64,000 nt of DNA, from NCBI GenBank assembly GCA_022846075.1, contig AP025582.1:992001-1056000 (forward strand). The letters run 5' to 3'. This DNA is from Oscillospiraceae bacterium. Lineage in GTDB: Bacteria > Bacillota > Clostridia > Oscillospirales > Oscillospiraceae. The translations under genes and the position numbers were made by a program. Under the pieces are notes generated by a model. That model searched no databases. It had not been told where the DNA came from and saw nothing but the letters and a program-made list of their open reading frames with translations. This document shows positions 1 through 64,000 of this stretch, piece after piece. The first letter of the stretch is position 1. The number at the start of each line of letters is the position of its first letter.

Positions 1-463
1 TGGGGGCCTGGGTGTAGTCGGCGTTAAAGACATAACTGGCAAAGTATTCCGCGATGGTGGCCACCAGGGGGCTGCCCCTGCCGTCCACCACGCCCCAGGT
101 GTAGGAGCGGCTGTCCCCTCCGGCGGCGGCCAGCCGTTCCGGGGAGAGCACCAGGTCGCTCTCGGTGTCCACGGTGGAATAGGGGGTGAAGCGGACCCCC
201 AGCTCCGGATGGGCCAGCTGGGCCAGAGCGGCGTAATCGGATTGCTTCAGGGCGTCCAGGACGGCCTGGCCCTGTTCCAGCAGAGGGCCGTTATCCCTGG
301 TGTCCAGGGGGGCGGCTCCGGCGGGCAGCGGGGTGGGGGCGATGTTGAGCACGGCGGCCGCCGTCTGGAGGGGCAGGGCGGCGGGGAGAGCCTGGCCCAC
401 GCCCAGGCCCAGGGCAGCGCCCAGGACCAGGGAGAGCAGACAAAGGGGCACAGTCTTTTTCAT
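1..463 (-). CDS. Exported protein of unknown function (3' end cut by window edge)
   Basis: The reading frame starts at an ATG at 463 behind a good ribosome site (AAGGAAG) and runs open off the left edge; about 154 codons are present. The N-terminus is a typical Sec signal: MKK, a leucine/alanine-rich core, then AxA-like residues near 25-35. The mature part ([14 protein letters not shown], then [13 protein letters not shown]) looks like a small extracellular domain; I cannot name the family. It is transcribed away from udp. Its promoter carries an A/C-rich element also found before the deacetylase-like lipoprotein at 46366-47598, so the two may share control (inference). Confidence 0.75.
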
Positions 464-491
464 AGGATCTTCCTTCCTTTGGGCAGTATAC

Positions 492-535
492 ATTTTAGCC
501 GATGGGAGAGGAAAAAACAACAACAAAAGGTTACA
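492..535 (-). promoter_or_regulatory. Promoter of the exported-protein gene with shared AACAACAAC element
   Basis: On the minus strand a -35 (TTGTTT, 515-520) and a -10 (TAAAAT, 492-497) lie 17 bp apart. The -35 sits inside an element that reads AAAACAACAACAAAA on the plus strand, then GG and TTACA (514-535). The same element overlaps the -35 at 47655-47677. Confidence 0.5.
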
Positions 536-561
536 GACCGCACCCGTCCTTTGTAGGAAAC

Positions 562-590
562 TTGCAAAGGGGAGGAAAAAGGAGTATAAT
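562..590 (+). promoter_or_regulatory. Sigma-A-type promoter of udp
   Basis: TTGCAA (562-567), a 17-bp spacer and a perfect TATAAT (585-590), about 40 bp upstream of the udp start. Confidence 0.65.
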
Positions 591-629
591 CATTTTACAG
601 TTCTCCAAAAAATAAATGAGGTGACACAA

Positions 630-1394
630 ATGCAGGAACACGAGCTGCAGTTCCATATTCAGTGTAAAAAGGGCGACGTGGGCCGCTATTGCTTCCTCCC
701 CGGCGACCCCGGCCGGTGCGAGAAGATCGCCGCCTATTTTGACGATCCCCATCTGGTCCACTCCAACCGGGAATACACCATCTACACCGGCACCCTCCTG
801 GGGTCGAAGGTTTCGGTCTGCTCCACCGGCATCGGCGGGCCCTCCGCCGTCATCGCCATGGAGGAGCTCCACAATATCGGGGCGGACACCTTTATCCGGG
901 TGGGCACCTGCGGGGGCATCAACCTGAAGGTCCAGGCCGACGACGTGGTCATCGCCACCGGCGCCGTCCGGCATGAGGGGGCCTCCCGGGAGTACGCCCC
1001 CATCGAGTTCCCGGCGGTGTCCGACTACCAGGTGCAGTCCGCCCTGGTCCAGGCGGCCAAGAACCTGGGCAAGCCTTGGCACGCCGGGGTGGTCCAGTGC
1101 AAGGACTCCTTCTACGGCCAGCACGACCCCAAGCGGATGCCGGTCAGCTACGAACTGCTGGCCAAGTGGGAGGCGTGGAAGCGCCTGGGGGTCCTGGCCT
1201 CCGAGATGGAGTCCGCCGCCCTCTTCTGCTGCGCCGCCGCCCTGGACGTGCGCTGCGGCTCCTGCTTCCACGTGATCTGGAACCAGGAGCGGGAGGCCGC
1301 CGGCCTGGACCAGAAGGAGAGCCACGACCTTGCCGCCGCCATCGAGGTGGGCATCGAGGCCGTCAAGCTCCTCATCCAGCAGGACAAAGCCTAA
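630..1394 (+). CDS. udp: Uridine phosphorylase
   Basis: Cytosolic nucleoside phosphorylase of the PNP/UDP family, which splits uridine with phosphate into uracil and ribose-1-phosphate for pyrimidine salvage. The 254-residue length matches E. coli Udp (253). Visible family signatures are the phosphate-loop [11 protein letters not shown] near residue 28, [10 protein letters not shown] near 65, RVGTCGG near 90, EFPAVSDY near 128 and the sugar-contacting SEMESAALF near 190. The frame stays open far upstream, but the ATG at 630 is chosen because GAGGTGA precedes it at good spacing and homology starts there. It is monocistronic, with its own promoter; the cytidine deaminase at 45950 serves the same salvage route. 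Confidence 0.93.
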
Positions 1395-1446
1395 ACAGCC
1401 GGAAAGGCCCCCCGCCCGTAACGTCTATGTCCCCGTTGGCACCCCT

Positions 1447-1506
1447 TAAAAGCCTTCCCCTGGGGGAAGGTGCCCCAGCGCGCACGCTGGGGCGGATGAG
1501 GGGAAC
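1447..1506 (+). repeat. Dispersed double-hairpin intergenic repeat, copy A
   Basis: Fixed flanks surround a variable hairpin. First comes the stem CCTTCCCC-TG-GGGGAAGG (1453-1470), then a hairpin GCCCCAGCG/CGCTGGGGC with a 4-nt loop, then the conserved tail GGATGAGGGGAA. Two more copies lie at 6967 and 32034. Confidence 0.75.
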
Positions 1507-1559
1507 CTACCGCCAAGGACAGCCTCCCTTTATCACCATCCCACCAGTGAACGCCCCAA

Positions 1560-1604
1560 AAGAGAACCCCCGTCGGCCCTTTCGGACCGCCGGGGGTTTT
1601 GCAT
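1560..1604 (-). terminator. Rho-independent terminator of the SDR gene
   Basis: Read on the minus strand, an AACCCCCG / CGGGGGTT stem with an inner hairpin is followed by a T-containing tail, right after the SDR stop codon. Confidence 0.7.
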
Positions 1605-1627
1605 TGATGCAGATGTACAGGGCAGGC

Positions 1628-2455
1628 TCAATACGCCGTCCAGCCGGCGTCGGTGGCGAAGGGCACACCGGTGACATACCCCGCGTCCTCGGAGGCCAGG
1701 AAGAGGATGGCCGCGGCCTGCTCTTCCGGGGTGGAGTTGCGCTTGAGGAGGGCCTGGGTCTTGCCGCCGATCATGGTGTCGGCCTTGGCCTCCTCCAGGG
1801 TCTTGCCCGCGGCCATGGCCGCCTGGATCTTCTCCTTTACCGCCACGGCGGAGGCGTCGGTCATGGGGGTGGTGGTGTTGGCGGGGTTGACGGAGTTGAC
1901 CCGGATGCCGAAGGGGGCCAGGTCGTTGGCCATGGCCTTGGTCAGGCCGTTGACGGCGTGCTTGGAGGCCACATAGGCGGTGGCCCGGTAGAAACCGGTG
2001 AGGCCGGTGACCGAACCCACGTTGACGATGGAGCCGCCCTGCCCCCGGGCAATCATCCGCTTGGCCTCCTCCCGGCAGCAGAAGAAGATGCCGTCCAGAT
2101 TGGTGGAGATGACCCGGTGCCACTCCTCGGTGGGCATCTCGTCGATGCGCTCGCCGTTGCCTACCACGCCGGCGTTGTTGATGGCGATGTCCAGGTCGCC
2201 CACCTTGGCGTCGATGGCGGCGAAGAGGGCCTTGATGTCCTCCTCTTTCGTCACGTCGGCGGCCAGGAAGATGGCCCTGCCGCCCCCCTTGACGATCTCT
2301 TCCACTACGGCGCCGCCCCGCTCGGCGTTCCGGCCGGCCACGATGACATAGGCCCCCTCGGCCCCCGCCCGCAGGCAGACGGCCTTGCCGATCCCGGAGG
2401 TGCCGCCGGTCACCAGCATGGTCTTGCCCTCAAATCTTCCGGCAAATGTCTTCAT
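1628..2455 (-). CDS. Short-chain dehydrogenase/reductase
   Basis: Classical SDR of 275 residues with a Rossmann fold. The cofactor motif TGGTSGIG is at 16-23, GRN after beta-2 near 41-43 (an arginine there favours NADP), NNAG at 93-96, the catalytic serine in NVGSVTG (S148) and YVASK (Y161, K165). The start at 2455 (MKTFAGRFEGKT) follows AAAGGAAG and fits the family N-terminus; a longer in-frame extension lacks a ribosome site. An unusual insertion of about 40 residues after PANTTTPM (KEKIQAAMAAGKTLEEAKADTM) sits in the substrate loop. The substrate cannot be told from sequence. It is separated from ldh by about 125 bp and has its own terminator. Confidence 0.88.
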   Translation of the reverse strand: MKTFAGRFEGKTMLVTGGTSGIGKAVCLRAGAEGAYVIVAGRNAERGGAVVEEIVKGGGRAIFLAADVTKEEDIKALFAAIDAKVGDLDIAINNAGVVGNGERIDEMPTEEWHRVISTNLDGIFFCCREEAKRMIARGQGGSIVNVGSVTGLTGFYRATAYVASKHAVNGLTKAMANDLAPFGIRVNSVNPANTTTPMTDASAVAVKEKIQAAMAAGKTLEEAKADTMIGGKTQALLKRNSTPEEQAAAILFLASEDAGYVTGVPFATDAGWTAY

Positions 2456-2579
2456 ATGTACGCTTCCTTTCCCTGTTTTGATTTTGTGCCCTTCTATCCC
2501 GGCACAGCGCAAACTATGATGGAAAGTCTACGCTGTACCGGAGGCTTTGTCAATAAAAGTGTGAAATTTTTAACACAAT

Positions 2580-3524
2580 TTACAGCTGGAGGGTCCGGGC
2601 CACCTCTTGCAGGGTGGCGGCGGAGCGGCGGAACTCCGCGCGCTCCTCGTCGTTCATTTCGATCTCCAGCACCTTCTCCGCGCCCCGGCGGCCCACCACC
2701 GTGGGCACGCTCATGCACAGGTCGCCCACCCCATAGAGCCCGTGGAGATTGGTGGATACGGGCAGCACCGAGTGTTCGTCCCGGACGATGCACTGGGCGA
2801 TGCGGGCCACCGCGGCGGCGATGCCGTAGTAGGTGGCGCCCTTTTTCTCGATGATCTCGTAGGCGGAATCCCGCACGTCGGTGTAGATGCGCTCCATGTT
2901 CTCCCGGTGCCGGGTGTGGCCGCACAGCTCACAGAAGTGGTCCAGATCCACCCCCGACACGTTGGCCCCGCTCCACACGGCCAGCTCGCTGTCCCCGTGC
3001 TCGCCGATGATGAAGGCGTGGACGCTCCGGCTGTCCACCCCCAGGTGTTCCCCCACCAGATACTTCAGCCGGGCGGTGTCCAGCACGGTGCCGGAGCCCA
3101 ATACCTGCCGGGAAGGCAGGCCGGAGAGCTTTTGGGCGGCGTAGGTGAGGATGTCCACCGGGTTGGAGACCACCAGCAAAACGGCCTCCTTGTTATACTT
3201 GACGATCTCCGGGATGATGGAGCGGAAAATGCCCACGTTTTTGTGGACCAGGTCCAGCCGGGTCTCGTCGGGCTTCTGGGCGGCCCCGGCGGTGATCACG
3301 ATGAGGGCGCACTCCCTGAGGTCGGAGTAGTCTCCCGCGTAAATCTTCATGGGCCGGGCGAAGGGGAGGCCGTGGGACAGGTCCATGGCCTCCCCCTGGG
3401 CCTTGTCCTGGTTGACGTCGATGAGGACCAATTCGGAAAAAACGCCGGTGTGCATCATGGCGAAGGCGGTGGAGGAGCCCACGAACCCGCAGCCGATGAC
3501 GGCGGCCTTTTGAATGTTGACCAT
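2580..3524 (-). CDS. ldh: L-lactate dehydrogenase
   Basis: NAD-dependent L-2-hydroxyacid dehydrogenase that reduces pyruvate to L-lactate and recycles NADH during fermentation; cytosolic tetramer in this family. The 314-residue length is typical. Motifs are the nucleotide-binding GCGFVGSS near 11-18, the specificity loop AQKPDETRLDLV, where Gln rather than Arg marks lactate rather than malate dehydrogenase, SNPVDILTY, DTARLKYL with the substrate-binding Arg, and the catalytic His in IGEHGDS. The start has AAAGGAG upstream. A 2-hydroxyisocaproate dehydrogenase role cannot be fully excluded. Confidence 0.9.
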   Translation of the reverse strand: MVNIQKAAVIGCGFVGSSTAFAMMHTGVFSELVLIDVNQDKAQGEAMDLSHGLPFARPMKIYAGDYSDLRECALIVITAGAAQKPDETRLDLVHKNVGIFRSIIPEIVKYNKEAVLLVVSNPVDILTYAAQKLSGLPSRQVLGSGTVLDTARLKYLVGEHLGVDSRSVHAFIIGEHGDSELAVWSGANVSGVDLDHFCELCGHTRHRENMERIYTDVRDSAYEIIEKKGATYYGIAAAVARIAQCIVRDEHSVLPVSTNLHGLYGVGDLCMSVPTVVGRRGAEKVLEIEMNDEERAEFRRSAATLQEVARTLQL

Positions 3525-3673
3525 AGGATGAAACTCCTTTCAAAGACAGTGTTTTCAGTATGTCCGGCGGAAGATGCCGCCATTCATCCCTTAAATCATA
3601 GCACAATACTATGAATCTGAAAAGGAAAATTTTTCACAGAACAAAAAGCGGCTAAAAATAGTTTGGTCCCCTC

Positions 3674-3730
3674 TTGACAACAGGGAGGAGGAAGTGTATG
3701 ATACAACATATGAACAATAGCTCATATGTT
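3674..3730 (+). promoter_or_regulatory. Promoter and ArsR/CadC-type operator of the metal efflux operon
   Basis: A near-consensus promoter, TTGACA (3674-3679), 17 bp, TATGAT (3697-3702), is followed directly by a perfect 9-bp inverted repeat AACATATGA / TCATATGTT (3705-3713 and 3722-3730) with an 8-bp centre. The layout, a dyad over the transcription start and just upstream of an ArsR gene, is that of metal-relieved autorepression known for CadC/CzrA/SmtB. Confidence 0.8.
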
Positions 3731-3749
3731 CAGAAAAGGAGGAGATACC

Positions 3750-4118
3750 ATGACGGAAGACGAGCTGATGGAGCCGGAGCGCTGTGAGTACATCCACGTC
3801 CATGAGGAGATCGTGGCCCAGGTGAACGAGAACATGCCCGACGAGGAGACCCTGTACGACCTGGCCGACCTGTTCCGCATCTTTGCCGACTCCACCCGCA
3901 TCAAGATCCTGTATGTCCTGTTTGAATCGGAGATGTGCGTGTGTGATATCGCCCAGCTTTTGGGCATGACCCAGTCCGCCATTTCCCACCAGCTCCGCTC
4001 CCTGAAGCAGTCCAAGCTGGTGAAGGGCCGCCGGGATGGAAAGACCGTTTTCTATTCCCTGGCGGACAGCCATGTGCGTACGATCCTGGACCAGGGCATG
4101 GAGCATGTGAGCGAGTAA
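3750..4118 (+). CDS. ArsR/SmtB-family metal-sensing repressor (CadC-like)
   Basis: Winged-helix repressor of 122 residues, expected to leave DNA when it binds Zn, Cd or Pb. After an acidic, His/Cys-containing arm (ERCEYIHVHEE) comes the dimer core LADLFRIFADSTRIKILYVL, then the helix-turn-helix ESEMCVCDIAQLLGMTQSAISHQLRSLKQSKLV, a wing KGRRDGKTVFYSL, and a last helix with a DSHVRTILDQGMEH pattern that matches the alpha-5 site (D, H, H). ELCVCD-type cysteines near the HTH are typical of CadC. The start at 3750 follows AAAGGAGGAG; the earlier ATG at 3726 lies in the operator. It heads the operon with the HMA protein, methyltransferase and P-type ATPase. Confidence 0.88.
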   Translation: MTEDELMEPERCEYIHVHEEIVAQVNENMPDEETLYDLADLFRIFADSTRIKILYVLFESEMCVCDIAQLLGMTQSAISHQLRSLKQSKLVKGRRDGKTVFYSLADSHVRTILDQGMEHVSE

Positions 4119-4157
4119 ACGGGGACACCCTATATTGAATCGTTGGAGGGAACTACT

Positions 4158-4376
4158 ATGAAAAAACGTTACAAACTGACCGATCTGGACTGTGCCAACT
4201 GTGCCGCCAAGATGGAGGACGCCATCAACAAGATCGACGGCGTGACCGCCGCCACCGTCAGCTTCATCCAGCAGAAGCTTACCATTGAGGCCGACGACGC
4301 CCGGTTCGACGCCATCATGGCGGAGGTGGTGAAGGCCTGTAAGCGGGTGGAGCCGGACTGCGTCATCGAAATGTGA
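4158..4376 (+). CDS. Free-standing heavy-metal-associated (HMA) domain protein
   Basis: A 72-residue ferredoxin-like HMA domain with the metal motif DCANCAAKME (Cys-x-x-Cys), preceded by LTDLD and followed by INKIDGVTAATVSFIQQKLTIE. Such domains pass soft metals to P-type ATPases. The ATPase encoded downstream has no N-terminal HMA domain of its own, so this gene most likely supplies it in trans (inference). DxxCxxC with an Asp before the first Cys is usual in Zn/Cd rather than Cu transporters. GGAGGG precedes the ATG; the stop overlaps the next start by one base. Confidence 0.88.
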   Translation: MKKRYKLTDLDCANCAAKMEDAINKIDGVTAATVSFIQQKLTIEADDARFDAIMAEVVKACKRVEPDCVIEM

Positions 4377-4996
4377 TGGCCATGTTCTGGGACCGGATCG
4401 CGGGACTCTATGATCTGGCGGGGCGATGCAACCGGAGGGCCAACGCGGAGGCGGTCCGGCGGGTGGCGGCGGAGATATCCCCCGGCGCCCGGGTGCTGGA
4501 CTGCGCCGCCGGCACGGGGAAATTTTCCCTGGCGGCGGCGGAGCGGGCGGGGAAGGTGCTGTGCACCGACCTGTCCGAGGCTATGCTGGACCGGGCCTTC
4601 CTCAAAGCCAAACGCCTTGGCCGGACCAACCTGGCTTTTGAGGTCCGGGACCTGCTGTGCCTGCCGGACCGGGACGGCGCCTTCGATGCCGTGATTGCCG
4701 CCAACGTCCTCCACTTGCTGTCCCGGCCGGAGCAGGCGGTGGCGGAGCTGTGGCGGGTGGTGCGCCCCGGGGGGAAGCTGATCCTGCCCACCTACCTGCA
4801 GGGGGAGGCGGGGCCGGGGGTTCGGTTCCTGATCCGGCTCTACCGGCTGGCGGGGTTTTCTCCCAAGGTCCAATTTACGCTGGGCGGTTATGAGACATTT
4901 CTCCGCCGCTGCGGGCTGCCGGAAGCCGCCCCCACCCGAATCGAGGGGTGGCTTCCGGTGGGACTGGCGGTCCTGACCAAGCCCGCTACTATATAG
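4376..4996 (+). CDS. Class I SAM-dependent methyltransferase in metal efflux operon
   Basis: UbiE-like methyltransferase of about 206 residues. Motif I is VLDCAAGTGKFSLAAAE near 40-57, then CTDLSEAMLDRA, DLLCLP and AFDAVIAANVLHLL, then VVRPGGKLILPT. There is no cluster of cysteines as in arsenite methyltransferase ArsM, so arsenic methylation is not supported. The start overlaps the HMA stop (TGATG) and 13 bases separate it from the ATPase, so it is clearly an operon member. The substrate is unknown; a role in metal tolerance is suggested only by position. GTG at 4373 or ATG at 4382 are other possible starts. Confidence 0.8.
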   Translation: MAMFWDRIAGLYDLAGRCNRRANAEAVRRVAAEISPGARVLDCAAGTGKFSLAAAERAGKVLCTDLSEAMLDRAFLKAKRLGRTNLAFEVRDLLCLPDRDGAFDAVIAANVLHLLSRPEQAVAELWRVVRPGGKLILPTYLQGEAGPGVRFLIRLYRLAGFSPKVQFTLGGYETFLRRCGLPEAAPTRIEGWLPVGLAVLTKPATI

Positions 4997-5009
4997 AGGA
5001 GGGATACCC

Positions 5010-6893
5010 ATGACCCCAAAACAAAAAAAGATGCTGGCCAGGATCGTCTCCGCCGCCGTGCTCTTCGTGGCGGCGGAGCTGGTGACCCGGGCGGCGGCGC
5101 TCCCCGGCTGGGGAAGGCTTCTGATCTTTCTGATCCCCTATTTCGTCATCGGCTGGGATATCCTCTGGCGGGCGGCGCGCAACATCGCCCACGGCCAGGT
5201 TTTTGACGAGAATTTCCTCATGGCCCTGGCCACCGTGGGCGCCCTGGCCATCGGGGAGTACCCGGAGAGCGTGTTCGTCATGCTCTTTTACCAGGTGGGC
5301 GAGTTCTTCCAGGGCTGGGCGGTGGGCCGCTCCCGCCAGTCCATCGCCGCCCTCATGGACATCCGCCCGGACTACGCCAACGTGGAGCGGGAGGGCAGGG
5401 AGGAGAAGGTGGACCCCGAGGACGTGGCGGTGGGGGAGACCATCCTCATCAAGCCCGGCGAGCGGGTGCCCCTGGACGGCGTGATCCTGGAGGGGACCTC
5501 CGCCCTCAACACCGCCGCCCTCACCGGCGAATCCCTGCCCCGTGACGTCCAGCCGGGGGACGATGTGATCTCCGGCTGCGTCAATCTCACCGGCCTGCTG
5601 CGGGTGCGCACCACCAAGGAGTTCGGGGACTCCACCGTCTCCAAGATCCTGGATCTGGTGGAGAACTCCAGCAGCAAGAAGGCCAAGGCGGAGCAGTTTA
5701 TCACCCGCTTTGCCCGGTGGTATACCCCCGTGGTGGTCATTGGGGCCGTCCTGCTGGCGGTGATCCCGCCTCTGGTTACCGGCGGGGACTGGAGCAAGTG
5801 GATCGAGCAGGCCCTCATCTTCCTCGTCATCTCCTGCCCCTGCGCCCTGGTGATCTCGGTGCCCCTCACCTTCTTCGGCGGCATCGGCGGCGCCTCCAAG
5901 CAGGGGGTGCTGGTGAAGGGGAGCAACTACCTGGAGGCCCTGGCCCGGACCGATATCGTGGTCTTTGACAAGACCGGCACCCTCACCCGGGGGGTCTTCA
6001 ACGTCACCGCCATCCACCCCGACCGGTGCTCCGAGCCCCAACTGCTGGAGCTGGCCGCCCTGGCCGAGAGCTATTCCAGCCACCCCATCGCCCGCTCCCT
6101 CCGGGACGCCTACGGCATGGACATGGACGAAAGCCGGGTCACCCACGTGGCGGAGATCGCCGGCCGGGGCGTCAAAGCTGAGATCGGCCCCGCCGCCGGG
6201 GAGGGCGGAGACGTCAGGACCGTCTATGTGGGCAACGATAAGCTGATGGAGGAGATGGGGGTCTCCTGGCACCCCTGCCACCATGTGGGCACCACCGTCC
6301 ACGTGGCCGCGGAGGGGGAATACCTGGGCCATATCGTTATCTCCGACGAGGTGAAACCCGACGCTAAGGCCGCCGTCGCCGCCCTGAAGGCCGCCGGTGT
6401 CCGCAGGACGGTCATGCTCACCGGCGACGCCCAGGCCGTGGGGGAGGCGGTGGGAAAGGAACTGGGGCTGGATGAGGTCCACGCCCAGCTTCTCCCCGCC
6501 GGAAAGGTGGAGCAGGTGGAGGCCCTTCTGAGCCAGAAGGCGCCCAAGGGCACCCTGGCTTTCGTGGGGGACGGCATCAACGACGCCCCCGTCCTCTCCC
6601 GCTCCGACGTGGGTATCGCCATGGGCGCCCTGGGGAGCGACGCCGCCATCGAGGCCGCCGACGTGGTGCTGATGGACGACAAGCCCTCCAAGATTGCCGC
6701 CGCCATCTCCATCGCCCGGCGGACCCTGGTCATCGCCCGGCAGAACATCGTCTTTGCCCTGGCGGTGAAGGCCGTGTTCCTGATCATGGGGCTGTTCGGT
6801 GTGGCCAATATGTGGGAGGCCGTCTTTGCCGACGTGGGGGTGAGCGTCATCGCCATCCTCAACGCCACCCGGGCGCTGAAAACCAAAGAATAA
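5010..6893 (+). CDS. cadA: Zn/Cd/Pb-exporting P-type ATPase (CadA/ZntA type)
   Basis: P1B-type ATPase of 627 residues in the cell membrane that pumps soft divalent metals out using ATP. The first hydrophobic helices begin at residue 11. The actuator motif TGES is at 172-175, the transmembrane metal site SCPCALV at 275-281 (CPC, the Zn/Cd/Pb class), the phosphorylated Asp in DKTGTLT at D320, the SHP motif of P1B pumps near residue 357, and GDGINDAP near 520. The usual N-terminal HMA domain is missing; it is encoded separately by the gene at 4158. Operon position behind the ArsR gene predicts induction by metal. A hairpin terminator follows. Confidence 0.93.
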   Translation: MTPKQKKMLARIVSAAVLFVAAELVTRAAALPGWGRLLIFLIPYFVIGWDILWRAARNIAHGQVFDENFLMALATVGALAIGEYPESVFVMLFYQVGEFFQGWAVGRSRQSIAALMDIRPDYANVEREGREEKVDPEDVAVGETILIKPGERVPLDGVILEGTSALNTAALTGESLPRDVQPGDDVISGCVNLTGLLRVRTTKEFGDSTVSKILDLVENSSSKKAKAEQFITRFARWYTPVVVIGAVLLAVIPPLVTGGDWSKWIEQALIFLVISCPCALVISVPLTFFGGIGGASKQGVLVKGSNYLEALARTDIVVFDKTGTLTRGVFNVTAIHPDRCSEPQLLELAALAESYSSHPIARSLRDAYGMDMDESRVTHVAEIAGRGVKAEIGPAAGEGGDVRTVYVGNDKLMEEMGVSWHPCHHVGTTVHVAAEGEYLGHIVISDEVKPDAKAAVAALKAAGVRRTVMLTGDAQAVGEAVGKELGLDEVHAQLLPAGKVEQVEALLSQKAPKGTLAFVGDGINDAPVLSRSDVGIAMGALGSDAAIEAADVVLMDDKPSKIAAAISIARRTLVIARQNIVFALAVKAVFLIMGLFGVANMWEAVFADVGVSVIAILNATRALKTKE

Positions 6894-6896
6894 AGG

Positions 6897-6931
6897 AAAG
6901 GCCCCCGTCCTTCGTGGACGGGGGCCTTTTT
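6897..6931 (+). terminator. Terminator of the metal efflux operon
   Basis: AAAGGCCCCCGTCC, a short loop, GGACGGGGGCCTTTTT: a strong stem followed by a T-run immediately after the cadA stop. Confidence 0.88.
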
Positions 6932-6966
6932 GCCGTTCCAACAAGGAAACGTCTTACGATCACACC

Positions 6967-7084
6967 TTAAAGCCTTCCCCTCGGGGTTGGCTGTCCGTTA
7001 GCGGCTGTGCCGCTTACGGACAGCTCATGCCCTGTGGGTAGAAGGTGTCAGCGGCTTCGCCGCTGACGGATGAGGGGAACCTTC
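6967..7084 (+). repeat. Dispersed double-hairpin intergenic repeat, copy B (enlarged)
   Basis: It starts with the same AAAGCCTTCCCC as copy A and ends with the same CGGATGAGGGGAAC. The variable hairpin here is GTCAGCGGC/GCCGCTGAC. The first stem is interrupted by an added long hairpin, GCTGTCCGTTAGCGGC / GCCGCTTACGGACAGC. It lies between the convergent cadA and S-component genes. Confidence 0.7.
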
Positions 7085-7115
7085 CAAATCCCCCCCAGCC
7101 TTCCCCTAAAGCCCC

Positions 7116-7661
7116 TCACGCCGCCACGGCGTAGGGGCTCTCCAGCAGTCGGGCCTTCTCCAGCAGCAGCACCAGCGGGGGCAGGGCCACCAGCTGGATG
7201 ATGATGCCGGGCAGGGCGGTGACAAAGGCGGCGGAGACAAAGACGGCCATGGAATAGCTCCCGGCGGAGAACACCAGGGCGTTCATCACGCCGTAGACCA
7301 CCCGGCCGATGAGCATGGCCCCGATGAGCTGGATGTAGAGGTCGGCGGGCCGCTTCCCAGTGTGGATCACCTGGGAAAGGACGCCCGAGATGAGGCCGTA
7401 GGCTGCCAGCTCGCAGACCATGGCGGGGAGCATGGCCGCCGGGGGCATCCCGGTGACGAGGCTGGAGAGCAGGGGGGTCAAAATCCCGCAGGCCAGCCCG
7501 AAGGGCCAGCCGCAGGCCAGGCCGCACAGCAGGACGGGGAGGTGCATGGGCAGAAGGATCTGTCCCGCCCGGGGGATGGAGTGGACGGTGATGGGGAGGA
7601 TGACCCCCAGGGCCACGCAGAGGGCCGCCATGGCCAGACGGCGGGTGGAAAATTGCTTCAT
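7116..7661 (-). CDS. ECF transporter S component (vitamin-type substrate binder)
   Basis: Integral membrane protein of 181 residues with about five to six hydrophobic helices. The N-terminal TRRLAMAALCVALGVILP pattern is the usual start of energy-coupling-factor S components (compare FolT, PanT, QueT), which bind one vitamin or cofactor and dock to the shared EcfAAT module. HSIPRAGQILLPMHLPVLLCGLACG and the small-residue-rich middle fit this group. No ATPase or T component lies nearby, so it would use a module coded elsewhere. Substrate not assignable by eye. A structured leader upstream suggests ligand- or RNA-based control. Confidence 0.8.
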   Translation of the reverse strand: MKQFSTRRLAMAALCVALGVILPITVHSIPRAGQILLPMHLPVLLCGLACGWPFGLACGILTPLLSSLVTGMPPAAMLPAMVCELAAYGLISGVLSQVIHTGKRPADLYIQLIGAMLIGRVVYGVMNALVFSAGSYSMAVFVSAAFVTALPGIIIQLVALPPLVLLLEKARLLESPYAVAA

Positions 7662-7790
7662 TGAAAAACTCCTTCCGGCAAAAAACGCCGCAAAAACAGG
7701 GCCCCCTTCTGGGAGCCGCTGCCTTCGTGGCGTTTGTCGTAAAATATAGAATGCCCGCCGCCTTCATGGCGGCTTTTTATTCTTGAGAAT
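7662..7790 (-). promoter_or_regulatory. Structured 5' leader of the S-component gene (possible riboswitch or attenuator)
   Basis: Read on the minus strand, three possible helices precede the ATG: GCCGCC-ATGAA-GGCGGC, a GGCTCCC/GGGGGCC hairpin with an AGAA loop, and an AAACGCC/GGCGTTT pairing that closes around it and is followed by a T-run. The last could act as a terminator before the ribosome site GGAAGGAG. I cannot match it to a riboswitch class I know (THF, preQ1, ZTP and TPP motifs not seen). Confidence 0.4.
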
Positions 7791-7832
7791 TTTACCAAAT
7801 GGCCGGAAAAAAGTCAAGTCGGGCGGCTGTAA

Positions 7833-7861
7833 TTGCCACAGGGTTCTAAAGCTGATATAAT
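7833..7861 (+). promoter_or_regulatory. Sigma-A-type promoter of the lipoprotein gene
   Basis: TTGCCA (7833-7838), a 17-bp spacer and TATAAT (7856-7861), 25 bp before the start codon. Confidence 0.6.
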
Positions 7862-7886
7862 GCCCCTATCAAAGGGGGGATCTGGC

Positions 7887-8432
7887 ATGACAAAACGGGG
7901 TGTTTGCAAATGTCTCGTGCCGCTGCTGCTCGGCCTGCTCCTGCTGCTGGCCGGCTGTTCCGGTGAGCAGGCCGGCACCTATGAAGTCACCGTCGGCGAA
8001 AATACCTTTACGGTGGACCGGGAGGCCGGTACCATCTCCGGCGGCGGCCAGGTCTGCCGGTATACGGTGGAGGGGGATGAGATCAGGATCACCTATCCCG
8101 ATGGGGCCTCTTACTTTGAAGAGCGGCATACCAACGGCTCCACGGCCGGTTGGAACGACCTCTATGAGAGCGGCTCCCGGGTGCCGGGAGAGGTCTTGAC
8201 GAAGGCGCTGGCCCAGGAGGTTCCCAAGGCCTCCGGCGGGGGCGGGATGGCCCTGTTCGGCCTGCTCTTGATCGCTTTGGGGATCTGGAACGTGGCCTCG
8301 CCCCGTTCCGTCTGGTATTTGAGCTACGGCTGGCGCTACAAAGCCGTGGAGCCTTCTGACACGGCCCTGGTCCTGGGGCGGGTCGGTGGCGGCGTCGGTA
8401 TTGTGGCGGGGGCGGCGCTTTTGTTCCTGTGA
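7887..8432 (+). CDS. Lipoprotein with C-terminal membrane domain (DUF6199-like)
   Basis: The 181-residue protein starts with MTKRG, a leucine-rich core and a lipobox LLAGC (lipidated Cys about 24). A small extracytoplasmic beta-rich part follows (GTYEVTVGENTFTVD, then VCRYTVEGDEIRITYPDG). The C-terminus has two hydrophobic helices around SPRSVWYLSYGWRYKAVEPSD, a pattern like DUF6199 proteins (resemblance only). The ATG at 7887 is chosen because it follows AAAGGGGGGA and a proper promoter. Function unknown. A 19-bp hairpin follows, shared with the convergent operon. Confidence 0.75.
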   Translation: MTKRGVCKCLVPLLLGLLLLLAGCSGEQAGTYEVTVGENTFTVDREAGTISGGGQVCRYTVEGDEIRITYPDGASYFEERHTNGSTAGWNDLYESGSRVPGEVLTKALAQEVPKASGGGGMALFGLLLIALGIWNVASPRSVWYLSYGWRYKAVEPSDTALVLGRVGGGVGIVAGAALLFL

Positions 8433-8509
8433 AGTCCGGCCTTCCGGCGAGGCGGAGGTCCTCCGTGGGCCGCCGGACAAGCCTGACATGGCGCATAAAA
8501 TAAAAGGGA

Positions 8510-8549
8510 AGCAGGAGGGGGCGGGCCATTTGGCCCGCCCCCTCCTGCT
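8510..8549 (-). terminator. Very strong hairpin between convergent genes
   Basis: A 19-bp perfect stem (AGCAGGAGGGGGCGGGCCA and its complement) with a 2-base loop. The T-rich side (CCCTTTTATTTTA) is on the minus strand, so it mainly ends the O-acetyltransferase operon and also blocks read-through from the plus-strand lipoprotein gene. Confidence 0.8.
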
Positions 8550-8600
8550 GTTATGAACCAAGGGCTCTATTGGAGCGTGCTGATCCCCAATGCCGCCCGC

Positions 8601-9212
8601 TTAGATTTCCGCCTGTTCCGCACGGTATTCCGCCGCCTGGGCTTCCCAGTACCGCCGGTCCGCTTCCGTGATGTCCCGAAGAATCCGGCAGGGATTCCCG
8701 GCGGCCACCACTCCGGAGGGGATGTCGTGGGTCACCACGCTGCCCGAGCCGATGACAACGTTGCTGCCGATGGTGACGCCGGGGTTGATGACGGTGTTTC
8801 CGCCGATCCAGACCGAGGAGCCGATGGTCACCGGCCTGCCGTATTCCAGGTCGGTGTTGCGCACTCCGGCGTCGATGGGGTGTGCGGCGGTGTAGACGCA
8901 CACCCGGGGGGCGAAGTAGCAGTCGTCCCCGATGGTGATGGGGCACACGTCCAGCAGGATACAGCCGCAGTTGAAGTAGCAGTGCTTTCCGATGCGGATG
9001 TGGCTTCCATAGTCGCAGAAAAAGGGGGGCTCGATCCACGTGCCCGCCCCCAGTTCTCCGATGAGCTCCCGGAAGAGGGGCGGCAGGGCCTCCCGCTCCA
9101 TGGCAGTGTTGATGGCCCGGGTGAGCCGCCATTTTCGGGCGTGGTCGGCCGTCAGCTCCGGGTCATCCGCCCGGTAGAGCTTCCCCGCCAGCATCCGCTC
9201 CTTTTCCGTCAT
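8601..9212 (-). CDS. Maltose/galactoside-type O-acetyltransferase
   Basis: A 203-residue left-handed beta-helix acetyltransferase of the Maa/LacA/NodL family, which moves acetyl from acetyl-CoA to a sugar hydroxyl in the cytosol. Seen are the N-terminal MTEKERMLAGKLYRADDPEL (Mac domain), hexapeptide repeats (IRIGKHCYFNCGCILLD, ITIGDDCYFAPRVCV), the catalytic His in YTAAHPID, and VWIGGNTVINPGVTIGSNVVIGSGSVV. The ATG at 9212 overlaps the stop of the kinase upstream (ATGA), with AGGAGG before it, so the three genes 10722-8601 form one tightly coupled operon. Confidence 0.9.
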   Translation of the reverse strand: MTEKERMLAGKLYRADDPELTADHARKWRLTRAINTAMEREALPPLFRELIGELGAGTWIEPPFFCDYGSHIRIGKHCYFNCGCILLDVCPITIGDDCYFAPRVCVYTAAHPIDAGVRNTDLEYGRPVTIGSSVWIGGNTVINPGVTIGSNVVIGSGSVVTHDIPSGVVAAGNPCRILRDITEADRRYWEAQAAEYRAEQAEI

Positions 9213-10312
9213 AGGGCCTCCTGCCCGGCGGGGAGGCGTGAGGTGTCCACCGCCGCGTCGCACTGGTCGGGGATGTGGAGGCCCTCAAAGTAGGCCTCCT
9301 CCAGGGGGATCCATTTTTCCCGGAACCGGGCCAGGCTCTCCGGCCCCTCCCGGCGCTCCAGCCGGGAGAGCTGGACCTGGGGCGAGCAGGTGAAGAAGAG
9401 GTGGACCTGGGAATAGCCCGCCAGGGCGGGGTGGAGGGAATAGCCGCCCTCCACGATGTTGAGCCGGCGGAAGGGGACGGTGACCGGGGGCCGCAGCTCC
9501 CCACTGGCGCAGTCGAAGGAGCGCAGCTCCACAGCCTCCCCGCAGCTCAGGGGGGCGAAGAGCTCTTCCGCCGCCCGCTCGTAGTCCACGTTGCCGCCGG
9601 GGGCGGACAGCCGCTCCGGGGTGCGCTTTTCCGGGGGCAGGAAGTAGTCGTCCATATGGAATACGCTGCAGTCGGGGAAGAGCTGGCCCAGCCGCCGGGC
9701 AAAAGTGGTCTTGCCGCTGGCGCAGCGGCCGTCCACCGCAACGATGACCGGGCCCCCGGCGGTCCGGAGGGCCTGGTCCACCGCCTGAAGGGCGGGGGCG
9801 TAGCAGGCCAGGTCCCGGTCCACCACCCGGTAGTGGGGATGGTAGGCGTCGTGATAGGCCCCGCTGTGGTGGAGGGGCGGGCATCCCGCGGCGTCATAGC
9901 AGGTGAGAAAGACCTCCAGCTGGGCCCGGTCCAGGGGCAGTTCCCCGGCCCAGGCCATGCCCGCCAGGATGCCCAGCTTTTCCCACAGCCCCGCGCAGGT
10001 GCCCCGGGGGCGGGCGGAGTGGGCGAAGCACTTGGACAGCAGGGGGAGGTCGGCCTGGGCCAGCCGCCGGGGGTCCAGGTGGAAGCGGCATAGGCCGCTC
10101 CCGATGGCCTCGACGGTGTAGGCGGGGGCGTAACCCTCGTTCTCCGCCTGGGAGAGCTCGCCGGACAGCCGCTCCAGGACCTCCTCCTCCGGCCCGGCCA
10201 GGTGGCCGGGTCCGAACTCGCTTTGGTAGAGGAGCTTCACGTAGTCCCGGGCCTCCATCTTGGGGTAGCGCTGGGCGTGGAGGGCCAGGACCCGCTTCAC
10301 GGCGGCGCTCAT
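9209..10312 (-). CDS. Uridine kinase-like P-loop protein with extra N-terminal domain
   Basis: A 367-residue two-part protein. Residues about 190-367 are a uridine/phosphoribulokinase-like P-loop NTPase: Walker A GRCASGKTT at 195-203, then HMDDYFLPPEKRTPERL, FDCASGEL, and IVEGGYSLHPAL, as in uridine kinases. Residues 1-185 form a separate domain (KMEARDYVKLLYQSEFGPGH; TCYDAAGCPPLHHS; YHPHYRVVDRD) that I recognise only as a recurrent partner in Firmicutes. The start ATG overlaps the DUF3842 stop. Whether it phosphorylates uridine is not certain. Confidence 0.8.
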   Translation of the reverse strand: MSAAVKRVLALHAQRYPKMEARDYVKLLYQSEFGPGHLAGPEEEVLERLSGELSQAENEGYAPAYTVEAIGSGLCRFHLDPRRLAQADLPLLSKCFAHSARPRGTCAGLWEKLGILAGMAWAGELPLDRAQLEVFLTCYDAAGCPPLHHSGAYHDAYHPHYRVVDRDLACYAPALQAVDQALRTAGGPVIVAVDGRCASGKTTFARRLGQLFPDCSVFHMDDYFLPPEKRTPERLSAPGGNVDYERAAEELFAPLSCGEAVELRSFDCASGELRPPVTVPFRRLNIVEGGYSLHPALAGYSQVHLFFTCSPQVQLSRLERREGPESLARFREKWIPLEEAYFEGLHIPDQCDAAVDTSRLPAGQEAL

Positions 10313-10722
10313 GCCCCCACCTCCGCGGCGGCCAGCTCCACAGCGTTTTGGAGGGCGTCCTCCAGCCTGCACCCGGCGGCTCCCGCCACCAGGATACCGC
10401 AGCTGGACACGGGGATGAGGATGCGGCGGGCGGTGGCGGCGGAAACGGCGGCGGCGATGGCGGGGCTAACCTCCCCCAGCAGGGAGTTGGCGGCCAGCAG
10501 GCCGATGGGCCCCAGGATCAGGTCGGCGTGGGCGGCGTTCCAGCAGACGGCGTTCTCCCCGGTGGCCCCCCGGTCCGCCCCCGCCTTGAGCATGGCGGAG
10601 GTGGCCAGGGCGTTGGTGCCCACCCCCCAGAGCTGGACGGCGCCCCCCAGCCGGGCTTTCAGACGGGCCACCAGGGTGGCCCCCAGGCCGCCCCCCTGGC
10701 CGTCGATGACGACGATGCGCAT
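10309..10722 (-). CDS. DUF3842 family protein
   Basis: A 137-residue protein with a glycine-rich beginning, MRIVVIDGQGGGLGATLV, that looks like a Rossmann nucleotide loop. VGTNALATSAMLKAGADRGATGENAV and LGPIGLLAANSLLGEVSP follow; this is the pattern of DUF3842, small conserved proteins of clostridia with no known role. AAAGGAGG precedes the ATG. It is the first gene of a three-gene operon with four-base stop/start overlaps. Confidence 0.8.
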   Translation of the reverse strand: MRIVVIDGQGGGLGATLVARLKARLGGAVQLWGVGTNALATSAMLKAGADRGATGENAVCWNAAHADLILGPIGLLAANSLLGEVSPAIAAAVSAATARRILIPVSSCGILVAGAAGCRLEDALQNAVELAAAEVGA

Positions 10723-10824
10723 GTGTGTGTCCTCCTTTGTTCAGTGACGCTATTATATCCCAAGCCCGGCCGATGGGCAAGACTGGATCATGGAACACGC
10801 GTTTTTGGTGAAAGATCACAAGTT

Positions 10825-10891
10825 CCGTCAAAAAAGCAGTTACAAAACATGTGTTGCGTATCTTGACGGATGGCGGCGGACGTGGTAACCT
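10825..10891 (+). promoter_or_regulatory. Promoter and candidate TetR operator of the MMPL operon
   Basis: TTGACG (10863-10868), a 17-bp spacer and TAACCT (10886-10891) form a plausible promoter. The -35 overlaps one arm of an inverted repeat CCGTCAA (10825-10831) / TTGACGG (10863-10869), a possible repressor site. The arms are far apart (31 bp), so this is weak. Confidence 0.35.
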
Positions 10892-10916
10892 GTATCCAGA
10901 AAGGATGTGATGGAGC

Positions 10917-11504
10917 GTGTCAAAGGTGACGGAAACGCCCCGGGAGGACCTGCGGCAGCGCAGAAGCAAACAGCATATGTCGGAGGCCCTGCTGGGACTG
11001 ATGGCCGAGCGGCCCTACCGGGAGATCTCCGTGGTGGACATCTGTGAGCGGGCCATGGTCCACCGCACCACATTTTACGCCCACTTTGAGGATAAGAACG
11101 CCCTGTTCCGCTATGTGCTCCAGGAGCTCCAGCGGGGCTTTGAGGAAGAGCAGGCCGCCCTGGCGGGGCAGGTGGATCTGCGGGCCTTTCTGCTGGCGGA
11201 ATTCCACAGCGCCCTGCGCTTTTTGAAGGAGCACCGGCAGATCTACCTCTCCGGCCTGGCGGGGGGCGGCCACGAGCTGAGGATGGTGGAGGACACCGCC
11301 GCCGAGTGGCTGACCCGCCGGTTCCGGGAGGAGGGGGTCACCGCCGGGGAGACCCTGGCCCCTGAGCTGGCCGGGCAGTTCTACGCGGGCGCCCTGCTTA
11401 CGGTGGTGCGCTGGTGGCTGGAAAACGGGATGACCATGGACGAGGCCGAGCTGGTGAAACAGGTGGAGCGGCTCCTGCCCAGACAGGAGGAGGAACGCGG
11501 GTGA
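10917..11504 (+). CDS. TetR-family transcriptional regulator
   Basis: A 195-residue regulator. The N-terminal HTH reads RRSKQHMSEALLGLMAERPYREISVVDICERAMVHRTTFYAHFEDKNALF; the C-terminal ligand domain is variable, with FLKEHRQIYLSGLAGGG and RWWLENGMTMDEAELVKQVERLL typical of the TetR_C_8-like group. The GTG at 10917 starts the family domain. Its stop overlaps the start of the MMPL transporter (GTGA), so it is the first gene of an operon it probably represses (inference). Confidence 0.85.
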   Translation: MSKVTETPREDLRQRRSKQHMSEALLGLMAERPYREISVVDICERAMVHRTTFYAHFEDKNALFRYVLQELQRGFEEEQAALAGQVDLRAFLLAEFHSALRFLKEHRQIYLSGLAGGGHELRMVEDTAAEWLTRRFREEGVTAGETLAPELAGQFYAGALLTVVRWWLENGMTMDEAELVKQVERLLPRQEEERG

Positions 11505-13951
11505 CGGATCTGGAGGAAGAGAAGAAGTCGGAGAGCGTGATGGTCAAGCTCTCCCGGTTCATCGTGGACAAACGCAAGGCTTTTTTTCTGGTGTTCATCA
11601 TCGCTGCGGTGTTCTGCGCCAGCTCCATCAGCAAGGTGAAGGTCAACGACGATATCACCACCTACCTGCCTGACACCACCGAGACCCGGCGGGGGCTGAC
11701 CATCATGGACGAGGAGTTCGTCACCTACGGCACCGCCCGGGTGATGCTCTCCAACATCACTTACGACCAGGCCCGCAATGTGGCCGACACTCTGGAGCTC
11801 ATCGACGGGGTCACCGAGGTGGCCTTTGACGAGACGGAGGACCACTATCAAAACGCCTCCGCCCTCTTTGACGTGACCTTTGACGGCGAGGCCGGCGACC
11901 CGGCGGCCATCGCCGCCATGGACGAGGTGCGGGAGCAGGTCTCGGGCTACGACGCCTCCATCTCCACCGAGGTGGGGCTGGACACCTCCGCCCAGCTCCA
12001 GAAGGAGATGGGGGTCATCCTGGTCATCGCCGCCGCCGTCATCGTGGCGGTGCTGCTGTTCACCTCCAAGAGCTATATGGAGGTGCCGGTGTACATCATC
12101 GTCTTCGGCGTGGCCGCCGTGATGAACATGGGCACCAACTACTGGTTCGGCACCATCTCCTTTATCACCAACGCCATCGCCGTGGTCTTACAGCTGGCGC
12201 TGGCCATCGACTACGCCATCATCTTCTGCCACCGGTACATGGAGGAGCGGGACAACGGCCTGGACGCCCGGGAGGCGGACATCGCCGCCCTCTCCAAGGC
12301 CATCGTGGAGATCTCCTCCTCCTCGCTGACCACCATCTCCGGGCTGGTGGCCCTGATGCTGATGCAGCTGCGCATCGGCTTCGATATGGGCATCGTGCTG
12401 GCCAAGGGCATCATCTGCTCCATGATCGCGGTGTTCTGCCTGATGCCGGGGCTTCTGATGCTCTTCAACAAGCCCATTGAGCGCACCCGCCACAGCGACC
12501 TGATGCCCCACATCACCCTCTGGGGCAGGGGCATGGTGAAGGTCCGCTTCATCCTGCCACCCATCTTCATCGCCGTCACCGTGGCCTGCGTGTTTTTCTC
12601 CAACAACTGCGCCTATGTCTTTTCCACCAACTCCATCAACGGGGCCAACCTGCCCGACTACCGGATCGCCGCGGACAAGATCGCGGCCACCTTCGGCCAG
12701 AGCAACACCATCGCCATGCTGGTGCCCAAGGGGGACTATGAGAAAGAGGGGGCCATCCTCCGGCAGGCCGAGGCCCTGCCCGATATCCGCACGGCCACGG
12801 GCCTTGCCAACGTGGAGGCCGACGACGGGCGGATGATCACCGACCGGATGAACCCCCGGCAGTTCGCCGAACTGGCCGGGGTGGACGTGGAGCTGGCCCG
12901 GCTCCTCTATCAGGCCTACGGCCTGTCCCAGGAGGAGTATGGGGCCATCTTCCAAAACCCCGACGACTACTCCGTCCCCGTCATCAAGGTATTCAACTTC
13001 CTCCTGGAGCAGAAGGACAAGGGGGTGGTGAACCTCTCCGGCGAGCAGGAGGAGAAGGTGGAGGACCTGCGGGAACAGCTGGACGCGGGCCTGGCCCAGC
13101 TGGAGGGGGAGAACTGGTCCCGGCTGGTGTTCACCGCCGACACCCCCGAGGAGGGGGAGGAGCCCTTCGCCCTCCTGGATGAGCTGCGGGCCATCGCCAG
13201 CCGGTATTACGGGGAGGACGTGATCCTGGTGGGCAACTCCACCAATGCCCGGGACCTGTCCGAGTCCTTCTCCGGGGACAATCTGAAGATCTCGGTGCTC
13301 ACCGCCCTCTTCGTCATGGTGATCCTGCTGTTCACCTTCAAGTCGGCGGGGCTGCCCGTGCTGCTGGTGCTGACCATCCAGGGCTCCATCTGGATCAACT
13401 TTTCCTTCCCCTACCTCCAGGGGACCAATATGTTCTTCCTGGCCTACCTGGTGGTCAGCTCCATCCAGATGGGAGCCACCATCGACTACGCCATCGTCAT
13501 CACAAACCGCTATCTGGAGCTCAAGGGCCTCATGGGGGACCGGCGGGAGGCCATCGTCACCGCCCTGGACCAGTCTTTCCCCACAGTGTTTACCTCCGGC
13601 TCCATCATGACGGTGGCGGGCTTCCTCATCGGCAAACTGTCCACCGACTCCACCATCTCCTCGGTGGGGCTGGCCCTGGGCCGGGGCACCCTCATCTCCA
13701 TTATCCTGGTGATGACCGTGCTGCCCCAATTCCTGCTGCTGGGGGACAGCCTGATCGAGCGCACCGCCCTCACCCTGAACCGCAGCCGCAACAAGCGGTT
13801 CGACCAGGGGACCATGCGGCTGGACGGCCACGTGCGGGGCCATATCGAGGGCTTTGTGGACGGCGAGTTCAAAGGGGTGATCCACGGCAGCGTGGATGCC
13901 CTGATCGAGAGCAAATATCAGGGAAAGGAGCGGGACCATGAAGACGAGTAA
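11501..13951 (+). CDS. MMPL/RND-superfamily membrane transporter
   Basis: An 816-residue exporter built of two repeats, each with one helix, an outside domain and about five helices. TM1 is near residues 20-40. The two halves carry matching TM4 motifs, AIDYAIIFCHRY and ATIDYAIVITNRY, with the proton-relay Asp-Tyr pair typical of MMPL/HAE-3 pumps. The second outside loop includes a helix-rich stretch (SGEQEEKVEDLREQLDAGLAQLEGENW). The GTG start at 11501 overlaps the TetR stop and follows AGGAGGAGG. The gene end overlaps the next start by 14 bases. Substrate is unknown; drugs, lipids or peptides are all possible. Confidence 0.88.
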   Translation: MTDLEEEKKSESVMVKLSRFIVDKRKAFFLVFIIAAVFCASSISKVKVNDDITTYLPDTTETRRGLTIMDEEFVTYGTARVMLSNITYDQARNVADTLELIDGVTEVAFDETEDHYQNASALFDVTFDGEAGDPAAIAAMDEVREQVSGYDASISTEVGLDTSAQLQKEMGVILVIAAAVIVAVLLFTSKSYMEVPVYIIVFGVAAVMNMGTNYWFGTISFITNAIAVVLQLALAIDYAIIFCHRYMEERDNGLDAREADIAALSKAIVEISSSSLTTISGLVALMLMQLRIGFDMGIVLAKGIICSMIAVFCLMPGLLMLFNKPIERTRHSDLMPHITLWGRGMVKVRFILPPIFIAVTVACVFFSNNCAYVFSTNSINGANLPDYRIAADKIAATFGQSNTIAMLVPKGDYEKEGAILRQAEALPDIRTATGLANVEADDGRMITDRMNPRQFAELAGVDVELARLLYQAYGLSQEEYGAIFQNPDDYSVPVIKVFNFLLEQKDKGVVNLSGEQEEKVEDLREQLDAGLAQLEGENWSRLVFTADTPEEGEEPFALLDELRAIASRYYGEDVILVGNSTNARDLSESFSGDNLKISVLTALFVMVILLFTFKSAGLPVLLVLTIQGSIWINFSFPYLQGTNMFFLAYLVVSSIQMGATIDYAIVITNRYLELKGLMGDRREAIVTALDQSFPTVFTSGSIMTVAGFLIGKLSTDSTISSVGLALGRGTLISIILVMTVLPQFLLLGDSLIERTALTLNRSRNKRFDQGTMRLDGHVRGHIEGFVDGEFKGVIHGSVDALIESKYQGKERDHEDE

Positions 13952-16900
13952 ACGGATATGCGCCGCCGTTCTGGCCCTGCTGCTGTGCCTGGGGCTGCTG
14001 CCGAGCCCCGCCCTGGGGGCGGGGGACACGGTGGAGATCGCCACCCCCCACGACCTGGTGGAGCTGGCGGGAAAATGCGCCTTGGACACCTGGTCCGAGG
14101 GGAAGACGGTGGTGCTCACCGCCGACATCGATCTCACCGCCGTGCCCTTTTCCCCCATCCCCGTCTTTCAGGGGACCTTTGAGGGGAACGGCCACGCCAT
14201 TACCGGCCTGCGGCTCACCGGGAAGGGCTCCCGGATGGGGCTGTTCCGGGAGATTGGGGCGGCGGGGACGGTCAAAAACCTCACCGTGGAGGGCGTCGCC
14301 GCCCCCGGCGGGAGCAAATCCTCCGTGGGGCTGCTGTGCGGGGAGAACGCCGGAGTCATCTGGGGCTGCTCCGTCTCCGGCTCCGTCACCGGGGAGCGGG
14401 ACGTGGGGGGAGTCGTGGGCGTCAACACCGGCACCGTGGAGCGGTGCGGGGCCGACGTCACCGTCACCGGCGTGGAAAATACCGGCGGGGTGTGCGGGCG
14501 GAACACCGGGCTGCTTTTTGCCTGCTCCAATCGGGGAGAGGTGAACACCGCTCCCGCCAGCGAGAGTTTGACCGACCCTGTCATGAACACCGGCGGCGTG
14601 GTGGGGAAGAGCACGGGGGCTGTCGCCGGGTGCGAGAACCGCGCCCAGGTGGGGTACCCCCACACCGGCTACAACGTGGGGGGCGTGGCGGGGCTCCACT
14701 CTGGGAACCTGTCGGGCTGCTCCAACTACGGAGAGGTTTTGGGCCGCAAGGGCGTGGGCGGCGTGGCTGGCCGGTTTTTGCCGGACACCGACATCGTCTA
14801 CGGCCAGGATCCGGTAAAGGCCCTGAACTCCGCCCTCTCCGGCCTCTCCGGGCTCCTCACCACCCTGTCGGGGCAGATGTCCGACACGGCGGGGGCCGGG
14901 GTGGACGACCTGGAGGCCATTTCCGGCGAGCTGGACGCCCTGCGGGGCGCCGCCTCCGCCGGGCGGGAGCAGGGGAGTGGCGACGCCCGGGCTGCGTTGG
15001 ACAGCGTCTATGACCGGGTGCAGTCCATCAACGCCGGCGCCGGCGCCGTCAACGACAGCTTCCGGCGGTTTTCCGACGACGCCAACGGCCAGCTGGACGA
15101 CCTGACGGAGCACATGGACCAGCTCCGCGCCGGGCTGGACGCCCTGGCCGACGCTCTGGACGGCGGGCTGGGGGAGGCCGCAGACCAGCTGGAGTGGTAC
15201 ACCGGCGCCATCCAGAGCAGTGTCAGCGCCATCCGCGGCGCCATGGACGGGCTGTCCTCCGACCTGGGGAAGGTCGACAGCTTTCTCAATACCGCCGCCG
15301 CGATCCTCCAGGGGGACGGCGGCCTGCTGGAAAAGCTCTCCCAGCTGGAGACGGCTGCCCAGAAGCTCAAGGGCATGGACCTGGGGAGCCATCTGAAGCG
15401 GATGGGCTCCGCCATCGACGCTATCGGGAGGGATCTGGCGGACCTGGCTGAAGCGCTGAACGACGCCTACGGCGACGCCAGCTCGGACGCCCAGGCCGCC
15501 CGGAAAAAGATCGACGGGGCCGCCGACGGCGTGTCAGAGGATCTGCGGGGGCTGAATACCACCTTCAAGACCCTAAGTGACCAGGTTTCCGGGCAGCTGA
15601 AAAGCATCAACGGCGACATGGACGCCATCGAGGACACCTTGAAAATCTGGGCCGACCAGATCGACACGGTGGGCACCGCCACCCTGGACGACATCGACGC
15701 CCATCTGGACGCCATCAGCGGACAGATCGACAAGCTCACCAGCGGGGCCCGGTCCTCCAATGAGTCCATCCACACCACCACCGACGCCGTCATCCGCCAG
15801 CTGGAGGCGGTGCGGCTGGCGGCCAACGGCCTTACCGAGTCTCCCGAGTATACGGTGGACGACCGCTCCGACCAGGAGAGCGGGGAGGACGGGCTGGTCC
15901 TCTCGGCCCAAAACCTGGGGGAGGTCACCGGCGACGCCAACGTGGGCGGCATCGTGGGCATCATCTCCATCCAGCTCTCCGACGACCCGGAGGACGAGCT
16001 GGACTGGGACAGCGACGAGGCCGGCGTGCTGGCCGACGTCACCGCGGTGGTGCGGGCGGCGGTGCGCGCCTGTGAGAACACCGGGGCGGTCACCGCCAAG
16101 AACGAGTGCGCCGGGGGCATCGTGGGCCGCTCCGACATGGGGGCGGTGCTGGACAGTCTCAACACCGGCGATGTGACGGTGGAATCCGGCTCCAGCTGCG
16201 GCGGCGTGGCGGGCCTCTCCAGGGGCATCATCCGCCGCAGCGGCGCGCTGTGCCTCCTCACCGGGGAGGACGGCGTGGGGGGCATCGCCGGGGAGGGCAG
16301 GGACCTCTCCGACTGCCGGGCCATGGTGACGCTGGACGCCGTGGGCGAGAAGCTGGGCGCCATCGCCGGGTGGGCCGACGGGGAGCTGTCGGGAAACTAC
16401 TCGGTACGGGAGGGCCTGGGGGCGGTGGACGGCACCGACCTGGCCGGCCGGGCCCAGGGCCTTCCTTATGAGGAATTTTCCGCCCTGGAGGGGCTTCCTG
16501 AGGTGTTCCGCCGCTTTGTCCTGACCTTCCGCGCGGAGGGTCAGGTGGTGAAGGAGGTGCCCTTTTCCTATGGGGGCAGCATCTCCGCCGGGGACGTGCC
16601 CGAGGTGCCCAAGCGGGACGGCTGCTACGCCGCTTGGGAGGAGTTTTCCACCGCCGGGCTGCGGCGCAGCCGGATCATAGAGGCGGTCTACACCCCTTGG
16701 GAGAGCACCATCTCCTCGGGGGGAAACAAGCCTGCCATGCTGGCGGAGGGGAGCTTTTCCCCGGCGGCGGCCATCGCCCTGGGGGACTGGGCGCCGGAGA
16801 CGGCGGGCCGGGGGAAGACCCTGGCCGCCAGCTGGAGCTATGCGGTCACCGACTCTGAGCGGGCGGTGGAGGGCACGCTCCGGGTCCGGGTGCTGGCCGA

Positions 16901-17165
16901 GACCGGCGGAGACAAGGCCGTGGCCGCCCTATGGCGGGACGGGGCCCTGGTCCCGGTGGAGAACGCCGTCCGGGACGGGAGCTATCTGGTGTTCGACGCC
17001 CCCTCCAGCGGGCAGGTGGCCATCCTGGCCCCCGCGGGTGCTCCAGCGGGACTGCTGGCGGCGGCCGGCGGGATCGCGGCGCTGGCGGCGGCGCTCCTCA
17101 TCCGAAAGGGGAGGAAAGGGCGCAAGAGGCGGAAGACGGCGGAAGAGGAGACGGCCGCCGTGTAA
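13938..17165 (+). CDS. Large exported, membrane-anchored GLUG-repeat / coiled-coil protein
   Basis: A 1075-residue surface protein. Signal peptide 1-27 (LLPSPALGA). A beta-helix region from about 95 to 290 has repeats of the GLUG type (VGGVVGVNTGTVERC, TGGVCGRNTGLLFAC, VGGVAGLHSGNLSGC). From about 295 to 640 comes a long helical stretch rich in Ala, Asp, Leu and Ser (QLDDLTEHMDQLRAGLDALADAL). Further GLUG repeats lie at about 655-840 (VGGIVGI, AGGIVGRSDMG, CGGVAGLSRG). A C-terminal membrane helix is followed by a basic tail. Translationally coupled to the MMPL pump, it likely works with it on the outer face of the membrane (inference). The start has AAAGGAGCGGG upstream. Confidence 0.85.
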   Translation: MKTSKRICAAVLALLLCLGLLPSPALGAGDTVEIATPHDLVELAGKCALDTWSEGKTVVLTADIDLTAVPFSPIPVFQGTFEGNGHAITGLRLTGKGSRMGLFREIGAAGTVKNLTVEGVAAPGGSKSSVGLLCGENAGVIWGCSVSGSVTGERDVGGVVGVNTGTVERCGADVTVTGVENTGGVCGRNTGLLFACSNRGEVNTAPASESLTDPVMNTGGVVGKSTGAVAGCENRAQVGYPHTGYNVGGVAGLHSGNLSGCSNYGEVLGRKGVGGVAGRFLPDTDIVYGQDPVKALNSALSGLSGLLTTLSGQMSDTAGAGVDDLEAISGELDALRGAASAGREQGSGDARAALDSVYDRVQSINAGAGAVNDSFRRFSDDANGQLDDLTEHMDQLRAGLDALADALDGGLGEAADQLEWYTGAIQSSVSAIRGAMDGLSSDLGKVDSFLNTAAAILQGDGGLLEKLSQLETAAQKLKGMDLGSHLKRMGSAIDAIGRDLADLAEALNDAYGDASSDAQAARKKIDGAADGVSEDLRGLNTTFKTLSDQVSGQLKSINGDMDAIEDTLKIWADQIDTVGTATLDDIDAHLDAISGQIDKLTSGARSSNESIHTTTDAVIRQLEAVRLAANGLTESPEYTVDDRSDQESGEDGLVLSAQNLGEVTGDANVGGIVGIISIQLSDDPEDELDWDSDEAGVLADVTAVVRAAVRACENTGAVTAKNECAGGIVGRSDMGAVLDSLNTGDVTVESGSSCGGVAGLSRGIIRRSGALCLLTGEDGVGGIAGEGRDLSDCRAMVTLDAVGEKLGAIAGWADGELSGNYSVREGLGAVDGTDLAGRAQGLPYEEFSALEGLPEVFRRFVLTFRAEGQVVKEVPFSYGGSISAGDVPEVPKRDGCYAAWEEFSTAGLRRSRIIEAVYTPWESTISSGGNKPAMLAEGSFSPAAAIALGDWAPETAGRGKTLAASWSYAVTDSERAVEGTLRVRVLAETGGDKAVAALWRDGALVPVENAVRDGSYLVFDAPSSGQVAILAPAGAPAGLLAAAGGIAALAAALLIRKGRKGRKRRKTAEEETAAV

Positions 17166-17191
17166 TACCGCCTTGGAACGGGCCTCTTTTC

Positions 17192-17219
17192 TTGACACTC
17201 CGGCCGTGAAGATGATAAA
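17192..17219 (+). promoter_or_regulatory. Promoter of gldA
   Basis: TTGACA (17192-17197), a 16-bp spacer and GATAAA (17214-17219), about 65 bp before the start. Confidence 0.55.
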
Positions 17220-17283
17220 ATCACTGCGTATCAAAACAGGGAAAATTTAGTTTACATAATTTTAAAATGAAGGAGTGTCGGTC

Positions 17284-18375
17284 ATGTCTATCGGGATCAA
17301 AGCCCCCTGTAAGTACAGCCAGGGGAAGGGGGAGCTCGGGAAGCTGGGGCTCAACGTGAAGAAGATGGGGAACAAGTTTTTCCTCCTCTGCACCGCCAAC
17401 ACCCGTAAGCGGGTGGGGGAGATCATGGAGGAGTCTTTGAAGAGCGTGGAAAAGGAGTATGTTTTCTGCGACTTCAACGGCGAGTGCTCCAAGGCGGAGA
17501 TCAGCCGGGTGATGGAGGAGTTCGAGAAGGCGGGCTGCGACGTGATGGTGGGGGCCGGCGGCGGCAAGGTCATCGACACCGCCAAAGCCGCCGCCGAAAA
17601 CCTGGGGGGCAAGCCGGTGGTTATTATCCCCACCGTGGCCTCCAACGACGCCCCCTGCTCCGGCGTGGCCGTCATCTACAATGAGGAGGGTGTGGTGGTC
17701 AAGGCTCTGCTGACCAAGAAGAACCCCGACCTGGTGCTGGTGGACACCGATATCATCGCCCACGCCCCCGCCCGGCTGCTGGTGGCCGGCATGGGCGACG
17801 CCCTGGCCACCTGGTTCGAGACCCGGGCCTGCAAGCGCTCGGGCGCCAAGAACATGGCCCGGGGCCTGTGCTCCAACACCGCCTACATGATGAGCAAGCT
17901 GTGCTACGACCTGCTGATCCAGGACGGCGTGGCCGCCCTGGAGGCGGTGAAGCGCCAAGAGGCCGATGAGCATCTGGAGAACGTGGTGGAGGCCAGCATC
18001 TACCTCTCCGGCGTGGGCTTTGAGAGCGGCGGCCTGGCCGCCGCCCATGCCGTCAACGACGGCTTCGCCTACGTCCCCGCCGCCCACGGCATGTATCACG
18101 GGGAAAAGGTGGCCTACGGCCTGCTGGTCCAGCTCTTGCTGGAGAAGGCCCCCCAGAGCGAGTGGGACGAGGTGTTCGGCTTCTGCAAGGCCGTGGGCCT
18201 GCCCACCAAGCTGGCCGACCTGGGGGTCACCGAGGTGAAGGAGGAGGAGATCCGCAAGGTGGCCGAGGCCGCCTGCGTCCCCACCCAGTCCACCAAGAAC
18301 GTCCGGGCGGACATCACCCCGGAGGAGGTCTACGAGGCCATCATGAAGGTGGACGAGATCGGCCGTAAGCGCTGA
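17284..18375 (+). CDS. gldA: Glycerol dehydrogenase-like iron-type dehydrogenase
   Basis: A 363-residue group III (iron-type) alcohol dehydrogenase of the glycerol dehydrogenase branch, which interconverts glycerol and dihydroxyacetone with NAD. Visible are the NAD motif VGAGGGKVIDTAKAAAE, TVASNDAPCSG, and metal ligands in GMGDALATWFE (Asp), GGLAAAHAVNDG (His) and AAHGMYHGEKVAYG (His). The ATG at 17284 is preferred over GTG at 17275 because the GTG lies within the AAGGAG ribosome site. Single gene, own promoter and terminator. Confidence 0.9.
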   Translation: MSIGIKAPCKYSQGKGELGKLGLNVKKMGNKFFLLCTANTRKRVGEIMEESLKSVEKEYVFCDFNGECSKAEISRVMEEFEKAGCDVMVGAGGGKVIDTAKAAAENLGGKPVVIIPTVASNDAPCSGVAVIYNEEGVVVKALLTKKNPDLVLVDTDIIAHAPARLLVAGMGDALATWFETRACKRSGAKNMARGLCSNTAYMMSKLCYDLLIQDGVAALEAVKRQEADEHLENVVEASIYLSGVGFESGGLAAAHAVNDGFAYVPAAHGMYHGEKVAYGLLVQLLLEKAPQSEWDEVFGFCKAVGLPTKLADLGVTEVKEEEIRKVAEAACVPTQSTKNVRADITPEEVYEAIMKVDEIGRKR

Positions 18376-18393
18376 GCGCGCGTCAATCATATT

Positions 18394-18437
18394 AAAAGGA
18401 CCGGGCGGATCATTTCGATCCGCCCGGTCCTTTTTAT
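18394..18437 (+). terminator. Bidirectional terminator between gldA and the LysR gene
   Basis: AAAAGGACCGGGCGGATC / GATCCGCCCGGTCCTTTTT with a 6-base loop. A-run and T-run on both sides serve the two convergent genes; the LysR stop lies in its right foot. Confidence 0.9.
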
Positions 18438-19402
18438 GTGTGGAGGGGCGTCCGGCGGGTGGTCTCCTTCAGAAAGCGGTCGGCCGCCTCCTGGATGGAC
18501 CTGACCAGCTCCCGGAGGGCGGGGTACTGGTCGCAGGCCTTCTTGGAGTAGAACAAGAGGAAGTCGCCGTGGGTGATGGGGCTTTGAAGGGGGATGTAGA
18601 TCAGCTCCCGATTGGCGACCCCCTCGTACCGGTTCAGGGCAGGGTAGTAGGAGAGGGCGTAGGCCTCCGGGTGATTGTGGACCAGGTTGATCACGCTGTC
18701 CACGGACTCGACCTGGAGGACCTGGTGGGGGGAGACGGTGGAGATGATGTCGTTCAATATGGGGGTGAGGAAAGCCGGGGAGCAGTCGGGGGGCATCCTG
18801 AGCTCCGGCAGGACGAGATAAAAGGATTTCAGATCCTCCGGCGTCACCGAGCTCCGCTGGGCCAGACGGCTGTTTTTATTGACGAGACAGCCGTACTCGC
18901 CGTGGAACAGGACGATGGGCGGGTTCCCCTGGGCGGCGGTGTACTTCTGGAGCTGCTCGCTCTTTCCGCAGATAAACATGGCGAGGGCCGGTTTCTCCAG
19001 GTCCGGGGTGATATAGCGCTCCGGGATCGCCGTGACGACACAGTTGATGTTGACGTCCGGGTACAGCTTCTTGAACCGCAGGACGATGTCGGGCAGAAGA
19101 AAATTGGGGAAGGAGGCGTGGATGTAGATGTCCACCGTCTGGAGGTCGCGCTCCTTGGAGAGCCCCAGCCAGCCGTTATAATAGGCCAAGATCTGCTTGG
19201 CCTCCGGCAGGATCTTTTTTCCGGCCTCGGTCAGGGCGATCCCAGACCTGTTTCGGGCAAAGAGGGGGACGCCGATCTCATTTTCAAACAGTTTCAGGGC
19301 CTTGGTCAGGCTGGGCTGGGCCACGTACAGCTTTTGGGCGGCTTCGTTGATGGAATGGGATTCCGCCAGGACGACAAAGTATTCCAGCGTTTGCAGTTTC
19401 AA
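18434..19402 (-). CDS. LysR-family transcriptional regulator
   Basis: A 322-residue LysR regulator. The N-terminal HTH is LQTLEYFVVLAESHSINEAAQKLYVAQPSLTKALKLFENEIGVPLFARNRSGIALTEAGKKIL, and an effector-binding domain follows from about 90. The start codon is a TTG behind GGGGGAAAA. It is divergent from the UROD-like / desulfidase / transporter operon, the usual arrangement for LysR activators and their targets, so it probably controls that operon in response to its substrate (inference). Confidence 0.88.
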   Translation of the reverse strand: MKLQTLEYFVVLAESHSINEAAQKLYVAQPSLTKALKLFENEIGVPLFARNRSGIALTEAGKKILPEAKQILAYYNGWLGLSKERDLQTVDIYIHASFPNFLLPDIVLRFKKLYPDVNINCVVTAIPERYITPDLEKPALAMFICGKSEQLQKYTAAQGNPPIVLFHGEYGCLVNKNSRLAQRSSVTPEDLKSFYLVLPELRMPPDCSPAFLTPILNDIISTVSPHQVLQVESVDSVINLVHNHPEAYALSYYPALNRYEGVANRELIYIPLQSPITHGDFLLFYSKKACDQYPALRELVRSIQEAADRFLKETTRRTPLHT

Positions 19403-19548
19403 GGCTTTTCCCCCATTCGACCGTTATAGCTTTTTTTCATATGCGGAATATTTTTATATATTATACAAAACTTTTTCTCTATGATACCCTGAATGTGGCA
19501 GTAATGTCAAATAGAAAATCTCAAAATGAGAAAGGGGTTATCTTAAAA
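19403..19548. promoter_or_regulatory. A+T-rich divergent control region between the LysR gene and its likely target operon
   Basis: This stretch is much richer in A+T than its surroundings (19430-19490: TTTTTTTCATATG, then TATATATTATACAA). It holds T-N11-A-like dyads expected for LysR sites, but no unique operator can be picked by eye. Confidence 0.4.
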
Positions 19549-20565
19549 ATGACGAAGCGTGAAAGATTCATGAACTTCCTGGAGAGCAAGCCCGTGGATC
19601 GTGTCCCCGTCGCCTTTTTCCACCACTTCTGCCCTCCCAATGAGTGGGGCCGGGGCATGGAGAACAGCGAGGCCTTCGAGCGCAACATCATCGGCCACAA
19701 GCTGGCCCGGGAGAAATTTGATCCCGACGTCATCAAGATCATGAACGACACCCTGATGATTATGCCTGTGGACGTCTCCGGCGTCAAGTGCGCCGCCGAC
19801 CTGCGCAACGTCCACGCCCCTTCCCTGGATTCCGACTTCGCCAAGAAGACCCTGGAGCTGACCACCCGGGTGCGGGCCTTCTATGCCGATTCCGACGCCC
19901 CCGTCTACGCCACCGGCTTCTCCCCCTCCATGGTGCTGCGCAACAGCCTGGGCGGCGGCGGCGTCCCCGGTGAGACTGACGAGTCCCGCCTGCTGGGCTA
20001 TATGGCCGAGGACCCCGAGGCCGTGGCCGCCGCCATCCGGAACATCGGTGACGATATCGCCGCCATCAACGAGATGCTCATCAAGCAGGGCGGCGTGGAC
20101 GGCATCTACTTCAGCGTCAGCAACCAGAATGGCTTCTTCACCGACGACTTCTACCGCACCTACGTGGCCCCCGCCGAGCGGGAGGTCATGGCCAAAGCCA
20201 ACAAGCTCAGCAAGATCAACCTCCTGCACATCTGCGGCTACCACGGCCGGGCCAACAACCTGGCCCTCTTCCTGGACTTTGACGCCGCCGCCTACAACAT
20301 CGCCGTTTTCGCCGAGGGCGTGTCCCTCAGCGCCGGCAAGCGCCTTCTGGGCGGCAAGCCCGTCTTCGGCGGCTTCGCCCAGGACACCGTCATCTACAAG
20401 GGCACGAAGGAAGAGGTCAAGGCGGCCACCTGGAAGATCCTGGACGAGTGCGGCCAGATCGGCGTCATGATCGGCGCCGACTGCACCGTCCCCAACGACA
20501 TCGACGACTCACGCCTCAACTGGGTCCGGGAGGCCGCAGAGGAATACGCCGCCAAGGCCAAATGA
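19549..20565 (+). CDS. Uroporphyrinogen decarboxylase (UROD) superfamily protein, MtaA/CmuA-like
   Basis: A 338-residue TIM-barrel protein of the UROD superfamily. It begins MTKRERFMNFLESKPVDRVPVAFF. Unlike true HemE it carries the zinc-thiol methyltransferase signature: His-x-Cys in NLLHICGYHG and a late Cys in GVMIGADCTVP, the H-x-C...C set that binds zinc and a thiol in MtaA/MtbA/CmuA. It is therefore more likely a methyl (or other group) transferase acting on a thiol than a haem enzyme. The ATG at 19549 follows GAAAGGGG. Eight bases separate it from the AAGGAG of the next gene; a cysteine desulfidase-like gene and a transporter follow. Confidence 0.82.
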   Translation: MTKRERFMNFLESKPVDRVPVAFFHHFCPPNEWGRGMENSEAFERNIIGHKLAREKFDPDVIKIMNDTLMIMPVDVSGVKCAADLRNVHAPSLDSDFAKKTLELTTRVRAFYADSDAPVYATGFSPSMVLRNSLGGGGVPGETDESRLLGYMAEDPEAVAAAIRNIGDDIAAINEMLIKQGGVDGIYFSVSNQNGFFTDDFYRTYVAPAEREVMAKANKLSKINLLHICGYHGRANNLALFLDFDAAAYNIAVFAEGVSLSAGKRLLGGKPVFGGFAQDTVIYKGTKEEVKAATWKILDECGQIGVMIGADCTVPNDIDDSRLNWVREAAEEYAAKAK

Positions 20566-20584
20566 TGAAGGAGTGTCCAAAGCT

Positions 20585-21856
20585 ATGCTGAAACCCGACG
20601 TCCAGGCGGCCTTTCTCGCCATTCTCCAGGAGGAGCTGGTGCCCGCCACGGGGTGCACCGAGCCCATCGCCATCGCCTACGCCGCCGCCAAGCTCCACCA
20701 GGTGCTCGGCGCGGCGCCGGAGAAGGTGCTGGCCGAGGTCTCCGGCAACATCCTCAAGAACGTGAAGAGCGTGGTGGTCCCCAACACCGGCGGGCTCAAG
20801 GGCATCAAGGCCGCCATCGCCGTGGGCATCGTGGCCGGCGACGCCGACAAGGAGCTCCAGGTCATCTCCTCGGTGCCCCAGAGCCTCCACGCCGACATCG
20901 CCGCCTATGCCGGCACCACCCCCATTGACATCACCTGTCCCGACACCCCCCACCTGCTGGACATCAAGCTCACCGGCTGGGCCGGGGACCACAGCGCCGC
21001 GGTCCGCATCGCCGACCACCACAGCAACGTGGTGTATCTGGAGAAGGACGGCCAGGTCCTGCTGGAAAAGCCCCTGGCGGGTCCCGCCGCCGGCGGCGGA
21101 GCGGACAAGAGCCTGCTGACCCTCCAGAACATCCTGGACTTCGCCAACGAGGTGGACCTCTCCCTGGTCCGGGAGCTGCTGGACCGGCAAATCCAGTACA
21201 ACAGCGCCATCGCCGAGGAGGGCCTGAAGAACAGCTGGGGGGCCAACATCGGCTCCACCCTGCTGGGCAATTACGGCGACGATATCAAGATCGAGGCCCG
21301 GGCCTGGGCCGCCGCGGGCTCCGACGCCCGGATGAGCGGCTGCGAGATGCCGGTGGTCATCCTCTCCGGCTCCGGGAACCAGGGCATCACCGCCTCCCTG
21401 CCCGTCATCCGCTACGCCAAGCACCTGGGCGCCAGCCAGGAGCAGCTCTACCGGGCCCTGCTGGTGAGCGATTTGGTGACCTGCTACCAGAAGGCGGGCA
21501 TCGGCGTGCTGTCCGCCTACTGCGGCGCTATCAGCGCCGGCGTGGGCGCCGGGGCGGCCATCGCCTACCTCCAGGGCGCCGGCCAGGACGCCATCGCCCA
21601 CACCATCGTCAACGCCGTGGCCATCCTCTCGGGCACCATCTGCGACGGGGCCAAGCCCTCCTGCGCGGCCAAAATCGCCGAGAGCGTGGACGCGGGCATC
21701 CTGGGCTACCAGATGTACCTCAGCGGCCACAACTTCCAGGGCGGCGACGGCATCCTGGGCCCCGATTTGAACAGCACCGTCACCAACGTGGGCGTGCTGG
21801 CCCGGGAGGGCATGCAGGGCACCGACCGCACTATCCTTAAGATCATGACCCAGTAA
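20585..21856 (+). CDS. L-cysteine desulfidase family protein (CyuA/CdsB/UPF0597)
   Basis: A 423-residue protein of the serine dehydratase-alpha / UPF0597 family. Characterised members (archaeal CdsB, E. coli CyuA/YhaM) are oxygen-sensitive [4Fe-4S] enzymes that split L-cysteine into pyruvate, ammonia and sulfide. Likely cluster ligands are the Cys in PATGCTEPIAIAYA near 22 and those in GTICDGAKPSCAAKIA near 360-370. NTGGLKGIKAAIAVG, GSGNQGITASLPV and NFQGGDGILG are conserved. The start is the ATG at 20585 (AAGGAG, 11-base gap); GTG at 20573 overlaps the ribosome site. Followed by a transporter as in cyuPA-type operons. Confidence 0.87.
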   Translation: MLKPDVQAAFLAILQEELVPATGCTEPIAIAYAAAKLHQVLGAAPEKVLAEVSGNILKNVKSVVVPNTGGLKGIKAAIAVGIVAGDADKELQVISSVPQSLHADIAAYAGTTPIDITCPDTPHLLDIKLTGWAGDHSAAVRIADHHSNVVYLEKDGQVLLEKPLAGPAAGGGADKSLLTLQNILDFANEVDLSLVRELLDRQIQYNSAIAEEGLKNSWGANIGSTLLGNYGDDIKIEARAWAAAGSDARMSGCEMPVVILSGSGNQGITASLPVIRYAKHLGASQEQLYRALLVSDLVTCYQKAGIGVLSAYCGAISAGVGAGAAIAYLQGAGQDAIAHTIVNAVAILSGTICDGAKPSCAAKIAESVDAGILGYQMYLSGHNFQGGDGILGPDLNSTVTNVGVLAREGMQGTDRTILKIMTQ

Positions 21857-21920
21857 ATCTCCCCGTGTCTGTCCTGTGTCCGAGTGGATAAGCTCTGTCC
21901 CAGCGGAGAAAGGAGAAATT

Positions 21921-23108
21921 ATGGAAACGAAAGAGAAATCCGGCTTCGCGAAAACATTTTCCATCTGGTTCGGCCTGGGCGCGCTGATGTTCGGTACTTA
22001 CTGCGGGGCCAACATGGCCTCCGGCGTTTACGCCTCCCAGTACATCGTCACCCTGGGCGGCGGCTGGGCCCTGGTTTGGCTGGTCATGTTCTGCGCCATC
22101 ATGTCCTTCTTCTGCGCCACGGGCCTGAATTTCATCCGGGCCTACAAGGTCAATAACTACAACGCCTACTATCTGGCCCTCTACGGAGTCCACAAGCCCG
22201 ACTCCAACCCGGTGCTGAAGAAGGCGGTCACCATCTTCTTCGACATCTACACCATGCTCATGGGCCTGGTCACCACGGCGGCCACCATCGCCCTCTTCGC
22301 CCAGCTCATGAACTCCCTGTTCGGCATTCCCAACTTCATCGCCAGCATCGGGGGCGTGCTTCTCTTCGCAATCCTGACCGTCAACGGCGCTGGCTTCCTG
22401 CGGAAGTTCAACACCATCATGACCATCTCCCTCATCGCCTGCCTGGTGGCCATCATGATCGCCGTCTTTGCCATCCGGGGCGACGTGCTGGCTTCCCAGA
22501 TCGGCAACTTCCAGGAGGGGCCCAACTGGGGCATTACCACCACCACGGCCCATTTCTCCATGTTCCTGTCCTACTGCTTCACCACCTCCAGCTGGGGTTC
22601 TTCCCTGAGCAATTACGCGGACCGGATCCGGAACAAGAAGGACGCCATCGGCTCCGGCATTATGATCGGCCTTCTGGTCACCTCTCTCTTTGTCATGACC
22701 GGCTCCATCGTGCTGCCCTTCATGCCCGACGTGGTGAAGGACTCCGCCCCCATCCTCACCATCTGCCAGCAGTACCTCTCTCCCATTCTCACCGGCGTGT
22801 ACTGGGTGGTCGTGGTTTTCTCCGTGATCTCCACCGCCCCCAGCTTCACCTTCAACTTCTCCAACCGGTGGGCCACCGTTTGGAAGACGGAAAAGCTGAG
22901 CCACCGGGCCAAGTTCTTCATCCTGTCCATGACCTTCCTCCTGGTGTGCTGGTTTATCTCCGGCGTGGGCCTCATCGCCATCGTGCAGAAGGGCTACGTC
23001 ATGCTGGGCAATATCGCCCTCTTTGCCATCGTCATTCCCATGTTTATCTCCATCTACCGGGTCCACAAAAAGGACAAGGCTGAAAAAGAGGCCTCCGGCC
23101 AGGAGTGA
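21921..23108 (+). CDS. YkvI-like amino-acid-type membrane transporter
   Basis: A 395-residue membrane protein with about 10-11 helices and a LeuT-like first helix (GLGALMFGTYCGANMASGVYASQYIVTLGGGW), close to the YkvI / APC-superfamily proteins. NSS/APC-type unwound-helix glycines are visible. It is last in the operon behind the cysteine desulfidase-like enzyme, so the best guess for its cargo is cysteine or an S-substituted amino acid (inference). ATG at 21921 behind GAAAGGAG. A strong terminator follows. Confidence 0.82.
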   Translation: METKEKSGFAKTFSIWFGLGALMFGTYCGANMASGVYASQYIVTLGGGWALVWLVMFCAIMSFFCATGLNFIRAYKVNNYNAYYLALYGVHKPDSNPVLKKAVTIFFDIYTMLMGLVTTAATIALFAQLMNSLFGIPNFIASIGGVLLFAILTVNGAGFLRKFNTIMTISLIACLVAIMIAVFAIRGDVLASQIGNFQEGPNWGITTTTAHFSMFLSYCFTTSSWGSSLSNYADRIRNKKDAIGSGIMIGLLVTSLFVMTGSIVLPFMPDVVKDSAPILTICQQYLSPILTGVYWVVVVFSVISTAPSFTFNFSNRWATVWKTEKLSHRAKFFILSMTFLLVCWFISGVGLIAIVQKGYVMLGNIALFAIVIPMFISIYRVHKKDKAEKEASGQE

Positions 23109-23132
23109 TCCCAGGCAAAGTCCACTGATTAA

Positions 23133-23179
23133 CAAACCGCTGGGCGGCAGGCTTACAAGCCTGCCGCCCAGCGGTTTTC
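23133..23179 (+). terminator. Terminator of the UROD/cyuA/ykvI operon
   Basis: AAACCGCTGGGCGGCAGGC / GCCTGCCGCCCAGCGGTTTT: a 19-bp stem with a TTACAA loop. Confidence 0.9.
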
Positions 23180-23228
23180 CGTCCAATCGGAGCAAAGCGG
23201 CCGAAAACCCGGGGGCCTTGGTATCTAT

Positions 23229-23318
23229 ATCCCGTACATTATCCCGTACATTCCCCGGGGAAAGGGCGGCGGGCCGGAAAAACGGGGGTTTACGGGGGCG
23301 GGCGCGGGGCGGTATAAT
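23229..23318 (+). promoter_or_regulatory. Promoter of the YhcH gene with upstream 12-bp tandem repeat
   Basis: TATAAT at 23313-23318 with a weak -35 (TTTACG, 23289-23294; 18-bp spacer). Upstream, ATCCCGTACATT is repeated twice head to tail (23229-23240, 23241-23252). Direct repeats of this size next to a promoter often bind a regulator. Confidence 0.4.
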
Positions 23319-23348
23319 GGGGGTACCTGAGAAAAGGAGAGTTGAGCC

Positions 23349-23798
23349 ATGATCTACGACACGCTGGAGCATATCAAGCAGTATGAGGACCTTCATCCCA
23401 ACCTGGCCAGGGGCCTTCGGTTCCTGGCGGAGACCGATTTCTCCCAGCTGGCCCCGGGCCGGATCGACATCGACGGAGACGACCTCTACGCCATGGTGCA
23501 GGAGTACACCACCAAGCGTCCCGAGGAGGTCCACCCCGAGGCTCACCGGGCCTATGCCGACATCCAGTATCTCCTGTCCGGTGAGGAACTGATGGGCATC
23601 GCCCCTCTGGAGGCCATGATCCGGGAGATCGAGGCCCGGCCCGAGGGGGACGTGTGGTTCTACGAGGGGGAGACGGTGAAGGTACCCATGGGGGAAGGCC
23701 GCTTCGTGGTAGCCTTTCCCGGGGACGCCCACGCCCCCAGCGTGGCCCCCGGCGACCCCGCCCCGGCCCGGAAGTGCGTGGTGAAGGTAAAGCTGTAA
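23349..23798 (+). CDS. YhcH/YjgK/YiaL family protein (DUF386)
   Basis: A 149-residue cupin-like protein. HRAYADIQYLLSGEELMGIAPLE and FPGDAHAPSVAP are hallmark DUF386 motifs, with His/Glu metal ligands. Members are linked to sugar or sialic-acid use (YhcH/NanQ speeds sugar anomer conversion; EbgC modulates a galactosidase). No sugar genes are next to it, so its substrate is open. Start at 23349 behind AAAAGGAGAG; its own promoter and a terminator bracket it. Confidence 0.88.
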   Translation: MIYDTLEHIKQYEDLHPNLARGLRFLAETDFSQLAPGRIDIDGDDLYAMVQEYTTKRPEEVHPEAHRAYADIQYLLSGEELMGIAPLEAMIREIEARPEGDVWFYEGETVKVPMGEGRFVVAFPGDAHAPSVAPGDPAPARKCVVKVKL

Positions 23799-23814
23799 AC
23801 GCCGGGGCAGAAGG

Positions 23815-23853
23815 AAAAAAGCGGCCCGCGTATATACGCAGGCCGCTTTTCAT
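23815..23853. terminator. Bidirectional terminator
   Basis: AAAAAAGCGGCC, a short inner stem GCGTATATACGC, GGCCGCTTTT: ends the YhcH gene on the plus strand and the small gene at 23850-24050 on the minus strand. Confidence 0.85.
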
Positions 23854-24050
23854 TCTTTTTCAGCGGTCTCCCTGAAGGGGAGGGGGGACTCGGCCAGCGC
23901 GCTGTCAATGAGACGCACCAGTTCCAGCATACTGCGGAAGGGAGCCTTCTCGCCGGAGTTGATCCAGGTCAGCTCGCCCTGCCAGGTGTCGTTCTGGCGG
24001 TCAAGGATCTGGATGAGAAAGGCGGGACGTTCCGTAGGGGCTTTTCGCAT
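23850..24050 (-). CDS. Small conserved hypothetical protein
   Basis: A 66-residue protein, MRKAPTERPAFLIQILDR then QNDTWQGELTWI and FRSMLELVRLIDSALAE. This is a short family that I recognise from clostridia (RQNxTWQG core, LELxxLIxSAL end) but whose role is unknown. GGAAGGAGG precedes the ATG and a terminator follows directly, which supports a real gene. Confidence 0.7.
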   Translation of the reverse strand: MRKAPTERPAFLIQILDRQNDTWQGELTWINSGEKAPFRSMLELVRLIDSALAESPLPFRETAEKE

Positions 24051-24204
24051 GAGAGCCTCCTTCCCGAAGATCGGGTTTTGAAAAATTCAGAAGAAAGCAT
24101 ACCATTTTCCTCACATCTATGATAAAATATTTCATGCGGTTTTGCAAGGCCGCATCTGGGAAATTCAATGAATTTATGAAATATTTAGAAAGGGGTGGGT
24201 TTGG

Positions 24205-25575
24205 ATGAAAAAGAGAGGCGGGATCCGGGCGGCCGCGCTGGCCCTGGCGCTCTCTTTGTCCCTGTCGGGCTGCTTCTTCCGGGGCGCCGACGAGCTCTAT
24301 GCCGTACCCCAGCCCCCCAAGGATTACGAGGCCCTCAAGGTCCGGCTCAGCGAGGTCATCGCCGCCGGAGGCGAGTATGCCGCCCCCCTGTCCGGCGAGC
24401 TGATCCAGACCGTCCAGCTCCAGGACCTTGACGGGGACGGCCAGAAGGAGGCCATCGCCTTTTTCCGCTTTTCCAGCGATGAAAAGCCCCTGAAGATCTA
24501 CATTTTCCGCCAGGTGGGGGAAGAATACGAGGTGCTGACCGTCATCGAGGGGGCGGGCACGGCCATCAACTGCGTGGACTACGTGCAGATGGACGATGAG
24601 CCCTACAAGGAGATCGTGGTCAGCTGGCAGATGAGCGAGCAGGTCCACTCCCTGGCCGCCTACTCCATCGGCCCGGGCGAGGTGGAGGAGTTGCTGCGCA
24701 CCGACTACAACAGCTATAAGCTCTACGACCTGGACCAGGACAACCAGCAGGAGCTGGTGGTCTTCCGCACCCCCACGGACGGCCCGCCCCAGGCGGAGCT
24801 CTACGACTTCCACGGGGTGCTGGGGAAGACCGACACCGCCCCCCTCTCCGGGGGCATCACCGCCGTGGCCGACGGCGGGGTGCAGGCGGGCTATCTGATG
24901 GACTGGGTGCCCGCCCTCTTCGCCGTCTCCACCTACGGCGGGAACGGCACCATCACCGACATCTTCACCTGCCGGGACGGAAAGCTGGAAAACATCACCC
25001 TGGACCCGGACACGGGGGAGAGCCGGGAGACAGTCCAGTTCTACACCCAGGTCACCGGCACCGACATCAACAACGACGGCATCATGGAGCTGCCCCAGCC
25101 CACCCCCCTGGTGGACTATAAGATCACCACGGCCACCCCCAACTTCTGGCTCATCCACTGGCGGCAGTTCGACGCCCAAGGGGAGGCCCACCCGGTGTTC
25201 ACCACCTACCATAACGACCGGGACGGCTGGTATTTCATCCTGCCCGAGACCCTGGGGAACAACCTGACCCTGGCCCGTTCCGACCTGCCCGGCGGCGGCG
25301 AGCGGGCGGTGACCTTCTCCTACTGGGAGGGGGACGAGGCCGTGGAGCCCAAGCCCTTCCTCACCATCTACAAGCTCACCGGGACCAACCGGGTGAGCCG
25401 GGCCAGCCTGCCCGGGCGGTTCGTCCTCTTTCCCGCCGAGGGACTGGCGGGGGCCAACGACGCCAACACCATCTACGCGGCCGAGTTCCGGGAGGGCTGG
25501 GACTGCGGCCTGACGGAGGACGAGGTGCGGGAACGCTTTGCCATCATCAAGACCGATTGGCTTGGAAATAGCTGA
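24205..25575 (+). CDS. Lipoprotein with calcium-loop-like repeats, upstream of a two-component system
   Basis: A 456-residue lipoprotein: signal with lipobox LSLSGC (lipidated Cys 23). The body repeats Asp-rich loops of the FG-GAP/EF-hand-like kind (DLDGDGQKE near 73, DLDQDNQQE near 174, DINNDGIME near 290), which suggest a beta-propeller holding Ca2+. It is the first gene of a three-gene operon with a response regulator (19 bases on) and a sensor kinase, so it may be an outside sensor accessory (inference). The ATG at 24205 is used with GAAAGGGG upstream. Confidence 0.8.
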   Translation: MKKRGGIRAAALALALSLSLSGCFFRGADELYAVPQPPKDYEALKVRLSEVIAAGGEYAAPLSGELIQTVQLQDLDGDGQKEAIAFFRFSSDEKPLKIYIFRQVGEEYEVLTVIEGAGTAINCVDYVQMDDEPYKEIVVSWQMSEQVHSLAAYSIGPGEVEELLRTDYNSYKLYDLDQDNQQELVVFRTPTDGPPQAELYDFHGVLGKTDTAPLSGGITAVADGGVQAGYLMDWVPALFAVSTYGGNGTITDIFTCRDGKLENITLDPDTGESRETVQFYTQVTGTDINNDGIMELPQPTPLVDYKITTATPNFWLIHWRQFDAQGEAHPVFTTYHNDRDGWYFILPETLGNNLTLARSDLPGGGERAVTFSYWEGDEAVEPKPFLTIYKLTGTNRVSRASLPGRFVLFPAEGLAGANDANTIYAAEFREGWDCGLTEDEVRERFAIIKTDWLGNS

Positions 25576-25593
25576 CGGGAAAGGAGAATCCGC

Positions 25594-26283
25594 GTGAAAA
25601 AAGTTCTGGTTTTGGAGGATGAGACCAACATCCGTTCCTTTGTGGTCATCAATCTCAAGCGGGCCGGATACGAGGCCATCGAGGCGGGCACCGGCGAGGA
25701 GGCCCTGGAGCAGCTCAAAAAGAACCCGGACGTGAGCGTGGCCCTCCTGGATATCATGCTGCCCGGCATGGACGGCTTCGAGGTCTGCCGCCGGATCCGG
25801 GCCAGCAACAACCGCATCGGCATCATCATGCTCACCGCCCGGACCCAGGAGATGGACAAGGTGACGGGGCTGATGACGGGGGCCGACGATTATGTGACCA
25901 AGCCTTTCTCCCCGGCGGAGCTCACCGCCCGCATCGACGCGCTGTGCCGCCGGGCGGGCAGCGGGGATGCCCCCGCGGACAACGGGGAGATCAGCCAGCC
26001 GCCCTTCCTGCTGAACACCCGGAACCGGACCCTGGAAAAGAACGGGCAGCGGGTGAAGCTGACCCAGGTGGAGTACTCCATCGTCAAGCTCTTCATGGAC
26101 AACGCCGGGAAGGCCCTGAGCCGGGAGGAGATCCTGGACGCGGTCTGGGGGAAGGACTACTTCGGCGAGCTGAAGATCGTGGACGTGAACATCCGCAGGC
26201 TGCGGATCAAGATTGAGGACGACCCTACCAACCCCACCTACATCACCACGGTGTGGGGGTACGGGTATAAGTGGGGCTTCTGA
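25594..26283 (+). CDS. OmpR/PhoB-family response regulator
   Basis: A 229-residue regulator. Receiver domain 1-120: acidic pocket VLEDE, phospho-acceptor Asp in ALLDIMLPGMDG, Thr in IMLTARTQ, Lys in VTKPFSP. C-terminal winged helix from 130: LTQVEYSIVKLFMDNAGKALSREEILDAVWG, VDVNIRRLRIKIEDDP, and the closing TVWGYGYKW. GTG start behind GAAAGGAGAA. It works with the sensor kinase that starts 56 bases downstream. Confidence 0.92.
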   Translation: MKKVLVLEDETNIRSFVVINLKRAGYEAIEAGTGEEALEQLKKNPDVSVALLDIMLPGMDGFEVCRRIRASNNRIGIIMLTARTQEMDKVTGLMTGADDYVTKPFSPAELTARIDALCRRAGSGDAPADNGEISQPPFLLNTRNRTLEKNGQRVKLTQVEYSIVKLFMDNAGKALSREEILDAVWGKDYFGELKIVDVNIRRLRIKIEDDPTNPTYITTVWGYGYKWGF

Positions 26284-26338
26284 GGCGTGACGCCGGGGGC
26301 CGGCGAGACAGGAAGCGGCGGGAAGAGAAGGTGAGAGC

Positions 26339-27769
26339 GTGGCAAAAATGAAAGGCATCCGCAAGCGCTGGATGACCAACTCCATCGGCGTGGTGCTGTT
26401 CGTGATCCTGCTGGCCATCACCGCCTTTTCCGTGGCCATGGGAGGGTATTATTACGCCACCATGTCCAGCGGCCTGCAGGTAAAGGCGGAGTACGCGGTG
26501 GAGTTTTTCAGCGACTACCGCACCAAGAGCGAGTATTACCAGCACGTGCTCACCTATGTCAACAACAACTTCGAGGGCAAGGACGAGATGGAGATGCAGT
26601 TTTTGGACGCCATGGGCTCCATCCGCTTTTCCACCTTCGGCCTGGCCGCCTTCAGCTCCCCCGGCACCCCGGATATCGCCGGGGCCCTGGACTGGGAGAA
26701 CCCCCAGGTCACCCCCTGGACGGGGGAGGACCCCTCCACCGGGGAGCATATTATGGCCGTTTCCGCCCCCCTGACCATCGACGGCCGTCCCGTGGCCGCC
26801 ATCCGGTACGTCACCTCCCTGCGGCTGGTGGACCGGCAGCTGGCGGTCATCGTGGTCATCTCCCTGGCGGTGGGGCTGGCTATTTTGGCCCTGGTCTATT
26901 TCTCCAACCTCTACTTTGTCAAATCCATCGTGGAGCCGGTGGCGGGCATCACCGAGATCACCAAGCGCATCGCCGCCGGGAGCTACGGCATCCAGATCGA
27001 CAAGCAGCACGATGACGAGATCGGCGACCTCACCGACGCCATCAACGATATGTCGGCCAAGATCAACGAGTCGGAGAAGATGAAGTCGGAGTTCATCTCC
27101 TCGGTCTCCCATGAGCTGCGCACCCCCCTCACCGCCATCAACGGCTGGGCCGAGACCATCATGAACGGCGAGGTGCGGGACGCCTCCGACGTGAAGAAGG
27201 GCATGGGGATCATCGTCTCGGAGGCGCGGCGGCTCACCAACATGGTGGAGGAGCTGCTGGAGTTCTCCCGGATCGAGGACGGCCGGTTCACCCTGTCCAT
27301 CGAGCCGGTGGATCTGAAGGCGGAATTCGAGGACGCGGTGTACACCTACCGGGAGTTTTTCCGCAAGGACGGGCTGGAGCTGACCTATGAGGACTCCGAC
27401 GAGGAGTTCCCCCCGGTGAACGCCGACCCCGAGCGGCTTAGGCAGGTATTTTGCAACGTCATGGACAACGCCGCCAAGCACGGCGGCAGCGGCGGGCGCA
27501 TCGACGCCGCCATCCGCCGGGAGGAGGACTGGGCGGTCATCACCCTGCGGGACTACGGCCCCGGCATCCCCGAGGGGGAACTGCCCCATGTGAAGTCCAA
27601 GTTTTACAAGGGTTCCTCCAAGGCCCGGGGCTCCGGCATCGGGCTGGCGGTGTGCGACGAGATCGTCACCCGCCACGGGGGACAGCTCATCATCGGCAAC
27701 GCCGAGGGGGGCGGGTGTATCGTCACCATCCGCCTGCCGGTGGGCACTCAGCCGGCGATTGGAACATAA
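26339..27769 (+). CDS. Membrane sensor histidine kinase
   Basis: A 476-residue kinase: TM1 at about 15-40, an extracytoplasmic sensor at about 41-165, TM2 at about 168-190, a HAMP region, a HisKA phospho-acceptor SVSHELRTPLTAINGWAETI, then a HATPase domain with the N box VFCNVMDNAAKHG, a G1 box RDYGPGIPEGELPHV and a G2 box GSGIGLAVCDEIV. Substrate signal unknown. A GTG start at 26339 follows AAGGTGAGAG; ATG at 26348 is possible. Cognate regulator and lipoprotein lie upstream. Confidence 0.9.
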   Translation: MAKMKGIRKRWMTNSIGVVLFVILLAITAFSVAMGGYYYATMSSGLQVKAEYAVEFFSDYRTKSEYYQHVLTYVNNNFEGKDEMEMQFLDAMGSIRFSTFGLAAFSSPGTPDIAGALDWENPQVTPWTGEDPSTGEHIMAVSAPLTIDGRPVAAIRYVTSLRLVDRQLAVIVVISLAVGLAILALVYFSNLYFVKSIVEPVAGITEITKRIAAGSYGIQIDKQHDDEIGDLTDAINDMSAKINESEKMKSEFISSVSHELRTPLTAINGWAETIMNGEVRDASDVKKGMGIIVSEARRLTNMVEELLEFSRIEDGRFTLSIEPVDLKAEFEDAVYTYREFFRKDGLELTYEDSDEEFPPVNADPERLRQVFCNVMDNAAKHGGSGGRIDAAIRREEDWAVITLRDYGPGIPEGELPHVKSKFYKGSSKARGSGIGLAVCDEIVTRHGGQLIIGNAEGGGCIVTIRLPVGTQPAIGT

Positions 27770-27780
27770 GTTCTAATTTT

Positions 27781-27816
27781 TGACCCGCGCCCCTTGCAAA
27801 CGGGACGCGGGTCTGT
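27781..27816 (+). terminator. Terminator of the lipoprotein / two-component operon
   Basis: GACCCGCG ... CGCGGGTC with an inner GCCCCTTGCAAACGGGA loop and a short T-containing tail. Confidence 0.65.
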
Positions 27817-27860
27817 TACAATGTTTGCGGCGGCAGGGCCGCCTTAGAAGGAGAAATTCC

Positions 27861-28844
27861 ATGTTACATAGACTGCTGCTCGCCGCCGCCGGCGGATTCA
27901 AGACCATGATCGGGGGACAGGCCCTCATCGAGGGCATCATGATGATGGGCCCCGACAAAAAATCCGTGGTGGTGCGCAAGCCCGACGGGGAGCTGGAGGT
28001 CAAGACCGAGCCCCGGAAGGTCCTCAAGACCCGCCATCCCTTTGTGGCCTGGCCCTTCATCCGGGGCGTGGTGAACTTCTGTTCCTCCATGTACAACGGG
28101 GTCACCGCCCTGATGTACTCCGCCGAGTTCTTTCCCGAGGACGACGAGGAGACCTCCGAGCCCTCCAAATTCGAACAATGGCTGGACCGGAAGCTGGGGA
28201 ACGAGAAATTCGCCAGCCTGCTCATCACCTTTTCCATGGTTTTGGGCATGGCCTTTTCCGTGTTTCTCTTTTTCCTGCTGCCCACCGCCCTGGGGGGCGC
28301 CGTCCTCCACTTCATTCCCGGCTTCCCCCTGTGGGGGCGGAACCTGGTGGAGGGGCTTTTGCGGGTGGTCATCTTCCTGGGCTACCTGATTTTGTGTTCC
28401 CACATGAAGGATATCCGCCGCACCTTCCAATACCATGGGGCGGAGCACAAGACCATCTTCTGCTATGAGGCGGGCCTCCCCCTGACGGTGGAGAACGTGC
28501 GGGCCCAGCCCAAGCACCACCCCCGCTGCGGCACCAGCTTTTTGTTTGTCATCATTTTTGTGTCCATCATCCTGTCCAGCCTGGTGTTCTCCTTCATCCG
28601 TGTGGAGAACACCTTCGCCCGGATGGGGCTCCACCTGTTGATGCTGCCGCTGGTGGTGGCCATCACCTACGAGATCAACCGCTACGTGGGCGGCCACGAG
28701 GGGGCGGTGTGCCGGGCCGTCCGGGCCCCCGGCATGGGCATCCAGCGCTGGACCACCTTCGAGCCGGACGACACCATGATCGAGGTGGGGATTCGGGCCC
28801 TGGAGGAAGTGCTGCCCGAGCAGGAGGGCGCGGACCGCTGGTGA
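27861..28844 (+). CDS. DUF1385 membrane protein (YqhQ family)
   Basis: A 327-residue protein of the DUF1385/YqhQ family. The N-terminal GGQALIEGIMMMGPDKKSVVVRKPDG is diagnostic. Two or three helices follow (about 130-190), then the conserved cytoplasmic stretch FQYHGAEHKTIFCYEAG and HPRCGTSFLFVI, with more helices. Function is not known; it is often found near prmC/prfA in Firmicutes, as here. The start at 27861 follows AGAAGGAGA. Confidence 0.88.
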   Translation: MLHRLLLAAAGGFKTMIGGQALIEGIMMMGPDKKSVVVRKPDGELEVKTEPRKVLKTRHPFVAWPFIRGVVNFCSSMYNGVTALMYSAEFFPEDDEETSEPSKFEQWLDRKLGNEKFASLLITFSMVLGMAFSVFLFFLLPTALGGAVLHFIPGFPLWGRNLVEGLLRVVIFLGYLILCSHMKDIRRTFQYHGAEHKTIFCYEAGLPLTVENVRAQPKHHPRCGTSFLFVIIFVSIILSSLVFSFIRVENTFARMGLHLLMLPLVVAITYEINRYVGGHEGAVCRAVRAPGMGIQRWTTFEPDDTMIEVGIRALEEVLPEQEGADRW

Positions 28845-28864
28845 GCGGCCGCCCGGAGAGGAGA

Positions 28865-29317
28865 ATGTGTGTGGGCCTCTTTCAAAAGTGGTTTCAAAGG
28901 CCGAAATCTACGCTGATGGAGGACATTCCGAAGGCGGCGGAATGGCTGGTGAGGGCTATGGCCTCCTCGGGATATACGCTGGACGGCAGCCTGGACAGCT
29001 TTCGGGAGTTGGACCGCTTTTTCCGGGAACAGCGCCGCCCGGGCGGGCTGCTGGACGGGAAGGCGGGCAGCAAGCTCTTTGCCGTGGGCAGCTATATGGG
29101 CCAGGTGTTCTGCGCCGCCCTGGGTGGGACCTGGGAGACCGACGACGCCGACCCTATGGGGGAGGTCAACGTGGCCGTCCGGCTTCCGGACGGCGCCCTG
29201 GTCTGGCCGGTCCAGAAAGCCATGAAGAGATACGAGAACGGGGAAGAGGACAGCCTGAGCGCCTACGGAGCGGTGTTGGCGGGGACGGCCCGGCCTTATC
29301 CCGACAGCGGAGAGTGA
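28865..29317 (+). CDS. Small conserved protein (DUF3806-like)
   Basis: A 150-residue soluble protein between yqhQ and prmC. KSTLMEDIPKAAEWLVRAMASSGYTLDGSLDSFRELDRFFRE is followed by FAVGSYMGQVFCAALGGTWE, then PDGALVWPVQKAMKRYENGEEDSLSAYG. The C-terminal half resembles DUF3806-type domains (resemblance only). The start at 28865 has GGAGAGGAGA in front and its stop overlaps the prmC start (TGATG). Function unknown. Confidence 0.72.
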   Translation: MCVGLFQKWFQRPKSTLMEDIPKAAEWLVRAMASSGYTLDGSLDSFRELDRFFREQRRPGGLLDGKAGSKLFAVGSYMGQVFCAALGGTWETDDADPMGEVNVAVRLPDGALVWPVQKAMKRYENGEEDSLSAYGAVLAGTARPYPDSGE

Positions 29318-30186
29318 TGTGTGTGGCGACCACCTACAACAATTTGTACTTAGATACCCGGCGCAGGCTGAAGGCGGCGGGCATCCCGGGGGCCCAGCTG
29401 GAGGCCCGGGAGATCGTCTGTTACGCGGCGGACAAGAGCCGGGAGCAGTTTTTCCGGGACATGCCCCTCTATGCCTCCGACCAGGTGGAGGAGAAAGTGG
29501 CCCAGCTCACCGCCCGCCGCCTGGCGGGAGAGCCGGTGGCCTACATCATCGGGGAGTGGGAGTTCTACGGCCTGCCCCTGGACATCTCCCGGGAGGTGCT
29601 GATCCCCCGGATGGACACCGAGGTGCTGGCCGAACAGGCCATCCTGCGCGCCCGGGCCGCGGGGGAGGGCTGCCGGGTGCTGGACCTGTGCGCCGGGAGC
29701 GGCTGCGTGGGCCTGGCGGTGGCCGCCAACGTGCCCGAGTGCCGGGCGGTGCTGGCCGACAACTCGGAAGGGGCCCTGCGGGTGTGCAAGCAGAACATCC
29801 GCCGGTGCGACTTGAACGCCCGGGTCACCTGTGTCCACGCCGATGCCAAGCTGCCGCCCCTGCCCGCCCTGTGGGACTTTGACGTGATTGCCTGCAATCC
29901 CCCCTACATCCCCTCCGCCGACATCCCGGAGCTGGAGGGCTCCGTGCGGGACTACGAGCCCCACGCCGCCCTGGACGGGGGCGAGGACGGCCTGGACTTC
30001 TACCGGGCCGTGGCCTCCAAGTGGAAGGGGGCCCTCCGGCTGGGGGGGACCCTCCTGTTTGAAGTGGGCATGGGCCAGGCCCCCGACGTAGAGATCATCA
30101 TGGGCCAGAACGGCTTTGAGGATATCCGGAGCTACCAGGACACCCAGGGCATCTGGCGGGTGGTGGCCGGCACCATCAACGAATAA
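29317..30186 (+). CDS. prmC: Release factor glutamine methyltransferase
   Basis: A 289-residue SAM-dependent enzyme that methylates the glutamine of the GGQ motif in peptide release factors RF1/RF2. The N-terminal helical domain is followed by IPRMDTEVLAEQA, motif I VLDLCAGSGCVGLAVAA near 120, and the catalytic ACNPPYIPS (N about 194), then EPHAALDGGEDGLDFYR. All are PrmC signatures. The ATG overlaps the upstream stop by one base. Confidence 0.92.
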   Translation: MCVATTYNNLYLDTRRRLKAAGIPGAQLEAREIVCYAADKSREQFFRDMPLYASDQVEEKVAQLTARRLAGEPVAYIIGEWEFYGLPLDISREVLIPRMDTEVLAEQAILRARAAGEGCRVLDLCAGSGCVGLAVAANVPECRAVLADNSEGALRVCKQNIRRCDLNARVTCVHADAKLPPLPALWDFDVIACNPPYIPSADIPELEGSVRDYEPHAALDGGEDGLDFYRAVASKWKGALRLGGTLLFEVGMGQAPDVEIIMGQNGFEDIRSYQDTQGIWRVVAGTINE

Positions 30187-30231
30187 TACAGACCGGGGCA
30201 CGCCCCGCCGACGCGAGAGGAGAACAGAACT

Positions 30232-31404
30232 ATGGCAGATAAGAAAAAGATGACGGTGGCTACCGCCGCCCCGGCCTCGGACAAGAAGAAGGCGCTGGAC
30301 ACCGCGCTGGCCCAGATCGAGAAGGACTTCGGCAAGGGCGCGGTCATGCGCCTGGGGGAGAACGCCCACGTGGTGGTGGAGGCCATCCCCACCGGCTCCC
30401 TGGCCCTGGATGCCGCACTGGGCATCGGCGGCGTGCCCAAGGGGCGCATCGTGGAGATCTACGGCCCCGAGTCCTCCGGCAAGACCACCCTGGCCCTCCA
30501 CATCGCCGCCGAGGCCCAGAAACGGGGGGGCGAGGTGGCCTTCATCGACGCGGAGCACGCCCTGGACCCCGTGTACGCCAAGGCCCTGGGGGTGGACATC
30601 GACTCCATGCTCATCTCCCAGCCCGACACCGGCGAGCAGGGGCTTGAAATCTGCGAGGCCCTGGTCCGTTCCGGCGCCATCGACGTGGTGGTGGTGGACT
30701 CCGTGGCCGCCCTGACCCCCCGGGCCGAGATTGAGGGGGATATGGGCGACAGCCACGTGGGCCTGCTGGCCCGGCTCATGAGCCAGGCCCTCCGCAAGCT
30801 GGCCGGCTCCATCTCCAAGACCAACTGCATCGTTATCTTCATCAACCAGCTGCGGGAAAAGGTGGGGGTCATGTACGGCAACCCCGAGGTTACCACCGGC
30901 GGCCGGGCGCTGAAGTTTTACGCCTCCGTCCGCATCGACATCCGGCGGGTGGAGTCCTTGAAGAACGGCACCGAGGTGGTGGGCAACCACGTGCGGGCCA
31001 AGGTGGTCAAGAACAAGGTGGCCCCCCCCTTCCGCCAGGCGGAATTCGACATCATGTTCGGCGAGGGCATCGCCAGAGAAGGGGAGCTGGTGGATCTGGG
31101 CGTCCAGCTGGGACTGGTACAGAAGTCCGGCTCCTGGTTCTCCATGGGGGAGCTGCGCATCGGCCAGGGCCGGGACGCCGCCCGCCAGTATTTGAAGGAC
31201 AACCCGGAGGTGGCCGAGCAGCTGGAAGAGGACATCCGGGCCAACGCCTACAAGCTCCAGCCCAGCCAGGGCAAGGCGGCCGCCAAGGCCGCCGCGCAGG
31301 CCGCGGCTCCTGCTGCTGTCCCGGCAGCCGCCCCGGCGGCCCGGGCCGCCGCCAGCCGGGCGGTAGACGTGTCCGCCGAGGATTTTGAGGATGCGGATCA
31401 GTAA
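30232..31404 (+). CDS. recA: Recombinase RecA
   Basis: A 390-residue RecA, the DNA strand-exchange and SOS co-protease ATPase. Walker A GPESSGKT at 78-85, Walker [11 protein letters not shown], the DNA loops ([49 protein letters not shown]), and [21 protein letters not shown]. The last 50 residues are an Ala/Pro-rich tail ([14 protein letters not shown]) and an acidic end, longer than usual. GAGGAGA precedes the ATG. Its 3' end overlaps recX by 14 bases. No clear LexA box seen in the short gap upstream. Confidence 0.97.
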
Positions 31405-32035
31405 ATTAGAGCCCTCCAAGCGGGTCCGGGACCGGTGGCTGGTGTGGCTGGACGACGGGGCTCTGCTGCGGGTCAGCGAGCAGGAAGTGGTCTCCTTTTC
31501 CCTTTATACCGGGATGGAGCTGTCGGACGAGTGCTATGACCGGCTGATGGAGTCCGCCGGCGCCAGCGCCGCGCGCTCCAGGGCCCTGGACCTGATCGCC
31601 GCCAAGCCCATGTCCCGGCGGGAGCTGATACAAAAGCTCACCGCCCGGCCCAGAGACCGGGAGAAGCCCCCTCTGGCCACCCAGGAACAGGCGGAAGAGA
31701 CCGCCGACTGGCTGGAGGGGTTGGGTTATCTCAACGACGCCGAGTACGCCAAAATGGTGGCCCGGCACTATTCCGCCAGGGGCTATGGGGACCGAAAGGT
31801 GAAGGACGAGCTCTTTCGCCGGGGGATTCCCCGGGCCCTGTGGGATGCCGCTCTGGAAGAGGCCGAGCCCCCCGAGGAGGGGGTGGACGCCTTCCTGCGG
31901 GGCCGCTTTAAGGGGCGTAGCCCGGATGAAAAAGAGCTGAAACGGGCCTCCGACGCCCTGGCGCGGAGGGGCTACCGGTGGGACGAGATCAAAGAGGGCC
32001 TGCGCCGGTACGGGGCGGAGATCGAAGAGGATTAA
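31391..32035 (+). CDS. recX: Regulatory protein RecX
   Basis: A 214-residue RecX, which caps or limits RecA filaments. Three-helix repeats are seen: [76 protein letters not shown]. The ATG at 31391 lies within the recA end (14-base overlap), giving coupled translation. The stop codon forms the first base pairs of dispersed repeat copy C. Confidence 0.92.
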
Positions 32036-32084
32036 GGCCTTCCCCTGGGGGAAGGTGCCCCCGAAGGGGGCGGATGAGGGGAGC
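32034..32084 (+). repeat. Dispersed double-hairpin intergenic repeat, copy C (short)
   Basis: AAGGCCTTCCCC-TG-GGGGAAGG, then a hairpin GCCCCC-GAAG-GGGGC, then GGATGAGGGGAGC. Same order as copies A and B but a smaller variable hairpin. It lies between recX and rimO, which point the same way. Confidence 0.75.
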
Positions 32085-32141
32085 GTCCCCCCAAGAAGAC
32101 CTGCCCCCCGGCCCAATCAACATATTGAAGGAGAATCCGCC

Positions 32142-33461
32142 TTGAAAATCGCATTTATCTCCCTTGGTTGTTCCAAGAACCTCATCAACACCGAACAGAT
32201 GATGGCCCTTTGCCGGGCCGCCGGGCACACGGTCACCGGGGAGCCTCGGGGGGCCGATGTGGCCGTGCTCAACACCTGCGGCTTCATCGACGCCGCCAAG
32301 AGTGAGGCCATCGAGAATATCCTGGAGCTGGCCGAGCTGAAACAGGCGGGGGAGCTGGGGAAGCTGCTGGTGTGCGGATGCCTGTCCCAGCGCTACCGGG
32401 AGGAGATGCTCGACCAGCTTCCCGAGGTGGACGGGCTCATGGGTACCGGCAGCTACGACCACATCGTCGCCGCGGTGGAGGCCGTGGCCCGGGGGGAGCG
32501 GCCCCAGGATTTCGGGGATATCTCCGCCACCACGGAGGAGGGGGAGCGGCTCATCACCACCCCTGGCTACACCGCCTTTTTAAAGATCGCCGAGGGCTGC
32601 GATAATTTCTGTGCCTTCTGCATCATCCCCTATCTTCGGGGCCGCTACCGCAGCCGCCCCATGGAGGCCATCCTGAAAGAGGCCAAGGCCCTGTCCGACG
32701 CCGGGACGAAGGAGCTGATTCTCATCGCCCAGGACATCGGACCCTATGGGAAGGACCTCTACGGGGAGCGGCGGCTCCCCCAACTGCTGCGGGAGCTGTG
32801 CAAGCTGGATTTCCACTGGATCCGGCTCCACTATCTCTATCCCGACCACCTGGACGACGCCCTCATCGACGTCATCGCCCAGGAGCCCAAGATCGTCAAA
32901 TATCTGGACATCCCCCTCCAGCACTGCGACGACAAGATCCTGAAGGCCATGGGCCGCTGGGGGACCCGGGAGACCCTCACCCAGCTGTTGGACCGGCTGC
33001 GCCAACGCATCCCCGGCCTCGTGGTCCGTACCTCCCTGATCTGCGGCCTGCCCGGCGAGACCGAGGAGGCCTTCGAGGCGCTGTGCCGGTTCGTCACCGA
33101 GACCGGCATCGAGCGGGCCGGGGTGTTCCAATACTCCCGGGAGGAGGGCACCCGGGCGGCGGCCATGCCGGACCAGGTGCCCGAGGAGGTGGCCGCCCAG
33201 CGGGTGGAACGGCTGGTGGACCTCCAGTCCCGGGTGCTGGACGCCTATAACGAAAGCCGCCTGGGGACGGTGATGGAGGTCCTCTCGGAGGGCTTCGACC
33301 CCGAGATGGGCTGCTATGCCGGCCGGACCTATGCCGACTCGGTGGAGGTGGACGGCAGGGTGTGGTTCACCGCCGCCGGGGAGGTACCCGCCGGGCAGTT
33401 CGTCAATGTCCGCATGACCGGGACCATAGACGGGGACCTGTCGGGCGAGATCGAGGAGTGA
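32142..33461 (+). CDS. rimO: Ribosomal protein uS12 methylthiotransferase RimO
   Basis: A 439-residue radical-SAM enzyme that adds a methylthio group to an Asp of ribosomal protein uS12. MTTase domain with three Cys ligands (C10, C46, C80: LGCSKN, NTCGF, CGCLSQRY), radical-SAM cluster motif CDNFCAFC (C153, C157, C160), PGYTAFLKIAEG, LDIPLQHCDDKILKAMGR, and a C-terminal TRAM domain. A TTG start at 32142 is chosen: AAGGAGA precedes it and MKIAFISLGC is the family start. Confidence 0.95.
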   Translation: MKIAFISLGCSKNLINTEQMMALCRAAGHTVTGEPRGADVAVLNTCGFIDAAKSEAIENILELAELKQAGELGKLLVCGCLSQRYREEMLDQLPEVDGLMGTGSYDHIVAAVEAVARGERPQDFGDISATTEEGERLITTPGYTAFLKIAEGCDNFCAFCIIPYLRGRYRSRPMEAILKEAKALSDAGTKELILIAQDIGPYGKDLYGERRLPQLLRELCKLDFHWIRLHYLYPDHLDDALIDVIAQEPKIVKYLDIPLQHCDDKILKAMGRWGTRETLTQLLDRLRQRIPGLVVRTSLICGLPGETEEAFEALCRFVTETGIERAGVFQYSREEGTRAAAMPDQVPEEVAAQRVERLVDLQSRVLDAYNESRLGTVMEVLSEGFDPEMGCYAGRTYADSVEVDGRVWFTAAGEVPAGQFVNVRMTGTIDGDLSGEIEE

Positions 33462-33468
33462 AAAGAGG

Positions 33469-33996
33469 ATGAATACCGCCAACAAGCTCACCCTGCTGCG
33501 GGTGTTCATGATCCCCCTGTTCCTGGTGGTCCTCTATTGGGGCTTTTCCGGGAGCCAGTACGCGGCCCTGGCCATCTTTGTTGTGGCCAGCCTCACTGAT
33601 CTGGCCGACGGCTACATCGCCCGGCACTATAACCAGGTCACCGACTTCGGCAAGTTCATGGACCCCTTGGCCGACAAGGTTTTGGTGGTGACGGCCATGC
33701 TGTGGTTCGTCCAGAGTGGGCAGATGCCCGCCTGGGCGGTGGCCGTGGTCATTTTCCGGGAGTTCGCCGTCTCCGGCATGCGGCTCATCGCTGTGGAGCA
33801 CGGACGGGTCATCGCCGCCGGCTGGTCGGGGAAGGTAAAGACCGCTTCCACCATGGTGGGCCTGTGCCTCATGTTCCTCCCTCTGCCCGGGTGGGTGAAC
33901 ACTGTCTGTGTGGCGGTGATCGTGGTCACCACGGTGTACTCCGGCATCGAGTATTTTGTCAAAAACAAAGATGTGATCCCCATGGATCAGATCTGA
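33469..33996 (+). CDS. pgsA: CDP-diacylglycerol-glycerol-3-phosphate 3-phosphatidyltransferase
   Basis: A 175-residue membrane enzyme that makes phosphatidylglycerol phosphate from CDP-diacylglycerol. The CDP-alcohol phosphotransferase signature is complete: DLADGYIARHYNQVTDFGKFMDPLADK, with the eight-residue spacings and metal-binding Asp residues. It begins TLLRVFMIPLFL as usual. Seven bases after rimO; a terminator follows, ending this housekeeping run. Confidence 0.93.
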   Translation: MNTANKLTLLRVFMIPLFLVVLYWGFSGSQYAALAIFVVASLTDLADGYIARHYNQVTDFGKFMDPLADKVLVVTAMLWFVQSGQMPAWAVAVVIFREFAVSGMRLIAVEHGRVIAAGWSGKVKTASTMVGLCLMFLPLPGWVNTVCVAVIVVTTVYSGIEYFVKNKDVIPMDQI

Positions 33997-34001
33997 GTGT
34001 G

Positions 34002-34036
34002 AAAAAGCGGACGGCTTTTGCCGTCCGCTTTTTTTG
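34002..34036 (+). terminator. Terminator after pgsA
   Basis: AAAAGCGGACGGC-TTTT-GCCGTCCGCTTTTTTT. Confidence 0.9.
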
Positions 34037-34048
34037 TCCCACGGGACC

Positions 34049-34210
34049 TTACAGGTCTTCCAGGTCTGCCGCGGGGAGGTCGTTTTCCAGATTGTCACGG
34101 GCCAGATCGGTGTCCAGGACGGGATAGATATCCGCCGGAATGGGTTTTTCCGCGTCGATCAGTCCTTGGGCAGGCCGGTCCCGGCCGGGGCCCTTGTGTT
34201 TGGGATCCAT
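34049..34210 (-). CDS. 53-residue acidic protein from an internal start
   Basis: Internal in-frame ATG at 34210 preceded by AAAGGAGGG at ideal distance. The product (MDPKHKGPGRDRPAQG, then LIDAEKPIPADIYPVLDTDL, then ARDNLENDLPAADLEDL) looks like a compact conserved small protein; I believe similar ones occur in related gut clostridia, but cannot prove it here. The strong ribosome site makes independent translation more likely than a mere C-terminal tail. Confidence 0.6.
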   Translation of the reverse strand: MDPKHKGPGRDRPAQGLIDAEKPIPADIYPVLDTDLARDNLENDLPAADLEDL

Positions 34211-34624
34211 GGCGTTCCCTCCTTTGAGGCCAGTTTGCCCCAAGGAGGGGGAACCATTCTGAACATATTTTGCCTCAGCCCGGGAGAGCAGGCTGCAGAA
34301 AACGCCTCCGGCCAGATAGGCCGGAATGTCCCATGGGTCGGCGACGCCGGTGGGTTTCCAGAGCAGGGGGAGCAGCTCCCAGGCCGTCCCGGCCAGCAGG
34401 ACCAGCAGGAGGGAGGGGGCGAGGGCGAGCCGGGGCAGAGTGCCCAGGGAGAGCAAAAGCTGGGTCAGGGCCAGGATGAGGAAGCCCGCCAGCACGTCGT
34501 TGGCGTACCAGGCCAAAAAGGGGAAGGCCCCGCCCAGGAGGGGCTTGAGAAAAAACTGATTGAGGGCGCCCAAAGCCGAGGCGGCCAGGATCAAAAGAAA
34601 ATAGAAGCGGCTGCGGCGGGCCAT
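34049..34624 (-). CDS. Small membrane protein with C-terminal acidic extension
   Basis: The 191-codon frame starts at an ATG overlapping the upstream stop (TGATG). Residues 1-115 hold four hydrophobic helices (SRFYFLLILAASALGALNQFFL to DIPAYLAGGVFCSLLSR), in size and shape like VanZ-type proteins. With no stop codon the frame runs on, through a poorly conserved-looking linker, into the 53-residue acidic protein that also has its own start at 34210. The membrane gene may have lost its stop, or both products may be made. Function unknown. Confidence 0.6.
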   Translation of the reverse strand: MARRSRFYFLLILAASALGALNQFFLKPLLGGAFPFLAWYANDVLAGFLILALTQLLLSLGTLPRLALAPSLLLVLLAGTAWELLPLLWKPTGVADPWDIPAYLAGGVFCSLLSRAEAKYVQNGSPSLGQTGLKGGNAMDPKHKGPGRDRPAQGLIDAEKPIPADIYPVLDTDLARDNLENDLPAADLEDL

Positions 34625-35079
34625 CACAGGAAGGACAGGATGAGGATGGCCGCGATGACGCCCAGAATGACCGCCCCAACCGTGGCGCCGAAGGACATGC
34701 CGCTCCCGGCCTCGGGGACGGGAGCCTGACGGAGAGCCTCCTTGTCGTCGGCCTTGCTGTCCAGGACCACCCGCGCCAGATTAGGATCATGCATCTGGCG
34801 GACCAGGACATCGGCTTCGGGCAGGGACAGGCCGGAGACCAGCACCGCCGGACGGTTCCGTGTGGGCAGTTCCTCCACCGCGGCCTTTGCCTCCTCCTGG
34901 GAGAGGTGGAAGATGTCGATCATATCCTGAACTGTGGCGATAGAGTTGAGGCCCGGGGCCACCAAGACTACGGAGTACCCCTCCTCCGTTTTGGCGGTTA
35001 TGGGATAGCCGCAGTGGGGACACGCGGCGGCCTGATCGGAGATCTCGCGGCCGCATTCGGGACAGGTGATGAGCGCCAT
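34624..35079 (-). CDS. Zinc-ribbon protein with L7/L12-C-terminal-like domain and membrane anchor
   Basis: A 151-residue protein. Zinc ribbon at the start (ITCPECGREISDQAAACPHCG, two Cys pairs). Residues about 34-105 (SVVLVAPGLNSIATVQDMIDIFHLSQEEAKAAVEELP ... EADVLVRQMHD) follow the beta-alpha-alpha-beta-alpha-beta order and the key glycine/lysine positions of the ribosomal L7/L12 C-terminal domain. A single C-terminal membrane helix ends it (FGATVGAVILGVIAAILILSFL). The start is the ATG at 35079 with GGAGG before it. It is the first gene of a pair with the membrane protein. Role unknown. Confidence 0.7.
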   Translation of the reverse strand: MALITCPECGREISDQAAACPHCGYPITAKTEEGYSVVLVAPGLNSIATVQDMIDIFHLSQEEAKAAVEELPTRNRPAVLVSGLSLPEADVLVRQMHDPNLARVVLDSKADDKEALRQAPVPEAGSGMSFGATVGAVILGVIAAILILSFL

Positions 35080-35173
35080 GGTTCCGGCCTCCTTTTTATT
35101 CAGTGAATTCATTATATCACACGCCGAAATAACTGACAATGGTCCCAGAGCGGCGGGGGAGACAGGCCGGGCC

Positions 35174-35202
35174 TTGACACCTAAGCGGCAACGTGATAAT
35201 AT
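35174..35202 (+). promoter_or_regulatory. Promoter of the cysteine T-box / cysE-cysS operon
   Basis: TTGACA (35174-35179), a 17-bp spacer and TAATAT (35197-35202). Confidence 0.75.
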
Positions 35203-35209
35203 ACTATGA

Positions 35210-35446
35210 CAAGGAAATGAGCGCGAAGAACGGAAAGAGTAGCGTGCTTGGCAACCCCGGATAGAGAGGGACCGTCACCGGCTGAAAGCGGTCCTGCGGA
35301 AAGCCTGCCGTGAAGTGCGTCCGGGAGCGCGGGGGGTAATGCCCCACGGTTCGGCCCCGTTACCGGCCTTTGAGTGAAACAAGAGAGTGGAACCGCGATG
35401 TGAGTCGCCTCTCATGCCCCGTGGGGCATGAGAGGCGTTTTTTCGT
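35210..35446 (+). ncRNA. T-box leader, cysteine-specific
   Basis: A tRNA-sensing leader that lets transcription continue when uncharged tRNA-Cys is present. Recognised parts are the AGAGTA of stem I (35237-35242), the AGAGAG / CTGAAAG apical block (35264-35288), a specifier region GTGAAG-TGC-GTCC with TGC (Cys) at 35316-35318, the T-box TGGAACCGCG (35388-35397), and a terminator GCCTCTCATGCCCC / GGGGCATGAGAGGC with a T-run (35407-35443). The genes controlled (serine acetyltransferase and cysteinyl-tRNA synthetase) agree with Cys specificity. Confidence 0.9.
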
Positions 35447-35471
35447 CGGACGGAAAAAGGAGGAAACCAGG

Positions 35472-35525
35472 ATGAAGTGTCCCTGTCACTGTTGCCGCCC
35501 CATTTTAAACCGAAATCCGGCCTGA
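35472..35525 (+). CDS. Cys-rich leader peptide before cysE
   Basis: A 17-residue open frame, MKCPCHCCRPILNRNPA, placed between the T-box terminator and cysE. AAAAAGGAGG stands upstream of its ATG. Four of its first eight residues are cysteine, in an operon for cysteine synthesis. Its stop codon abuts a CCTCC that can pair with the cysE ribosome site. This is the layout of a translation-dependent attenuator sensing cysteinyl-tRNA, in addition to the T-box (inference). It could alternatively be a small metal-binding peptide. Confidence 0.65.
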   Translation: MKCPCHCCRPILNRNPA

Positions 35526-35568
35526 CCTCCGCTGTAAGGGGCCCGGCCATTGACTGAAGGAGGCCCCC
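35524..35568 (+). promoter_or_regulatory. Alternative pairings that can mask the cysE ribosome site
   Basis: GGGGCC (35538-35543) can pair with GGCCCC (35562-35567), taking in part of the cysE AAGGAGG (35557-35563). CCTCC (35526-35530), next to the leader-peptide stop, can instead pair with GGAGG (35559-35563). Confidence 0.4.
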
Positions 35569-35570
35569 CT

Positions 35571-36227
35571 ATGTCCAACCGCTTGACTGAACTGCTGTCC
35601 GCCTACCAGGCCCGGGATCCCGCCGCCCGGAGCCGTCTGGAGATCTTTCTGCTCTACCCCGGCGTCCACGCCGTGCTTTTCCACCGGGTGAGCCACTGGA
35701 TGTGGAAGCACCATCTGCGCTTTCTGGCTCGGCTCAACTCCCAGCTGGCCCGGCACATCACCGGGATCGAGATCCACCCCGGCGCCGTCATCGGCCGCCG
35801 TCTGGTCATCGACCACGGCATGGGCATCGTCATCGGGGAGACCGCGGAGATTGGCGACGACGTGCTCCTCTACCACGGGGTCACCCTGGGAGGGACGGGG
35901 AAGGACCAGGGCAAGCGCCACCCCACCATCGGCAACCACGTGATGATCGCCTGCGGAGCCAAGGTCCTGGGCCCCTTCCGGGTGGGAGACAACTCCCGCA
36001 TCGCCGCCAACGCGGTGGTCCTGTCCGAGATCCCGGCCAACGCCACGGCGGTGGGCGTCCCCGCCCGGGTGGTGCGCATCGCCGGGGAAAAGACCGACTT
36101 TGTGGAGCGGGTGGACCAGATCAGCGTCACAGACCCCGTTCAGAAGGAGCTGCAGGCCTTGCAGTCCCGGCTGGACTTTTTGGAACAAGAGATGGAAAAA
36201 CATCTTGCGAAGGAGAGAGTATCATGA
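35571..36227 (+). CDS. cysE: Serine O-acetyltransferase
   Basis: A 218-residue hexapeptide-repeat enzyme making O-acetylserine, the committed step of cysteine synthesis. FLLYPGVHAVLFHRVSHWMW and IEIHPGAVIGRRLVIDHGMGIVIGETAEIGDDVLLYHGVTLGGTGKDQGKRHPTIGNHVMI hold the catalytic His/Asp and the diagnostic KDQGKRHPT loop. The start is the ATG at 35571 with AAGGAGG. The stop overlaps the cysS start (ATGA), so cysteine supply and its charging to tRNA are made together. Confidence 0.94.
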   Translation: MSNRLTELLSAYQARDPAARSRLEIFLLYPGVHAVLFHRVSHWMWKHHLRFLARLNSQLARHITGIEIHPGAVIGRRLVIDHGMGIVIGETAEIGDDVLLYHGVTLGGTGKDQGKRHPTIGNHVMIACGAKVLGPFRVGDNSRIAANAVVLSEIPANATAVGVPARVVRIAGEKTDFVERVDQISVTDPVQKELQALQSRLDFLEQEMEKHLAKERVS

Positions 36228-37645
36228 ATACCATGAAACTGTACAATTCCCTGTCCCATGAAAAAGAGGACTTCAAGACCCACGAGCCGGGCAAGGTGAG
36301 CATGTACACCTGCGGCCCCACCGTCTACCACTTCGCCCACATCGGCAACCTGCGCTCCTATATCATGGAGGACGTGCTGGAGAAGGCCCTGCGCTGGGAG
36401 GGGTACGACGTCCTGCGGGTGATGAACATCACCGACGTGGGCCACCTCTCCTCCGACGCCGACACCGGCGAGGACAAGATGGTGAAGGGGGCCAAGCGGG
36501 AGCACAAGACGGTGCTGGAGATCGCCCAGTACTACACCGACGCCTTTTTCGACGACTGTGCCAAGCTGAACATCAAGACCCCCGACGTGGTCCAGCCCGC
36601 CACCGGGATGATCCCCGAATATATCCAGGTCATTACCAAGCTTATCGACACCGGCTATGCCTACCTGGCCGGGGGCAACGTCTATTTTGACACCTCCAAG
36701 CTGGGGCAGTACTATGTCTTTAACGACCACGACGTGGAGGCCCTGGAAGTGGGCGTCCGGGAGGGCGTGGAGGAGGACGAGAACAAGCGCAACAAAAACG
36801 ACTTTGTCCTGTGGTTCACCAAGTCCAAGTTCGAGGACCAGGCCTTGAAGTGGGATTCCCCCTGGGGGGTGGGCTACCCCGGCTGGCACATCGAGTGCTC
36901 CTGCATCTCCATGAAGTTCTGCGGGGAGTACCTGGACCTCCACTGCGGCGGCATCGACAACGCCTTCCCCCACCACACCAACGAGATCGCCCAGTCCGAG
37001 TCCTATCTGGAGCACCCCTGGTGCTCCCACTGGTTCCACGTCCATCACCTGAACACCGCCGGGGGTAAGATGTCCAAGTCCAAGGGGGAGTTCCTCACCG
37101 TCTCCCTTCTGGAGGAGAAGGGCTATGACCCCCTGGTCTACCGCCTCTTCTGCCTCCAGTCCCACTACCGCAAGGCGCTGACCTTCTCCTGGGAGAACCT
37201 GGACAACGCCGCCGCCGCCTACGACAAGCTGGTGCGCCGCATCGCCGCCCTGGGTGAGGACGGCCCGGCGGACGCCGCCGCCCAGGAGCCTCTGCGCCAG
37301 CAGTTCCAGGATGCCCTGGACAACGACCTGAACACCTCCCTGGCCGTCACCGCCCTCTACGACGTGCTGAAGGCCGACGTCTCCGACGCCGACAAGCGGG
37401 AGCTCATCGCCAGCTTTGACGAGGTGCTGGGGCTGAAGCTGCTGGAGCACGCCGCCGCCCTGGCGGAGAAGGACGCCGCCCCCGCCGGGGAGGACGCCGC
37501 CGCCGTCGAGGCCCTCATCGCCCAGCGGGCTGAGGCCAAGGCCGCCAAGAACTGGGCCGAGGCCGACCGTATCCGGGATGAGCTGAAGGCCCAGGGCATC
37601 GAGCTCATCGACACCAAGGAGGGGACCACCTGGAAACGGGTGTGA
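36224..37645 (+). CDS. cysS: Cysteinyl-tRNA synthetase
   Basis: A 473-residue class I aminoacyl-tRNA synthetase. Zinc/cysteine pocket and HIGH box in MYTCGPTVYHFAHIGNLRSY (C30; HIGN at 39-42), a catalytic zinc region WHIECSCIS, HCGGIDNAFPHHTNE, and KMSKS near 280 (GGKMSKSKGEF). The C-terminal LDNDLNTSLAVTALYDVL and AKAAKNWAEADRIRDELKAQGIELIDTKEGTTW are family typical. Second gene of the T-box operon; a strong terminator follows. Confidence 0.96.
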   Translation: MNTMKLYNSLSHEKEDFKTHEPGKVSMYTCGPTVYHFAHIGNLRSYIMEDVLEKALRWEGYDVLRVMNITDVGHLSSDADTGEDKMVKGAKREHKTVLEIAQYYTDAFFDDCAKLNIKTPDVVQPATGMIPEYIQVITKLIDTGYAYLAGGNVYFDTSKLGQYYVFNDHDVEALEVGVREGVEEDENKRNKNDFVLWFTKSKFEDQALKWDSPWGVGYPGWHIECSCISMKFCGEYLDLHCGGIDNAFPHHTNEIAQSESYLEHPWCSHWFHVHHLNTAGGKMSKSKGEFLTVSLLEEKGYDPLVYRLFCLQSHYRKALTFSWENLDNAAAAYDKLVRRIAALGEDGPADAAAQEPLRQQFQDALDNDLNTSLAVTALYDVLKADVSDADKRELIASFDEVLGLKLLEHAAALAEKDAAPAGEDAAAVEALIAQRAEAKAAKNWAEADRIRDELKAQGIELIDTKEGTTWKRV

Positions 37646-37675
37646 GCCCGGTTTCAGGCAGACGAAGCAAAAAGC

Positions 37676-37722
37676 AAAAAGCCCGGCCCTTTCTCAGAAA
37701 GGGCCGGGCTTTTTGTTTTTAT
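37676..37722 (+). terminator. Terminator after cysS
   Basis: AAAAAGCCCGGCCCTTTC / GAAAGGGCCGGGCTTTTT with a TCA loop. It also faces the SLATT gene end on the other strand. Confidence 0.92.
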
Positions 37723-38567
37723 TACGGAGAAAAAAACGTGGATAAGGGCCTGAACTTTAAAAAGATTCCCAGCGCGAAGATAAGGATGGGGGCAAGATAG
37801 AGGGCCATGTGCCATATCTTTAAAAAGAGCATGTGTAGAAACTGCGCCTTGGGGTTGTTTTCGGAGATATAGCCTTGGATTTCGCCGATGATGGTCTCGA
37901 TCTCCTCTTCCTCATCCTTGGTGAGGTCCACGCCGCCGTCTGCTTCTTTCCGGGGTGTGGTCGGTGCCCCGGTGTATGGGTTTAAGTGGTACTTTTTACA
38001 GAGCTGAACGATGGTGTAATAGAAATCCAGGTCGTCCCGGATCTCCGTGTTTTTTGACAGCTCGTCATATTCCTTTTTAAGCGCCTTCAGGGAGTTACAG
38101 GCTTCGCTCAGGGTACAGGGTGCCGCGGAGTCTAATTGATAGCTCTCGCAGGAGCAGGGGGGCGCCATACCGCTGGTGGTGGCGTTTTTGCAGTCTGCGT
38201 TTACGCCGCATATTTGCGTGGCTTTTGGGAGGGAGCCCACGTCCCGTTTTAGGCGCTTGATCTCATTGAGGGAGGTCTGAATTTTACTGATGCGTTCCGG
38301 ATAGCCCGCTTTGCTGTTGATGATGGAGTAGATCAATACGATCACTGACAAGATAAGACTGCTGTATGTAGTCCATGTGGAGTCGAAAAGACCGGGGTAG
38401 AATTTCACGGACAGTGAGTAGATGATGATTGCGAGGCTGTAATAAATCAGAATGAAATCAGAACGCTTTTCCGCCCGGGAAAGGCGTTTGAGCTGGTTGG
38501 CGTAATTGGATTGCGTCCGGTCCATGATGCGGTAGTATTTGTTGCGGTCATACTGCGGAACATCCAT
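37722..38567 (-). CDS. SLATT-domain membrane protein (predicted defence effector)
   Basis: A 281-residue protein. The N-terminal YRIMDRTQSNYANQLKRLSRAEKRSDFILIYYSL, a helix at about 37-56 and another at about 66-84 match SLATT domains, two-helix membrane modules proposed to be pore-forming effectors in nucleotide-signalled immunity. Unusual additions are a region of six cysteines within about 40 residues (near 118-160: CGVNADC, PCSC, PC, AC), a long acidic helical part (TKDEEEEIETIIGEI) and a third helix near the C-terminus (about 250-272). The gene is richer in A+T than its neighbours and has no nucleotide cyclase or SLOG gene beside it. Family call good, function inferred. Confidence 0.72.
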   Translation of the reverse strand: MDVPQYDRNKYYRIMDRTQSNYANQLKRLSRAEKRSDFILIYYSLAIIIYSLSVKFYPGLFDSTWTTYSSLILSVIVLIYSIINSKAGYPERISKIQTSLNEIKRLKRDVGSLPKATQICGVNADCKNATTSGMAPPCSCESYQLDSAAPCTLSEACNSLKALKKEYDELSKNTEIRDDLDFYYTIVQLCKKYHLNPYTGAPTTPRKEADGGVDLTKDEEEEIETIIGEIQGYISENNPKAQFLHMLFLKIWHMALYLAPILIFALGIFLKFRPLSTFFSP

Positions 38568-38596
38568 AACGAATCCTCCCTAACCATCTTCATTTT

Positions 38597-38625
38597 ATTA
38601 TAGTGAAAAATATAATGGGAATCAA
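38597..38625 (-). promoter_or_regulatory. Promoter of the SLATT gene
   Basis: Minus strand: TTGATT (38620-38625), a 17-bp spacer and TATAAT (38597-38602). The ribosome site GGGAGG follows before the start. Confidence 0.65.
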
Positions 38626-38694
38626 TGGGAAATTAATCAAAAGATGTCTAATAAAAGGGAACCGTGCGCTTTGGATGGGTAACGGATGTAAAGT

Positions 38695-38739
38695 TTGTGT
38701 AAAAACACAATGTGCAAGGTAAACCCTTCGTGCTACAAT
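38695..38739 (+). promoter_or_regulatory. Upstream region of the MATE gene with small inverted repeat
   Basis: A perfect inverted repeat TTGTGT-AAAA-ACACAA (38695-38710) lies just upstream of a -10-like TACAAT (38734-38739). The -35 (TGTGCA, 17 bp away) is weak, as expected for an activated or repressed promoter. Confidence 0.4.
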
Positions 38740-38785
38740 AAATCCTTACGAAGTGAGAATGAAATGAAAGGCGAGAGGTGTTTGC

Positions 38786-40171
38786 ATGGAGGCCACGACC
38801 CAGATCAAAAATCCCATGTTTACCAATCAGGACCTACGGCGGCTGATGATCCCCCTCATCATCGAGCAGCTGCTCTTGATGACCGTGGGCATGGCCGACA
38901 CCATGATGGTGACCACGGCCGGCGAGGCGGTGGTCTCGGGCGTGTCCCTGGTGGACAACATCAACATCCTTCTCATCAACATCTTCTCCGCCCTCTCCAC
39001 CGGCGGAGCGGTAGTGGTGTCCCAATATCTGGGGCGCCGGGACGTGGAGAAGGCCCGCTCCGCCGCCAAGCAGCTTTTGTACGTGGTCTTCTTCGTTGGG
39101 GTGCTCCTGATGGCCATGGCTCTGATTTTCCGGGAGCACATCCTCCGGCTGGTCTTCGGCAATATTTCTCAGGATATCATGGACGCGGCCCTGGTCTACT
39201 TCCTGCTGACGGCGTCGGCCTTCCCCTTCATGGCCATCTACAACGCCGGGGCGGCCCTGTTCCGTTCCATGGGCAACTCCAAGGTGTCCATGTTCAACTC
39301 CCTCATCGTCAACATCGTGAATATCACGATAAACGCTATTTTGATTTACGGCTTCAACATGGGGGCCGCCGGAGCCGGGATCGGGACCCTGGTTTCCCGC
39401 ATCGTGGCGGCGGCCATCATCGGCTTCATGATCACCCGGCCCACCCATCTGGTGTACATCGAGCGGCTCTTCCACCCGGAGTTGCGCTGGCCCATGGTGA
39501 AGGCCATCCTGGGCATCGGCATCCCCAACGGCATTGAGAACGGCATGTTCCAGATTGGAAAGCTGCTGGTGCTGGGGCTCATCACCTCCTTTGACGCGGG
39601 GGTGGACCTGGCCCTCCGGGGCTCCGCCGTGGCCGCCAACGCCATCGCCAACTCCATTGCCGGCGTGGTGAACGTGCCGGGCCAGGGCACGGGCCTTGCC
39701 ATGGTGACGGTGGTGGGCCAGTGCATGGGGGCGGGAGACCACGGGCAGGCGGTGGGATACACCAAGAAGCTGATGGCGGTGGTGTATATCTCCATGGGCG
39801 TGCTGAGCCTGGGACTCTTCCTCCTCTCCCCGGTGCTGGTCCCCTGCTTCAACCTGACCCCCGCCACCGCCGCCCTGGCCATCGAGGTGCTGCGCTACTG
39901 CGCGGTCTTTACCTGTATTTTCTGGCCCATGTCCTTTGCCCTGCCCAACGCCCTGCGGGCGTCGGGGGACGCTAAGTTCACCATGCTGGTTTCCATGATC
40001 TCCATGTGGGTGTGCCGCATCGGCATGAGCTATCTGCTGGGGGCCTCCTGGGGTCTGAATCTGGGGCTGCTGGGCGTGTGGCTGGCCATGTTCGCCGACT
40101 GGATCGTCCGGGCCGGGGTCTTTCTCACCCGCTTCCTGCGGGGCAAGTGGAAAAACCACCAGGTCATCTAA
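38786..40171 (+). CDS. MATE-family multidrug/metabolite efflux protein
   Basis: A 461-residue, 12-helix antiporter. [26 protein letters not shown] and the repeat-related [12 protein letters not shown]-type segment ([23 protein letters not shown]), plus [12 protein letters not shown] and [11 protein letters not shown] / [11 protein letters not shown], are MATE hallmarks in both halves. It exports cationic drugs or metabolites using Na+ or H+. Start behind AAAGGCGAGAGG. Only 26 bases separate it from the YeiH-like gene, so they probably share a transcript. Confidence 0.9.
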
Positions 40172-40197
40172 AAAAGAGAAATAGAAAGAGGGCTTTT

Positions 40198-41202
40198 ATG
40201 AAAGCGCTGAAGAGGAATGTGCCCGGCGTCCTGATCTGCCTGCTCATCGCCCTGCCCGCCTGGCTCCTGGGCCAGCGGTTCCAGGTGGTGGGCGGTCCGG
40301 TCTTTGCCATTTTGACCGGCATGGTGATCGCTCTTTTCTGGAAGGACCAGAAGGGGGCCAAGGCAGGGATCACCCTCACCTCTAAGAAGATCCTCCAGCT
40401 GGCCGTGGTGCTGCTGGGCTTCGGGATGGACCTGAGCAGTGTGCTGAAGGTGGGGGGACAGTCCCTTCCCATCATCCTTTCCACCATCACCACCTCTCTG
40501 GTGGTGGCCTTCCTCCTCTACCGGCTGATGCGGATGGATAAGAACATCTCCACCCTCATCGGGGTGGGCTCCTCCATCTGCGGCGGCTCCGCCATCGCCG
40601 CCACCGCCCCGGTCATCGGGGCGGACGACGAGGAGATCGCCCAGGCCATCTCGGTCATTTTCCTCTTTAACGTCATTGCCGCCCTGATCTTCCCCACCCT
40701 GGGCGGGGTGCTGGGGCTGTCCAATGAGGGCTTCGGCCTCTTCGCCGGTACGGCCATCAACGACACCTCCTCCGTCACCGCCGCCGCCGCGGCCTGGGAC
40801 GGCATCCACGGCAGCAATACCCTGGATACCGCCGCCATCGTCAAGATGACCCGGACCCTGGCCATCATCCCCATCACGCTGGTCCTGGCCCTGGTCCGGA
40901 CCCGGCGGGAGGAGAAGGAAGGGGCCGGGGTGGATCTGAAAAAGATATTCCCCTGGTTCGTGCTCTTCTTCCTGGCGGCCTCCGTCATCACCACCCTGCT
41001 GCCCATCCCGGCGGGGGCGGTGGCCTTTTTGAAGCAGGCCAGCAAATTTTTCATCGTCATGGCTATGGGGGCCATCGGACTGAACACCGACCTTGTCAAG
41101 CTGGTGAGAAGCGGCGGAAAGCCCATCTTCATGGGCCTCTGCTGCTGGGTGGCCATCGCCGCCGTCAGCCTGGGGGTCCAGAGGGTCATGGGCGTTTGGT
41201 AA
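40198..41202 (+). CDS. YeiH/UPF0324 family membrane protein (putative sulfate exporter)
   Basis: A 334-residue protein with about 10 helices. [50 protein letters not shown] and [17 protein letters not shown] are the conserved stretches of the YeiH (PSE) family. The family is called a putative sulfate exporter from limited evidence; actual cargo is not established. ATG at 40198 behind AGAAAGAGGG. Confidence 0.87.
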
Positions 41203-41205
41203 ACG

Positions 41206-41246
41206 AAAAGAGAGCCGCTCTTAATCAAGAGCGGCTCTCTTTTTTC
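41206..41246 (+). terminator. Terminator of the MATE-YeiH transcript, bidirectional
   Basis: AAAAGAGAGCCGCTCTT-AATC-AAGAGCGGCTCTCTTTTTT; it abuts the DUF378 gene end on the minus strand. Confidence 0.9.
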
Positions 41247-41457
41247 AGGTCCGGTCCTCCACAGGGTCTCTCTCCCGGAACAGCAGGGAGATGCACCAGA
41301 TGGCGGCCAGGCCCACCAGGGTGTAGATGACCCGGCTCATGGCGCTGTTGGCTCCGCCAAACAGGAAGGCCACGGCGTCGAAGCCGAAAATACCGATACT
41401 GCCCCAGTTCAGCCCGCCGATGATGGCGAGGATCAGGGCGATCTTGTCCATGATCAT
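41245..41457 (-). CDS. DUF378 small membrane protein
   Basis: A 70-residue protein with two helices. DKIALILAIIGGLNWGSIGIFGFDAVAFLFG and RVIYTLVGLAAIWCI are the complete DUF378 pattern. Function unknown. First ATG used: GAGGAGG lies 10 bases upstream; the ATG two codons on is less well spaced. Confidence 0.87.
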   Translation of the reverse strand: MIMDKIALILAIIGGLNWGSIGIFGFDAVAFLFGGANSAMSRVIYTLVGLAAIWCISLLFRERDPVEDRT

Positions 41458-41553
41458 GTCCCAAGAACCTCCTCAAAAATGGATTCCCGGGGTTAGCATG
41501 GCCAAGGAGGGCGGGATTTATACACAGAGGCAGAGAAATTTACAGCATTCCGG

Positions 41554-42120
41554 TCATTTTTTGTTTTGATACATCCGCTGGTCGGCCAAATCGAAGGCCG
41601 CCTGGGCCGTCTCCGCGCCGGGCTCTCCCAGGACGGTGTGGCCCACGGAGACCGACAGGTCGTCGCAGTCCTCCCGCAGGAGGGCCTGAAAGGCGGCGAT
41701 GCGGGATTCCGTCTCCGCCGGGGTGAGACGGAGGGCCATGGCGAACTCGTCGCCGCCGATGCGGAAGAGGGTGTGCTCCTCCTCCGGAAAGGCTTTCCGA
41801 AGGGTGTCCGCCACCTGCCGGAGGGCCAGATCCCCCGCCCGGTGACCGCTCTGGTCGTTGATGCGCTTCAGATGGTCCACGTCCAGGATGACACAGCACA
41901 TCGGCCCGTCCTCCGGGGACAGATGGCACAGGGCCTCTCCATAGGCGGCCCGGTTGGCAAGGCCGGTCAAAAAGTCGGTGTAGGCCATGCGGTGCAGGTG
42001 GTGGTATCGGGCGCTCTGCTTCTCCAGCCGGCGGATCCGCTTCCTCTGCCGGAACATCAGGACGCAGGCGGCGCAGAGGCAGAGGGAGAGCCCAAGGACC
42101 GCGATAGACAGGGGCTCCAT
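41554..42120 (-). CDS. Diguanylate cyclase with one membrane helix
   Basis: A 188-residue protein: one N-terminal helix (SIAVLGLSLCLCAACVLMF), a short basic linker, then a GGDEF domain. AYTDFLTGLANRAAYGEAL, ILDVDHLKRINDQSGHRAGDLAL and an intact RIGGDEFAM predict c-di-GMP synthesis. The usual RxxD inhibition site before GGDEF is replaced (EEEHTLFR), so product feedback is likely absent. No sensor domain. AAAGGAGG stands before the ATG at 42120. It is divergent from the XRE gene across a region of inverted repeats. Confidence 0.87.
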   Translation of the reverse strand: MEPLSIAVLGLSLCLCAACVLMFRQRKRIRRLEKQSARYHHLHRMAYTDFLTGLANRAAYGEALCHLSPEDGPMCCVILDVDHLKRINDQSGHRAGDLALRQVADTLRKAFPEEEHTLFRIGGDEFAMALRLTPAETESRIAAFQALLREDCDDLSVSVGHTVLGEPGAETAQAAFDLADQRMYQNKK

Positions 42121-42152
42121 GGCCGCCGCCTCCTTTCTTGCTCTTTTGCTAA

Positions 42153-42198
42153 TTTTAAGGGAATTTCCCTTAAAAGTCAATAAGGGTATATGCCTTAT
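42153..42198. promoter_or_regulatory. Inverted repeats in the GGDEF / XRE divergent region
   Basis: TTTTAAGGGAA-T-TTCCCTTAAAA is a perfect 11-bp inverted repeat (42153-42175). ATAAGG (42180-42185) and CCTTAT (42193-42198) form a second one. ATAAGG recurs right before the XRE start (42219-42224). Likely operator sites for the XRE protein. Confidence 0.6.
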
Positions 42199-42223
42199 CG
42201 CATACTATTTATAGGTGATAAGG

Positions 42224-42445
42224 ATGTATGAGCGAATTCGGATCCTGCGGGAAGACAGGGATCTGACGCAGCGGGCCCTGGCCCAAATGCTGCGGATCCA
42301 CCAGACCACGTACTCCGACTATGAGCTGGGCAGGCTGAACGTCCCCACCGCCGTCTGGGAACAGCTGGCGGATTTTTACGGCACCAGCGTGGATTACCTG
42401 CTGGGCCGGACCGAGGAAGAGAAGCCCTATCCCAGAAAGCGGTAG
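42224..42445 (+). CDS. XRE-family transcriptional regulator (small)
   Basis: A 73-residue Cro/C1-type HTH protein: IRILREDRDLTQRALAQMLRIHQTTYSDYELGRLNVPTAVWEQLADFYGTSVDYLLGRTEE. Nothing but the DNA-binding domain. The ATG at 42224 is the family start, though GTG at 42215 is in frame. The palindromes upstream suggest that it controls itself and the divergent GGDEF gene (inference). Confidence 0.85.
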   Translation: MYERIRILREDRDLTQRALAQMLRIHQTTYSDYELGRLNVPTAVWEQLADFYGTSVDYLLGRTEEEKPYPRKR

Positions 42446-42457
42446 CTCCCGTGGATC

Positions 42458-42497
42458 GAAAAAAGCGGGACGCGCTTCAGCGCGTCCCGCTTTTTTA
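42458..42497 (+). terminator. Bidirectional terminator after XRE and encapsulin genes
   Basis: AAAAAAGCGGGACGCGC-TTCA-GCGCGTCCCGCTTTTTT. Confidence 0.92.
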
Positions 42498-42503
42498 TTT
42501 CGA

Positions 42504-43316
42504 TCACTCGAAAACCACGATGGCGTTGGGGTCCTTGATGCGCAGAGCGGCGGTCTCCAGGATGCGGAAGGCGTGGTTGAAGTCCTTGAGCTCCAAATAG
42601 CCCACGCCCAGGTCGGCGCCCACGGCCAGGTCCATATACTGGCTCTCGGCGCAGACCAGCACGGCCTTGTTGGCGCCGAAGGCGCCGGTGGCGTAGACCC
42701 GGCCGTCCACCAGTTTGGAGATGCGGTCCAGTTCCAGAAGGCCCACGTTGGGCACCAAGCGCTGGAGGTCCAGATAGACGTCGGGGCTGAGGATCAGGGC
42801 ATAGCGGCCCAAAAGGCTGCTGGAGGACAGGTGGGCGATCCCGTGGGCCACGTCCCGGTAGGCGTCCTCCCCCTCTTTCCAGTTGCCCCGCTTGACCTTA
42901 AAGGACCCCTTGGCGTTCAGCAGGCCTTCCATCCCCAATTCCTTATTACCGAAAAGGATCAGGTCGTCCTCCCGCTTGGCCATCCGCTGGGCGGCCGCGG
43001 CGGCGGCGGACAGATCCAGGGGCCGGCCCTCTTTTTCGGCCGCCTCCATGTCCCGCCACAGAAGGGTGAAGTCCTCGTAGAGCTGGGGCAGCTCCACCAG
43101 CTTGCGGCCGGTGATGCGGGCCACGCCGTTGGAAAATTCCTCGCTCTTGTCGTTGGTGTCCACACTGACCACGGCGGCGCCGGCGCCCAGAGGGCCGTAG
43201 AGGCTCAGGAAGCGACGGCAGACCAGGTGGCGCTTCAGGTTTTCGATGACGGCATTGTCGATCCGCTCCCAGATCTCGGAGGAGAAGGGAGCGCTTTCTC
43301 TCGCCAAATAATCCAT
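42504..43316 (-). CDS. Family 1 encapsulin shell protein
   Basis: A 270-residue HK97-fold shell protein that assembles into a protein nanocompartment. MDYLARESAPFSSEIWERIDNAVIENLKRHLVCRRFLSLYGPLG is the classic encapsulin N-arm. GRKLVELPQLYEDFTLLWRDME, KREDDLILFGNKELGMEGLLNAKG and the closing ETAALRIKDPNAIVVFE are all present. The start MDYL at 43316 fits other encapsulins; an ATG three codons upstream is too near the AAAGGAG. The gene just upstream encodes its ferritin-like cargo. Confidence 0.93.
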   Translation of the reverse strand: MDYLARESAPFSSEIWERIDNAVIENLKRHLVCRRFLSLYGPLGAGAAVVSVDTNDKSEEFSNGVARITGRKLVELPQLYEDFTLLWRDMEAAEKEGRPLDLSAAAAAAQRMAKREDDLILFGNKELGMEGLLNAKGSFKVKRGNWKEGEDAYRDVAHGIAHLSSSSLLGRYALILSPDVYLDLQRLVPNVGLLELDRISKLVDGRVYATGAFGANKAVLVCAESQYMDLAVGADLGVGYLELKDFNHAFRILETAALRIKDPNAIVVFE

Positions 43317-43335
43317 ATGCTTCATTGCTCCTTTC

Positions 43336-43695
43336 TTACTCTTCCACCAGGCTGCCCACGGTAGGGCCGGCGGCGGGAAGGATGGGGGACTCGGAGATCC
43401 CCAGGGTCTCCAGCATCTCGGTGACCTCGTTCTGGCCGTCCAGGAAGAGCTCGGCCTCCTTGGGGTCCAGGTGGCGCATCAGGGTGATAAGCTCGCCCAT
43501 ATGCACCTTCTCCTCGTCCCGGATGTCGGCCAGGACGGCTTTGGCCACGGGGTCGTCGGTGGCCAGATAGTGGGCGTCGTACAGGAAGATGGCCTCCAGT
43601 TCTCCGGCGATGTCAAGGCGCAGGGCCTGCATCAGCTCGGCGTTGGACATCTTACGGTCTACGTTTCCCTGGAAGGGGTTGGCAAAAGCTGGCAT
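43336..43695 (-). CDS. Encapsulated ferritin-like cargo protein
   Basis: A 119-residue EncFtn-type protein that oxidises Fe(II) at a two-subunit metal site inside the encapsulin shell. Ligands are Glu in DIAGELEAIFLYDAHY and the ExxH of DIRDEEKVHMGELI. The C-terminal tail, after a Pro/Ala linker (SPILPAAGPTVGSLVEE), holds the targeting peptide TVGSL that docks cargo to the shell. GAGGAGG precedes the ATG. Cargo first, shell next, 19 bases apart: an iron-storage or peroxide-protection unit. Confidence 0.92.
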   Translation of the reverse strand: MPAFANPFQGNVDRKMSNAELMQALRLDIAGELEAIFLYDAHYLATDDPVAKAVLADIRDEEKVHMGELITLMRHLDPKEAELFLDGQNEVTEMLETLGISESPILPAAGPTVGSLVEE

Positions 43696-43729
43696 AAATA
43701 GGACCTCCTCAAATAAATAATAATAGGAA

Positions 43730-43777
43730 TGATTTCTTTTATGACTCCATATTACTAGTGTTTTAAGGAAAAGTCAA
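43730..43777 (-). promoter_or_regulatory. Promoter of the encapsulin operon
   Basis: Minus strand: TTGACT (43772-43777), 17 bp, TAATAT (43749-43754). Downstream lie ATT-rich hexamers (43708-43737, plus strand AATAAT-AATAGG-AATGAT) that are a weak fit to a Fur/PerR box. Confidence 0.55.
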
Positions 43778-43826
43778 GTATATTCATCATAAATTTTTTT
43801 CTTGGGAAATTGATACAGTGGGAAAT

Positions 43827-45062
43827 TCAGGCCGGAAGCTGCTGCCGGTCGGCGCGGAGCAGGCGGCTGGCCAGCAGCACCAGGGGCAGGCAGGCGGCAA
43901 AGGCGAAGCAGAAGACCACCCAGGGGGCGGCGGAAAACCATTCCAGCATGATCCCGTAGAGGCCCTGGCCCAGGGGCATGGCGCAGGTGGAGACGGCGGT
44001 GACGAAGGCGCTCATTTTTCCCAGGAGGGGCGTGGGGGTGACCCGCTGGAGGAAGGTCTGGGCCAGGACGGAGAACAGCCCGGCGCAGGCCATGCCGAAG
44101 AGGGCGGAGAGGAGGATGACGCCCCAGGAGAGCAGGGGGGCGGCGGGAGAGAGGACGGACAGGGCAATGAAGCAAAGGGAGAGGGCGGAGAGGAACAGCC
44201 AGCGGGCCGAGCGGGCGAAGGAGAGCCGCTGTCCCAGGATGCCGGTGAGGAGGGCCCCCAGGATGGTGCCCAGGCCCATGGCGGCCTCCACGTAGCTGTA
44301 AAGCTGGCTGGAGAGGCCCAGGTAGATCTTGACCAGGTAGGGCAGGCCCACTACGTAGCAGGAGGAGAGAAAAAGGTTGACCCCGGCTACCACGGCCAGG
44401 AGGGGGAGGAGGCCGGAGCGGGAGAGGAACTGCCCCGCCTGCCGCAGATCGTCCAGAGCCACCTTTATGCCGCCCTGGTCCGTGGGGGCGGTGAAGGGGA
44501 TATGGAGGAAGCACTCCATCACCGCCGAGGCGAAAAAGCACCCCGCGCTGACGGCGCAGATGGGCCCCATGCCCCAGACGCCGTAGAGCCAGCCTCCGGC
44601 GATGGGGCCCAGGAGGCTGGAGAGGGCATAGACCTGGGTGACCACCCCGTTGGCCCGGGTCAGTTCCTCCAGAGGGGCCAGAAGGGGGACGGCCGACTGG
44701 GTGGCGGGCTGATAGCAGGCCTGGATGGCCGACAGGCACAGCATGAGGAGGGCGGGGGGGAGGGTGGAGCCGGTCCGCCCCACCAGGCCGAACCCGGCCA
44801 CCAGAGCGGCGGTGAGGAAGTCCAGGGCGTACATGATGCGGTGGCGGGGGAGCCGGTCCGCCAGCACGCCCCCCACCGGGGAGAGGAGGATGGTGGGGAT
44901 CATGGACACCGCCAGCACCCCGCCGAAGAGGGCGGCGGAACCGGTCAAATCCAGCACATAGAGGGACAGGGCGAAGCGGAGGATGGCGTTGCCGAAGAGG
45001 GAAATGATCTGACCGGCGACCATCAGAGTGAAATCCCGGTGGAAGAGGGGCTGGACGGACAT
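43827..45062 (-). CDS. MFS efflux transporter
   Basis: A 411-residue, 12-helix major facilitator of the MFS_3/enterobactin-exporter-like group. The loop motif GGVLADRLPRHRIMYALDF between helices 2 and 3 is the family signature A; ACYQPATQSAVPLLAP and ANGVVTQVYALSSLLGPIAGGWLYG follow. Probably a drug or macrolide-type efflux pump. The TetR gene upstream on the same strand and matching operator-like repeats before both genes indicate substrate-induced expression. Confidence 0.88.
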   Translation of the reverse strand: MSVQPLFHRDFTLMVAGQIISLFGNAILRFALSLYVLDLTGSAALFGGVLAVSMIPTILLSPVGGVLADRLPRHRIMYALDFLTAALVAGFGLVGRTGSTLPPALLMLCLSAIQACYQPATQSAVPLLAPLEELTRANGVVTQVYALSSLLGPIAGGWLYGVWGMGPICAVSAGCFFASAVMECFLHIPFTAPTDQGGIKVALDDLRQAGQFLSRSGLLPLLAVVAGVNLFLSSCYVVGLPYLVKIYLGLSSQLYSYVEAAMGLGTILGALLTGILGQRLSFARSARWLFLSALSLCFIALSVLSPAAPLLSWGVILLSALFGMACAGLFSVLAQTFLQRVTPTPLLGKMSAFVTAVSTCAMPLGQGLYGIMLEWFSAAPWVVFCFAFAACLPLVLLASRLLRADRQQLPA

Positions 45063-45084
45063 AGAAACACCTCACAATTTTATT

Positions 45085-45104
45085 GATACCGACGGTTGGT
45101 ATGT
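45085..45104 (-). promoter_or_regulatory. TetR operator upstream of the MFS gene
   Basis: GATACCGACGGTTGGTATGT: ATACC / GGTAT arms around a GACGGTT centre. The ATACCGACGGT core is also present in the larger palindrome before the TetR gene (45804-45832). Confidence 0.6.
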
Positions 45105-45112
45105 AAAAGCGG

Positions 45113-45148
45113 GAAGAAAAGCCGCTCCGCTGGGAGCGGCGGGAGGGG
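45113..45148 (-). terminator. Terminator of the TetR gene
   Basis: Minus strand: GCCGCTCC-CAGC-GGAGCGGC followed by TTTTCTT, between the TetR and MFS genes. Confidence 0.75.
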
Positions 45149-45151
45149 GCT

Positions 45152-45790
45152 CTACTGGGGCATGACAAAATCGAAATACCGCTCAGCGATGGAGAACAGC
45201 TCGTCGTCGATGACAGGCAGGCCCATCTGGTCGGAGAAGCGCCGCATGAAACGGAGTTTGGCCAGAAAATCCTCCTTATCGGTGGTGCAGTTGCCAACCC
45301 ACAGATTCATCAGCACCATGAAGGACTCGGAGACCTGCCGGGGCTGGTCGATGTGGAGGGAGCCGTCGGCGTTGCCCGCCTCGATCAGCGTGGTCAGCAG
45401 GGGGGCGGCGTCGGCAATGGTGGAGCGCAGGGTCATCTCCAGCAGCCGGGGGTCCAGACGCTCCGTATTGGGGATCAGGCGGTCCAACTGGAGCTTTTCC
45501 GGGTCGGAGAGCATGAAGCGGAACAGGTAGCGGGCCTTTTCCAGGGCGTTTTCCCCCGGCAGGGTGTTGGGTTGGCGCATCCAGGGCTGCTTGCCGTAGT
45601 AGCTGTCGCAGATGCGGTCGTAGATGTCTTCCTTGCTCTTGAAGTGGTGGTAGATGGCGCCCTTGCTCATGCCCAAGGCGTCCACGATGTCCTGGATGGT
45701 GGTGTGCTCATAGCCCTTTTCGGTGAAGAGCCTGCGGGAGACCTCCAGGATCCTGCGCTCAGTCTCCTCCGGAAATTTGTTCCTGGCCAT
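45152..45790 (-). CDS. TetR-family repressor of the MFS pump
   Basis: A 212-residue TetR. HTH: EETERRILEVSRRLFTEKGYEHTTIQDIVDALGMSKGAIYHHFKSKEDIYDRI. The ligand domain is TetR_C-like with RRFSDQMGLPVIDDELFSIAERYFDFV. A 29-bp perfect palindrome sits 14 bp in front of its start and a related site in front of the pump, so it most likely represses both itself and the pump. Start has a weak ribosome site (AGCGAGTTGATCCC). Confidence 0.9.
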   Translation of the reverse strand: MARNKFPEETERRILEVSRRLFTEKGYEHTTIQDIVDALGMSKGAIYHHFKSKEDIYDRICDSYYGKQPWMRQPNTLPGENALEKARYLFRFMLSDPEKLQLDRLIPNTERLDPRLLEMTLRSTIADAAPLLTTLIEAGNADGSLHIDQPRQVSESFMVLMNLWVGNCTTDKEDFLAKLRFMRRFSDQMGLPVIDDELFSIAERYFDFVMPQ

Positions 45791-45803
45791 GGGATCAACT
45801 CGC

Positions 45804-45832
45804 TTTCATACATACCGTCGGTATGTATGAAA
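45804..45832. promoter_or_regulatory. Palindromic TetR operator
   Basis: TTTCATACATACC (45804-45816), GTC, GGTATGTATGAAA (45820-45832): perfect 13-bp arms, immediately before the TetR gene. Confidence 0.8.
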
Positions 45833-45903
45833 GATACCAGAGACCGGGGGCGTTGTCAAGGGGAAAATGGAAAGGTTCCCAGCCCGCCGCCTGGGCCGCG
45901 GAG

Positions 45904-45943
45904 CAAAAAAACAGCCGCGCCCCTCGGCGCGGCTGTTTTTTTC
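45904..45943 (-). terminator. Terminator after the cytidine deaminase gene
   Basis: AAAAAAACAGCCGCGCC-CCTC-GGCGCGGCTGTTTTTTT, symmetrical so it works on both strands. Confidence 0.9.
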
Positions 45944-45949
45944 GACCCT

Positions 45950-46345
45950 TTATCCCAGGCTCTTGGGCCCGAATCCGTGGGGGAGCAGGTCGGAGAGTTT
46001 CAGCTTCGTGAAGCTCCGGTCTCCTTTTCCCACCAGGAGCTCCAGCTCCGGGGCAAATTCATAGAGCATCTGCCGGCAGGCCCCGCAGGGCCAGCAGTAA
46101 TCGGCGGAGTCGCCCACCACCGCCAGGCGGACGAAGTCGTCCCGGTGGCCCTCGCTCACCGCCTTCACGAGGGCGGTGCGCTCGGCGCAGATGGTGGAGC
46201 CATAGGCGGCGTTCTCCACGTTGCAGCCGGTGAACACCGTCCCGTCGGCGCACAGGAGGGCGGCCCCCACGGGGAACTTGGAGTAAGGGACATAGGATTT
46301 TTCCAGCATGGCGTAGGCCAGGTCGGCCAATTCACGGTCGGTCAT
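45950..46345 (-). CDS. cdd: Cytidine deaminase
   Basis: A 131-residue tetrameric-type enzyme turning cytidine and deoxycytidine into uridine. YVPYSKFPVGAALLCADGTVFTGCNVENAAYGSTICAERTALVKAV holds the active-site Glu and the first zinc Cys; PCGACRQMLYEF supplies the other two zinc Cys. The start is an ATG at 46345 with AAAGGAG. Feeds the uridine phosphorylase at 630. It follows the deacetylase-like lipoprotein by 20 bases and may share its transcript. Confidence 0.95.
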   Translation of the reverse strand: MTDRELADLAYAMLEKSYVPYSKFPVGAALLCADGTVFTGCNVENAAYGSTICAERTALVKAVSEGHRDDFVRLAVVGDSADYCWPCGACRQMLYEFAPELELLVGKGDRSFTKLKLSDLLPHGFGPKSLG

Positions 46346-46365
46346 AGGACAGGCTCCTTTCCTAT

Positions 46366-47598
46366 TTACCAGGTGACGCCCAGGTTGGGGCGCACGTCCA
46401 AATCGATGATCTCCTTCGCGTCGTAAAACTGGCTGTATCGGGACAGGGACTTGCCGCTGCGCAGGGTGGTGCCGTCGGGGTGGAGCCGGTCGCAGATGAC
46501 GGCGGAGATCTGGGTCTTGCATTTTTCAAAGGAGTTGATGCCCACGGAGGCGAAGATGCGGAAGCCGGTGCCCTGGAGGTACTGGAACATGGGGCCGGGA
46601 TCTCCCTGGTCGTGGTCCCCGTCGGGCCGGGCGCCGTGGGGATAGAACAGGATTTGGGTGGGGCCCACTAGGCTGCCCACCTCGTCATACCACCGCTGGG
46701 TGTCCTTTTTCACCGACTCCATGGACCAGGTGGACAGGTTGATGTGGCCCCAGGTGTGGGAGCCGAAGTACCAGCCGGTCTCCTTGAGCCGCTGGACGAT
46801 GGGCTTGACGGCGGCAATCTCCTTTTGCCGGTTGGCCTCGAAGGCGGCGGAGGTATCGTCGGTGTTGGTCTGGGTGCGGTAGCCCAGGATGCCCTGATAG
46901 CCGGTAAGGGAGAGGCAGCCCTTTACCCCATTCATGGAAAAGTCGGGATGCTCGGCCACAAATTTGTCCAGAATAGTGATGGCGTCCAGGTCTTGGGTGA
47001 GGAAGGTCTCGCCGGTATAGGGGTCGGTGCACTCGGCCCAGATGTTGCCGTCGTCTCCCAAAACCAGCTTGGAGGTGAAGCCCTCCTCCAGCATGTATTC
47101 GTAGTAGTTGGTGTCGTCAAAGGAGATGACGAGGGGCTTTTTTCCCTCGGGGACCATGAGTGTGTTCCGGCGCATCCGGGTCTGGCCGCTGTCGGTGGTG
47201 TACTCCGACCAGACGTCGTTCATGTTCACAAGGACATAGCCGTTGTCATAGACACTCTGAAGGATTTTATTGTACTCGTCCACCGTCACCATCCAGTCGT
47301 CCAGACCTTCCTTCTGGGACTGGGAGGAGGGGCAGTCGTGGAAGGCCCACTTGGGATAGGCGATGACGGGGTGGAAAAAGAGGTGCTCCACCACCGCCGT
47401 GGTGGGCCAGGCCACCAGGGGGACGGGGGGCGTGGTGGGCTCCGGCTCCGGGGTGGGTTCCGCCGTGGGGGTGGGCATGGGGGTCTCCACCGGGTCGATC
47501 CCAGCGGAAGGGCCGCCCTTCTTGCCGCAGGCGGACAGCGGGAAGGCAAACAAAAGGGCGAGGGCCAGCGCAGCCGCCCTCGTGGTAAAATGCTTCAT
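46366..47598 (-). CDS. Polysaccharide deacetylase-like lipoprotein
   Basis: A 410-residue lipoprotein: lipobox LSAC (lipidated Cys 24), then a Pro/Thr-rich linker (TPMPTPTAEPTPEPEPTTP). The globular part has NodB-type motifs: VISFDDTNYY (motif 1, catalytic Asp pair), GSHTWGHINLS (zinc His-x-x-x-His motif 2) and QILFYPHGARPDGDH (motif 3 region). The fold would remove acetyl groups from a cell-wall or surface glycan outside the membrane. A large insertion separates motifs 1 and 2, so the substrate may be unusual. Its promoter shares an A/C-rich element with the exported protein at 1-463. Confidence 0.85.
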   Translation of the reverse strand: MKHFTTRAAALALALLFAFPLSACGKKGGPSAGIDPVETPMPTPTAEPTPEPEPTTPPVPLVAWPTTAVVEHLFFHPVIAYPKWAFHDCPSSQSQKEGLDDWMVTVDEYNKILQSVYDNGYVLVNMNDVWSEYTTDSGQTRMRRNTLMVPEGKKPLVISFDDTNYYEYMLEEGFTSKLVLGDDGNIWAECTDPYTGETFLTQDLDAITILDKFVAEHPDFSMNGVKGCLSLTGYQGILGYRTQTNTDDTSAAFEANRQKEIAAVKPIVQRLKETGWYFGSHTWGHINLSTWSMESVKKDTQRWYDEVGSLVGPTQILFYPHGARPDGDHDQGDPGPMFQYLQGTGFRIFASVGINSFEKCKTQISAVICDRLHPDGTTLRSGKSLSRYSQFYDAKEIIDLDVRPNLGVTW

Positions 47599-47633
47599 GG
47601 GGACATTCCTTTCTCCTTTGTATTTCTGCCCTT

Positions 47634-47677
47634 ATTATACATGCTCAGTCATGGAAAACAACAACAAAACGCTTACA
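47634..47677 (-). promoter_or_regulatory. Promoter of the deacetylase-like lipoprotein with shared AACAACAAC element
   Basis: Minus strand: TTGTTT (47656-47661), a 16-bp spacer and TATAAT (47634-47639). The -35 lies in AAAACAACAACAAAA-CGC-TTACA (plus-strand reading, 47655-47677), the second copy of the element at 514-535. Confidence 0.6.
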
Positions 47678-47710
47678 TTTTCGTGACGATGGGCCGCCTG
47701 CTTTTTCTAG

Positions 47711-47739
47711 TTGCAAAAAGAGAGGTTTTCTGCTAAAAT
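47711..47739 (+). promoter_or_regulatory. Promoter of the membrane protein gene
   Basis: TTGCAA (47711-47716), 17 bp, TAAAAT (47734-47739). Confidence 0.6.
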
Positions 47740-47774
47740 AAACGAGAATGATTTCATCCACAGGAGATGTGTAA

Positions 47775-48560
47775 ATGGACAAGAACGCGAAGCAATTCAG
47801 GGAGGCCAAGGCCAAGCAGGAAGAGACCGCCCTCAACCGGGTCCTCTGCTGGATCGCCGGAGGCTCGGTGCTGGAGTTCCTTTTACTCCTGCTCAACCGG
47901 TATTATAGCCACTATACGGTGGAACAGATCGATCTGCGGGTCGCCCTGGGGACCGCGGTCAAGATCCTGGCCGTCGCCGCCCTGGTCTGTGCCGCGGCGG
48001 CGGGGCTTTGGTGGAACGCCGCCAGGAAAAACAGCAGAGGCAGCGCCCTGCCCGGTCTGCTGACCATTTTCATGGCCGGCGTCTCGGTCAGCTGTTTCTG
48101 CACCTGGTTCATGGGCGGCACCGGCCTGCGGCTGATGTACATCGGCGTGCCGGTGGTCATCGTGCTGGCGCTCATCTACTATCTTTACCAGCGGGAATTT
48201 TTCCTGGTGGCCTGCCTGTGTGTGGTGGGACTGCTGGGGATCTGGGTGTGCTCCCGGGCGCTGGGAGGAAGTTATGCCTATGCGGCGTACCTCTATCTGG
48301 CTCTGGCCGCGGTGGTCACCGTGGGCGGCGCTCTTGTGTGCCGCAGGCTTCAGGCCGGCAGCGGGGCTATGGAGCTCAAGGGGAAGCGGATGCGCGTCCT
48401 GCCCAAGGACGCCAACTACGCGCTGCTCTATGTCACGGCCATTGTGACCCTGCTGGTCCTCATCGCCGCCGTGCTGGCGGTGCCCACCATGATCCTCTTC
48501 GGCGTGGTGGCCGCCTGGGTCCTTATCATGGCGGTGTATTACACTGTAAAGCTGATGTGA
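47775..48560 (+). CDS. Membrane protein of unknown function
   Basis: A 261-residue protein with about seven to eight hydrophobic helices after a basic, soluble start (MDKNAKQFREAKAKQEETALNRVLCW). There is a charged loop near 200 (AMELKGKRMRVLPKDANYALLY). No known transporter motif recognised. ATG behind CAGGAGATG; own promoter and terminator. Divergent from the deacetylase-like lipoprotein. Confidence 0.75.
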   Translation: MDKNAKQFREAKAKQEETALNRVLCWIAGGSVLEFLLLLLNRYYSHYTVEQIDLRVALGTAVKILAVAALVCAAAAGLWWNAARKNSRGSALPGLLTIFMAGVSVSCFCTWFMGGTGLRLMYIGVPVVIVLALIYYLYQREFFLVACLCVVGLLGIWVCSRALGGSYAYAAYLYLALAAVVTVGGALVCRRLQAGSGAMELKGKRMRVLPKDANYALLYVTAIVTLLVLIAAVLAVPTMILFGVVAAWVLIMAVYYTVKLM

Positions 48561-48570
48561 TTGTCAATGA

Positions 48571-48608
48571 AGAGCGCCCCGGCGGGAAGTCCCGCCGGGG
48601 CGCTTTTT
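48571..48608 (+). terminator. Terminator after the membrane protein gene
   Basis: AGCGCCCCGGCGGG-AAGT-CCCGCCGGGGCGCTTTTT. Confidence 0.9.
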
Positions 48609-48614
48609 CGCGGC

Positions 48615-48845
48615 TTATTCCTCCGCCAGCTCAAAGCGGTATTTCTGCTTCACCTCGGGGTATTTCTCATGGTCCACCTCGGACAGGAACATATCGTAGG
48701 GGCGGACATAGTAGCCGAAGTCGCCGTAGAGGGCCTGATAGACCACGAACTTCTCCCCTGTTTCCGAGTGGGTGGCCGTCAGGATGGCTTTGTAGCGGTT
48801 CCCCTTGAAGTGGACGTAAATGGCGCCGGGTTTCAGCTCCCGCAT
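48615..48845 (-). CDS. DUF1653 protein
   Basis: A 76-residue SH3-like small protein. [53 protein letters not shown] is the full DUF1653 signature. These proteins are widespread; their job is not established. GGAGGAAAAAGG precedes the ATG. Confidence 0.9.
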
Positions 48846-48890
48846 CCTTTTTCCTCCGTTCCTCCCCAGGACCGCGGGCGCGGGATGTTG

Positions 48891-49017
48891 GCGTATTGCG
48901 GCTGGGGAAATTCAAATGTATGGTCTGCTTTTTATCATTATACCACAGGCGTGAGGGGTTGTTGTGGTATATTTGTGAAACTCAGTACATGAAGCGTATT
49001 GCGGTTCATATACCGCA
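48891..49017. promoter_or_regulatory. Gene-free region with several repeats upstream of the Trp T-box
   Basis: GCGTATTGCGG occurs at 48891-48901 and 48994-49004. TATACCACA (48939-48947) and TGTGGTATA (48963-48971) form a 9-bp inverted repeat. TGCGGT-TCATAT-ACCGCA (49000-49017) is another. No open frame seen; possible regulator sites for the trpB2 unit or the DUF1653 gene. Confidence 0.4.
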
Positions 49018-49089
49018 GAAGAAGGACCGGATGTGAGAAAAGATGAGAAAGAGAAAACAAATATTTTTTCTAAATTTCTCAAATTTGTC

Positions 49090-49119
49090 TTGACACAGGG
49101 GTTGTCCCGCGCCTATAAT
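49090..49119 (+). promoter_or_regulatory. Promoter of the Trp T-box / trpB2 unit
   Basis: TTGACA (49090-49095), an 18-bp spacer and TATAAT (49114-49119). Confidence 0.75.
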
Positions 49120-49129
49120 AAGCCCAACT

Positions 49130-49418
49130 TCAAAGCGGAAAACCGATGACAAAGTGGAGTACCCGGACAGACGTTTTCTCTCAGAGAGCCGTGGGTGGTG
49201 GGATCACGGCAGAAGGCAGTGCGGGGAATGGGCTTTTGAGGGCGAGGGCGAAAGGGGAGACCTGAGTAGCCAGACGGGGACTCTACCCGTTATCAGGAGA
49301 GCGCGCGTTCATAGGACGCGGGAGGAAAGAGTGGGCGCCTTTGGCGTCAATTTGGGTGGTACCGCAGAGGCCTGGCCTTTGTCCCAAAACAGAAATTGTT
49401 TGGGATGAGGGCTTTTTT
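49130..49418 (+). ncRNA. T-box leader, tryptophan-specific
   Basis: Recognised parts: GGAGTA of stem I, the AGAGAGCCGTGGGTGGTG block, a specifier region GGGGAA-TGG-GC with TGG (Trp) at 49229-49231, a GAGAGCGCG/CGCGGGAGG region (stem III area), the T-box GGGTGGTACCGCAGA (49354-49368), and a terminator TCCCAAA / TTTGGGA followed by a T-run (49382-49417). It would allow trpB2 transcription when tRNA-Trp is uncharged. Confidence 0.9.
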
Positions 49419-49467
49419 CATGCCCTTTTCCCAACGTACATCCGTTGTTGAGAAAGGAAGTCATCGT

Positions 49468-50847
49468 ATGAAAACCATCCCCCACCGCCTGTATTTGACC
49501 GAAGCGCAGCTCCCCCGGCAGTATTACAACCTCCGCGCCGCCATGAAGGAGCAGCCCGACCCCATGCTCAACCCCGGCACCCTCCGGCCCCTGAAGGAGG
49601 AGGAGCTCTACCCCATCTTCTGCGAGGCGCTGGCCCACCAGGAGATGGACGGAAAGACCGAGTTCGTGGACATCCCCGAGGCCGTCCGGGAGGTCTACAA
49701 GATGTACCGTCCCTCCCCCCTGGTGCGGGCCTACAATCTGGAGAAGGCCCTGGGCACCCCGGCGAAAATCTACTACAAGTTTGAGGGCAACAACACCTCC
49801 GGCTCCCACAAGCTGAACTCCGCCGTGGCCCAGGCCTACTACGCCAAGGCCCAGGGCATCACCCGGCTCACCACCGAGACCGGCGCCGGCCAGTGGGGCA
49901 CGGCGCTGAGCGAGGCCGCCTCCTACTTCGGTCTGGACCTGGATGTGTTCATGGTCAAGTGCTCCTATGAGCAAAAGCCCTTCCGTAAGGATGTGATGCG
50001 GGTGTTCGGGGGGAAGGTGACCCCGTCCCCCTCCATGACCACCCAGGTGGGCCAAAAGATCCTGGCGGAGGACCCGGACACCACCGGCAGCCTGGGCTGC
50101 GCCATCTCCGAGGCGGTGGAGTCCGCCGTCTCCAATCCCGGCAGCCGCTATGTGCTGGGCTCCGTCCTCAACCAGGTGCTTCTCCACCAGTCCATCATCG
50201 GCCTGGAGTGCGAGACAGCCATGAACGAGCTGGGGGAGTATCCCGACATCGTGGTGGGCTGCGCCGGGGGTGGGTCCAACCTGGGCGGCCTCATCGCCCC
50301 CTTCATGCGGGATAAGCTGACGGGGAAGCGGCCGGGCACCCGGTTCGTGGCGGTGGAACCCGCCTCCTGCCCCTCCCTCACCCGGGGGAGATACGCCTAC
50401 GATTTCTGCGACACGGGCAAGGTCACCCCCCTGGCCCGGATGTACACCCTGGGGGCCGGGTTCATCCCCTCCGCCAACCACGCCGGGGGCCTTCGCTACC
50501 ACGGCATGAGCCCCATCCTCTCCAAACTCTACCACGACGGTCAGATGGAGGCGGTGAGCTACAAGCAGACCGAGGTCTTTGAGGCGGCGGTGCGCTTCGC
50601 CAAGCTGGAGACCATTCTCCCCGCCCCCGAGTCCGCCCACGCCATCAAGGGGGCCATGGACGAGGCCTTGCGGTGCAGGGAGACAGGGGAGGAAAAAACC
50701 ATCCTCTTCGGCCTCACGGGCACCGGCTATTTCGACATGACGGCCTACGCCGCCTATCTGGACGGCAGGATGACCGACCATGTTCCTACGGACGAGGAGC
50801 TTCAAAAGGGCTTCGACTCCCTGCCCGACATCCCTCAAAACCGGTAA
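49468..50847 (+). CDS. trpB: Tryptophan synthase beta-like enzyme (TrpB2 type)
   Basis: A 459-residue PLP enzyme joining indole and serine to give tryptophan. It belongs to the longer TrpB2 branch: an extended N-terminus (MKTIPHRLYLTEAQLPRQYYNLRAAM), RPSPLVRAYNLEKALGTPAKIYYKFEGNNTSGSHKLN with the PLP Lys at 115, TTETGAGQWGTAL, and the phosphate-binding GCAGGGSNLGG. TrpB2 enzymes usually act without TrpA, and no trpA or other trp gene is near. A Trp T-box controls it. The start at 49468 has AAAGGAAG; upstream in-frame ATGs lie within the T-box terminator. Confidence 0.94.
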   Translation: MKTIPHRLYLTEAQLPRQYYNLRAAMKEQPDPMLNPGTLRPLKEEELYPIFCEALAHQEMDGKTEFVDIPEAVREVYKMYRPSPLVRAYNLEKALGTPAKIYYKFEGNNTSGSHKLNSAVAQAYYAKAQGITRLTTETGAGQWGTALSEAASYFGLDLDVFMVKCSYEQKPFRKDVMRVFGGKVTPSPSMTTQVGQKILAEDPDTTGSLGCAISEAVESAVSNPGSRYVLGSVLNQVLLHQSIIGLECETAMNELGEYPDIVVGCAGGGSNLGGLIAPFMRDKLTGKRPGTRFVAVEPASCPSLTRGRYAYDFCDTGKVTPLARMYTLGAGFIPSANHAGGLRYHGMSPILSKLYHDGQMEAVSYKQTEVFEAAVRFAKLETILPAPESAHAIKGAMDEALRCRETGEEKTILFGLTGTGYFDMTAYAAYLDGRMTDHVPTDEELQKGFDSLPDIPQNR

Positions 50848-50852
50848 AATGC

Positions 50853-50893
50853 CGCCCGGGGCCTTCTGTCAGAAGGCCCCGGGCTTTTTTGCG
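50853..50893 (+). terminator. Terminator after trpB
   Basis: GCCCGGGGCCTTCTG-TC-AGAAGGCCCCGGGCTTTTTT. Confidence 0.92.
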
Positions 50894-50964
50894 GGCCGAC
50901 GCCGCCCAAGTTGCTTTCTGCGGCACGACCTGTTAAACTGGTGTTAATAAGGGGGGGGACCAAC

Positions 50965-51249
50965 GTGAAAAAATATGTCAGCCGAAAGGGAAACAGGGCG
51001 GCATGCGTTTTGCTGGCGTCATGTGCGCCTGTCTTTTTGCTCGGAAAACTTTCAAACAACAGAGTGCTGCTCCTGCTCTCTCTCGCCCTGCTTTTGGCCC
51101 TCTCTGTCATCATGTTCCGTACAAATCGGTGTCCATACTGCGGGGAATACTTTGGAGGGCTATATTGGGAGAAGCGAACCGCCGGCCACTGCCGAAAATG
51201 CGGGAAGGTCATAGAATTTGATGATTTCCCGCAGGATGGCGGCGGCTGA
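50965..51249 (+). CDS. Small membrane protein with zinc ribbon
   Basis: A 94-residue protein: two hydrophobic helices (ACVLLASCAPVFLLGKL; VLLLLSLALLLALSVIMF) followed by a zinc ribbon made of CPYCGEYFGG and CRKCGKVIEF. The start is a GTG at 50965 with a G-rich upstream stretch (AAGGGGGGGGA). Function unknown; the ribbon faces either side of the membrane depending on topology. Confidence 0.65.
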   Translation: MKKYVSRKGNRAACVLLASCAPVFLLGKLSNNRVLLLLSLALLLALSVIMFRTNRCPYCGEYFGGLYWEKRTAGHCRKCGKVIEFDDFPQDGGG

Positions 51250-51365
51250 GGGAGGAATCCCTCCAGGCAACCCAGACGCAACTGAAATTTGCGGGATAGT
51301 TGATAGACGCGCCCTGATCCGTTTGGTAAGCTGATGTCATTCTAAATCGGAAAGGCGGAACATAA

Positions 51366-51713
51366 ATGGATATGTCATTGGCAACGATTATAATCGGGCT
51401 GTTTTTCCTGGCCCTGCTGGGCGGCTTCGTGGTGCTGCTGGTCCAGCTGATCCGGGCGCTGACCAAGTACCTGCGATCAAAAACGGTGCGGGAGGAGAAG
51501 TCCGAAGTGCGAAAATCGTTGGGGGAGACACTGAGGGAGCACCGCACCCGGTGCAAGATGACCCAGGAGTTCGTGGCGGAGGCCATCGGGGTCAGCCGGC
51601 AGGCGGTGAGCAAGTGGGAGAGCGGCGACTCTGACCCCAGCACGTCCAACCTGCTGGCGCTGGCGAAATTGTTCGGCGTCTCCGCCGAGGAACTGCTGAA
51701 AACGGTGGGATGA
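51366..51713 (+). CDS. Membrane-anchored XRE-family regulator
   Basis: A 115-residue protein with an N-terminal membrane helix (LATIIIGLFFLALLGGFVVLLVQLI), a charged linker, then a Cro/C1 HTH (LGETLREHRTRCKMTQEFVAEAIGVSRQAVSKWESGDSDPSTSNLLALAKLFGVSAEELL). It is like the many clostridial XRE proteins with a membrane segment, but with the segment first. The spoVAC gene starts about 50 bases after its stop, so the two may be co-transcribed. Confidence 0.82.
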   Translation: MDMSLATIIIGLFFLALLGGFVVLLVQLIRALTKYLRSKTVREEKSEVRKSLGETLREHRTRCKMTQEFVAEAIGVSRQAVSKWESGDSDPSTSNLLALAKLFGVSAEELLKTVG

Positions 51714-51763
51714 ATGATTTTTCCTCCCGGGGGCAAACTACCCCGGAAAAGGAGGCGCGAACC

Positions 51764-52207
51764 ATGGACATGACCAATCAGGAATACGGCAAATACGTCA
51801 ACGGCAAGTCCAAGCCCTCACCCCTCTGGAAAAACTGCGTGTGGGCCTTCTGTGTGGGCGGGCTCATCTGCGCGGGGGGACAGGGGCTTTTGAACCTCTA
51901 CACCTATTTTGGCCTGGGCAAGGACGACGCCGCGGGGGCGGTATCGGTGACACTCATCTTCATCGCGGCCCTGCTCACCGGACTGGGGGTCTTCGATAAC
52001 ATCGCCAAGCACGCCGGGGCGGGCACCCTGGTGCCCATCACCGGCTTCGCCAACGCGGTGGTGTCCCCGGCGCTGGAGTTCAAGAGCGAGGGCCTCGTGA
52101 TGGGCGTGGCGGCGAAAATGTTCGTCATCGCCGGGCCGGTGCTGGTTTTCGGCATCTCGGCCAGCGTAGTGTACGGCATTATCCTCATTCTGCTGGGCGT
52201 AGGGTGA
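51764..52207 (+). CDS. spoVAC: Stage V sporulation protein AC
   Basis: A 147-residue membrane protein of the spore dipicolinic-acid channel (in Bacillus, SpoVAC with SpoVAD/SpoVAE and others move DPA into the spore). YGKYVNGKSKPSPLWKNCVWAFCVGGLICAGGQGL and AKHAGAGTLVPITGFANAVVSPALEFKSEGLVMGVAAKMFVIAGPVLVFG are diagnostic. spoVAD and spoVAE, usually next to it, are absent here. Start ATG 51764 behind AAAAGGAGG; ATG at 51770 is also possible. Confidence 0.93.
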   Translation: MDMTNQEYGKYVNGKSKPSPLWKNCVWAFCVGGLICAGGQGLLNLYTYFGLGKDDAAGAVSVTLIFIAALLTGLGVFDNIAKHAGAGTLVPITGFANAVVSPALEFKSEGLVMGVAAKMFVIAGPVLVFGISASVVYGIILILLGVG

Positions 52208-52276
52208 ACGCCTGTGCTTGACTTGCGGCGGGAAAGTTGTAAAATGGAGAAAACGCAAGTCAGGCAGGTGAGGAAG

Positions 52277-52618
52277 ATGGCCCGTCCGGTCAAATGCAGG
52301 CGCGTATGCGCCCTGCCTCAGTTCCAGGAGTTCGGCCCCGGCGAGAAGGCCTGCACCGGCCAGGTGGAGATGGGGGTGGACGAGTACGAGGCCGTCCGCC
52401 TCATCGATCACCTGGGTCTGTCCCAGGAGGAGGCCGCCTCCGGAATGGGCGTCAGCCGGGCCACGGTCCAGGGCATCTACGATTCTGCCCGGAAGAAGCT
52501 GGCCGCCGCCCTGGTGGAGGGCAAGCGCCTGCGGGTGGACGGCGGGGCCTACCAGGTCTGCCCCCGGGGCAGGCAGTGCCGGGGGACGGGCTGCTGCCGC
52601 CGGGAGGAAGCGGACTGA
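52277..52618 (+). CDS. DUF134 (UPF0251) DNA-binding protein
   Basis: A 113-residue protein. MARPVKCRRVCALPQFQEFGP, then VDEYEAVRLIDHLGLSQEEAASGMGVSRATVQGIYDSARKKLAAALVEGKRLRVDGGAYQVC is the whole DUF134 domain, a sigma-like HTH, with a Cys-rich end (CRGTGCCRRE). Members often sit near dinitrogenase iron-molybdenum-cofactor-domain proteins; one lies at 56424 in this window. Start at 52277 (AGGTGAGG). Confidence 0.9.
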   Translation: MARPVKCRRVCALPQFQEFGPGEKACTGQVEMGVDEYEAVRLIDHLGLSQEEAASGMGVSRATVQGIYDSARKKLAAALVEGKRLRVDGGAYQVCPRGRQCRGTGCCRREEAD

Positions 52619-52641
52619 CGGCGGCAGGCGGAAAATAAATG

Positions 52642-52681
52642 AAAAAGGCCGGTCCATTCTTCGGAATGGGCCGGTCTTTTT
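52642..52681. terminator. Bidirectional terminator after DUF134 and the GHKL kinase
   Basis: AAAAAGGCCGGTCCATTC-TTC-GGAATGGGCCGGTCTTTTT; near-perfect stem. The kinase stop is in its right foot. Confidence 0.88.
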
Positions 52682-54014
52682 AAATGAGCATTTGGAGCCG
52701 GAACACCCCGTCCCGCCACTCATAGCGCAGAGAACCGCCGTTTTGGCGGGCAAAGGCGGCGATGCTGCGGGTGCCGTAGCCGTGCCCGTCCCGCATGGCC
52801 TTGGGAAAGCCGGTGGCGGGATCGAAGACCACGGGGCCGTCGCAGGTGTTTTCGATCTGCAGAAAAAACTGCTCGGCCGTGTTCCGGGTGAAAAGGCGGA
52901 TGGAGCGGGGGCGCCCCTCCGCCTGATCCAGGCAGGCACGCACGGCGTTTTCCAGCGCGTTGGAGAGAACCACCGCCAGGGCGGCGGGGTCCAATGGGGG
53001 CCGCTGGGGCAGGTCAAAGCGGATGGTGAGGGCCACGCCGTGCTCCGCGGTCCAGGCGGCGTACTCCCCCAGCACCGCGTCCAGGATGGGATTCTCGGCA
53101 TACCGCTGGCGGGAGAAGGACGTCAGCACGGTATCCGCCCGGGCCTCCAGCTCCTCAGCGAGGGACAGCGCCGCCGGGAGGTCGGCTTGGCGGATCTGAG
53201 CCTCCACCTCATCCAGGCGGGCGCGCAGGAGGGAGAGGAGCCGCTCGTCCAGCCTGCGCTGCTGCTGGGCCTTGTCCTGGTGGGCCTTCAGGGCGGACAG
53301 CTGGGCGGAGCGCACAGTCCGCTCCCGGAAACCGGCGTAGTGCCGCAGAAGGCTGTTGAAAAACTGGTAAAAAACCATGTAGGCGCATGGGGGGAGCACC
53401 AGCAGGACGCAGTAGACGGCGGCTTCCGGGATGCTGGGGAAGAGCTGGCCGAGCTGCAGGGAATCCTGAGGGGGGAGCAGAGGCGAGCGGAACACGCCGG
53501 AGGTCTGGGTGAAAAAGAGGAAGGCGAACAGCAGGGGGATCAGGGACAGCCCATACCATCCGCCGATCTCGATTTGAAAGGCGCGGCGCAGGCTGGGGCC
53601 GAACCGCCGGGCCAGGAAAAGGGCCATCACAGCCAGGGAAATGAGACGGACCGCCAGATTTTCCGGGCCGAAGCTGGGAAAAAGCAGATGGGAAAAGAAT
53701 ACCGTGCTGAAAGTAAAGGAATAGGCAACCGCCATGGAGAAGAGGAGCCGCCCCTTCCGCCAGTGGACCAGCGCCGGGGCCAGAAGGAGGACGGCCACGT
53801 CGAGATAGGTAACGGCCAGGTTGGCGCGGTTCAGGTCCAGGAAGCGGAAGCATAGGACCTGGGCCAGGGCGGTCAGGAGAAGGATGGCGGGGATCATGAT
53901 CCGGAGCCTTTCCTTGGAAAAACGCCAGTCATCCACCAGGAGGGCGGCGAAAAGACACCCGGTCAGCATGGTGGATATGGCGCACAGACAGCTCCAGAAA
54001 GAATCACTGGCCAT
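52680..54014 (-). CDS. GHKL sensor kinase with ATPase domain but no phospho-acceptor histidine
   Basis: A 444-residue AgrC/GHKL-type protein. Six or seven N-terminal helices (about 5-225), then the helical dimer region, where the usual RHDxxHH box is replaced by RLDERLLSLLRARLDEVEAQ: no acceptor His. The ATPase domain is intact: an N box VVLSNALENAVRACLDQ, and GHGYGTRSIAAFARQNGG. It would bind ATP but cannot phosphorylate itself at the normal site. It overlaps by 11 bases the preceding gene, which has the acceptor box but no ATPase. The start at 54014 (MASDSFW) is inside that overlap. Confidence 0.85.
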   Translation of the reverse strand: MASDSFWSCLCAISTMLTGCLFAALLVDDWRFSKERLRIMIPAILLLTALAQVLCFRFLDLNRANLAVTYLDVAVLLLAPALVHWRKGRLLFSMAVAYSFTFSTVFFSHLLFPSFGPENLAVRLISLAVMALFLARRFGPSLRRAFQIEIGGWYGLSLIPLLFAFLFFTQTSGVFRSPLLPPQDSLQLGQLFPSIPEAAVYCVLLVLPPCAYMVFYQFFNSLLRHYAGFRERTVRSAQLSALKAHQDKAQQQRRLDERLLSLLRARLDEVEAQIRQADLPAALSLAEELEARADTVLTSFSRQRYAENPILDAVLGEYAAWTAEHGVALTIRFDLPQRPPLDPAALAVVLSNALENAVRACLDQAEGRPRSIRLFTRNTAEQFFLQIENTCDGPVVFDPATGFPKAMRDGHGYGTRSIAAFARQNGGSLRYEWRDGVFRLQMLI

Positions 54015-54876
54015 GGCGGACCTCCTCCTCCAGCCCGGCGGAGCGCAGGCCGACGCGGATCGCCTCCATGGTCTGCAGGGCGGCGGGGCCGTCTCCCGCC
54101 CGGAGGCAGGAGGACAGGATGTGCAGATAGTGGCGCAGGTCATGGCGCAGGATGCGCCGCTGTTCCTCGGCGGCCAGGTCGGCCTCCCGGGGCCGGGCCA
54201 GAGCGGTCACCTGGGCGGTGAGGACCGCACTGTCCACCTCGCTCTCCTGCCAATGCCCCAGCTTTTGAAAAAAGTAAAAGGAGGCCCAGTAAAAGATCAG
54301 GGACAGAAGGGCCAGCAGATAGGTAAAGACCTGTACATAAGGAAGGCCGCGGCGGGCGTCGTAGTTCGGGGTCAGCAGGAGGAACAGGAACAGGCTGCAC
54401 AGGCATATGGGCATGAGGGAAAAAACCAGCCAGCCCCGCTTCAGGGTGTGGTAAACCTCCTGAAAGACGGGGCGAAAGACCCCGATATGAAACGCCAGAA
54501 AGGCCCCGTCGAGGAGAAGGCGCAGCAGGGTGCGGTGGATGGGCAGATAGAAGCAGGCCATGCTGCACACGGTGGTGCTCAGGTAGGTGAAGAGCAGGCT
54601 GGTGGCGGCCACAAAGAGGAACCGGGCGTCCCGCACCGCGCTGAAGGACCAGCAGACGGGCAGAAGGACGAGCCAGTACAAAGCGACCCGGACGACAACG
54701 GGCAGGGCCCGCATGAAGGGAGACAGGCCAAACCAGAGCGCGGCCGGGCCCGCCAGGAGAAAGAGCACCACCCGGGCCTGGAGGGAGACACGCCAGCGGT
54801 CGTTGAGGGCGTACATATAGGCCACCGCCATGGCGCCGATGAGCGCGGAGGCCATAAGATCCAGCGCCGCCGTCAA
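54004..54876 (-). CDS. AgrC-like half kinase: membrane domain and phospho-acceptor box, no ATPase
   Basis: A 290-residue protein with about seven helices (to about 215), then the histidine box EEQRRILRHDLRHYLHILSSCLRAGDGPAALQTMEAIRVGL, typical of GHKL kinases. It stops at the point where the ATPase domain should begin (VRHGQ, end). Together with the next gene, which has the ATPase but not the His box, it can make one working kinase by trans-phosphorylation (inference). It starts at a TTG overlapping the response-regulator stop (TTGA), or at the ATG at 54855. Confidence 0.82.
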   Translation of the reverse strand: MTAALDLMASALIGAMAVAYMYALNDRWRVSLQARVVLFLLAGPAALWFGLSPFMRALPVVVRVALYWLVLLPVCWSFSAVRDARFLFVAATSLLFTYLSTTVCSMACFYLPIHRTLLRLLLDGAFLAFHIGVFRPVFQEVYHTLKRGWLVFSLMPICLCSLFLFLLLTPNYDARRGLPYVQVFTYLLALLSLIFYWASFYFFQKLGHWQESEVDSAVLTAQVTALARPREADLAAEEQRRILRHDLRHYLHILSSCLRAGDGPAALQTMEAIRVGLRSAGLEEEVRHGQ

Positions 54877-55598
54877 GGGCGGTCACCGGACAGGTAGTCC
54901 ATGTACTGCTGGCGGAATTCCCTCCTCCGAAGCTGGGAGACGGCGATCTCCGTCCCATCGGACAAAATCACGGACTGGCCCGTCAGCCGGAGGATATGTT
55001 CGGCGTTGATGAGATAGGAGCGGTGGGGCTGGAGGAAGAGGCCGCTCTCCAGAAGAGGCGCGGCGGCGGAGAGAAAGGGGACCCGGATGGTCCGGCCGCG
55101 GATACAGGCCCCGTCGGTGAGATGGTAAAAGACCCGGTGGTCGGTGCACTCCAGGTAGAGGACCCGGTCGACGGACACCACCACCGATGCGCCGCCCTCG
55201 GCGGCCAGTTCCACGGGAAACGGACGGGGAGCGGCCAGCAGCTCGTCCAGCGCGGCATAGAGGGGATCGGCCTGGACCGGCTTAAGCAGGTAGTTTTTTG
55301 CCCGGACCTGAAAAGCGTCCAGGGCGAAATCCGGGGTGCTGGTGAGAAAGACCACCGCCGCCGCGGGGCGGATGGACTTCAGCATCCGGGCGGTCTCGAT
55401 CCCCGAGAGGCCGGGCATGAGGATATCCAGCAGGCACAGGTCGAAGGGGATCCGCTCCGCCGCCCGCAGAAGGTCCTCGCCATGCTCAAAGGGGAAAAGG
55501 GTGAGGGAGGGGAAGGGACGCCGACACCGGTATTCCTCCAGATATCCCCGGATCTCGTTGAGTTCAATGGGGCTGTCGTCGCAGAGTGCGATATTCAT
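54873..55598 (-). CDS. LytTR (AgrA-type) response regulator
   Basis: A 241-residue regulator. Receiver: LCDDS acid pair near 5, acceptor Asp in LCLLDILMPGLSG, VVFLTSTPD, YLLKPV. LytTR DNA-binding domain from about 130: VLYLECTDHRVFYHLTDG, FLQPHRSYLINAEHI, and ILSDGTEIAVSQLRRREFRQQYMDYL. It is the first gene of the three-gene set with the two half kinases. No AgrD-like peptide or AgrB protease gene is adjacent. Confidence 0.9.
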   Translation of the reverse strand: MNIALCDDSPIELNEIRGYLEEYRCRRPFPSLTLFPFEHGEDLLRAAERIPFDLCLLDILMPGLSGIETARMLKSIRPAAAVVFLTSTPDFALDAFQVRAKNYLLKPVQADPLYAALDELLAAPRPFPVELAAEGGASVVVSVDRVLYLECTDHRVFYHLTDGACIRGRTIRVPFLSAAAPLLESGLFLQPHRSYLINAEHILRLTGQSVILSDGTEIAVSQLRRREFRQQYMDYLSGDRP

Positions 55599-55838
55599 GT
55601 GGCTGCGCTCCTTTTTTACGCGGGATATGTCGATAGTGTATCATGGGGGCCAGGGCTTGTAAATTTAGAGATGTGAGTTTCCAAATATTTGTGTGCGGCG
55701 GGGAAAAATTATTTGTGACCTTCCAGAAAATTCAAAATTACACGAAAAATAACCGGTATCTGCACGGATGATATCGGCCGCTCGGCCCCGCTTTCCTGTA
55801 AAATAAAAGTAGATCGACTGGAAAGCAGGTGATAGGTC
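55599..55838. promoter_or_regulatory. Divergent control region between two LytTR genes
   Basis: A+T-rich. ATTTGTG appears at 55687-55693 and 55711-55717, a 24-bp step. LytTR proteins bind paired direct repeats about two helix turns apart, so this is a candidate site. No gene seen. Confidence 0.4.
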
Positions 55839-56369
55839 ATGGGTGTGACTGTGATCGTATGTCCGGCGACAGTGGACATCCAGACGGTGCTTTCCCGCTG
55901 CCGGAAAAAGGCGCCCGGGCTGGAAGTCAGGGTGGAGAAGGCGCGGGACGAGGCGGAGCTGGAAAGCCGCCTCCGGGCTTTGGCCGGATCGGAGAGAAAC
56001 ACCTTTACCGTCAACACCAAGGGAGGGGTGCGGATCGTCCAGGCGGACAGCATCATGTTGTGCCGGGCCGAGGGGCATCGCTTCCGCCTGTGGCTGAACG
56101 ACGGGAGTCAGCTGCTCAGCTGTACCACCCGGGTCCCCTTCTCTAAGAATGTGGCTCCGCTGCTGAAAATGGACCGGTTCCTGCGGACCGGGGCCACCGT
56201 TCTGGTGAGCCTGGACGCCGTCGAGGTGATCCGGGACGGCCACATCTGGATGACCAACGGCATGAAGCTGAGCTTTTCGGCCAGGTGGCAGGCTTTGGCG
56301 GAGCGGACCCTGCGCTACGGCCGCCTGGGCAAGAGCGGAAAAATGGGCGCGGAGCCTTCCGAGGTGTGA
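55839..56369 (+). CDS. LytTR-domain protein without a receiver domain
   Basis: A 176-residue protein. After a short N-terminal part (MGVTVIVCPATVDIQTVLSRC) lies a LytTR domain: FTVNTKGGVRIVQADSIMLCRAEGHRFRLWLNDGSQLL, then MDRFLRTGATVLVSLDAVEVIRDGHIWMTNGMKLSFSARW. It has no phosphorylation domain. Divergent from the agrA-like gene; could compete for or share its sites (inference). AAAGCAGGTGATAGG upstream of the ATG. Confidence 0.8.
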   Translation: MGVTVIVCPATVDIQTVLSRCRKKAPGLEVRVEKARDEAELESRLRALAGSERNTFTVNTKGGVRIVQADSIMLCRAEGHRFRLWLNDGSQLLSCTTRVPFSKNVAPLLKMDRFLRTGATVLVSLDAVEVIRDGHIWMTNGMKLSFSARWQALAERTLRYGRLGKSGKMGAEPSEV

Positions 56370-56383
56370 ACAGCGGCCGAAAA

Positions 56384-56417
56384 AGGGACGGACTGTATGG
56401 ACAGTCCGTCCCTTTTT
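56384..56417. terminator. Bidirectional terminator between convergent genes
   Basis: AAAAAGGGACGGACTGT-ATGG-ACAGTCCGTCCCTTTTT. Confidence 0.92.
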
Positions 56418-56423
56418 AGCGGC

Positions 56424-56828
56424 TCAATGGTTTCCGGAACAGCCGGCCTTGTCCTCGTGACAGCCGTGATCGCCGCAGGTGTGGCCGCCCCCGTGGTGAT
56501 GAGCGCATACGGTATCCGGGTCGAAGGAGAGAGAGCCGGCGAGCAAAGCCTCCACGGCGGCGTCGGCCGGGGCGGAGACACCGGGGTAGAGCTGAATGCC
56601 GGCCTGGGCCAGGGCGGCCCGGGCGCCGCCGCCGATGCCGCCGCAGATGAGAGTATCCACGCCGCGCTCCGCCAGGAACCCGGCCAGGGCCCCGTGGCCG
56701 CTGCCCTGGGTGTCATGGACCTGGGCGGAGACCACCTTGTTGTCCGCCACGTCGTAGATCTTGAACTGTCCGCAGTGGCCGAAATGCTGGAACACCTGGC
56801 CGTCCTCGTAAGTGACCGCGATCTTCAT
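56424..56828 (-). CDS. NifX/NifB-type dinitrogenase iron-molybdenum cofactor domain protein
   Basis: A 134-residue protein. MKIAVTYEDGQVFQHFGHCGQFKIYDV and GHGALAGFLAERGVDTLICGGIGGGARAALAQAGIQLYPGVSAPADAAVEALLAG is the Nitro_FeMo-Co domain. The C-terminus is rich in His and Cys (HHHGGGHTCGDHGCHEDKAGC), a metal-binding tail. No nitrogenase genes are seen; such proteins in non-fixing anaerobes probably handle iron-sulfur or other metal clusters. AAAGGAGG before the ATG; its promoter overlaps a 22-bp palindrome. Confidence 0.9.
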   Translation of the reverse strand: MKIAVTYEDGQVFQHFGHCGQFKIYDVADNKVVSAQVHDTQGSGHGALAGFLAERGVDTLICGGIGGGARAALAQAGIQLYPGVSAPADAAVEALLAGSLSFDPDTVCAHHHGGGHTCGDHGCHEDKAGCSGNH

Positions 56829-56854
56829 GAAAGCGCCTCCTTTGATTTGGCTCT

Positions 56855-56887
56855 ATGGTAGCACCATTATTGACATATGTCAATAAT
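56855..56887 (-). promoter_or_regulatory. Promoter with overlapping 22-bp perfect palindrome
   Basis: Minus strand: TTGACA (56878-56883), 17 bp, TACCAT (56855-56860). The -35 and spacer overlap a perfect palindrome (56866-56887) whose half-site is ATTATTGACAT, a strong repressor-site candidate. Confidence 0.65.
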
Positions 56888-56894
56888 AAAAACA

Positions 56895-56940
56895 GATTCC
56901 GGCCCCTCCCGGTGATATTGCCGGGAGGGGCCGGAGCGGT
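56895..56940 (-). terminator. Terminator of the lux-like cluster
   Basis: Minus strand: CCGGCCCCTCCCGG-CAATAT-CACCGGGAGGGGCCGG, followed by TGTTTTTATTATT, just past the alcohol dehydrogenase stop. It closes the seven-gene cluster. Confidence 0.85.
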
Positions 56941-58068
56941 TTACCGGTAAGCGGCCCGGAGGATGGCCACGGCCTCCTCATCAGTGAGTGGGGCGGGGTC
57001 GTTGAAGAAGAGATAGGGGGCGGTTTCCTTGGCCTCGGCGGCCAGGGCGGGCAGCTCCTCCGGCGTGACGCCGTACTCGCTGAGCCTGACTTCCCCCATC
57101 CCGCACTGATCCATGAGCCGGGAGAGGGCCTTGGGGAAGTGGCCCCGGTTGAGGGCGGTGTCCAGCTTGGCGAAGGCCCCGTCGCAGGCGTGGCGGTCGG
57201 CGAAGTGCTGGTAGTAGGGGAGGGCCAGGGCCAGGAGCCCCGCCCCGTGGGGAAGGGAGGGGTGGCGGCCCGAAAGAGCGTGCTCCAGGGCGTGGGCGGA
57301 GCAGGAGCGCATCCCCATCCCCGCCAGCACCGCCCCCAGGGAGACCTGTGCCCGGGCCTCCAGGTCGGAGCCCTCCTCCAGAACGGCGGGGAGGCCCTGG
57401 GCCAGCAGCTCCACAGCCTTGAGGGCGTACATCTCGCTCATGGGGTCGCTGTTTTTGTTGATGACGGTCTCAATGGCGTGAAAGAGGGCGTCAAAGCCCT
57501 GGTAGGCGGTCTGCCGCAGGGGCATGGAGAGGGTGAGGGCGGGATCCACCACCGCCAGGACGGGGGCGCCGTCCAGGCGGCCCAGCCCGGCCTTGAGACC
57601 GCTTTCCTCGTCCGTGATGACGGCCCAGGGGCTCACCTCGGCGCCGGAACCGGCGGCGGTGGGGACGGCCACCACGGGCAGGCCGGGCAGGGAGAAGGGC
57701 TTGCGGTCGCCGTAATCCCGCCACTGCCCGCCGTTGGCGCGCAGCAGCCCGGCGGCCTTGGCGGCGTCGATGGAGCTGCCGCCCCCCAGGCCCACCAGAA
57801 AGTCGCACCCCTCCGCCCTGCACTGTTCGGCGGCCTGGGCGGCCTGGGCGGCGGTGGGGTTGGGGGAGACACCGTCAAAGACCGAGGCGGCCACCCCCGC
57901 TTTTTCCAGCTGGGCCAGGGTCTCCGCCAGGGCCTCCCCCCGCTTGACCTGGCCGGGGGAGGTCACCACCAGGGCCCGTTTGCCGGGGAGGGCCTGGCGG
58001 CCCAGCCGCCGGAGCTGCCCCTCGCCAAAGAGAAGCTTAGTGGGGAGATAATGGGTAAAGCCGATCAT
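56941..58068 (-). CDS. Iron-containing alcohol dehydrogenase
   Basis: A 375-residue group III dehydrogenase. The NAD(P) motif is GLGGGSSIDAAKAAGLL; VPTAAGSGAEVSPWAVI and the metal ligands (His in QGFDALFHAIE and in the ALEHALSG and HGAGLLAL stretches) are visible. As the last gene of the cluster beginning at 63450, behind a LuxC-like reductase, it most likely reduces the aldehyde made there to an alcohol (inference). GAGGAGG upstream of its ATG; 12 bases after the ligase gene. Confidence 0.9.
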   Translation of the reverse strand: MIGFTHYLPTKLLFGEGQLRRLGRQALPGKRALVVTSPGQVKRGEALAETLAQLEKAGVAASVFDGVSPNPTAAQAAQAAEQCRAEGCDFLVGLGGGSSIDAAKAAGLLRANGGQWRDYGDRKPFSLPGLPVVAVPTAAGSGAEVSPWAVITDEESGLKAGLGRLDGAPVLAVVDPALTLSMPLRQTAYQGFDALFHAIETVINKNSDPMSEMYALKAVELLAQGLPAVLEEGSDLEARAQVSLGAVLAGMGMRSCSAHALEHALSGRHPSLPHGAGLLALALPYYQHFADRHACDGAFAKLDTALNRGHFPKALSRLMDQCGMGEVRLSEYGVTPEELPALAAEAKETAPYLFFNDPAPLTDEEAVAILRAAYR

Positions 58069-58080
58069 GGGGATACCTCC

Positions 58081-59511
58081 TCAGGGATTGGTTGGCAGGG
58101 CGGTGTAGAGGGTCTTGCCCGCCTCGTTTTTGGGGATGGCGTCCACCGCCGTCACCGAGAAGCCCGAGCGGGCCAGGTGGGTCACGCCGGAGAGGTAGTC
58201 GATGGCCGCCTGGGGCAGCTCCGGGTCGGCGCTGTCGGTGAAGATGGTCATGAGGTCGTCCCGCCCGGTGCAGGCGAACTCCGCCTCCGGGAAGCGGGCG
58301 GAGAGAAGCCGCTCCGACTCGTCCAGGCCCACCCGGTTGCCGAAGAGCTTGATGAACCGTTTTTTCCGGCCCACGATGTAATAGTAGCCGTCGGGGTCCC
58401 GCCGGGCCATGTCGCCGGTGTGGAGGACCCCCTGCCAGTCGTCGCCCCGGGCCAGGTCGGCGGCACAGGCCGCGTAGCCCATGGTGACGTTGGGGCCGTG
58501 GTAGATGAGCTCTCCCACCTCCCCCTCAGGGACCGGGGCGCCGCTGTCGTCGGTGAGGCGGAAGGAGCCGCCGGGGATGGGGATGCCCATGCTGCCCACC
58601 TTGCTCAAGGCGTTCTGATAGGGCAGATAGCCCATCCGGGCGGTGGCCTCGCACTGGCCGTACATGACGTAGAACCGGCGGCCGGTGTCGGCGCACCACT
58701 GGGCGAAGACCTGATGGAGCTCCTCGGGGAGCTTGCCCCCGGCCTGGGTCATGTACCGCAGGGAGGGCAGGTCCATGCCGGTGAGCCGCAGCCGGTGGAA
58801 CATCTTATAGGTGTAGGGCACCCCGGCCAGGGAGGTGGCCTTCTCCTTCAGGAAGAACCGCCAGAAGTCCCCCTCCAGCACGCCGTGGGTGGTGAGGAGG
58901 ATGGCGGCCCCCACCAGGGCGTGGCTCTGGACGATGGACAGGCCGTAGGTGTAGTTCATGGGCAGGGTGGTGATGGGCCGCTCGGTGTCGGTGAGCTCCA
59001 GGTATTCGGCGATGGAGCGGGCGTTGGCCTCGATATTGGCCCGGCTCTGCCGCACCAGTTTGGGACTCCCGGTGGAGCCGGAGGTGGTGAGGAGGACGGC
59101 CAGGTCAGGGTGGAGAGCGGGGGAGACCGCCCCGGTCCGCCGCAGGAGGGCGCAGCCGTACTCGGCCAGCATGCAATCCATGGGGCCCAGGCTGTCCCGG
59201 CTCTCCTGGGGAACGTCGCCGGGCAGAAAGACCCAGGCGGGGGAGTAAGCCGCCGCCAGCTCGGCCAGCAGGGCGGGGTCGATGTGGGCGTCCAGCAGGA
59301 CGGGCACCGCCCCCAGCCGGAGGCAGGAGAGGTAGGCCAGCAGGACGCCGGGGGTGTTCTCGCACAGGAGGAAGCCCAGGCTCCGGCCCTCCGCCCCGGC
59401 GGCAAAGCGGGCGGCGAAGGCGTCCAGGTCGCCGTAGGTGAGGGTGAGGCCGGTGTCGGAAACGCACAGGGTACGCCCGGCCCAGCCGGGTTCGGCGGTA
59501 AAGAGCGCCAT
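58081..59511 (-). CDS. AMP-binding acyl ligase (fatty acyl-CoA/ACP ligase-like)
   Basis: A 476-residue adenylate-forming enzyme. LTTSGSTGSPKLVRQS (P-loop-like A3 motif), YGQCEATARMGYLP (A5), GELIYHGPNVTMGYA and LHTGDMARRDPDGYYYIVGRKKRFIKLFGNRVGLDESE (A7-A8) and the catalytic C-terminal Lys (IPKNEAGKTLY) are all seen. It activates a carboxylic acid with ATP for transfer to CoA or to the ACP of the cluster. The N-terminus is short for the family. AGGAGGGATCC precedes the start. Confidence 0.88.
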   Translation of the reverse strand: MALFTAEPGWAGRTLCVSDTGLTLTYGDLDAFAARFAAGAEGRSLGFLLCENTPGVLLAYLSCLRLGAVPVLLDAHIDPALLAELAAAYSPAWVFLPGDVPQESRDSLGPMDCMLAEYGCALLRRTGAVSPALHPDLAVLLTTSGSTGSPKLVRQSRANIEANARSIAEYLELTDTERPITTLPMNYTYGLSIVQSHALVGAAILLTTHGVLEGDFWRFFLKEKATSLAGVPYTYKMFHRLRLTGMDLPSLRYMTQAGGKLPEELHQVFAQWCADTGRRFYVMYGQCEATARMGYLPYQNALSKVGSMGIPIPGGSFRLTDDSGAPVPEGEVGELIYHGPNVTMGYAACAADLARGDDWQGVLHTGDMARRDPDGYYYIVGRKKRFIKLFGNRVGLDESERLLSARFPEAEFACTGRDDLMTIFTDSADPELPQAAIDYLSGVTHLARSGFSVTAVDAIPKNEAGKTLYTALPTNP

Positions 59512-59525
59512 AAGGATCCCTCCTG

Positions 59526-60713
59526 TTAACAGTTGATGACCCGGGACAGGGCTGTGATCAGGTCCTTCCCGTCCCAGGTGAGGTCGAATTCCATGGCCTG
59601 GCCTACGTTTACCACCCGGTCCACGCCGGGGAGGGCCAGGCGGGCGATGACCCCGGCGGCCTCCCGGGGCGGGATGCCGGCCACCGTGAGGGTCTGGGTC
59701 CGCTGGGTGACGAAGGGGGCCATGTCCTCCAGGGCGTCGATCTCACGCTCCAGGAAGGCGCCGAAGGCCAGATGGCACCGGTCCAGGTCCACCCCGTCCG
59801 ACTGCAGGGGCAGGCGGTAGAGGAGGTTCCCCGCCCGGCGGACCGGGCCCAGGCCGGGCTGGGTCATGGCCAGCTCACAGAGGGCCTCGTACTTCCGGGC
59901 CGCCTTGTAGGGGGTGAGGTCATAGGCCTGGGCCGCCTTCCGCTCCAGGGCCGCCCAAAAGCGCTCCCTGGCGGCGGCCCCGTCGGGCAGGTCCTTGCGC
60001 CACAGCACCAGCTTGGGGCTGGAGCAGGCGTTCTGGTCCATGAGATAGGTGTCGTTATAGAATCGGTGGGCCAGCAGGTCCAGGTCGGCCTGAGACAGGT
60101 TGGCCACATGGGCCTCGCTCATGAGGCACAGGGACCACCGGTCGGGAAAGACCAGCTCCACCGCCCCCGGCTTCATGGGAAACCTCCGCATGGCCTCCAC
60201 CGTGGCGTCCCCGCCCCAGACCACCTTGCCGTCCGCCTCCATGAGGTAGGCGGCGGTGCGGTCCTCCTCCTCCCGGGGGTAGGAGACAAGGCCGGTGCGG
60301 GCCCTCAGCCCGGCGTGTTCCGGGCGGGAGAGGACCTGGTCCAGAAGGGCGCAGAACAGCCGTCCCCGCTCCTCCAGCCGGGAGGACATGCGCAGGAGGT
60401 TGGCGCAGCCGGAGAGCATGCCCACGGCCAGGGAGTAGGCAAAGAGAAGGGGCACGTTGGCGGGGGGCACGTGGAAGAGAAGCCCCCGGCCCACCCGGAG
60501 AGCTCCCTCATACCGCTTTTTCAGCTCCTCCATTCGGGAGCGGCGGCACCAGAAGGCGAAGGAGGCCGCCTCCGTGTCCCCTGCCAGGGGGGAGGAGCGG
60601 AGGGCGAAAGAGAAGTGGTCGAAAAAGTCCAGGACCCGGGGATCAAAGACCTCCCAGGCCTCGGCTTTGGGGCAGGCCGTTCCGGCCAGCACCGTGAGCA
60701 TATCAGCCGCCAT
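59526..60713 (-). CDS. LuxC-like acyl-CoA/acyl-protein reductase
   Basis: A 395-residue LuxC-family protein of the aldehyde dehydrogenase superfamily. LLFHVPPANVPLLFAYSLAVGMLSGCANLLRMSS resembles the LuxC cofactor region; the likely catalytic Cys lies in YLMDQNACSSPKLVLW. LuxC reduces an acyl group held as a thioester to an aldehyde with NADPH. Its start overlaps the LuxE-like gene by 11 bases, as reductase and synthetase act together in the lux fatty-acid reductase. No luxAB luciferase is present. Confidence 0.86.
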   Translation of the reverse strand: MAADMLTVLAGTACPKAEAWEVFDPRVLDFFDHFSFALRSSPLAGDTEAASFAFWCRRSRMEELKKRYEGALRVGRGLLFHVPPANVPLLFAYSLAVGMLSGCANLLRMSSRLEERGRLFCALLDQVLSRPEHAGLRARTGLVSYPREEEDRTAAYLMEADGKVVWGGDATVEAMRRFPMKPGAVELVFPDRWSLCLMSEAHVANLSQADLDLLAHRFYNDTYLMDQNACSSPKLVLWRKDLPDGAAARERFWAALERKAAQAYDLTPYKAARKYEALCELAMTQPGLGPVRRAGNLLYRLPLQSDGVDLDRCHLAFGAFLEREIDALEDMAPFVTQRTQTLTVAGIPPREAAGVIARLALPGVDRVVNVGQAMEFDLTWDGKDLITALSRVINC

Positions 60714-61773
60714 AGGTATCGCTGCACCCCCTTACTTCCGCTTTCGGGATTCGGCCCGTGATGGTGAAATACTTGCCCTTCCAGCCGCAGGGGCAGTCGT
60801 CCTCCCCCAGCAGGACGCCCACGTCCTCGGTGAGGAGGGCGTGGCCGGGGTAGGACTTGGGCAGGAGGGACAAAACCTCGATGACCCCCGGCTCCCCCAC
60901 GGCGCAGACGCCGTGGTCGGCGGGGCGGCGGATGAGGATGTCGGAGTAAGAGCTGGCGTGGAGGTGGCCCTCGGGGCACTCCAGATAGACGCAGCCGGTC
61001 TGCTCTGCCATACCGTAGTAGTCCACCACCCGCCGGATGCCCGCCACGTCCCGGAGGACCTGCTTGAACTCGGCGGGGGAGACCGCCTCATTGCTGAGCT
61101 TTTTCCAGCCGCCGCCGTGGACCAGGACGCTGTCCCCAAAGTCCAAACGCAGGCCCTTTTCCCGCAGGGCTTGGCAGAAGTGCTTCCAGATCATGAAGGT
61201 AAAGCCGAAGAGGAGGATCTTCCGGCCCTTGTACTCCTCCAGGAAGGACTCCACCGCCTCCACGTCCAGCTCCATATCGTCGTTCAGGGCGTAGCGCATG
61301 GGGGAGCCGAAGATGGAGAAGCCCAGGATGCCCGCCCCCCGGGCGGAAAACATGGCCCGGTCCCGGAGGACCTTTTTGGAGTCGATGATGAGCAGGGGGA
61401 GCCGCTCCGGTCCCACCAGCTGGGAGACGATGCGGAACAGGGTTTTCTGCTGGTTGGCCGAGGTGCCGGCGTCCAGGTGGATTTTGGACACCCGCTGCCC
61501 CGTGGTTCCGGAGGAGGTGACGGTTTTGAAGATCTGTTCCTCGGGGATGCTCCGCAGCTCCAGGTCCTTGAAAGCGGACACGGGGAGGAAGGGCACCTCC
61601 TCAGGGGAGAGGGGGCCCTCCGGCGTCCCCAGCACGTCCAGCAGGGCGGCGTAGGGGGGGCAGTGGGAGCGGTGGTGGGCGGTGAGTTCGGTGAGCCCCT
61701 CGGAGAAAAGGGCCCGTTTTTCCGGGCGGGCCAGGCCAAAGGGGTCCTTGGCCAGCAGGGCGTCATAGTCCAT
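60703..61773 (-). CDS. LuxE-like acyl-protein synthetase
   Basis: A 356-residue protein of the LuxE / acyl-protein synthetase family, ATP-grasping ligases distantly like the AMP-binding group. FKTVTSSGTTGQRVSKIHLD is the nucleotide loop. LVHGGGWKKLSNEAVSPAEFKQVLRDVAG, DYYGMAEQTGCVYLECPEGHLH and PCGWKGKYFTITGRIPKAEVRGC are characteristic. In bioluminescent bacteria LuxE activates the fatty acid and hands it to LuxC. It overlaps both neighbours (11 bases each). Confidence 0.88.
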   Translation of the reverse strand: MDYDALLAKDPFGLARPEKRALFSEGLTELTAHHRSHCPPYAALLDVLGTPEGPLSPEEVPFLPVSAFKDLELRSIPEEQIFKTVTSSGTTGQRVSKIHLDAGTSANQQKTLFRIVSQLVGPERLPLLIIDSKKVLRDRAMFSARGAGILGFSIFGSPMRYALNDDMELDVEAVESFLEEYKGRKILLFGFTFMIWKHFCQALREKGLRLDFGDSVLVHGGGWKKLSNEAVSPAEFKQVLRDVAGIRRVVDYYGMAEQTGCVYLECPEGHLHASSYSDILIRRPADHGVCAVGEPGVIEVLSLLPKSYPGHALLTEDVGVLLGEDDCPCGWKGKYFTITGRIPKAEVRGCSDTYGG

Positions 61774-62416
61774 AAAAATCTTTCACCTCCTGGGTCAGAA
61801 TGTAGGGGTCCTTGTGGCCGGGATAGATCCAAAGGCCGGGCTCCAGCGCGGCCAGCCAGGGCTTGGCCACACGCTCGTAGGTCTCGGTGTCCCCGCCGGG
61901 GAGCCGGGTGATGACCGCCTCCCCGGGGATGAGGTAGTCGCCGGAGAAGAGGATGTCCCCGTCCCAGCGGATACAAATACTGCCCGGCGTATGGCCGGGC
62001 AGGGGGGTGAGCCGGAGGGTGTGCCCCTGCCAGGTCATGGTGTATTCGTCCTCAAAGGTCTGGTCCGCCGGGGCGCAGACGAAGGGGGGATAGTGGGCCC
62101 CGGGCTTGCCCTTAAAGGTGAGGTAGACCTCCATCATGGCGGACATGTTGAGGTGCTTGTTCCGCAGTCCGGCGTCGCAGGCCCCGGAACAGAGCACGGG
62201 GGCGTCGGGATACTTGCGGCGCAGGGTCTCTAGGCCCAGCATGTGGTCACAGTGCTCGTGGGTGAGCAGGATCCACTCTGGGACAAGACCCCGCTCCTCC
62301 AGAAGAGAAGCGGGGCCTTGGGGATGACAGGGGTCGATGACCACCGCTCTGTCCCCCTCGGCGCAGACGTAGCAGTTGCCCTCGGCCAGGGGATCGGTCC
62401 AGCGCAGGATGTCCAT
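61763..62416 (-). CDS. Metallo-beta-lactamase-fold hydrolase
   Basis: A 217-residue zinc hydrolase with THEHCDHM (HxHxDH), a second His in PLPGHTPGSICI, Asp in FSGDYLIPG and a last His in YPGHKDPY: the set of glyoxalase-II-like enzymes. In the cluster it could release acids from thioesters, the part played by LuxD in the lux operon (inference). Five bases after the ACP stop. Confidence 0.85.
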   Translation of the reverse strand: MDILRWTDPLAEGNCYVCAEGDRAVVIDPCHPQGPASLLEERGLVPEWILLTHEHCDHMLGLETLRRKYPDAPVLCSGACDAGLRNKHLNMSAMMEVYLTFKGKPGAHYPPFVCAPADQTFEDEYTMTWQGHTLRLTPLPGHTPGSICIRWDGDILFSGDYLIPGEAVITRLPGGDTETYERVAKPWLAALEPGLWIYPGHKDPYILTQEVKDFYGL

Positions 62417-62421
62417 GGGGA

Positions 62422-62658
62422 TCAGAGCTCCACGCCGTACTTGGCCAGGATGGTCTTGCCCTTCTCATAGGAAGAAAAGTCCAGCACGTCCAGGGTGGAC
62501 AGGCTGATCTTGAACATCTCCTCCAGGGCGCTCATGAATTCCATATGGCCCACGCTGTCCCAGGCGGGGATGCCCCGGTAGGTGATGGTGGGCAGGTCCT
62601 CGGCCTTCACCCGGAAGCTTTCCATAAAGAGCTTGTCGTATTTCTCCAGATTGGTCAT
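62422..62658 (-). CDS. Acyl carrier protein
   Basis: A 78-residue carrier protein. Phosphopantetheine site Ser in AWDSVGHMEFMSALEEMFKISLS. It is a dedicated copy, not the fatty-acid AcpP: DSVGH replaces the usual DSLD, and the surrounding YRGIPAWDSV pattern is that of specialised-pathway ACPs. Sits between the FabZ fusion and the hydrolase. GAGGAGG upstream. Confidence 0.9.
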   Translation of the reverse strand: MTNLEKYDKLFMESFRVKAEDLPTITYRGIPAWDSVGHMEFMSALEEMFKISLSTLDVLDFSSYEKGKTILAKYGVEL

Positions 62659-62727
62659 TGGGGTGTTCCTCCTCAGTTCTGTTCTAAATATACCAAAGGG
62701 AGGGAAAACCTCCCGGATGGGTCGGGA

Positions 62728-63450
62728 TCAGCGCATGGCCAGGGTGACCTCGGCCTCGGCGCACAGATTGCCCTCCACAAAGGCCCGGCCCTTGCAGATG
62801 GCCATGCCGAATTCGGCGCGTTCACTCAAAAGACTGGCGTGGAGCTCCACGGTGTCCCCAGGGGAGATGGGGCGGCGGAAAAAGACCTTCTCCGCCCCGG
62901 CGAAGAGGGGGGCCTTCCCGGCGTAGCGGTCCAGGGAGAGAACGATCAGGTCGGCGCACTGGGCCATGGCCTCCAGGGAATAGACACCGGGCAGCACGGG
63001 CCGGCCGGGGAAGTGGCCCTGAAAGATATCCCATTTGGGATCTATGTAGAGGGAAGCCACCGCCTCGCTGCCGGGGACCAGGCGGCTGACCGTGTCGATG
63101 AGGAGCATGGGGGAGCGGTGGGGGAGGACGGTCAGCACCTCCTCGTGGGTCAGGCTCTTGGCCTCCCCGCCGAAAACCAGTTCCTTGAGTTTTTCCTGGG
63201 CGGGGATGAAGTCCAGGTCCCCCGCCAGGGGTACCTGCCGGGCCTCGGGGACCGCCAGGCCGGAGACGTTGGTGCACCGGTTGGTGCAGCCGTTGGCGAT
63301 GAGGGCGGCGGCGTAGGGCACTCCGTCCTCGGCGGGGACAAATTCCATCTCCGGCAGGGCCGCCTCCAGCCGTTTTACCAGCTTGACCCGGTCATACCGG
63401 GGATTGCAGCCGCCGCAGTAGCGCACACCGACCTGGGGCTTGTCGCTCAT
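62728..63450 (-). CDS. Fusion of a CGGC/Cys-rich domain with a FabZ-type 3-hydroxyacyl-ACP dehydratase
   Basis: A 240-residue protein. Residues 1-75: VGVRYCGGCNPRYDRVKLV and ANGCTNRCTN, four Cys (12, 15, 55, 59), a likely metal- or cluster-binding CGGC-type domain. Residues 100-240: a FabZ hot-dog fold with LPHRSPMLLIDTV, GHFPGRPVLPGVYSLEAMAQ (His 146, Glu 160 catalytic), KVFFRRPISPGDTV. It would dehydrate a hydroxyacyl-ACP. The first gene of the cluster. Start MSDKPQ at 63450 chosen; an ATG six codons earlier is possible. Confidence 0.85.
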   Translation of the reverse strand: MSDKPQVGVRYCGGCNPRYDRVKLVKRLEAALPEMEFVPAEDGVPYAAALIANGCTNRCTNVSGLAVPEARQVPLAGDLDFIPAQEKLKELVFGGEAKSLTHEEVLTVLPHRSPMLLIDTVSRLVPGSEAVASLYIDPKWDIFQGHFPGRPVLPGVYSLEAMAQCADLIVLSLDRYAGKAPLFAGAEKVFFRRPISPGDTVELHASLLSERAEFGMAICKGRAFVEGNLCAEAEVTLAMR

Positions 63451-63655
63451 TCTCTGAACACCTGCCATACTTAAAAGAGTTTATACCTGTTCCAAATAAC
63501 CATGCGAAGCGCCGCTTGGATGGAGATCTGAAATCAGGCAAAATAGCCGCTATGCGGCTATTTTATCATGCCCTCCGCCAGATGTCCAGCCCTTTCCGGG
63601 GGTGTTTTTCCGAGGCCTGTTCCGAGGTGCGAAAGAAAAAAGGCGAAAAAATATC
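63451..63655. other. Gene-free stretch with hairpin between divergent operons
   Basis: A hairpin AAAATAGCCGC-TAT-GCGGCTATTTT lies at 63539-63564. A possible promoter for the lux-like cluster on the minus strand is a weak TTGGAA / TAAGTA pair near 63475-63500. No gene found. Confidence 0.5.
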
Positions 63656-63710
63656 TTGACAGCTTTGGCAGGATGTGGTACCTTCATATTGAAGTTAGCG
63701 CTAGCTAACT
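63656..63710 (+). promoter_or_regulatory. Promoter and iron-box-like operator 1
   Basis: TTGACA (63656-63661), 17 bp, TACCTT (63679-63684). Just downstream is AGTTAGC-GCTA-GCTAACT (63693-63710), perfect 7-bp arms, similar to DtxR/IdeR-type iron boxes. Confidence 0.65.
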
Positions 63711-63734
63711 ATTGAGCTGGGGGAAAAGCAGACT

Positions 63735-63785
63735 ATGAACTGTCAAAGCCCCGTTCTTTTTTGCAAAAAGGTTAGCTGGAGCTAA
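63735..63785 (+). CDS. Possible 16-residue leader ORF
   Basis: ATG at 63735, product MNCQSPVLFCKKVSWS, between the two operators; its stop lies within operator 2. Only a weak ribosome site (GGGGGAAAAG, 10 bases away). It may be chance. Confidence 0.22.
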   Translation: MNCQSPVLFCKKVSWS

Positions 63786-63786
63786 C
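63771..63786 (+). promoter_or_regulatory. Iron-box-like operator 2
   Basis: GTTAGC-TGGA-GCTAAC: same arms and same 4-base spacing as operator 1, and just upstream of the ribosome site of the DUF3793 gene. Confidence 0.6.
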
Positions 63787-63802
63787 TACTTGGAGGTGGC
63801 CA

Positions 63803-64000
63803 ATGGATTCCCGGAGATTTGAGCAGACGGTGGTGTGGCACTGTGCCCCCGCGCTGGCGGGGCTGAAACCCGCCTGTTTGATGTCCCTTTCGGCGGAGGA
63901 GTTCCCGGAGCTGCCCCGCCTGGCCGGGCAGTATAACGCCATGATGGGCGAGGGAGGGCCCAGGTTCCTGGTGTTGTGCCGCTGCCGCCGCGGGGCGCTG
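63803..64000 (+). CDS. DUF3793 family protein (5' part; cut by window edge)
   Basis: Starts at ATG 63803 behind GGAGGTGG and is open to the right edge (66 codons seen). MDSRRFEQTVVWHCAPALAGLKPACLMSLSAEEFPELPRLAGQYNAMMGEGGPRFLVLCRCRRGAL follows the DUF3793 beginning (HCAPxLAGxKPAxL). In related genomes such genes lie beside ferrous-iron (Feo) or flavodoxin genes, which fits the iron-box-like operators upstream. Confidence 0.8.
   Translation, partial: MDSRRFEQTVVWHCAPALAGLKPACLMSLSAEEFPELPRLAGQYNAMMGEGGPRFLVLCRCRRGAL

Follow-up and report, generated by a model that had tools for sequence, protein, structure and literature searches.

A LuxE/LuxC operon with a private acyl carrier protein in an Oscillospiraceae genome: a candidate carboxylic-acid reductase tied to 4-hydroxybutyrate metabolism

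Seven adjacent genes in a gut bacterium of the Oscillospiraceae (assembly GCA_022846075.1, contig AP025582.1) encode LuxE- and LuxC-like enzymes together with an acyl carrier protein (ACP), an acid ligase, a dehydratase, a hydrolase and an alcohol dehydrogenase (ADH), raising the question of which acid such a set would act on, and for what product. The genes lie in a 64,000-nucleotide stretch of the contig, here called the window. Open reading frame coordinates confirmed the initial annotation's account of seven same-strand genes (minus strand, 56941-63450) with small gaps or 11-nt overlaps: the gaps are 69 nt (FabZ-ACP), 5 nt (ACP-MBL), 14 nt (LuxC-ligase) and 12 nt (ligase-ADH), and the overlaps MBL/LuxE and LuxE/LuxC. 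The genes form one operon, running from a sigma-A-type promoter to a strong terminator (Table 1). The FabZ start conserved among relatives is 63450, and the longest reading frame begins at 63468. Mapping the gene content of relatives' loci by tblastn revealed that the gene order is kept in Pseudoflavonifractor sp. Marseille-P3106 (L022; 76-87% identity), while conservation among relatives at large is patchy. Comparison by eye found an identical TGGACA-17-TAAAAT upstream of the L022 operon and no counterpart there of the palindrome at the start region. As a genome search returned this palindrome in a single copy, it marks no co-regulated genes and was rejected as a regulon marker.

Table 1. Features of the operon, in the direction of transcription (window coordinates).
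Feature	Coordinates	Strand	Basis or remark
Sigma-A-type promoter TGGACA-17-TAAAAT, TG before -10	63560..63588	-	Promoter scan: 2 promoter-like sites in region, 0.7 expected
Perfect palindrome, 11-bp arms, overlapping start region	63540..63564	.	Possible operator or RNA hairpin
CGGC-FabZ fusion: N-terminal CGGC domain and FabZ-type dehydratase	62728..63450	-	Pfam FabA and alignment
Private ACP, 78 aa, WDSVGHM	62422..62658	-	ORF and alignment
Metallo-beta-lactamase-fold (MBL) hydrolase, proposed thioesterase	61763..62416	-	Lactamase_B match and slot comparison
LuxE-like acyl-protein synthetase	60703..61773	-	Pfam; Cys350 aligned to C-terminal GCS cysteine of solved LuxE 7xc6_E
LuxC-like acyl reductase, Cys230	59526..60713	-	Pfam and alignment
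AMP-forming acid ligase ("caiC" in PMC6615313), C-terminal Lys466	58081..59511	-	Pfam, NCBIfam, alignment
Iron-containing ADH (Fe-ADH), final operon gene	56941..58068	-	Pfam, NCBIfam
Intrinsic terminator, 15-bp stem and T run	56898..56935	-	Best among 15 terminator-like sites; expectation from shuffling 4.6

Pfam matches above cut-off were obtained for FabA, Lactamase_B, LuxE (PF04443, 4.4e-46), LuxC (PF05893, 1.1e-27), AMP-binding and Fe-ADH, and by alignment the catalytic residues are intact across the operon enzymes; the acyl-reductase set recognised earlier stands. LuxC had no PDB relative at E <= 0.01. The ACP had no Pfam or NCBIfam match; the serine of its WDSxGHM site is conserved in 67 of 67 aligned rows. 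The proposal that the hydrolase is thioesterase-like is supported by analogy, MBL and alpha/beta thioesterases being mutually exclusive across 81 sister loci (21 and 21, zero overlap). No published account of such alternative thioesterases of the module was found.

The first gene product combines a FabZ half, in which His146 and Glu160 are invariant in the alignment, with a domain (approximately 63157-63450) that we call CGGC after a motif. Its Cys12, Cys15, Cys55 and Cys59 are invariant in the alignment, and this four-cysteine domain is probably Fe-S or thiol-active. It matched no Pfam or NCBIfam family at E <= 0.01, and its best sequence match in the PDB reached only E 0.66. An AlphaFold model built from 11 sequences (pLDDT 82.6, pTM 0.73) gave no Foldseek match at E <= 0.001, the best being 0.28. 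Within the abfD-linked module described below, CGGC is fused to FabZ or to a MaoC hydratase, fusions of which we found no published account.

Clostridial fermentation of 4-hydroxybutyrate and GABA through 4-hydroxybutyryl-CoA dehydratase (AbfD; solved enzyme 1u8v) is an established pathway that is not known to include an ACP, LuxE or LuxC step, and its AbfD and CoA-transferase are present in the source genome. As the closest clusters join AbfD and this CoA-transferase to the lux genes, a short C4 acid is indicated as the likely substrate; the fatty alcohol, aldehyde signal or lipid modification offered initially is not supported. AbfD, matched to 1u8v at 1.6e-236, occurs in 14 genomes of a class sample (n=291), and all 12 genomes with CGGC also carry it (Fisher 1.5e-19); 14 of the 15 CGGC copies lie no more than 4.4 kb from abfD, the sole exception being the window copy. 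LuxE relatives at E < 1e-80, a threshold picked after the list was seen, were found in 11 of the 291 genomes, six of these with AbfD (p 1.5e-6; 1.7e-5 with the source genome excluded), and LuxE lies within 8 kb of abfD in five of the six. At the looser cut-off of E <= 1e-10, 19 of the 291 genomes have LuxE, six of these with AbfD. A family sample gave LuxE in 2/15 AbfD genomes versus 2/135 others (p 0.05). As most AbfD genomes are without LuxE (8/14 in the class sample at E < 1e-80; 13/15 in the family sample), the module is accessory. Among 80 LuxE loci, abfD and/or its CoA-transferase stands beside the module in 10, including those of Flavonifractor, Treponema vincentii and Anaerostipes; the T. 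vincentii locus (L029) has LuxE without LuxC or ligase. In a LuxE tree the abfD-linked rows cluster (2 label changes versus 13.3 in shuffles), which is weak evidence, with the window and L022 pre-labelled as members, rows outside 330-420 aa dropped and long branches flagged; the window/L022 pair does not fall firmly inside the abfD-linked rows. Among 15 listed titles, out of 28 papers matching LuxE and 4-hydroxybutyrate jointly, none appeared relevant.

The source genome's own abfD operon (L107) encodes CoA-transferase, NifU, AbfD, a transporter and a sigma-54 activator, without a CGGC gene; its AbfD and CoA-transferase are 92% and 76% identical to those of the group A operon. Upstream lies a sigma-54 promoter scoring 14.9 of 14.9, while the 400 bp searched before the window operon gave no such promoter, the top site reaching 10.0 of 14.9. 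At operon starts chosen by hand, sites of at least 13.4 occurred in 23 of 30, versus 7 of 3000 random stretches; the seven starts without one belong to L034, L124, L129 (twice), L133, L022 and the window. As with the abfD operon, a separate sigma-54-type promoter precedes the lux operon in each of L041, L130 and L131. The best reading is that in the source genome the lux module has split off the abfD operon and come under an ordinary sigma-A-type promoter. The window operon lies approximately 260 kb from abfD, which, with its want of a sigma-54 promoter, is a point against a C4 role.

A related pairing has already been published: XanR, a predicted sigma-54 regulon, comprises abfD-nifU-hyp-ach-golB and acp-caiC-luxEC in Clostridium and is placed under butyrate/butanol synthesis (PMC6615313). 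The initial remark that no described product is known still holds, although the gene combination itself had thus been predicted. In the part of that paper drawn on here, XanR is a table entry with no mechanism. The window has acp, ligase, luxE and luxC together, and the source genome has abfD, nifU and CoA-transferase in an operon with a sigma-54 activator; AbfD, a NifU-like protein, a CoA-transferase/hydrolase, ACP, ligase, LuxE and LuxC are thus common to both, and the position of the XanR "hyp" protein fits CGGC. Unlike the tabulated regulon, the source genome has CGGC fused to FabZ, an added MBL hydrolase and Fe-ADH, unlinked halves and a lux half without a sigma-54 promoter. No published account was found of a split lux module copy outside sigma-54 control.

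From the gene content and linkage, we consider it reasonably probable that the operon, split from the abfD operon, encodes a carboxylic-acid reductase with a private ACP, acting on a short acid, probably C4, from the 4-hydroxybutyrate/crotonyl-CoA/butyrate network. We infer every enzymatic step, the substrate and the direction as follows. The AMP ligase would charge the private ACP with the short acid; LuxE would take the acyl group onto its own cysteine and pass it to LuxC, where NAD(P)H would serve to reduce it to the aldehyde; and the Fe-ADH would convert the aldehyde to the alcohol. The MBL hydrolase would remove or release stalled acyl-ACP, like LuxD or a type II thioesterase. The FabZ half would interconvert 3-hydroxyacyl and 2-enoyl thioesters (for C4, 3-hydroxybutyryl and crotonyl), and the CGGC half may be a domain taken from the 4-hydroxybutyryl-CoA dehydratase operon. 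An ATP-costly reduction is odd for a fermenter and speaks against this reading.

The end product may be a C4 alcohol serving as an electron sink, with crotonate, 3-hydroxybutyrate, 4-hydroxybutyrate or butyrate converted through the aldehyde to crotyl alcohol, 1,3- or 1,4-butanediol or butanol. The FabZ or MaoC hydratase of the fusions is consistent with this, as are the thiolase, crotonase and 3-hydroxyacyl-CoA dehydrogenase genes into which the lux run continues in genome G391 (L129), the methanol and 1,3-propanediol dehydrogenases that are the nearest solved relatives of the Fe-ADH, and the heading under which XanR is filed (PMC6615313). We nevertheless regard it as doubtful: AdhE could reduce the equivalent CoA esters without ATP, and among the loci compared the window and L022 alone have an Fe-ADH at the end of the module. 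One particular version of the C4-reductase reading, which we think unlikely, has the operon stand in for SucD at the expense of ATP: ACP-bound succinate would be reduced to succinate semialdehyde, which the Fe-ADH would turn into 4-hydroxybutyrate for the CoA-transferase and AbfD. The source genome, with its AbfD and CoA-transferase, indeed has no CoA-acylating aldehyde dehydrogenase (SucD/AdhE/EutE-type) at E <= 1e-30. Such an enzyme is missing in 3/7 lux-bearing versus 1/8 lux-less AbfD genomes searched (the latter 82% complete), numbers too small for a test, and the lux-less G220 and G296 have a SucD-like gene within 6 kb of abfD. However, G074, G269 and G411 carry SucD/AdhE-like genes elsewhere, and the dehydratase, FabZ or MaoC, would be left unexplained. 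Succinate semialdehyde formation as the sole function, and simple SucD replacement with it, is weakened by G391, whose lux cluster also contains a SucD/AdhE-like gene, and by a second source-genome Fe-ADH at 855 kb, which is of the abfD-linked type (76% identity).

The ligase, ACP, thioesterase, LuxE and LuxC also occur with a DegT aminotransferase, split transketolase, NeuB, thiamine-diphosphate (TPP) enzyme or KASIII in 53 of the 81 loci, none of which overlaps the 10 loci with abfD or CoA-transferase. Flagellin glycosylation islands (Aeromonas group II and enterobacterial types) likewise contain acp, caiC/AMP synthetase, luxE, luxC and fabG, described as fatty-acid-like (PMC7874193, PMC4875605), and thus have the ligase-ACP-LuxE-LuxC module in common with the window; the genera of two sister loci, Mangrovibacter (L043) and Kosakonia (L093), are among those listed in these papers. 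In the islands as presented there, glycan partners replace AbfD and CoA-transferase, and no CGGC fusion was seen. With 55-61% identity between the window LuxE and those of glycan clusters, its role cannot be read from sequence alone. That LuxC here supplies an aldehyde for condensation into a surface sugar or lipid by transketolase, TPP or NeuB-type enzymes is nonetheless very improbable: no DegT, transketolase, NeuB, TPP enzyme or glycosyltransferase is among the annotated neighbours (54873-56828, 52214-52618, L017:5804-8750), and the MBL order and CGGC fusion of the window operon are those of the abfD-linked form. Equally improbable is operation in the oxidative direction, from an alcohol through aldehyde and acyl-enzyme to acyl-ACP, by which a C4 alcohol such as 1,4-butanediol would enter the 4-hydroxybutyrate pathway; LuxC belongs to the aldehyde dehydrogenase superfamily, Fe-ADHs are reversible and the AbfD operon is available downstream, but ligase and LuxE both spend ATP in the reductive sense. 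Least credible is a fatty-acid reductase of the LuxCDE type yielding a long-chain fatty aldehyde or alcohol or a signal, since the window shares the LuxE and LuxC Pfam families and conserved catalytic cysteines with bioluminescence systems but falls far below the NCBIfam equivalog cut-offs (LuxE 55.9 of 550 bits, LuxC 24.7 of 750), has no LuxD acyl transferase in the operon, where the only hydrolase is Lactamase_B by Pfam, has an extra ACP, ligase and dehydratase, and is tied to C4 metabolism.

Taken together, our analysis partly supports the initial interpretation, and on the best reading of the sequence evidence the module would be tied to 4-hydroxybutyrate (GHB) and butyrate fermentation, not to light or long fatty chains. 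Gut bacteria ferment GHB, GABA and succinate to butyrate through AbfD. More tentatively, we suggest that in gut Clostridia and Treponema a private-carrier, multi-enzyme acid reductase may form an unrecognised branch of 4-hydroxybutyrate/crotonyl-CoA metabolism, with its core re-used for surface sugars elsewhere and CGGC as a new AbfD partner. If this is correct, a carrier-protein acid reductase would be an unexpected reductive branch of the AbfD route, the products predicted for common gut genera (Flavonifractor, Pseudoflavonifractor, Anaerostipes) would change, and LuxE and LuxC in many genomes would gain a role besides light or fatty aldehydes. The tight pairing of CGGC with AbfD points concretely to an accessory protein, so far unstudied, for an oxygen-sensitive radical enzyme.

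The seven minus-strand genes that the initial annotation described as a Lux-like acyl reductase cluster without luciferase are present at the positions given there, and the gene order is conserved: in a tblastn map, Pseudoflavonifractor sp. Marseille-P3106 (locus L022) has the identical order at 76-87% identity. A TGGACA-17-TAAAAT sequence also lies upstream of the L022 operon, as compared by eye. Because of the promoter-like site, the terminator, and the order and promoter shared with L022, these genes are a self-contained seven-gene operon. The Met at 63450 of CGGC-FabZ, a FabZ fused to an N-terminal four-cysteine domain, is common to relatives, the longest ORF running from 63468. Antisense to the ligase and ADH genes, a 796-aa open frame (57139-59529, plus strand) is most likely a GC-rich artefact. 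Two GTTAGC-N-GCTAAC palindromes (63693-63710 and 63771-63786), which resemble metal-regulator boxes of the DtxR type, lie upstream of a plus-strand DUF3793-flavodoxin pair (Pfam), and L022 has similar ones at the same place by eye.

Features of the window operon and its surroundings
Feature	Position	Strand	Remark
CGGC-FabZ	63450-62728	-	Pfam supports the FabZ half, not the CGGC domain
ACP	62658-62422	-	without Pfam support
MBL (metallo-beta-lactamase-fold hydrolase)	62416-61763	-	Pfam
LuxE	61773-60703	-	Pfam
LuxC	60713-59526	-	Pfam
AMP ligase	59511-58081	-	Pfam
Fe-ADH	58068-56941	-	Pfam
Promoter-like TGGACA-17-TAAAAT	63588-63560	-	upstream of the operon
Terminator, 15-bp GC-rich stem and T run	56935-56898	-	immediately 3' of Fe-ADH
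NifX-like gene	56828-56424		beyond the terminator

The initial annotation had also pointed to the catalytic cysteine and the ACP serine, and no loss of either was seen in homologues. Aligning the window proteins to ORFs from the fetched loci gave these invariant residues, counted as aligned rows: LuxE Cys350 (83/83), LuxC Cys230 (80/80), ACP Ser35 (67/67), ligase Lys466 (69/69) and MBL His53/His55/Asp57/His58 (21/21). In the solved LuxE 7xc6_E, the residue aligned with LuxE Cys350 is the C-terminal GCS cysteine. The four CGGC cysteines and, in the FabZ half, the catalytic His146 and Glu160 are invariant in 10/10 aligned fusions.

A scan of 84,980 genomes returned 486 LuxE relatives, of which 80 loci were kept and sorted by tblastn map; L016 was added to give an 81-locus set. 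Form A, ordered ACP-MBL-LuxE-LuxC-ligase, is complete in 13 of the 80; L023 ends at a contig end, and L029 (Treponema vincentii) holds ACP, MBL and LuxE, with no LuxC or ligase match within 21 kb. An AbfD-like protein (4-hydroxybutyryl-CoA dehydratase) and/or its CoA-transferase occurs in 10/80 loci (L024, L025, L026, L028, L029, L034, L038, L039, L041 and L065). Form B partners (DegT aminotransferase, split transketolase, NeuB, TPP enzyme or KASIII) occur in 53/81, and this form is published (PMC7874193, PMC4875605) from Aeromonas and enterobacterial islands for flagellin glycosylation. No locus carries both partner sets and 18/81 carry neither (P 7e-6 on the assumption, not true here, of independent loci). 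Glycan-type clusters, among them L030, L031, L033, L043, L044, L047 and L093, pair ligase-ACP-LuxE-LuxC with transketolase halves, TPP enzyme, NeuB or KASIII, and look as if they build sugars step by step from acyl aldehydes; L032, L044, L047, L060 and L088 hold two LuxE/LuxC pairs. The LuxE tree is weak evidence. MBL and a PF00975-type thioesterase are each found in 21/81 loci and never together (P 6e-4, again assuming an independence that the loci do not have); since the two replace each other, a thioesterase role for MBL is supported.

In G074 (L015), the form A operon encodes an HpaB-type protein matching 4-hydroxybutyryl-CoA dehydratase 1u8v (1.6e-236) and a CoA-transferase whose matches to butyryl-CoA:acetate CoA-transferase models score below cut-off. 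It also encodes a NifU-like protein, a sigma-54 activator closest to PrdR, and a membrane protein of a transporter family whose L041 member matches solved PurT (7tak). A search of a class sample of 291 genomes with the window CGGC domain found 15 copies spread over 12 genomes, all among the 14 with AbfD at E <= 1e-100 (Fisher 1.5e-19). By coordinates, 14 of the 15 copies lie at most 4.4 kb from an abfD gene, the window copy being the sole exception, and 14/17 abfD genes have a CGGC neighbour; those without are in G374 (54% identity), G409 (42%) and the window's own genome (its main abfD). CGGC is free-standing between nifU and the CoA-transferase gene in several lux-less genomes (L125, L126, L127, L132) and, in lux-bearing operons, fused to FabZ (10 loci) or MaoC (L041, also L129). 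LuxE relatives at E < 1e-80 occur in 11/291 genomes. Six of these also carry AbfD (p 1.5e-6, or 1.7e-5 when the own genome is left out), with LuxE within 8 kb of abfD in five; the sixth is the window genome. The family sample (n=150) gave AbfD in 15, LuxE at that threshold in four and both in two (p 0.05), and close LuxE was found in 2/16 genomes of the genus, the second, G445, having the same contig coordinates as L022. By these class, family and genus counts, the lux module is therefore an accessory to the abfD pathway with a patchy distribution. Diverged ACP-ligase-LuxE-LuxC sets (22-39% identity) adjoin abfD operons at L130:10438-14633 and L131:617-5260, the latter with a free MaoC protein; they are a divergent branch or else were recruited a second time.

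Table 1 of PMC6615313 lists the sigma-54 regulator (EBP) XanR in the genus Clostridium with targets abfD-nifU-hyp-ach-golB and acp-caiC-luxEC, filed under butyrate/butanol synthesis; section 9 does not discuss XanR. By this table entry, abfD and acp-caiC-luxEC have therefore already been paired in print, as a prediction. The 'hyp' gene listed there matches the CGGC gene in position. The literature searched contained no account of a mechanism for the module or of CGGC fusions.

In the route we propose, the ligase would convert acid, ATP and ACP to acyl-ACP, the acyl group would pass to LuxE and then LuxC, LuxC would release it as the aldehyde and Fe-ADH would reduce this to the alcohol, while MBL would clear the carrier and FabZ would interconvert 3-hydroxyacyl and enoyl forms. 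The route has two adenylating enzymes; since in LuxCDE the acid is activated by LuxE, one of the two, the ligase or LuxE, may have a changed role here. We infer that the substrate would be a C4 acid from the AbfD link, from the retention of a dehydratase (FabZ or MaoC) and from L129, where the lux genes are followed by genes for thiolase, crotonase and 3-hydroxyacyl-CoA dehydrogenase. Succinate is a candidate: a CoA-acylating aldehyde dehydrogenase (E <= 1e-30) is missing from three of seven lux genomes (own genome, G358, G431) versus one of eight lux-less genomes. However, G391 has this enzyme and the lux module in one cluster, and another locus of the own genome encodes the abfD-linked Fe-ADH type (76%), so that the window Fe-ADH, at 26% to that type, may serve another aldehyde.

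The own genome's main abfD operon (L107, C1:783-789 kb; CoA-transferase 76%, NifU 49%, AbfD 92%, transporter 75%, activator 60% identity) lies ~260 kb from the window operon, gave no CGGC match and has a full-score sigma-54 promoter (14.9 of 14.9). A second abfD-like gene (59%) at C1:356500-359540 (L108) accompanies a free-standing CGGC gene, a CaiB-type CoA-transferase and its own full-score sigma-54 promoters. A distant LuxE/LuxC pair (~28-30% identity) at C1:375165-377494 (L018) lacks neighbouring ACP or ligase homologues; 14/16 genomes of the genus have LuxE matches at E <= 1e-10, 12 of them with this type only. Among hand-picked operon starts, 23/30 have a sigma-54 site of at least 13.4, among them the starts of the separate lux operons at L041, L130 and L131, versus 7/3000 random 400-bp control stretches; the seven starts without include L034, L124 (where a 14.4 site lies further upstream), both L129 units and L133. 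No sigma-54 promoter was found upstream of the window operon (best score 10.0) or the L022 operon (9.7). We read the window operon as a form A lux half that has been freed from sigma-54 control.
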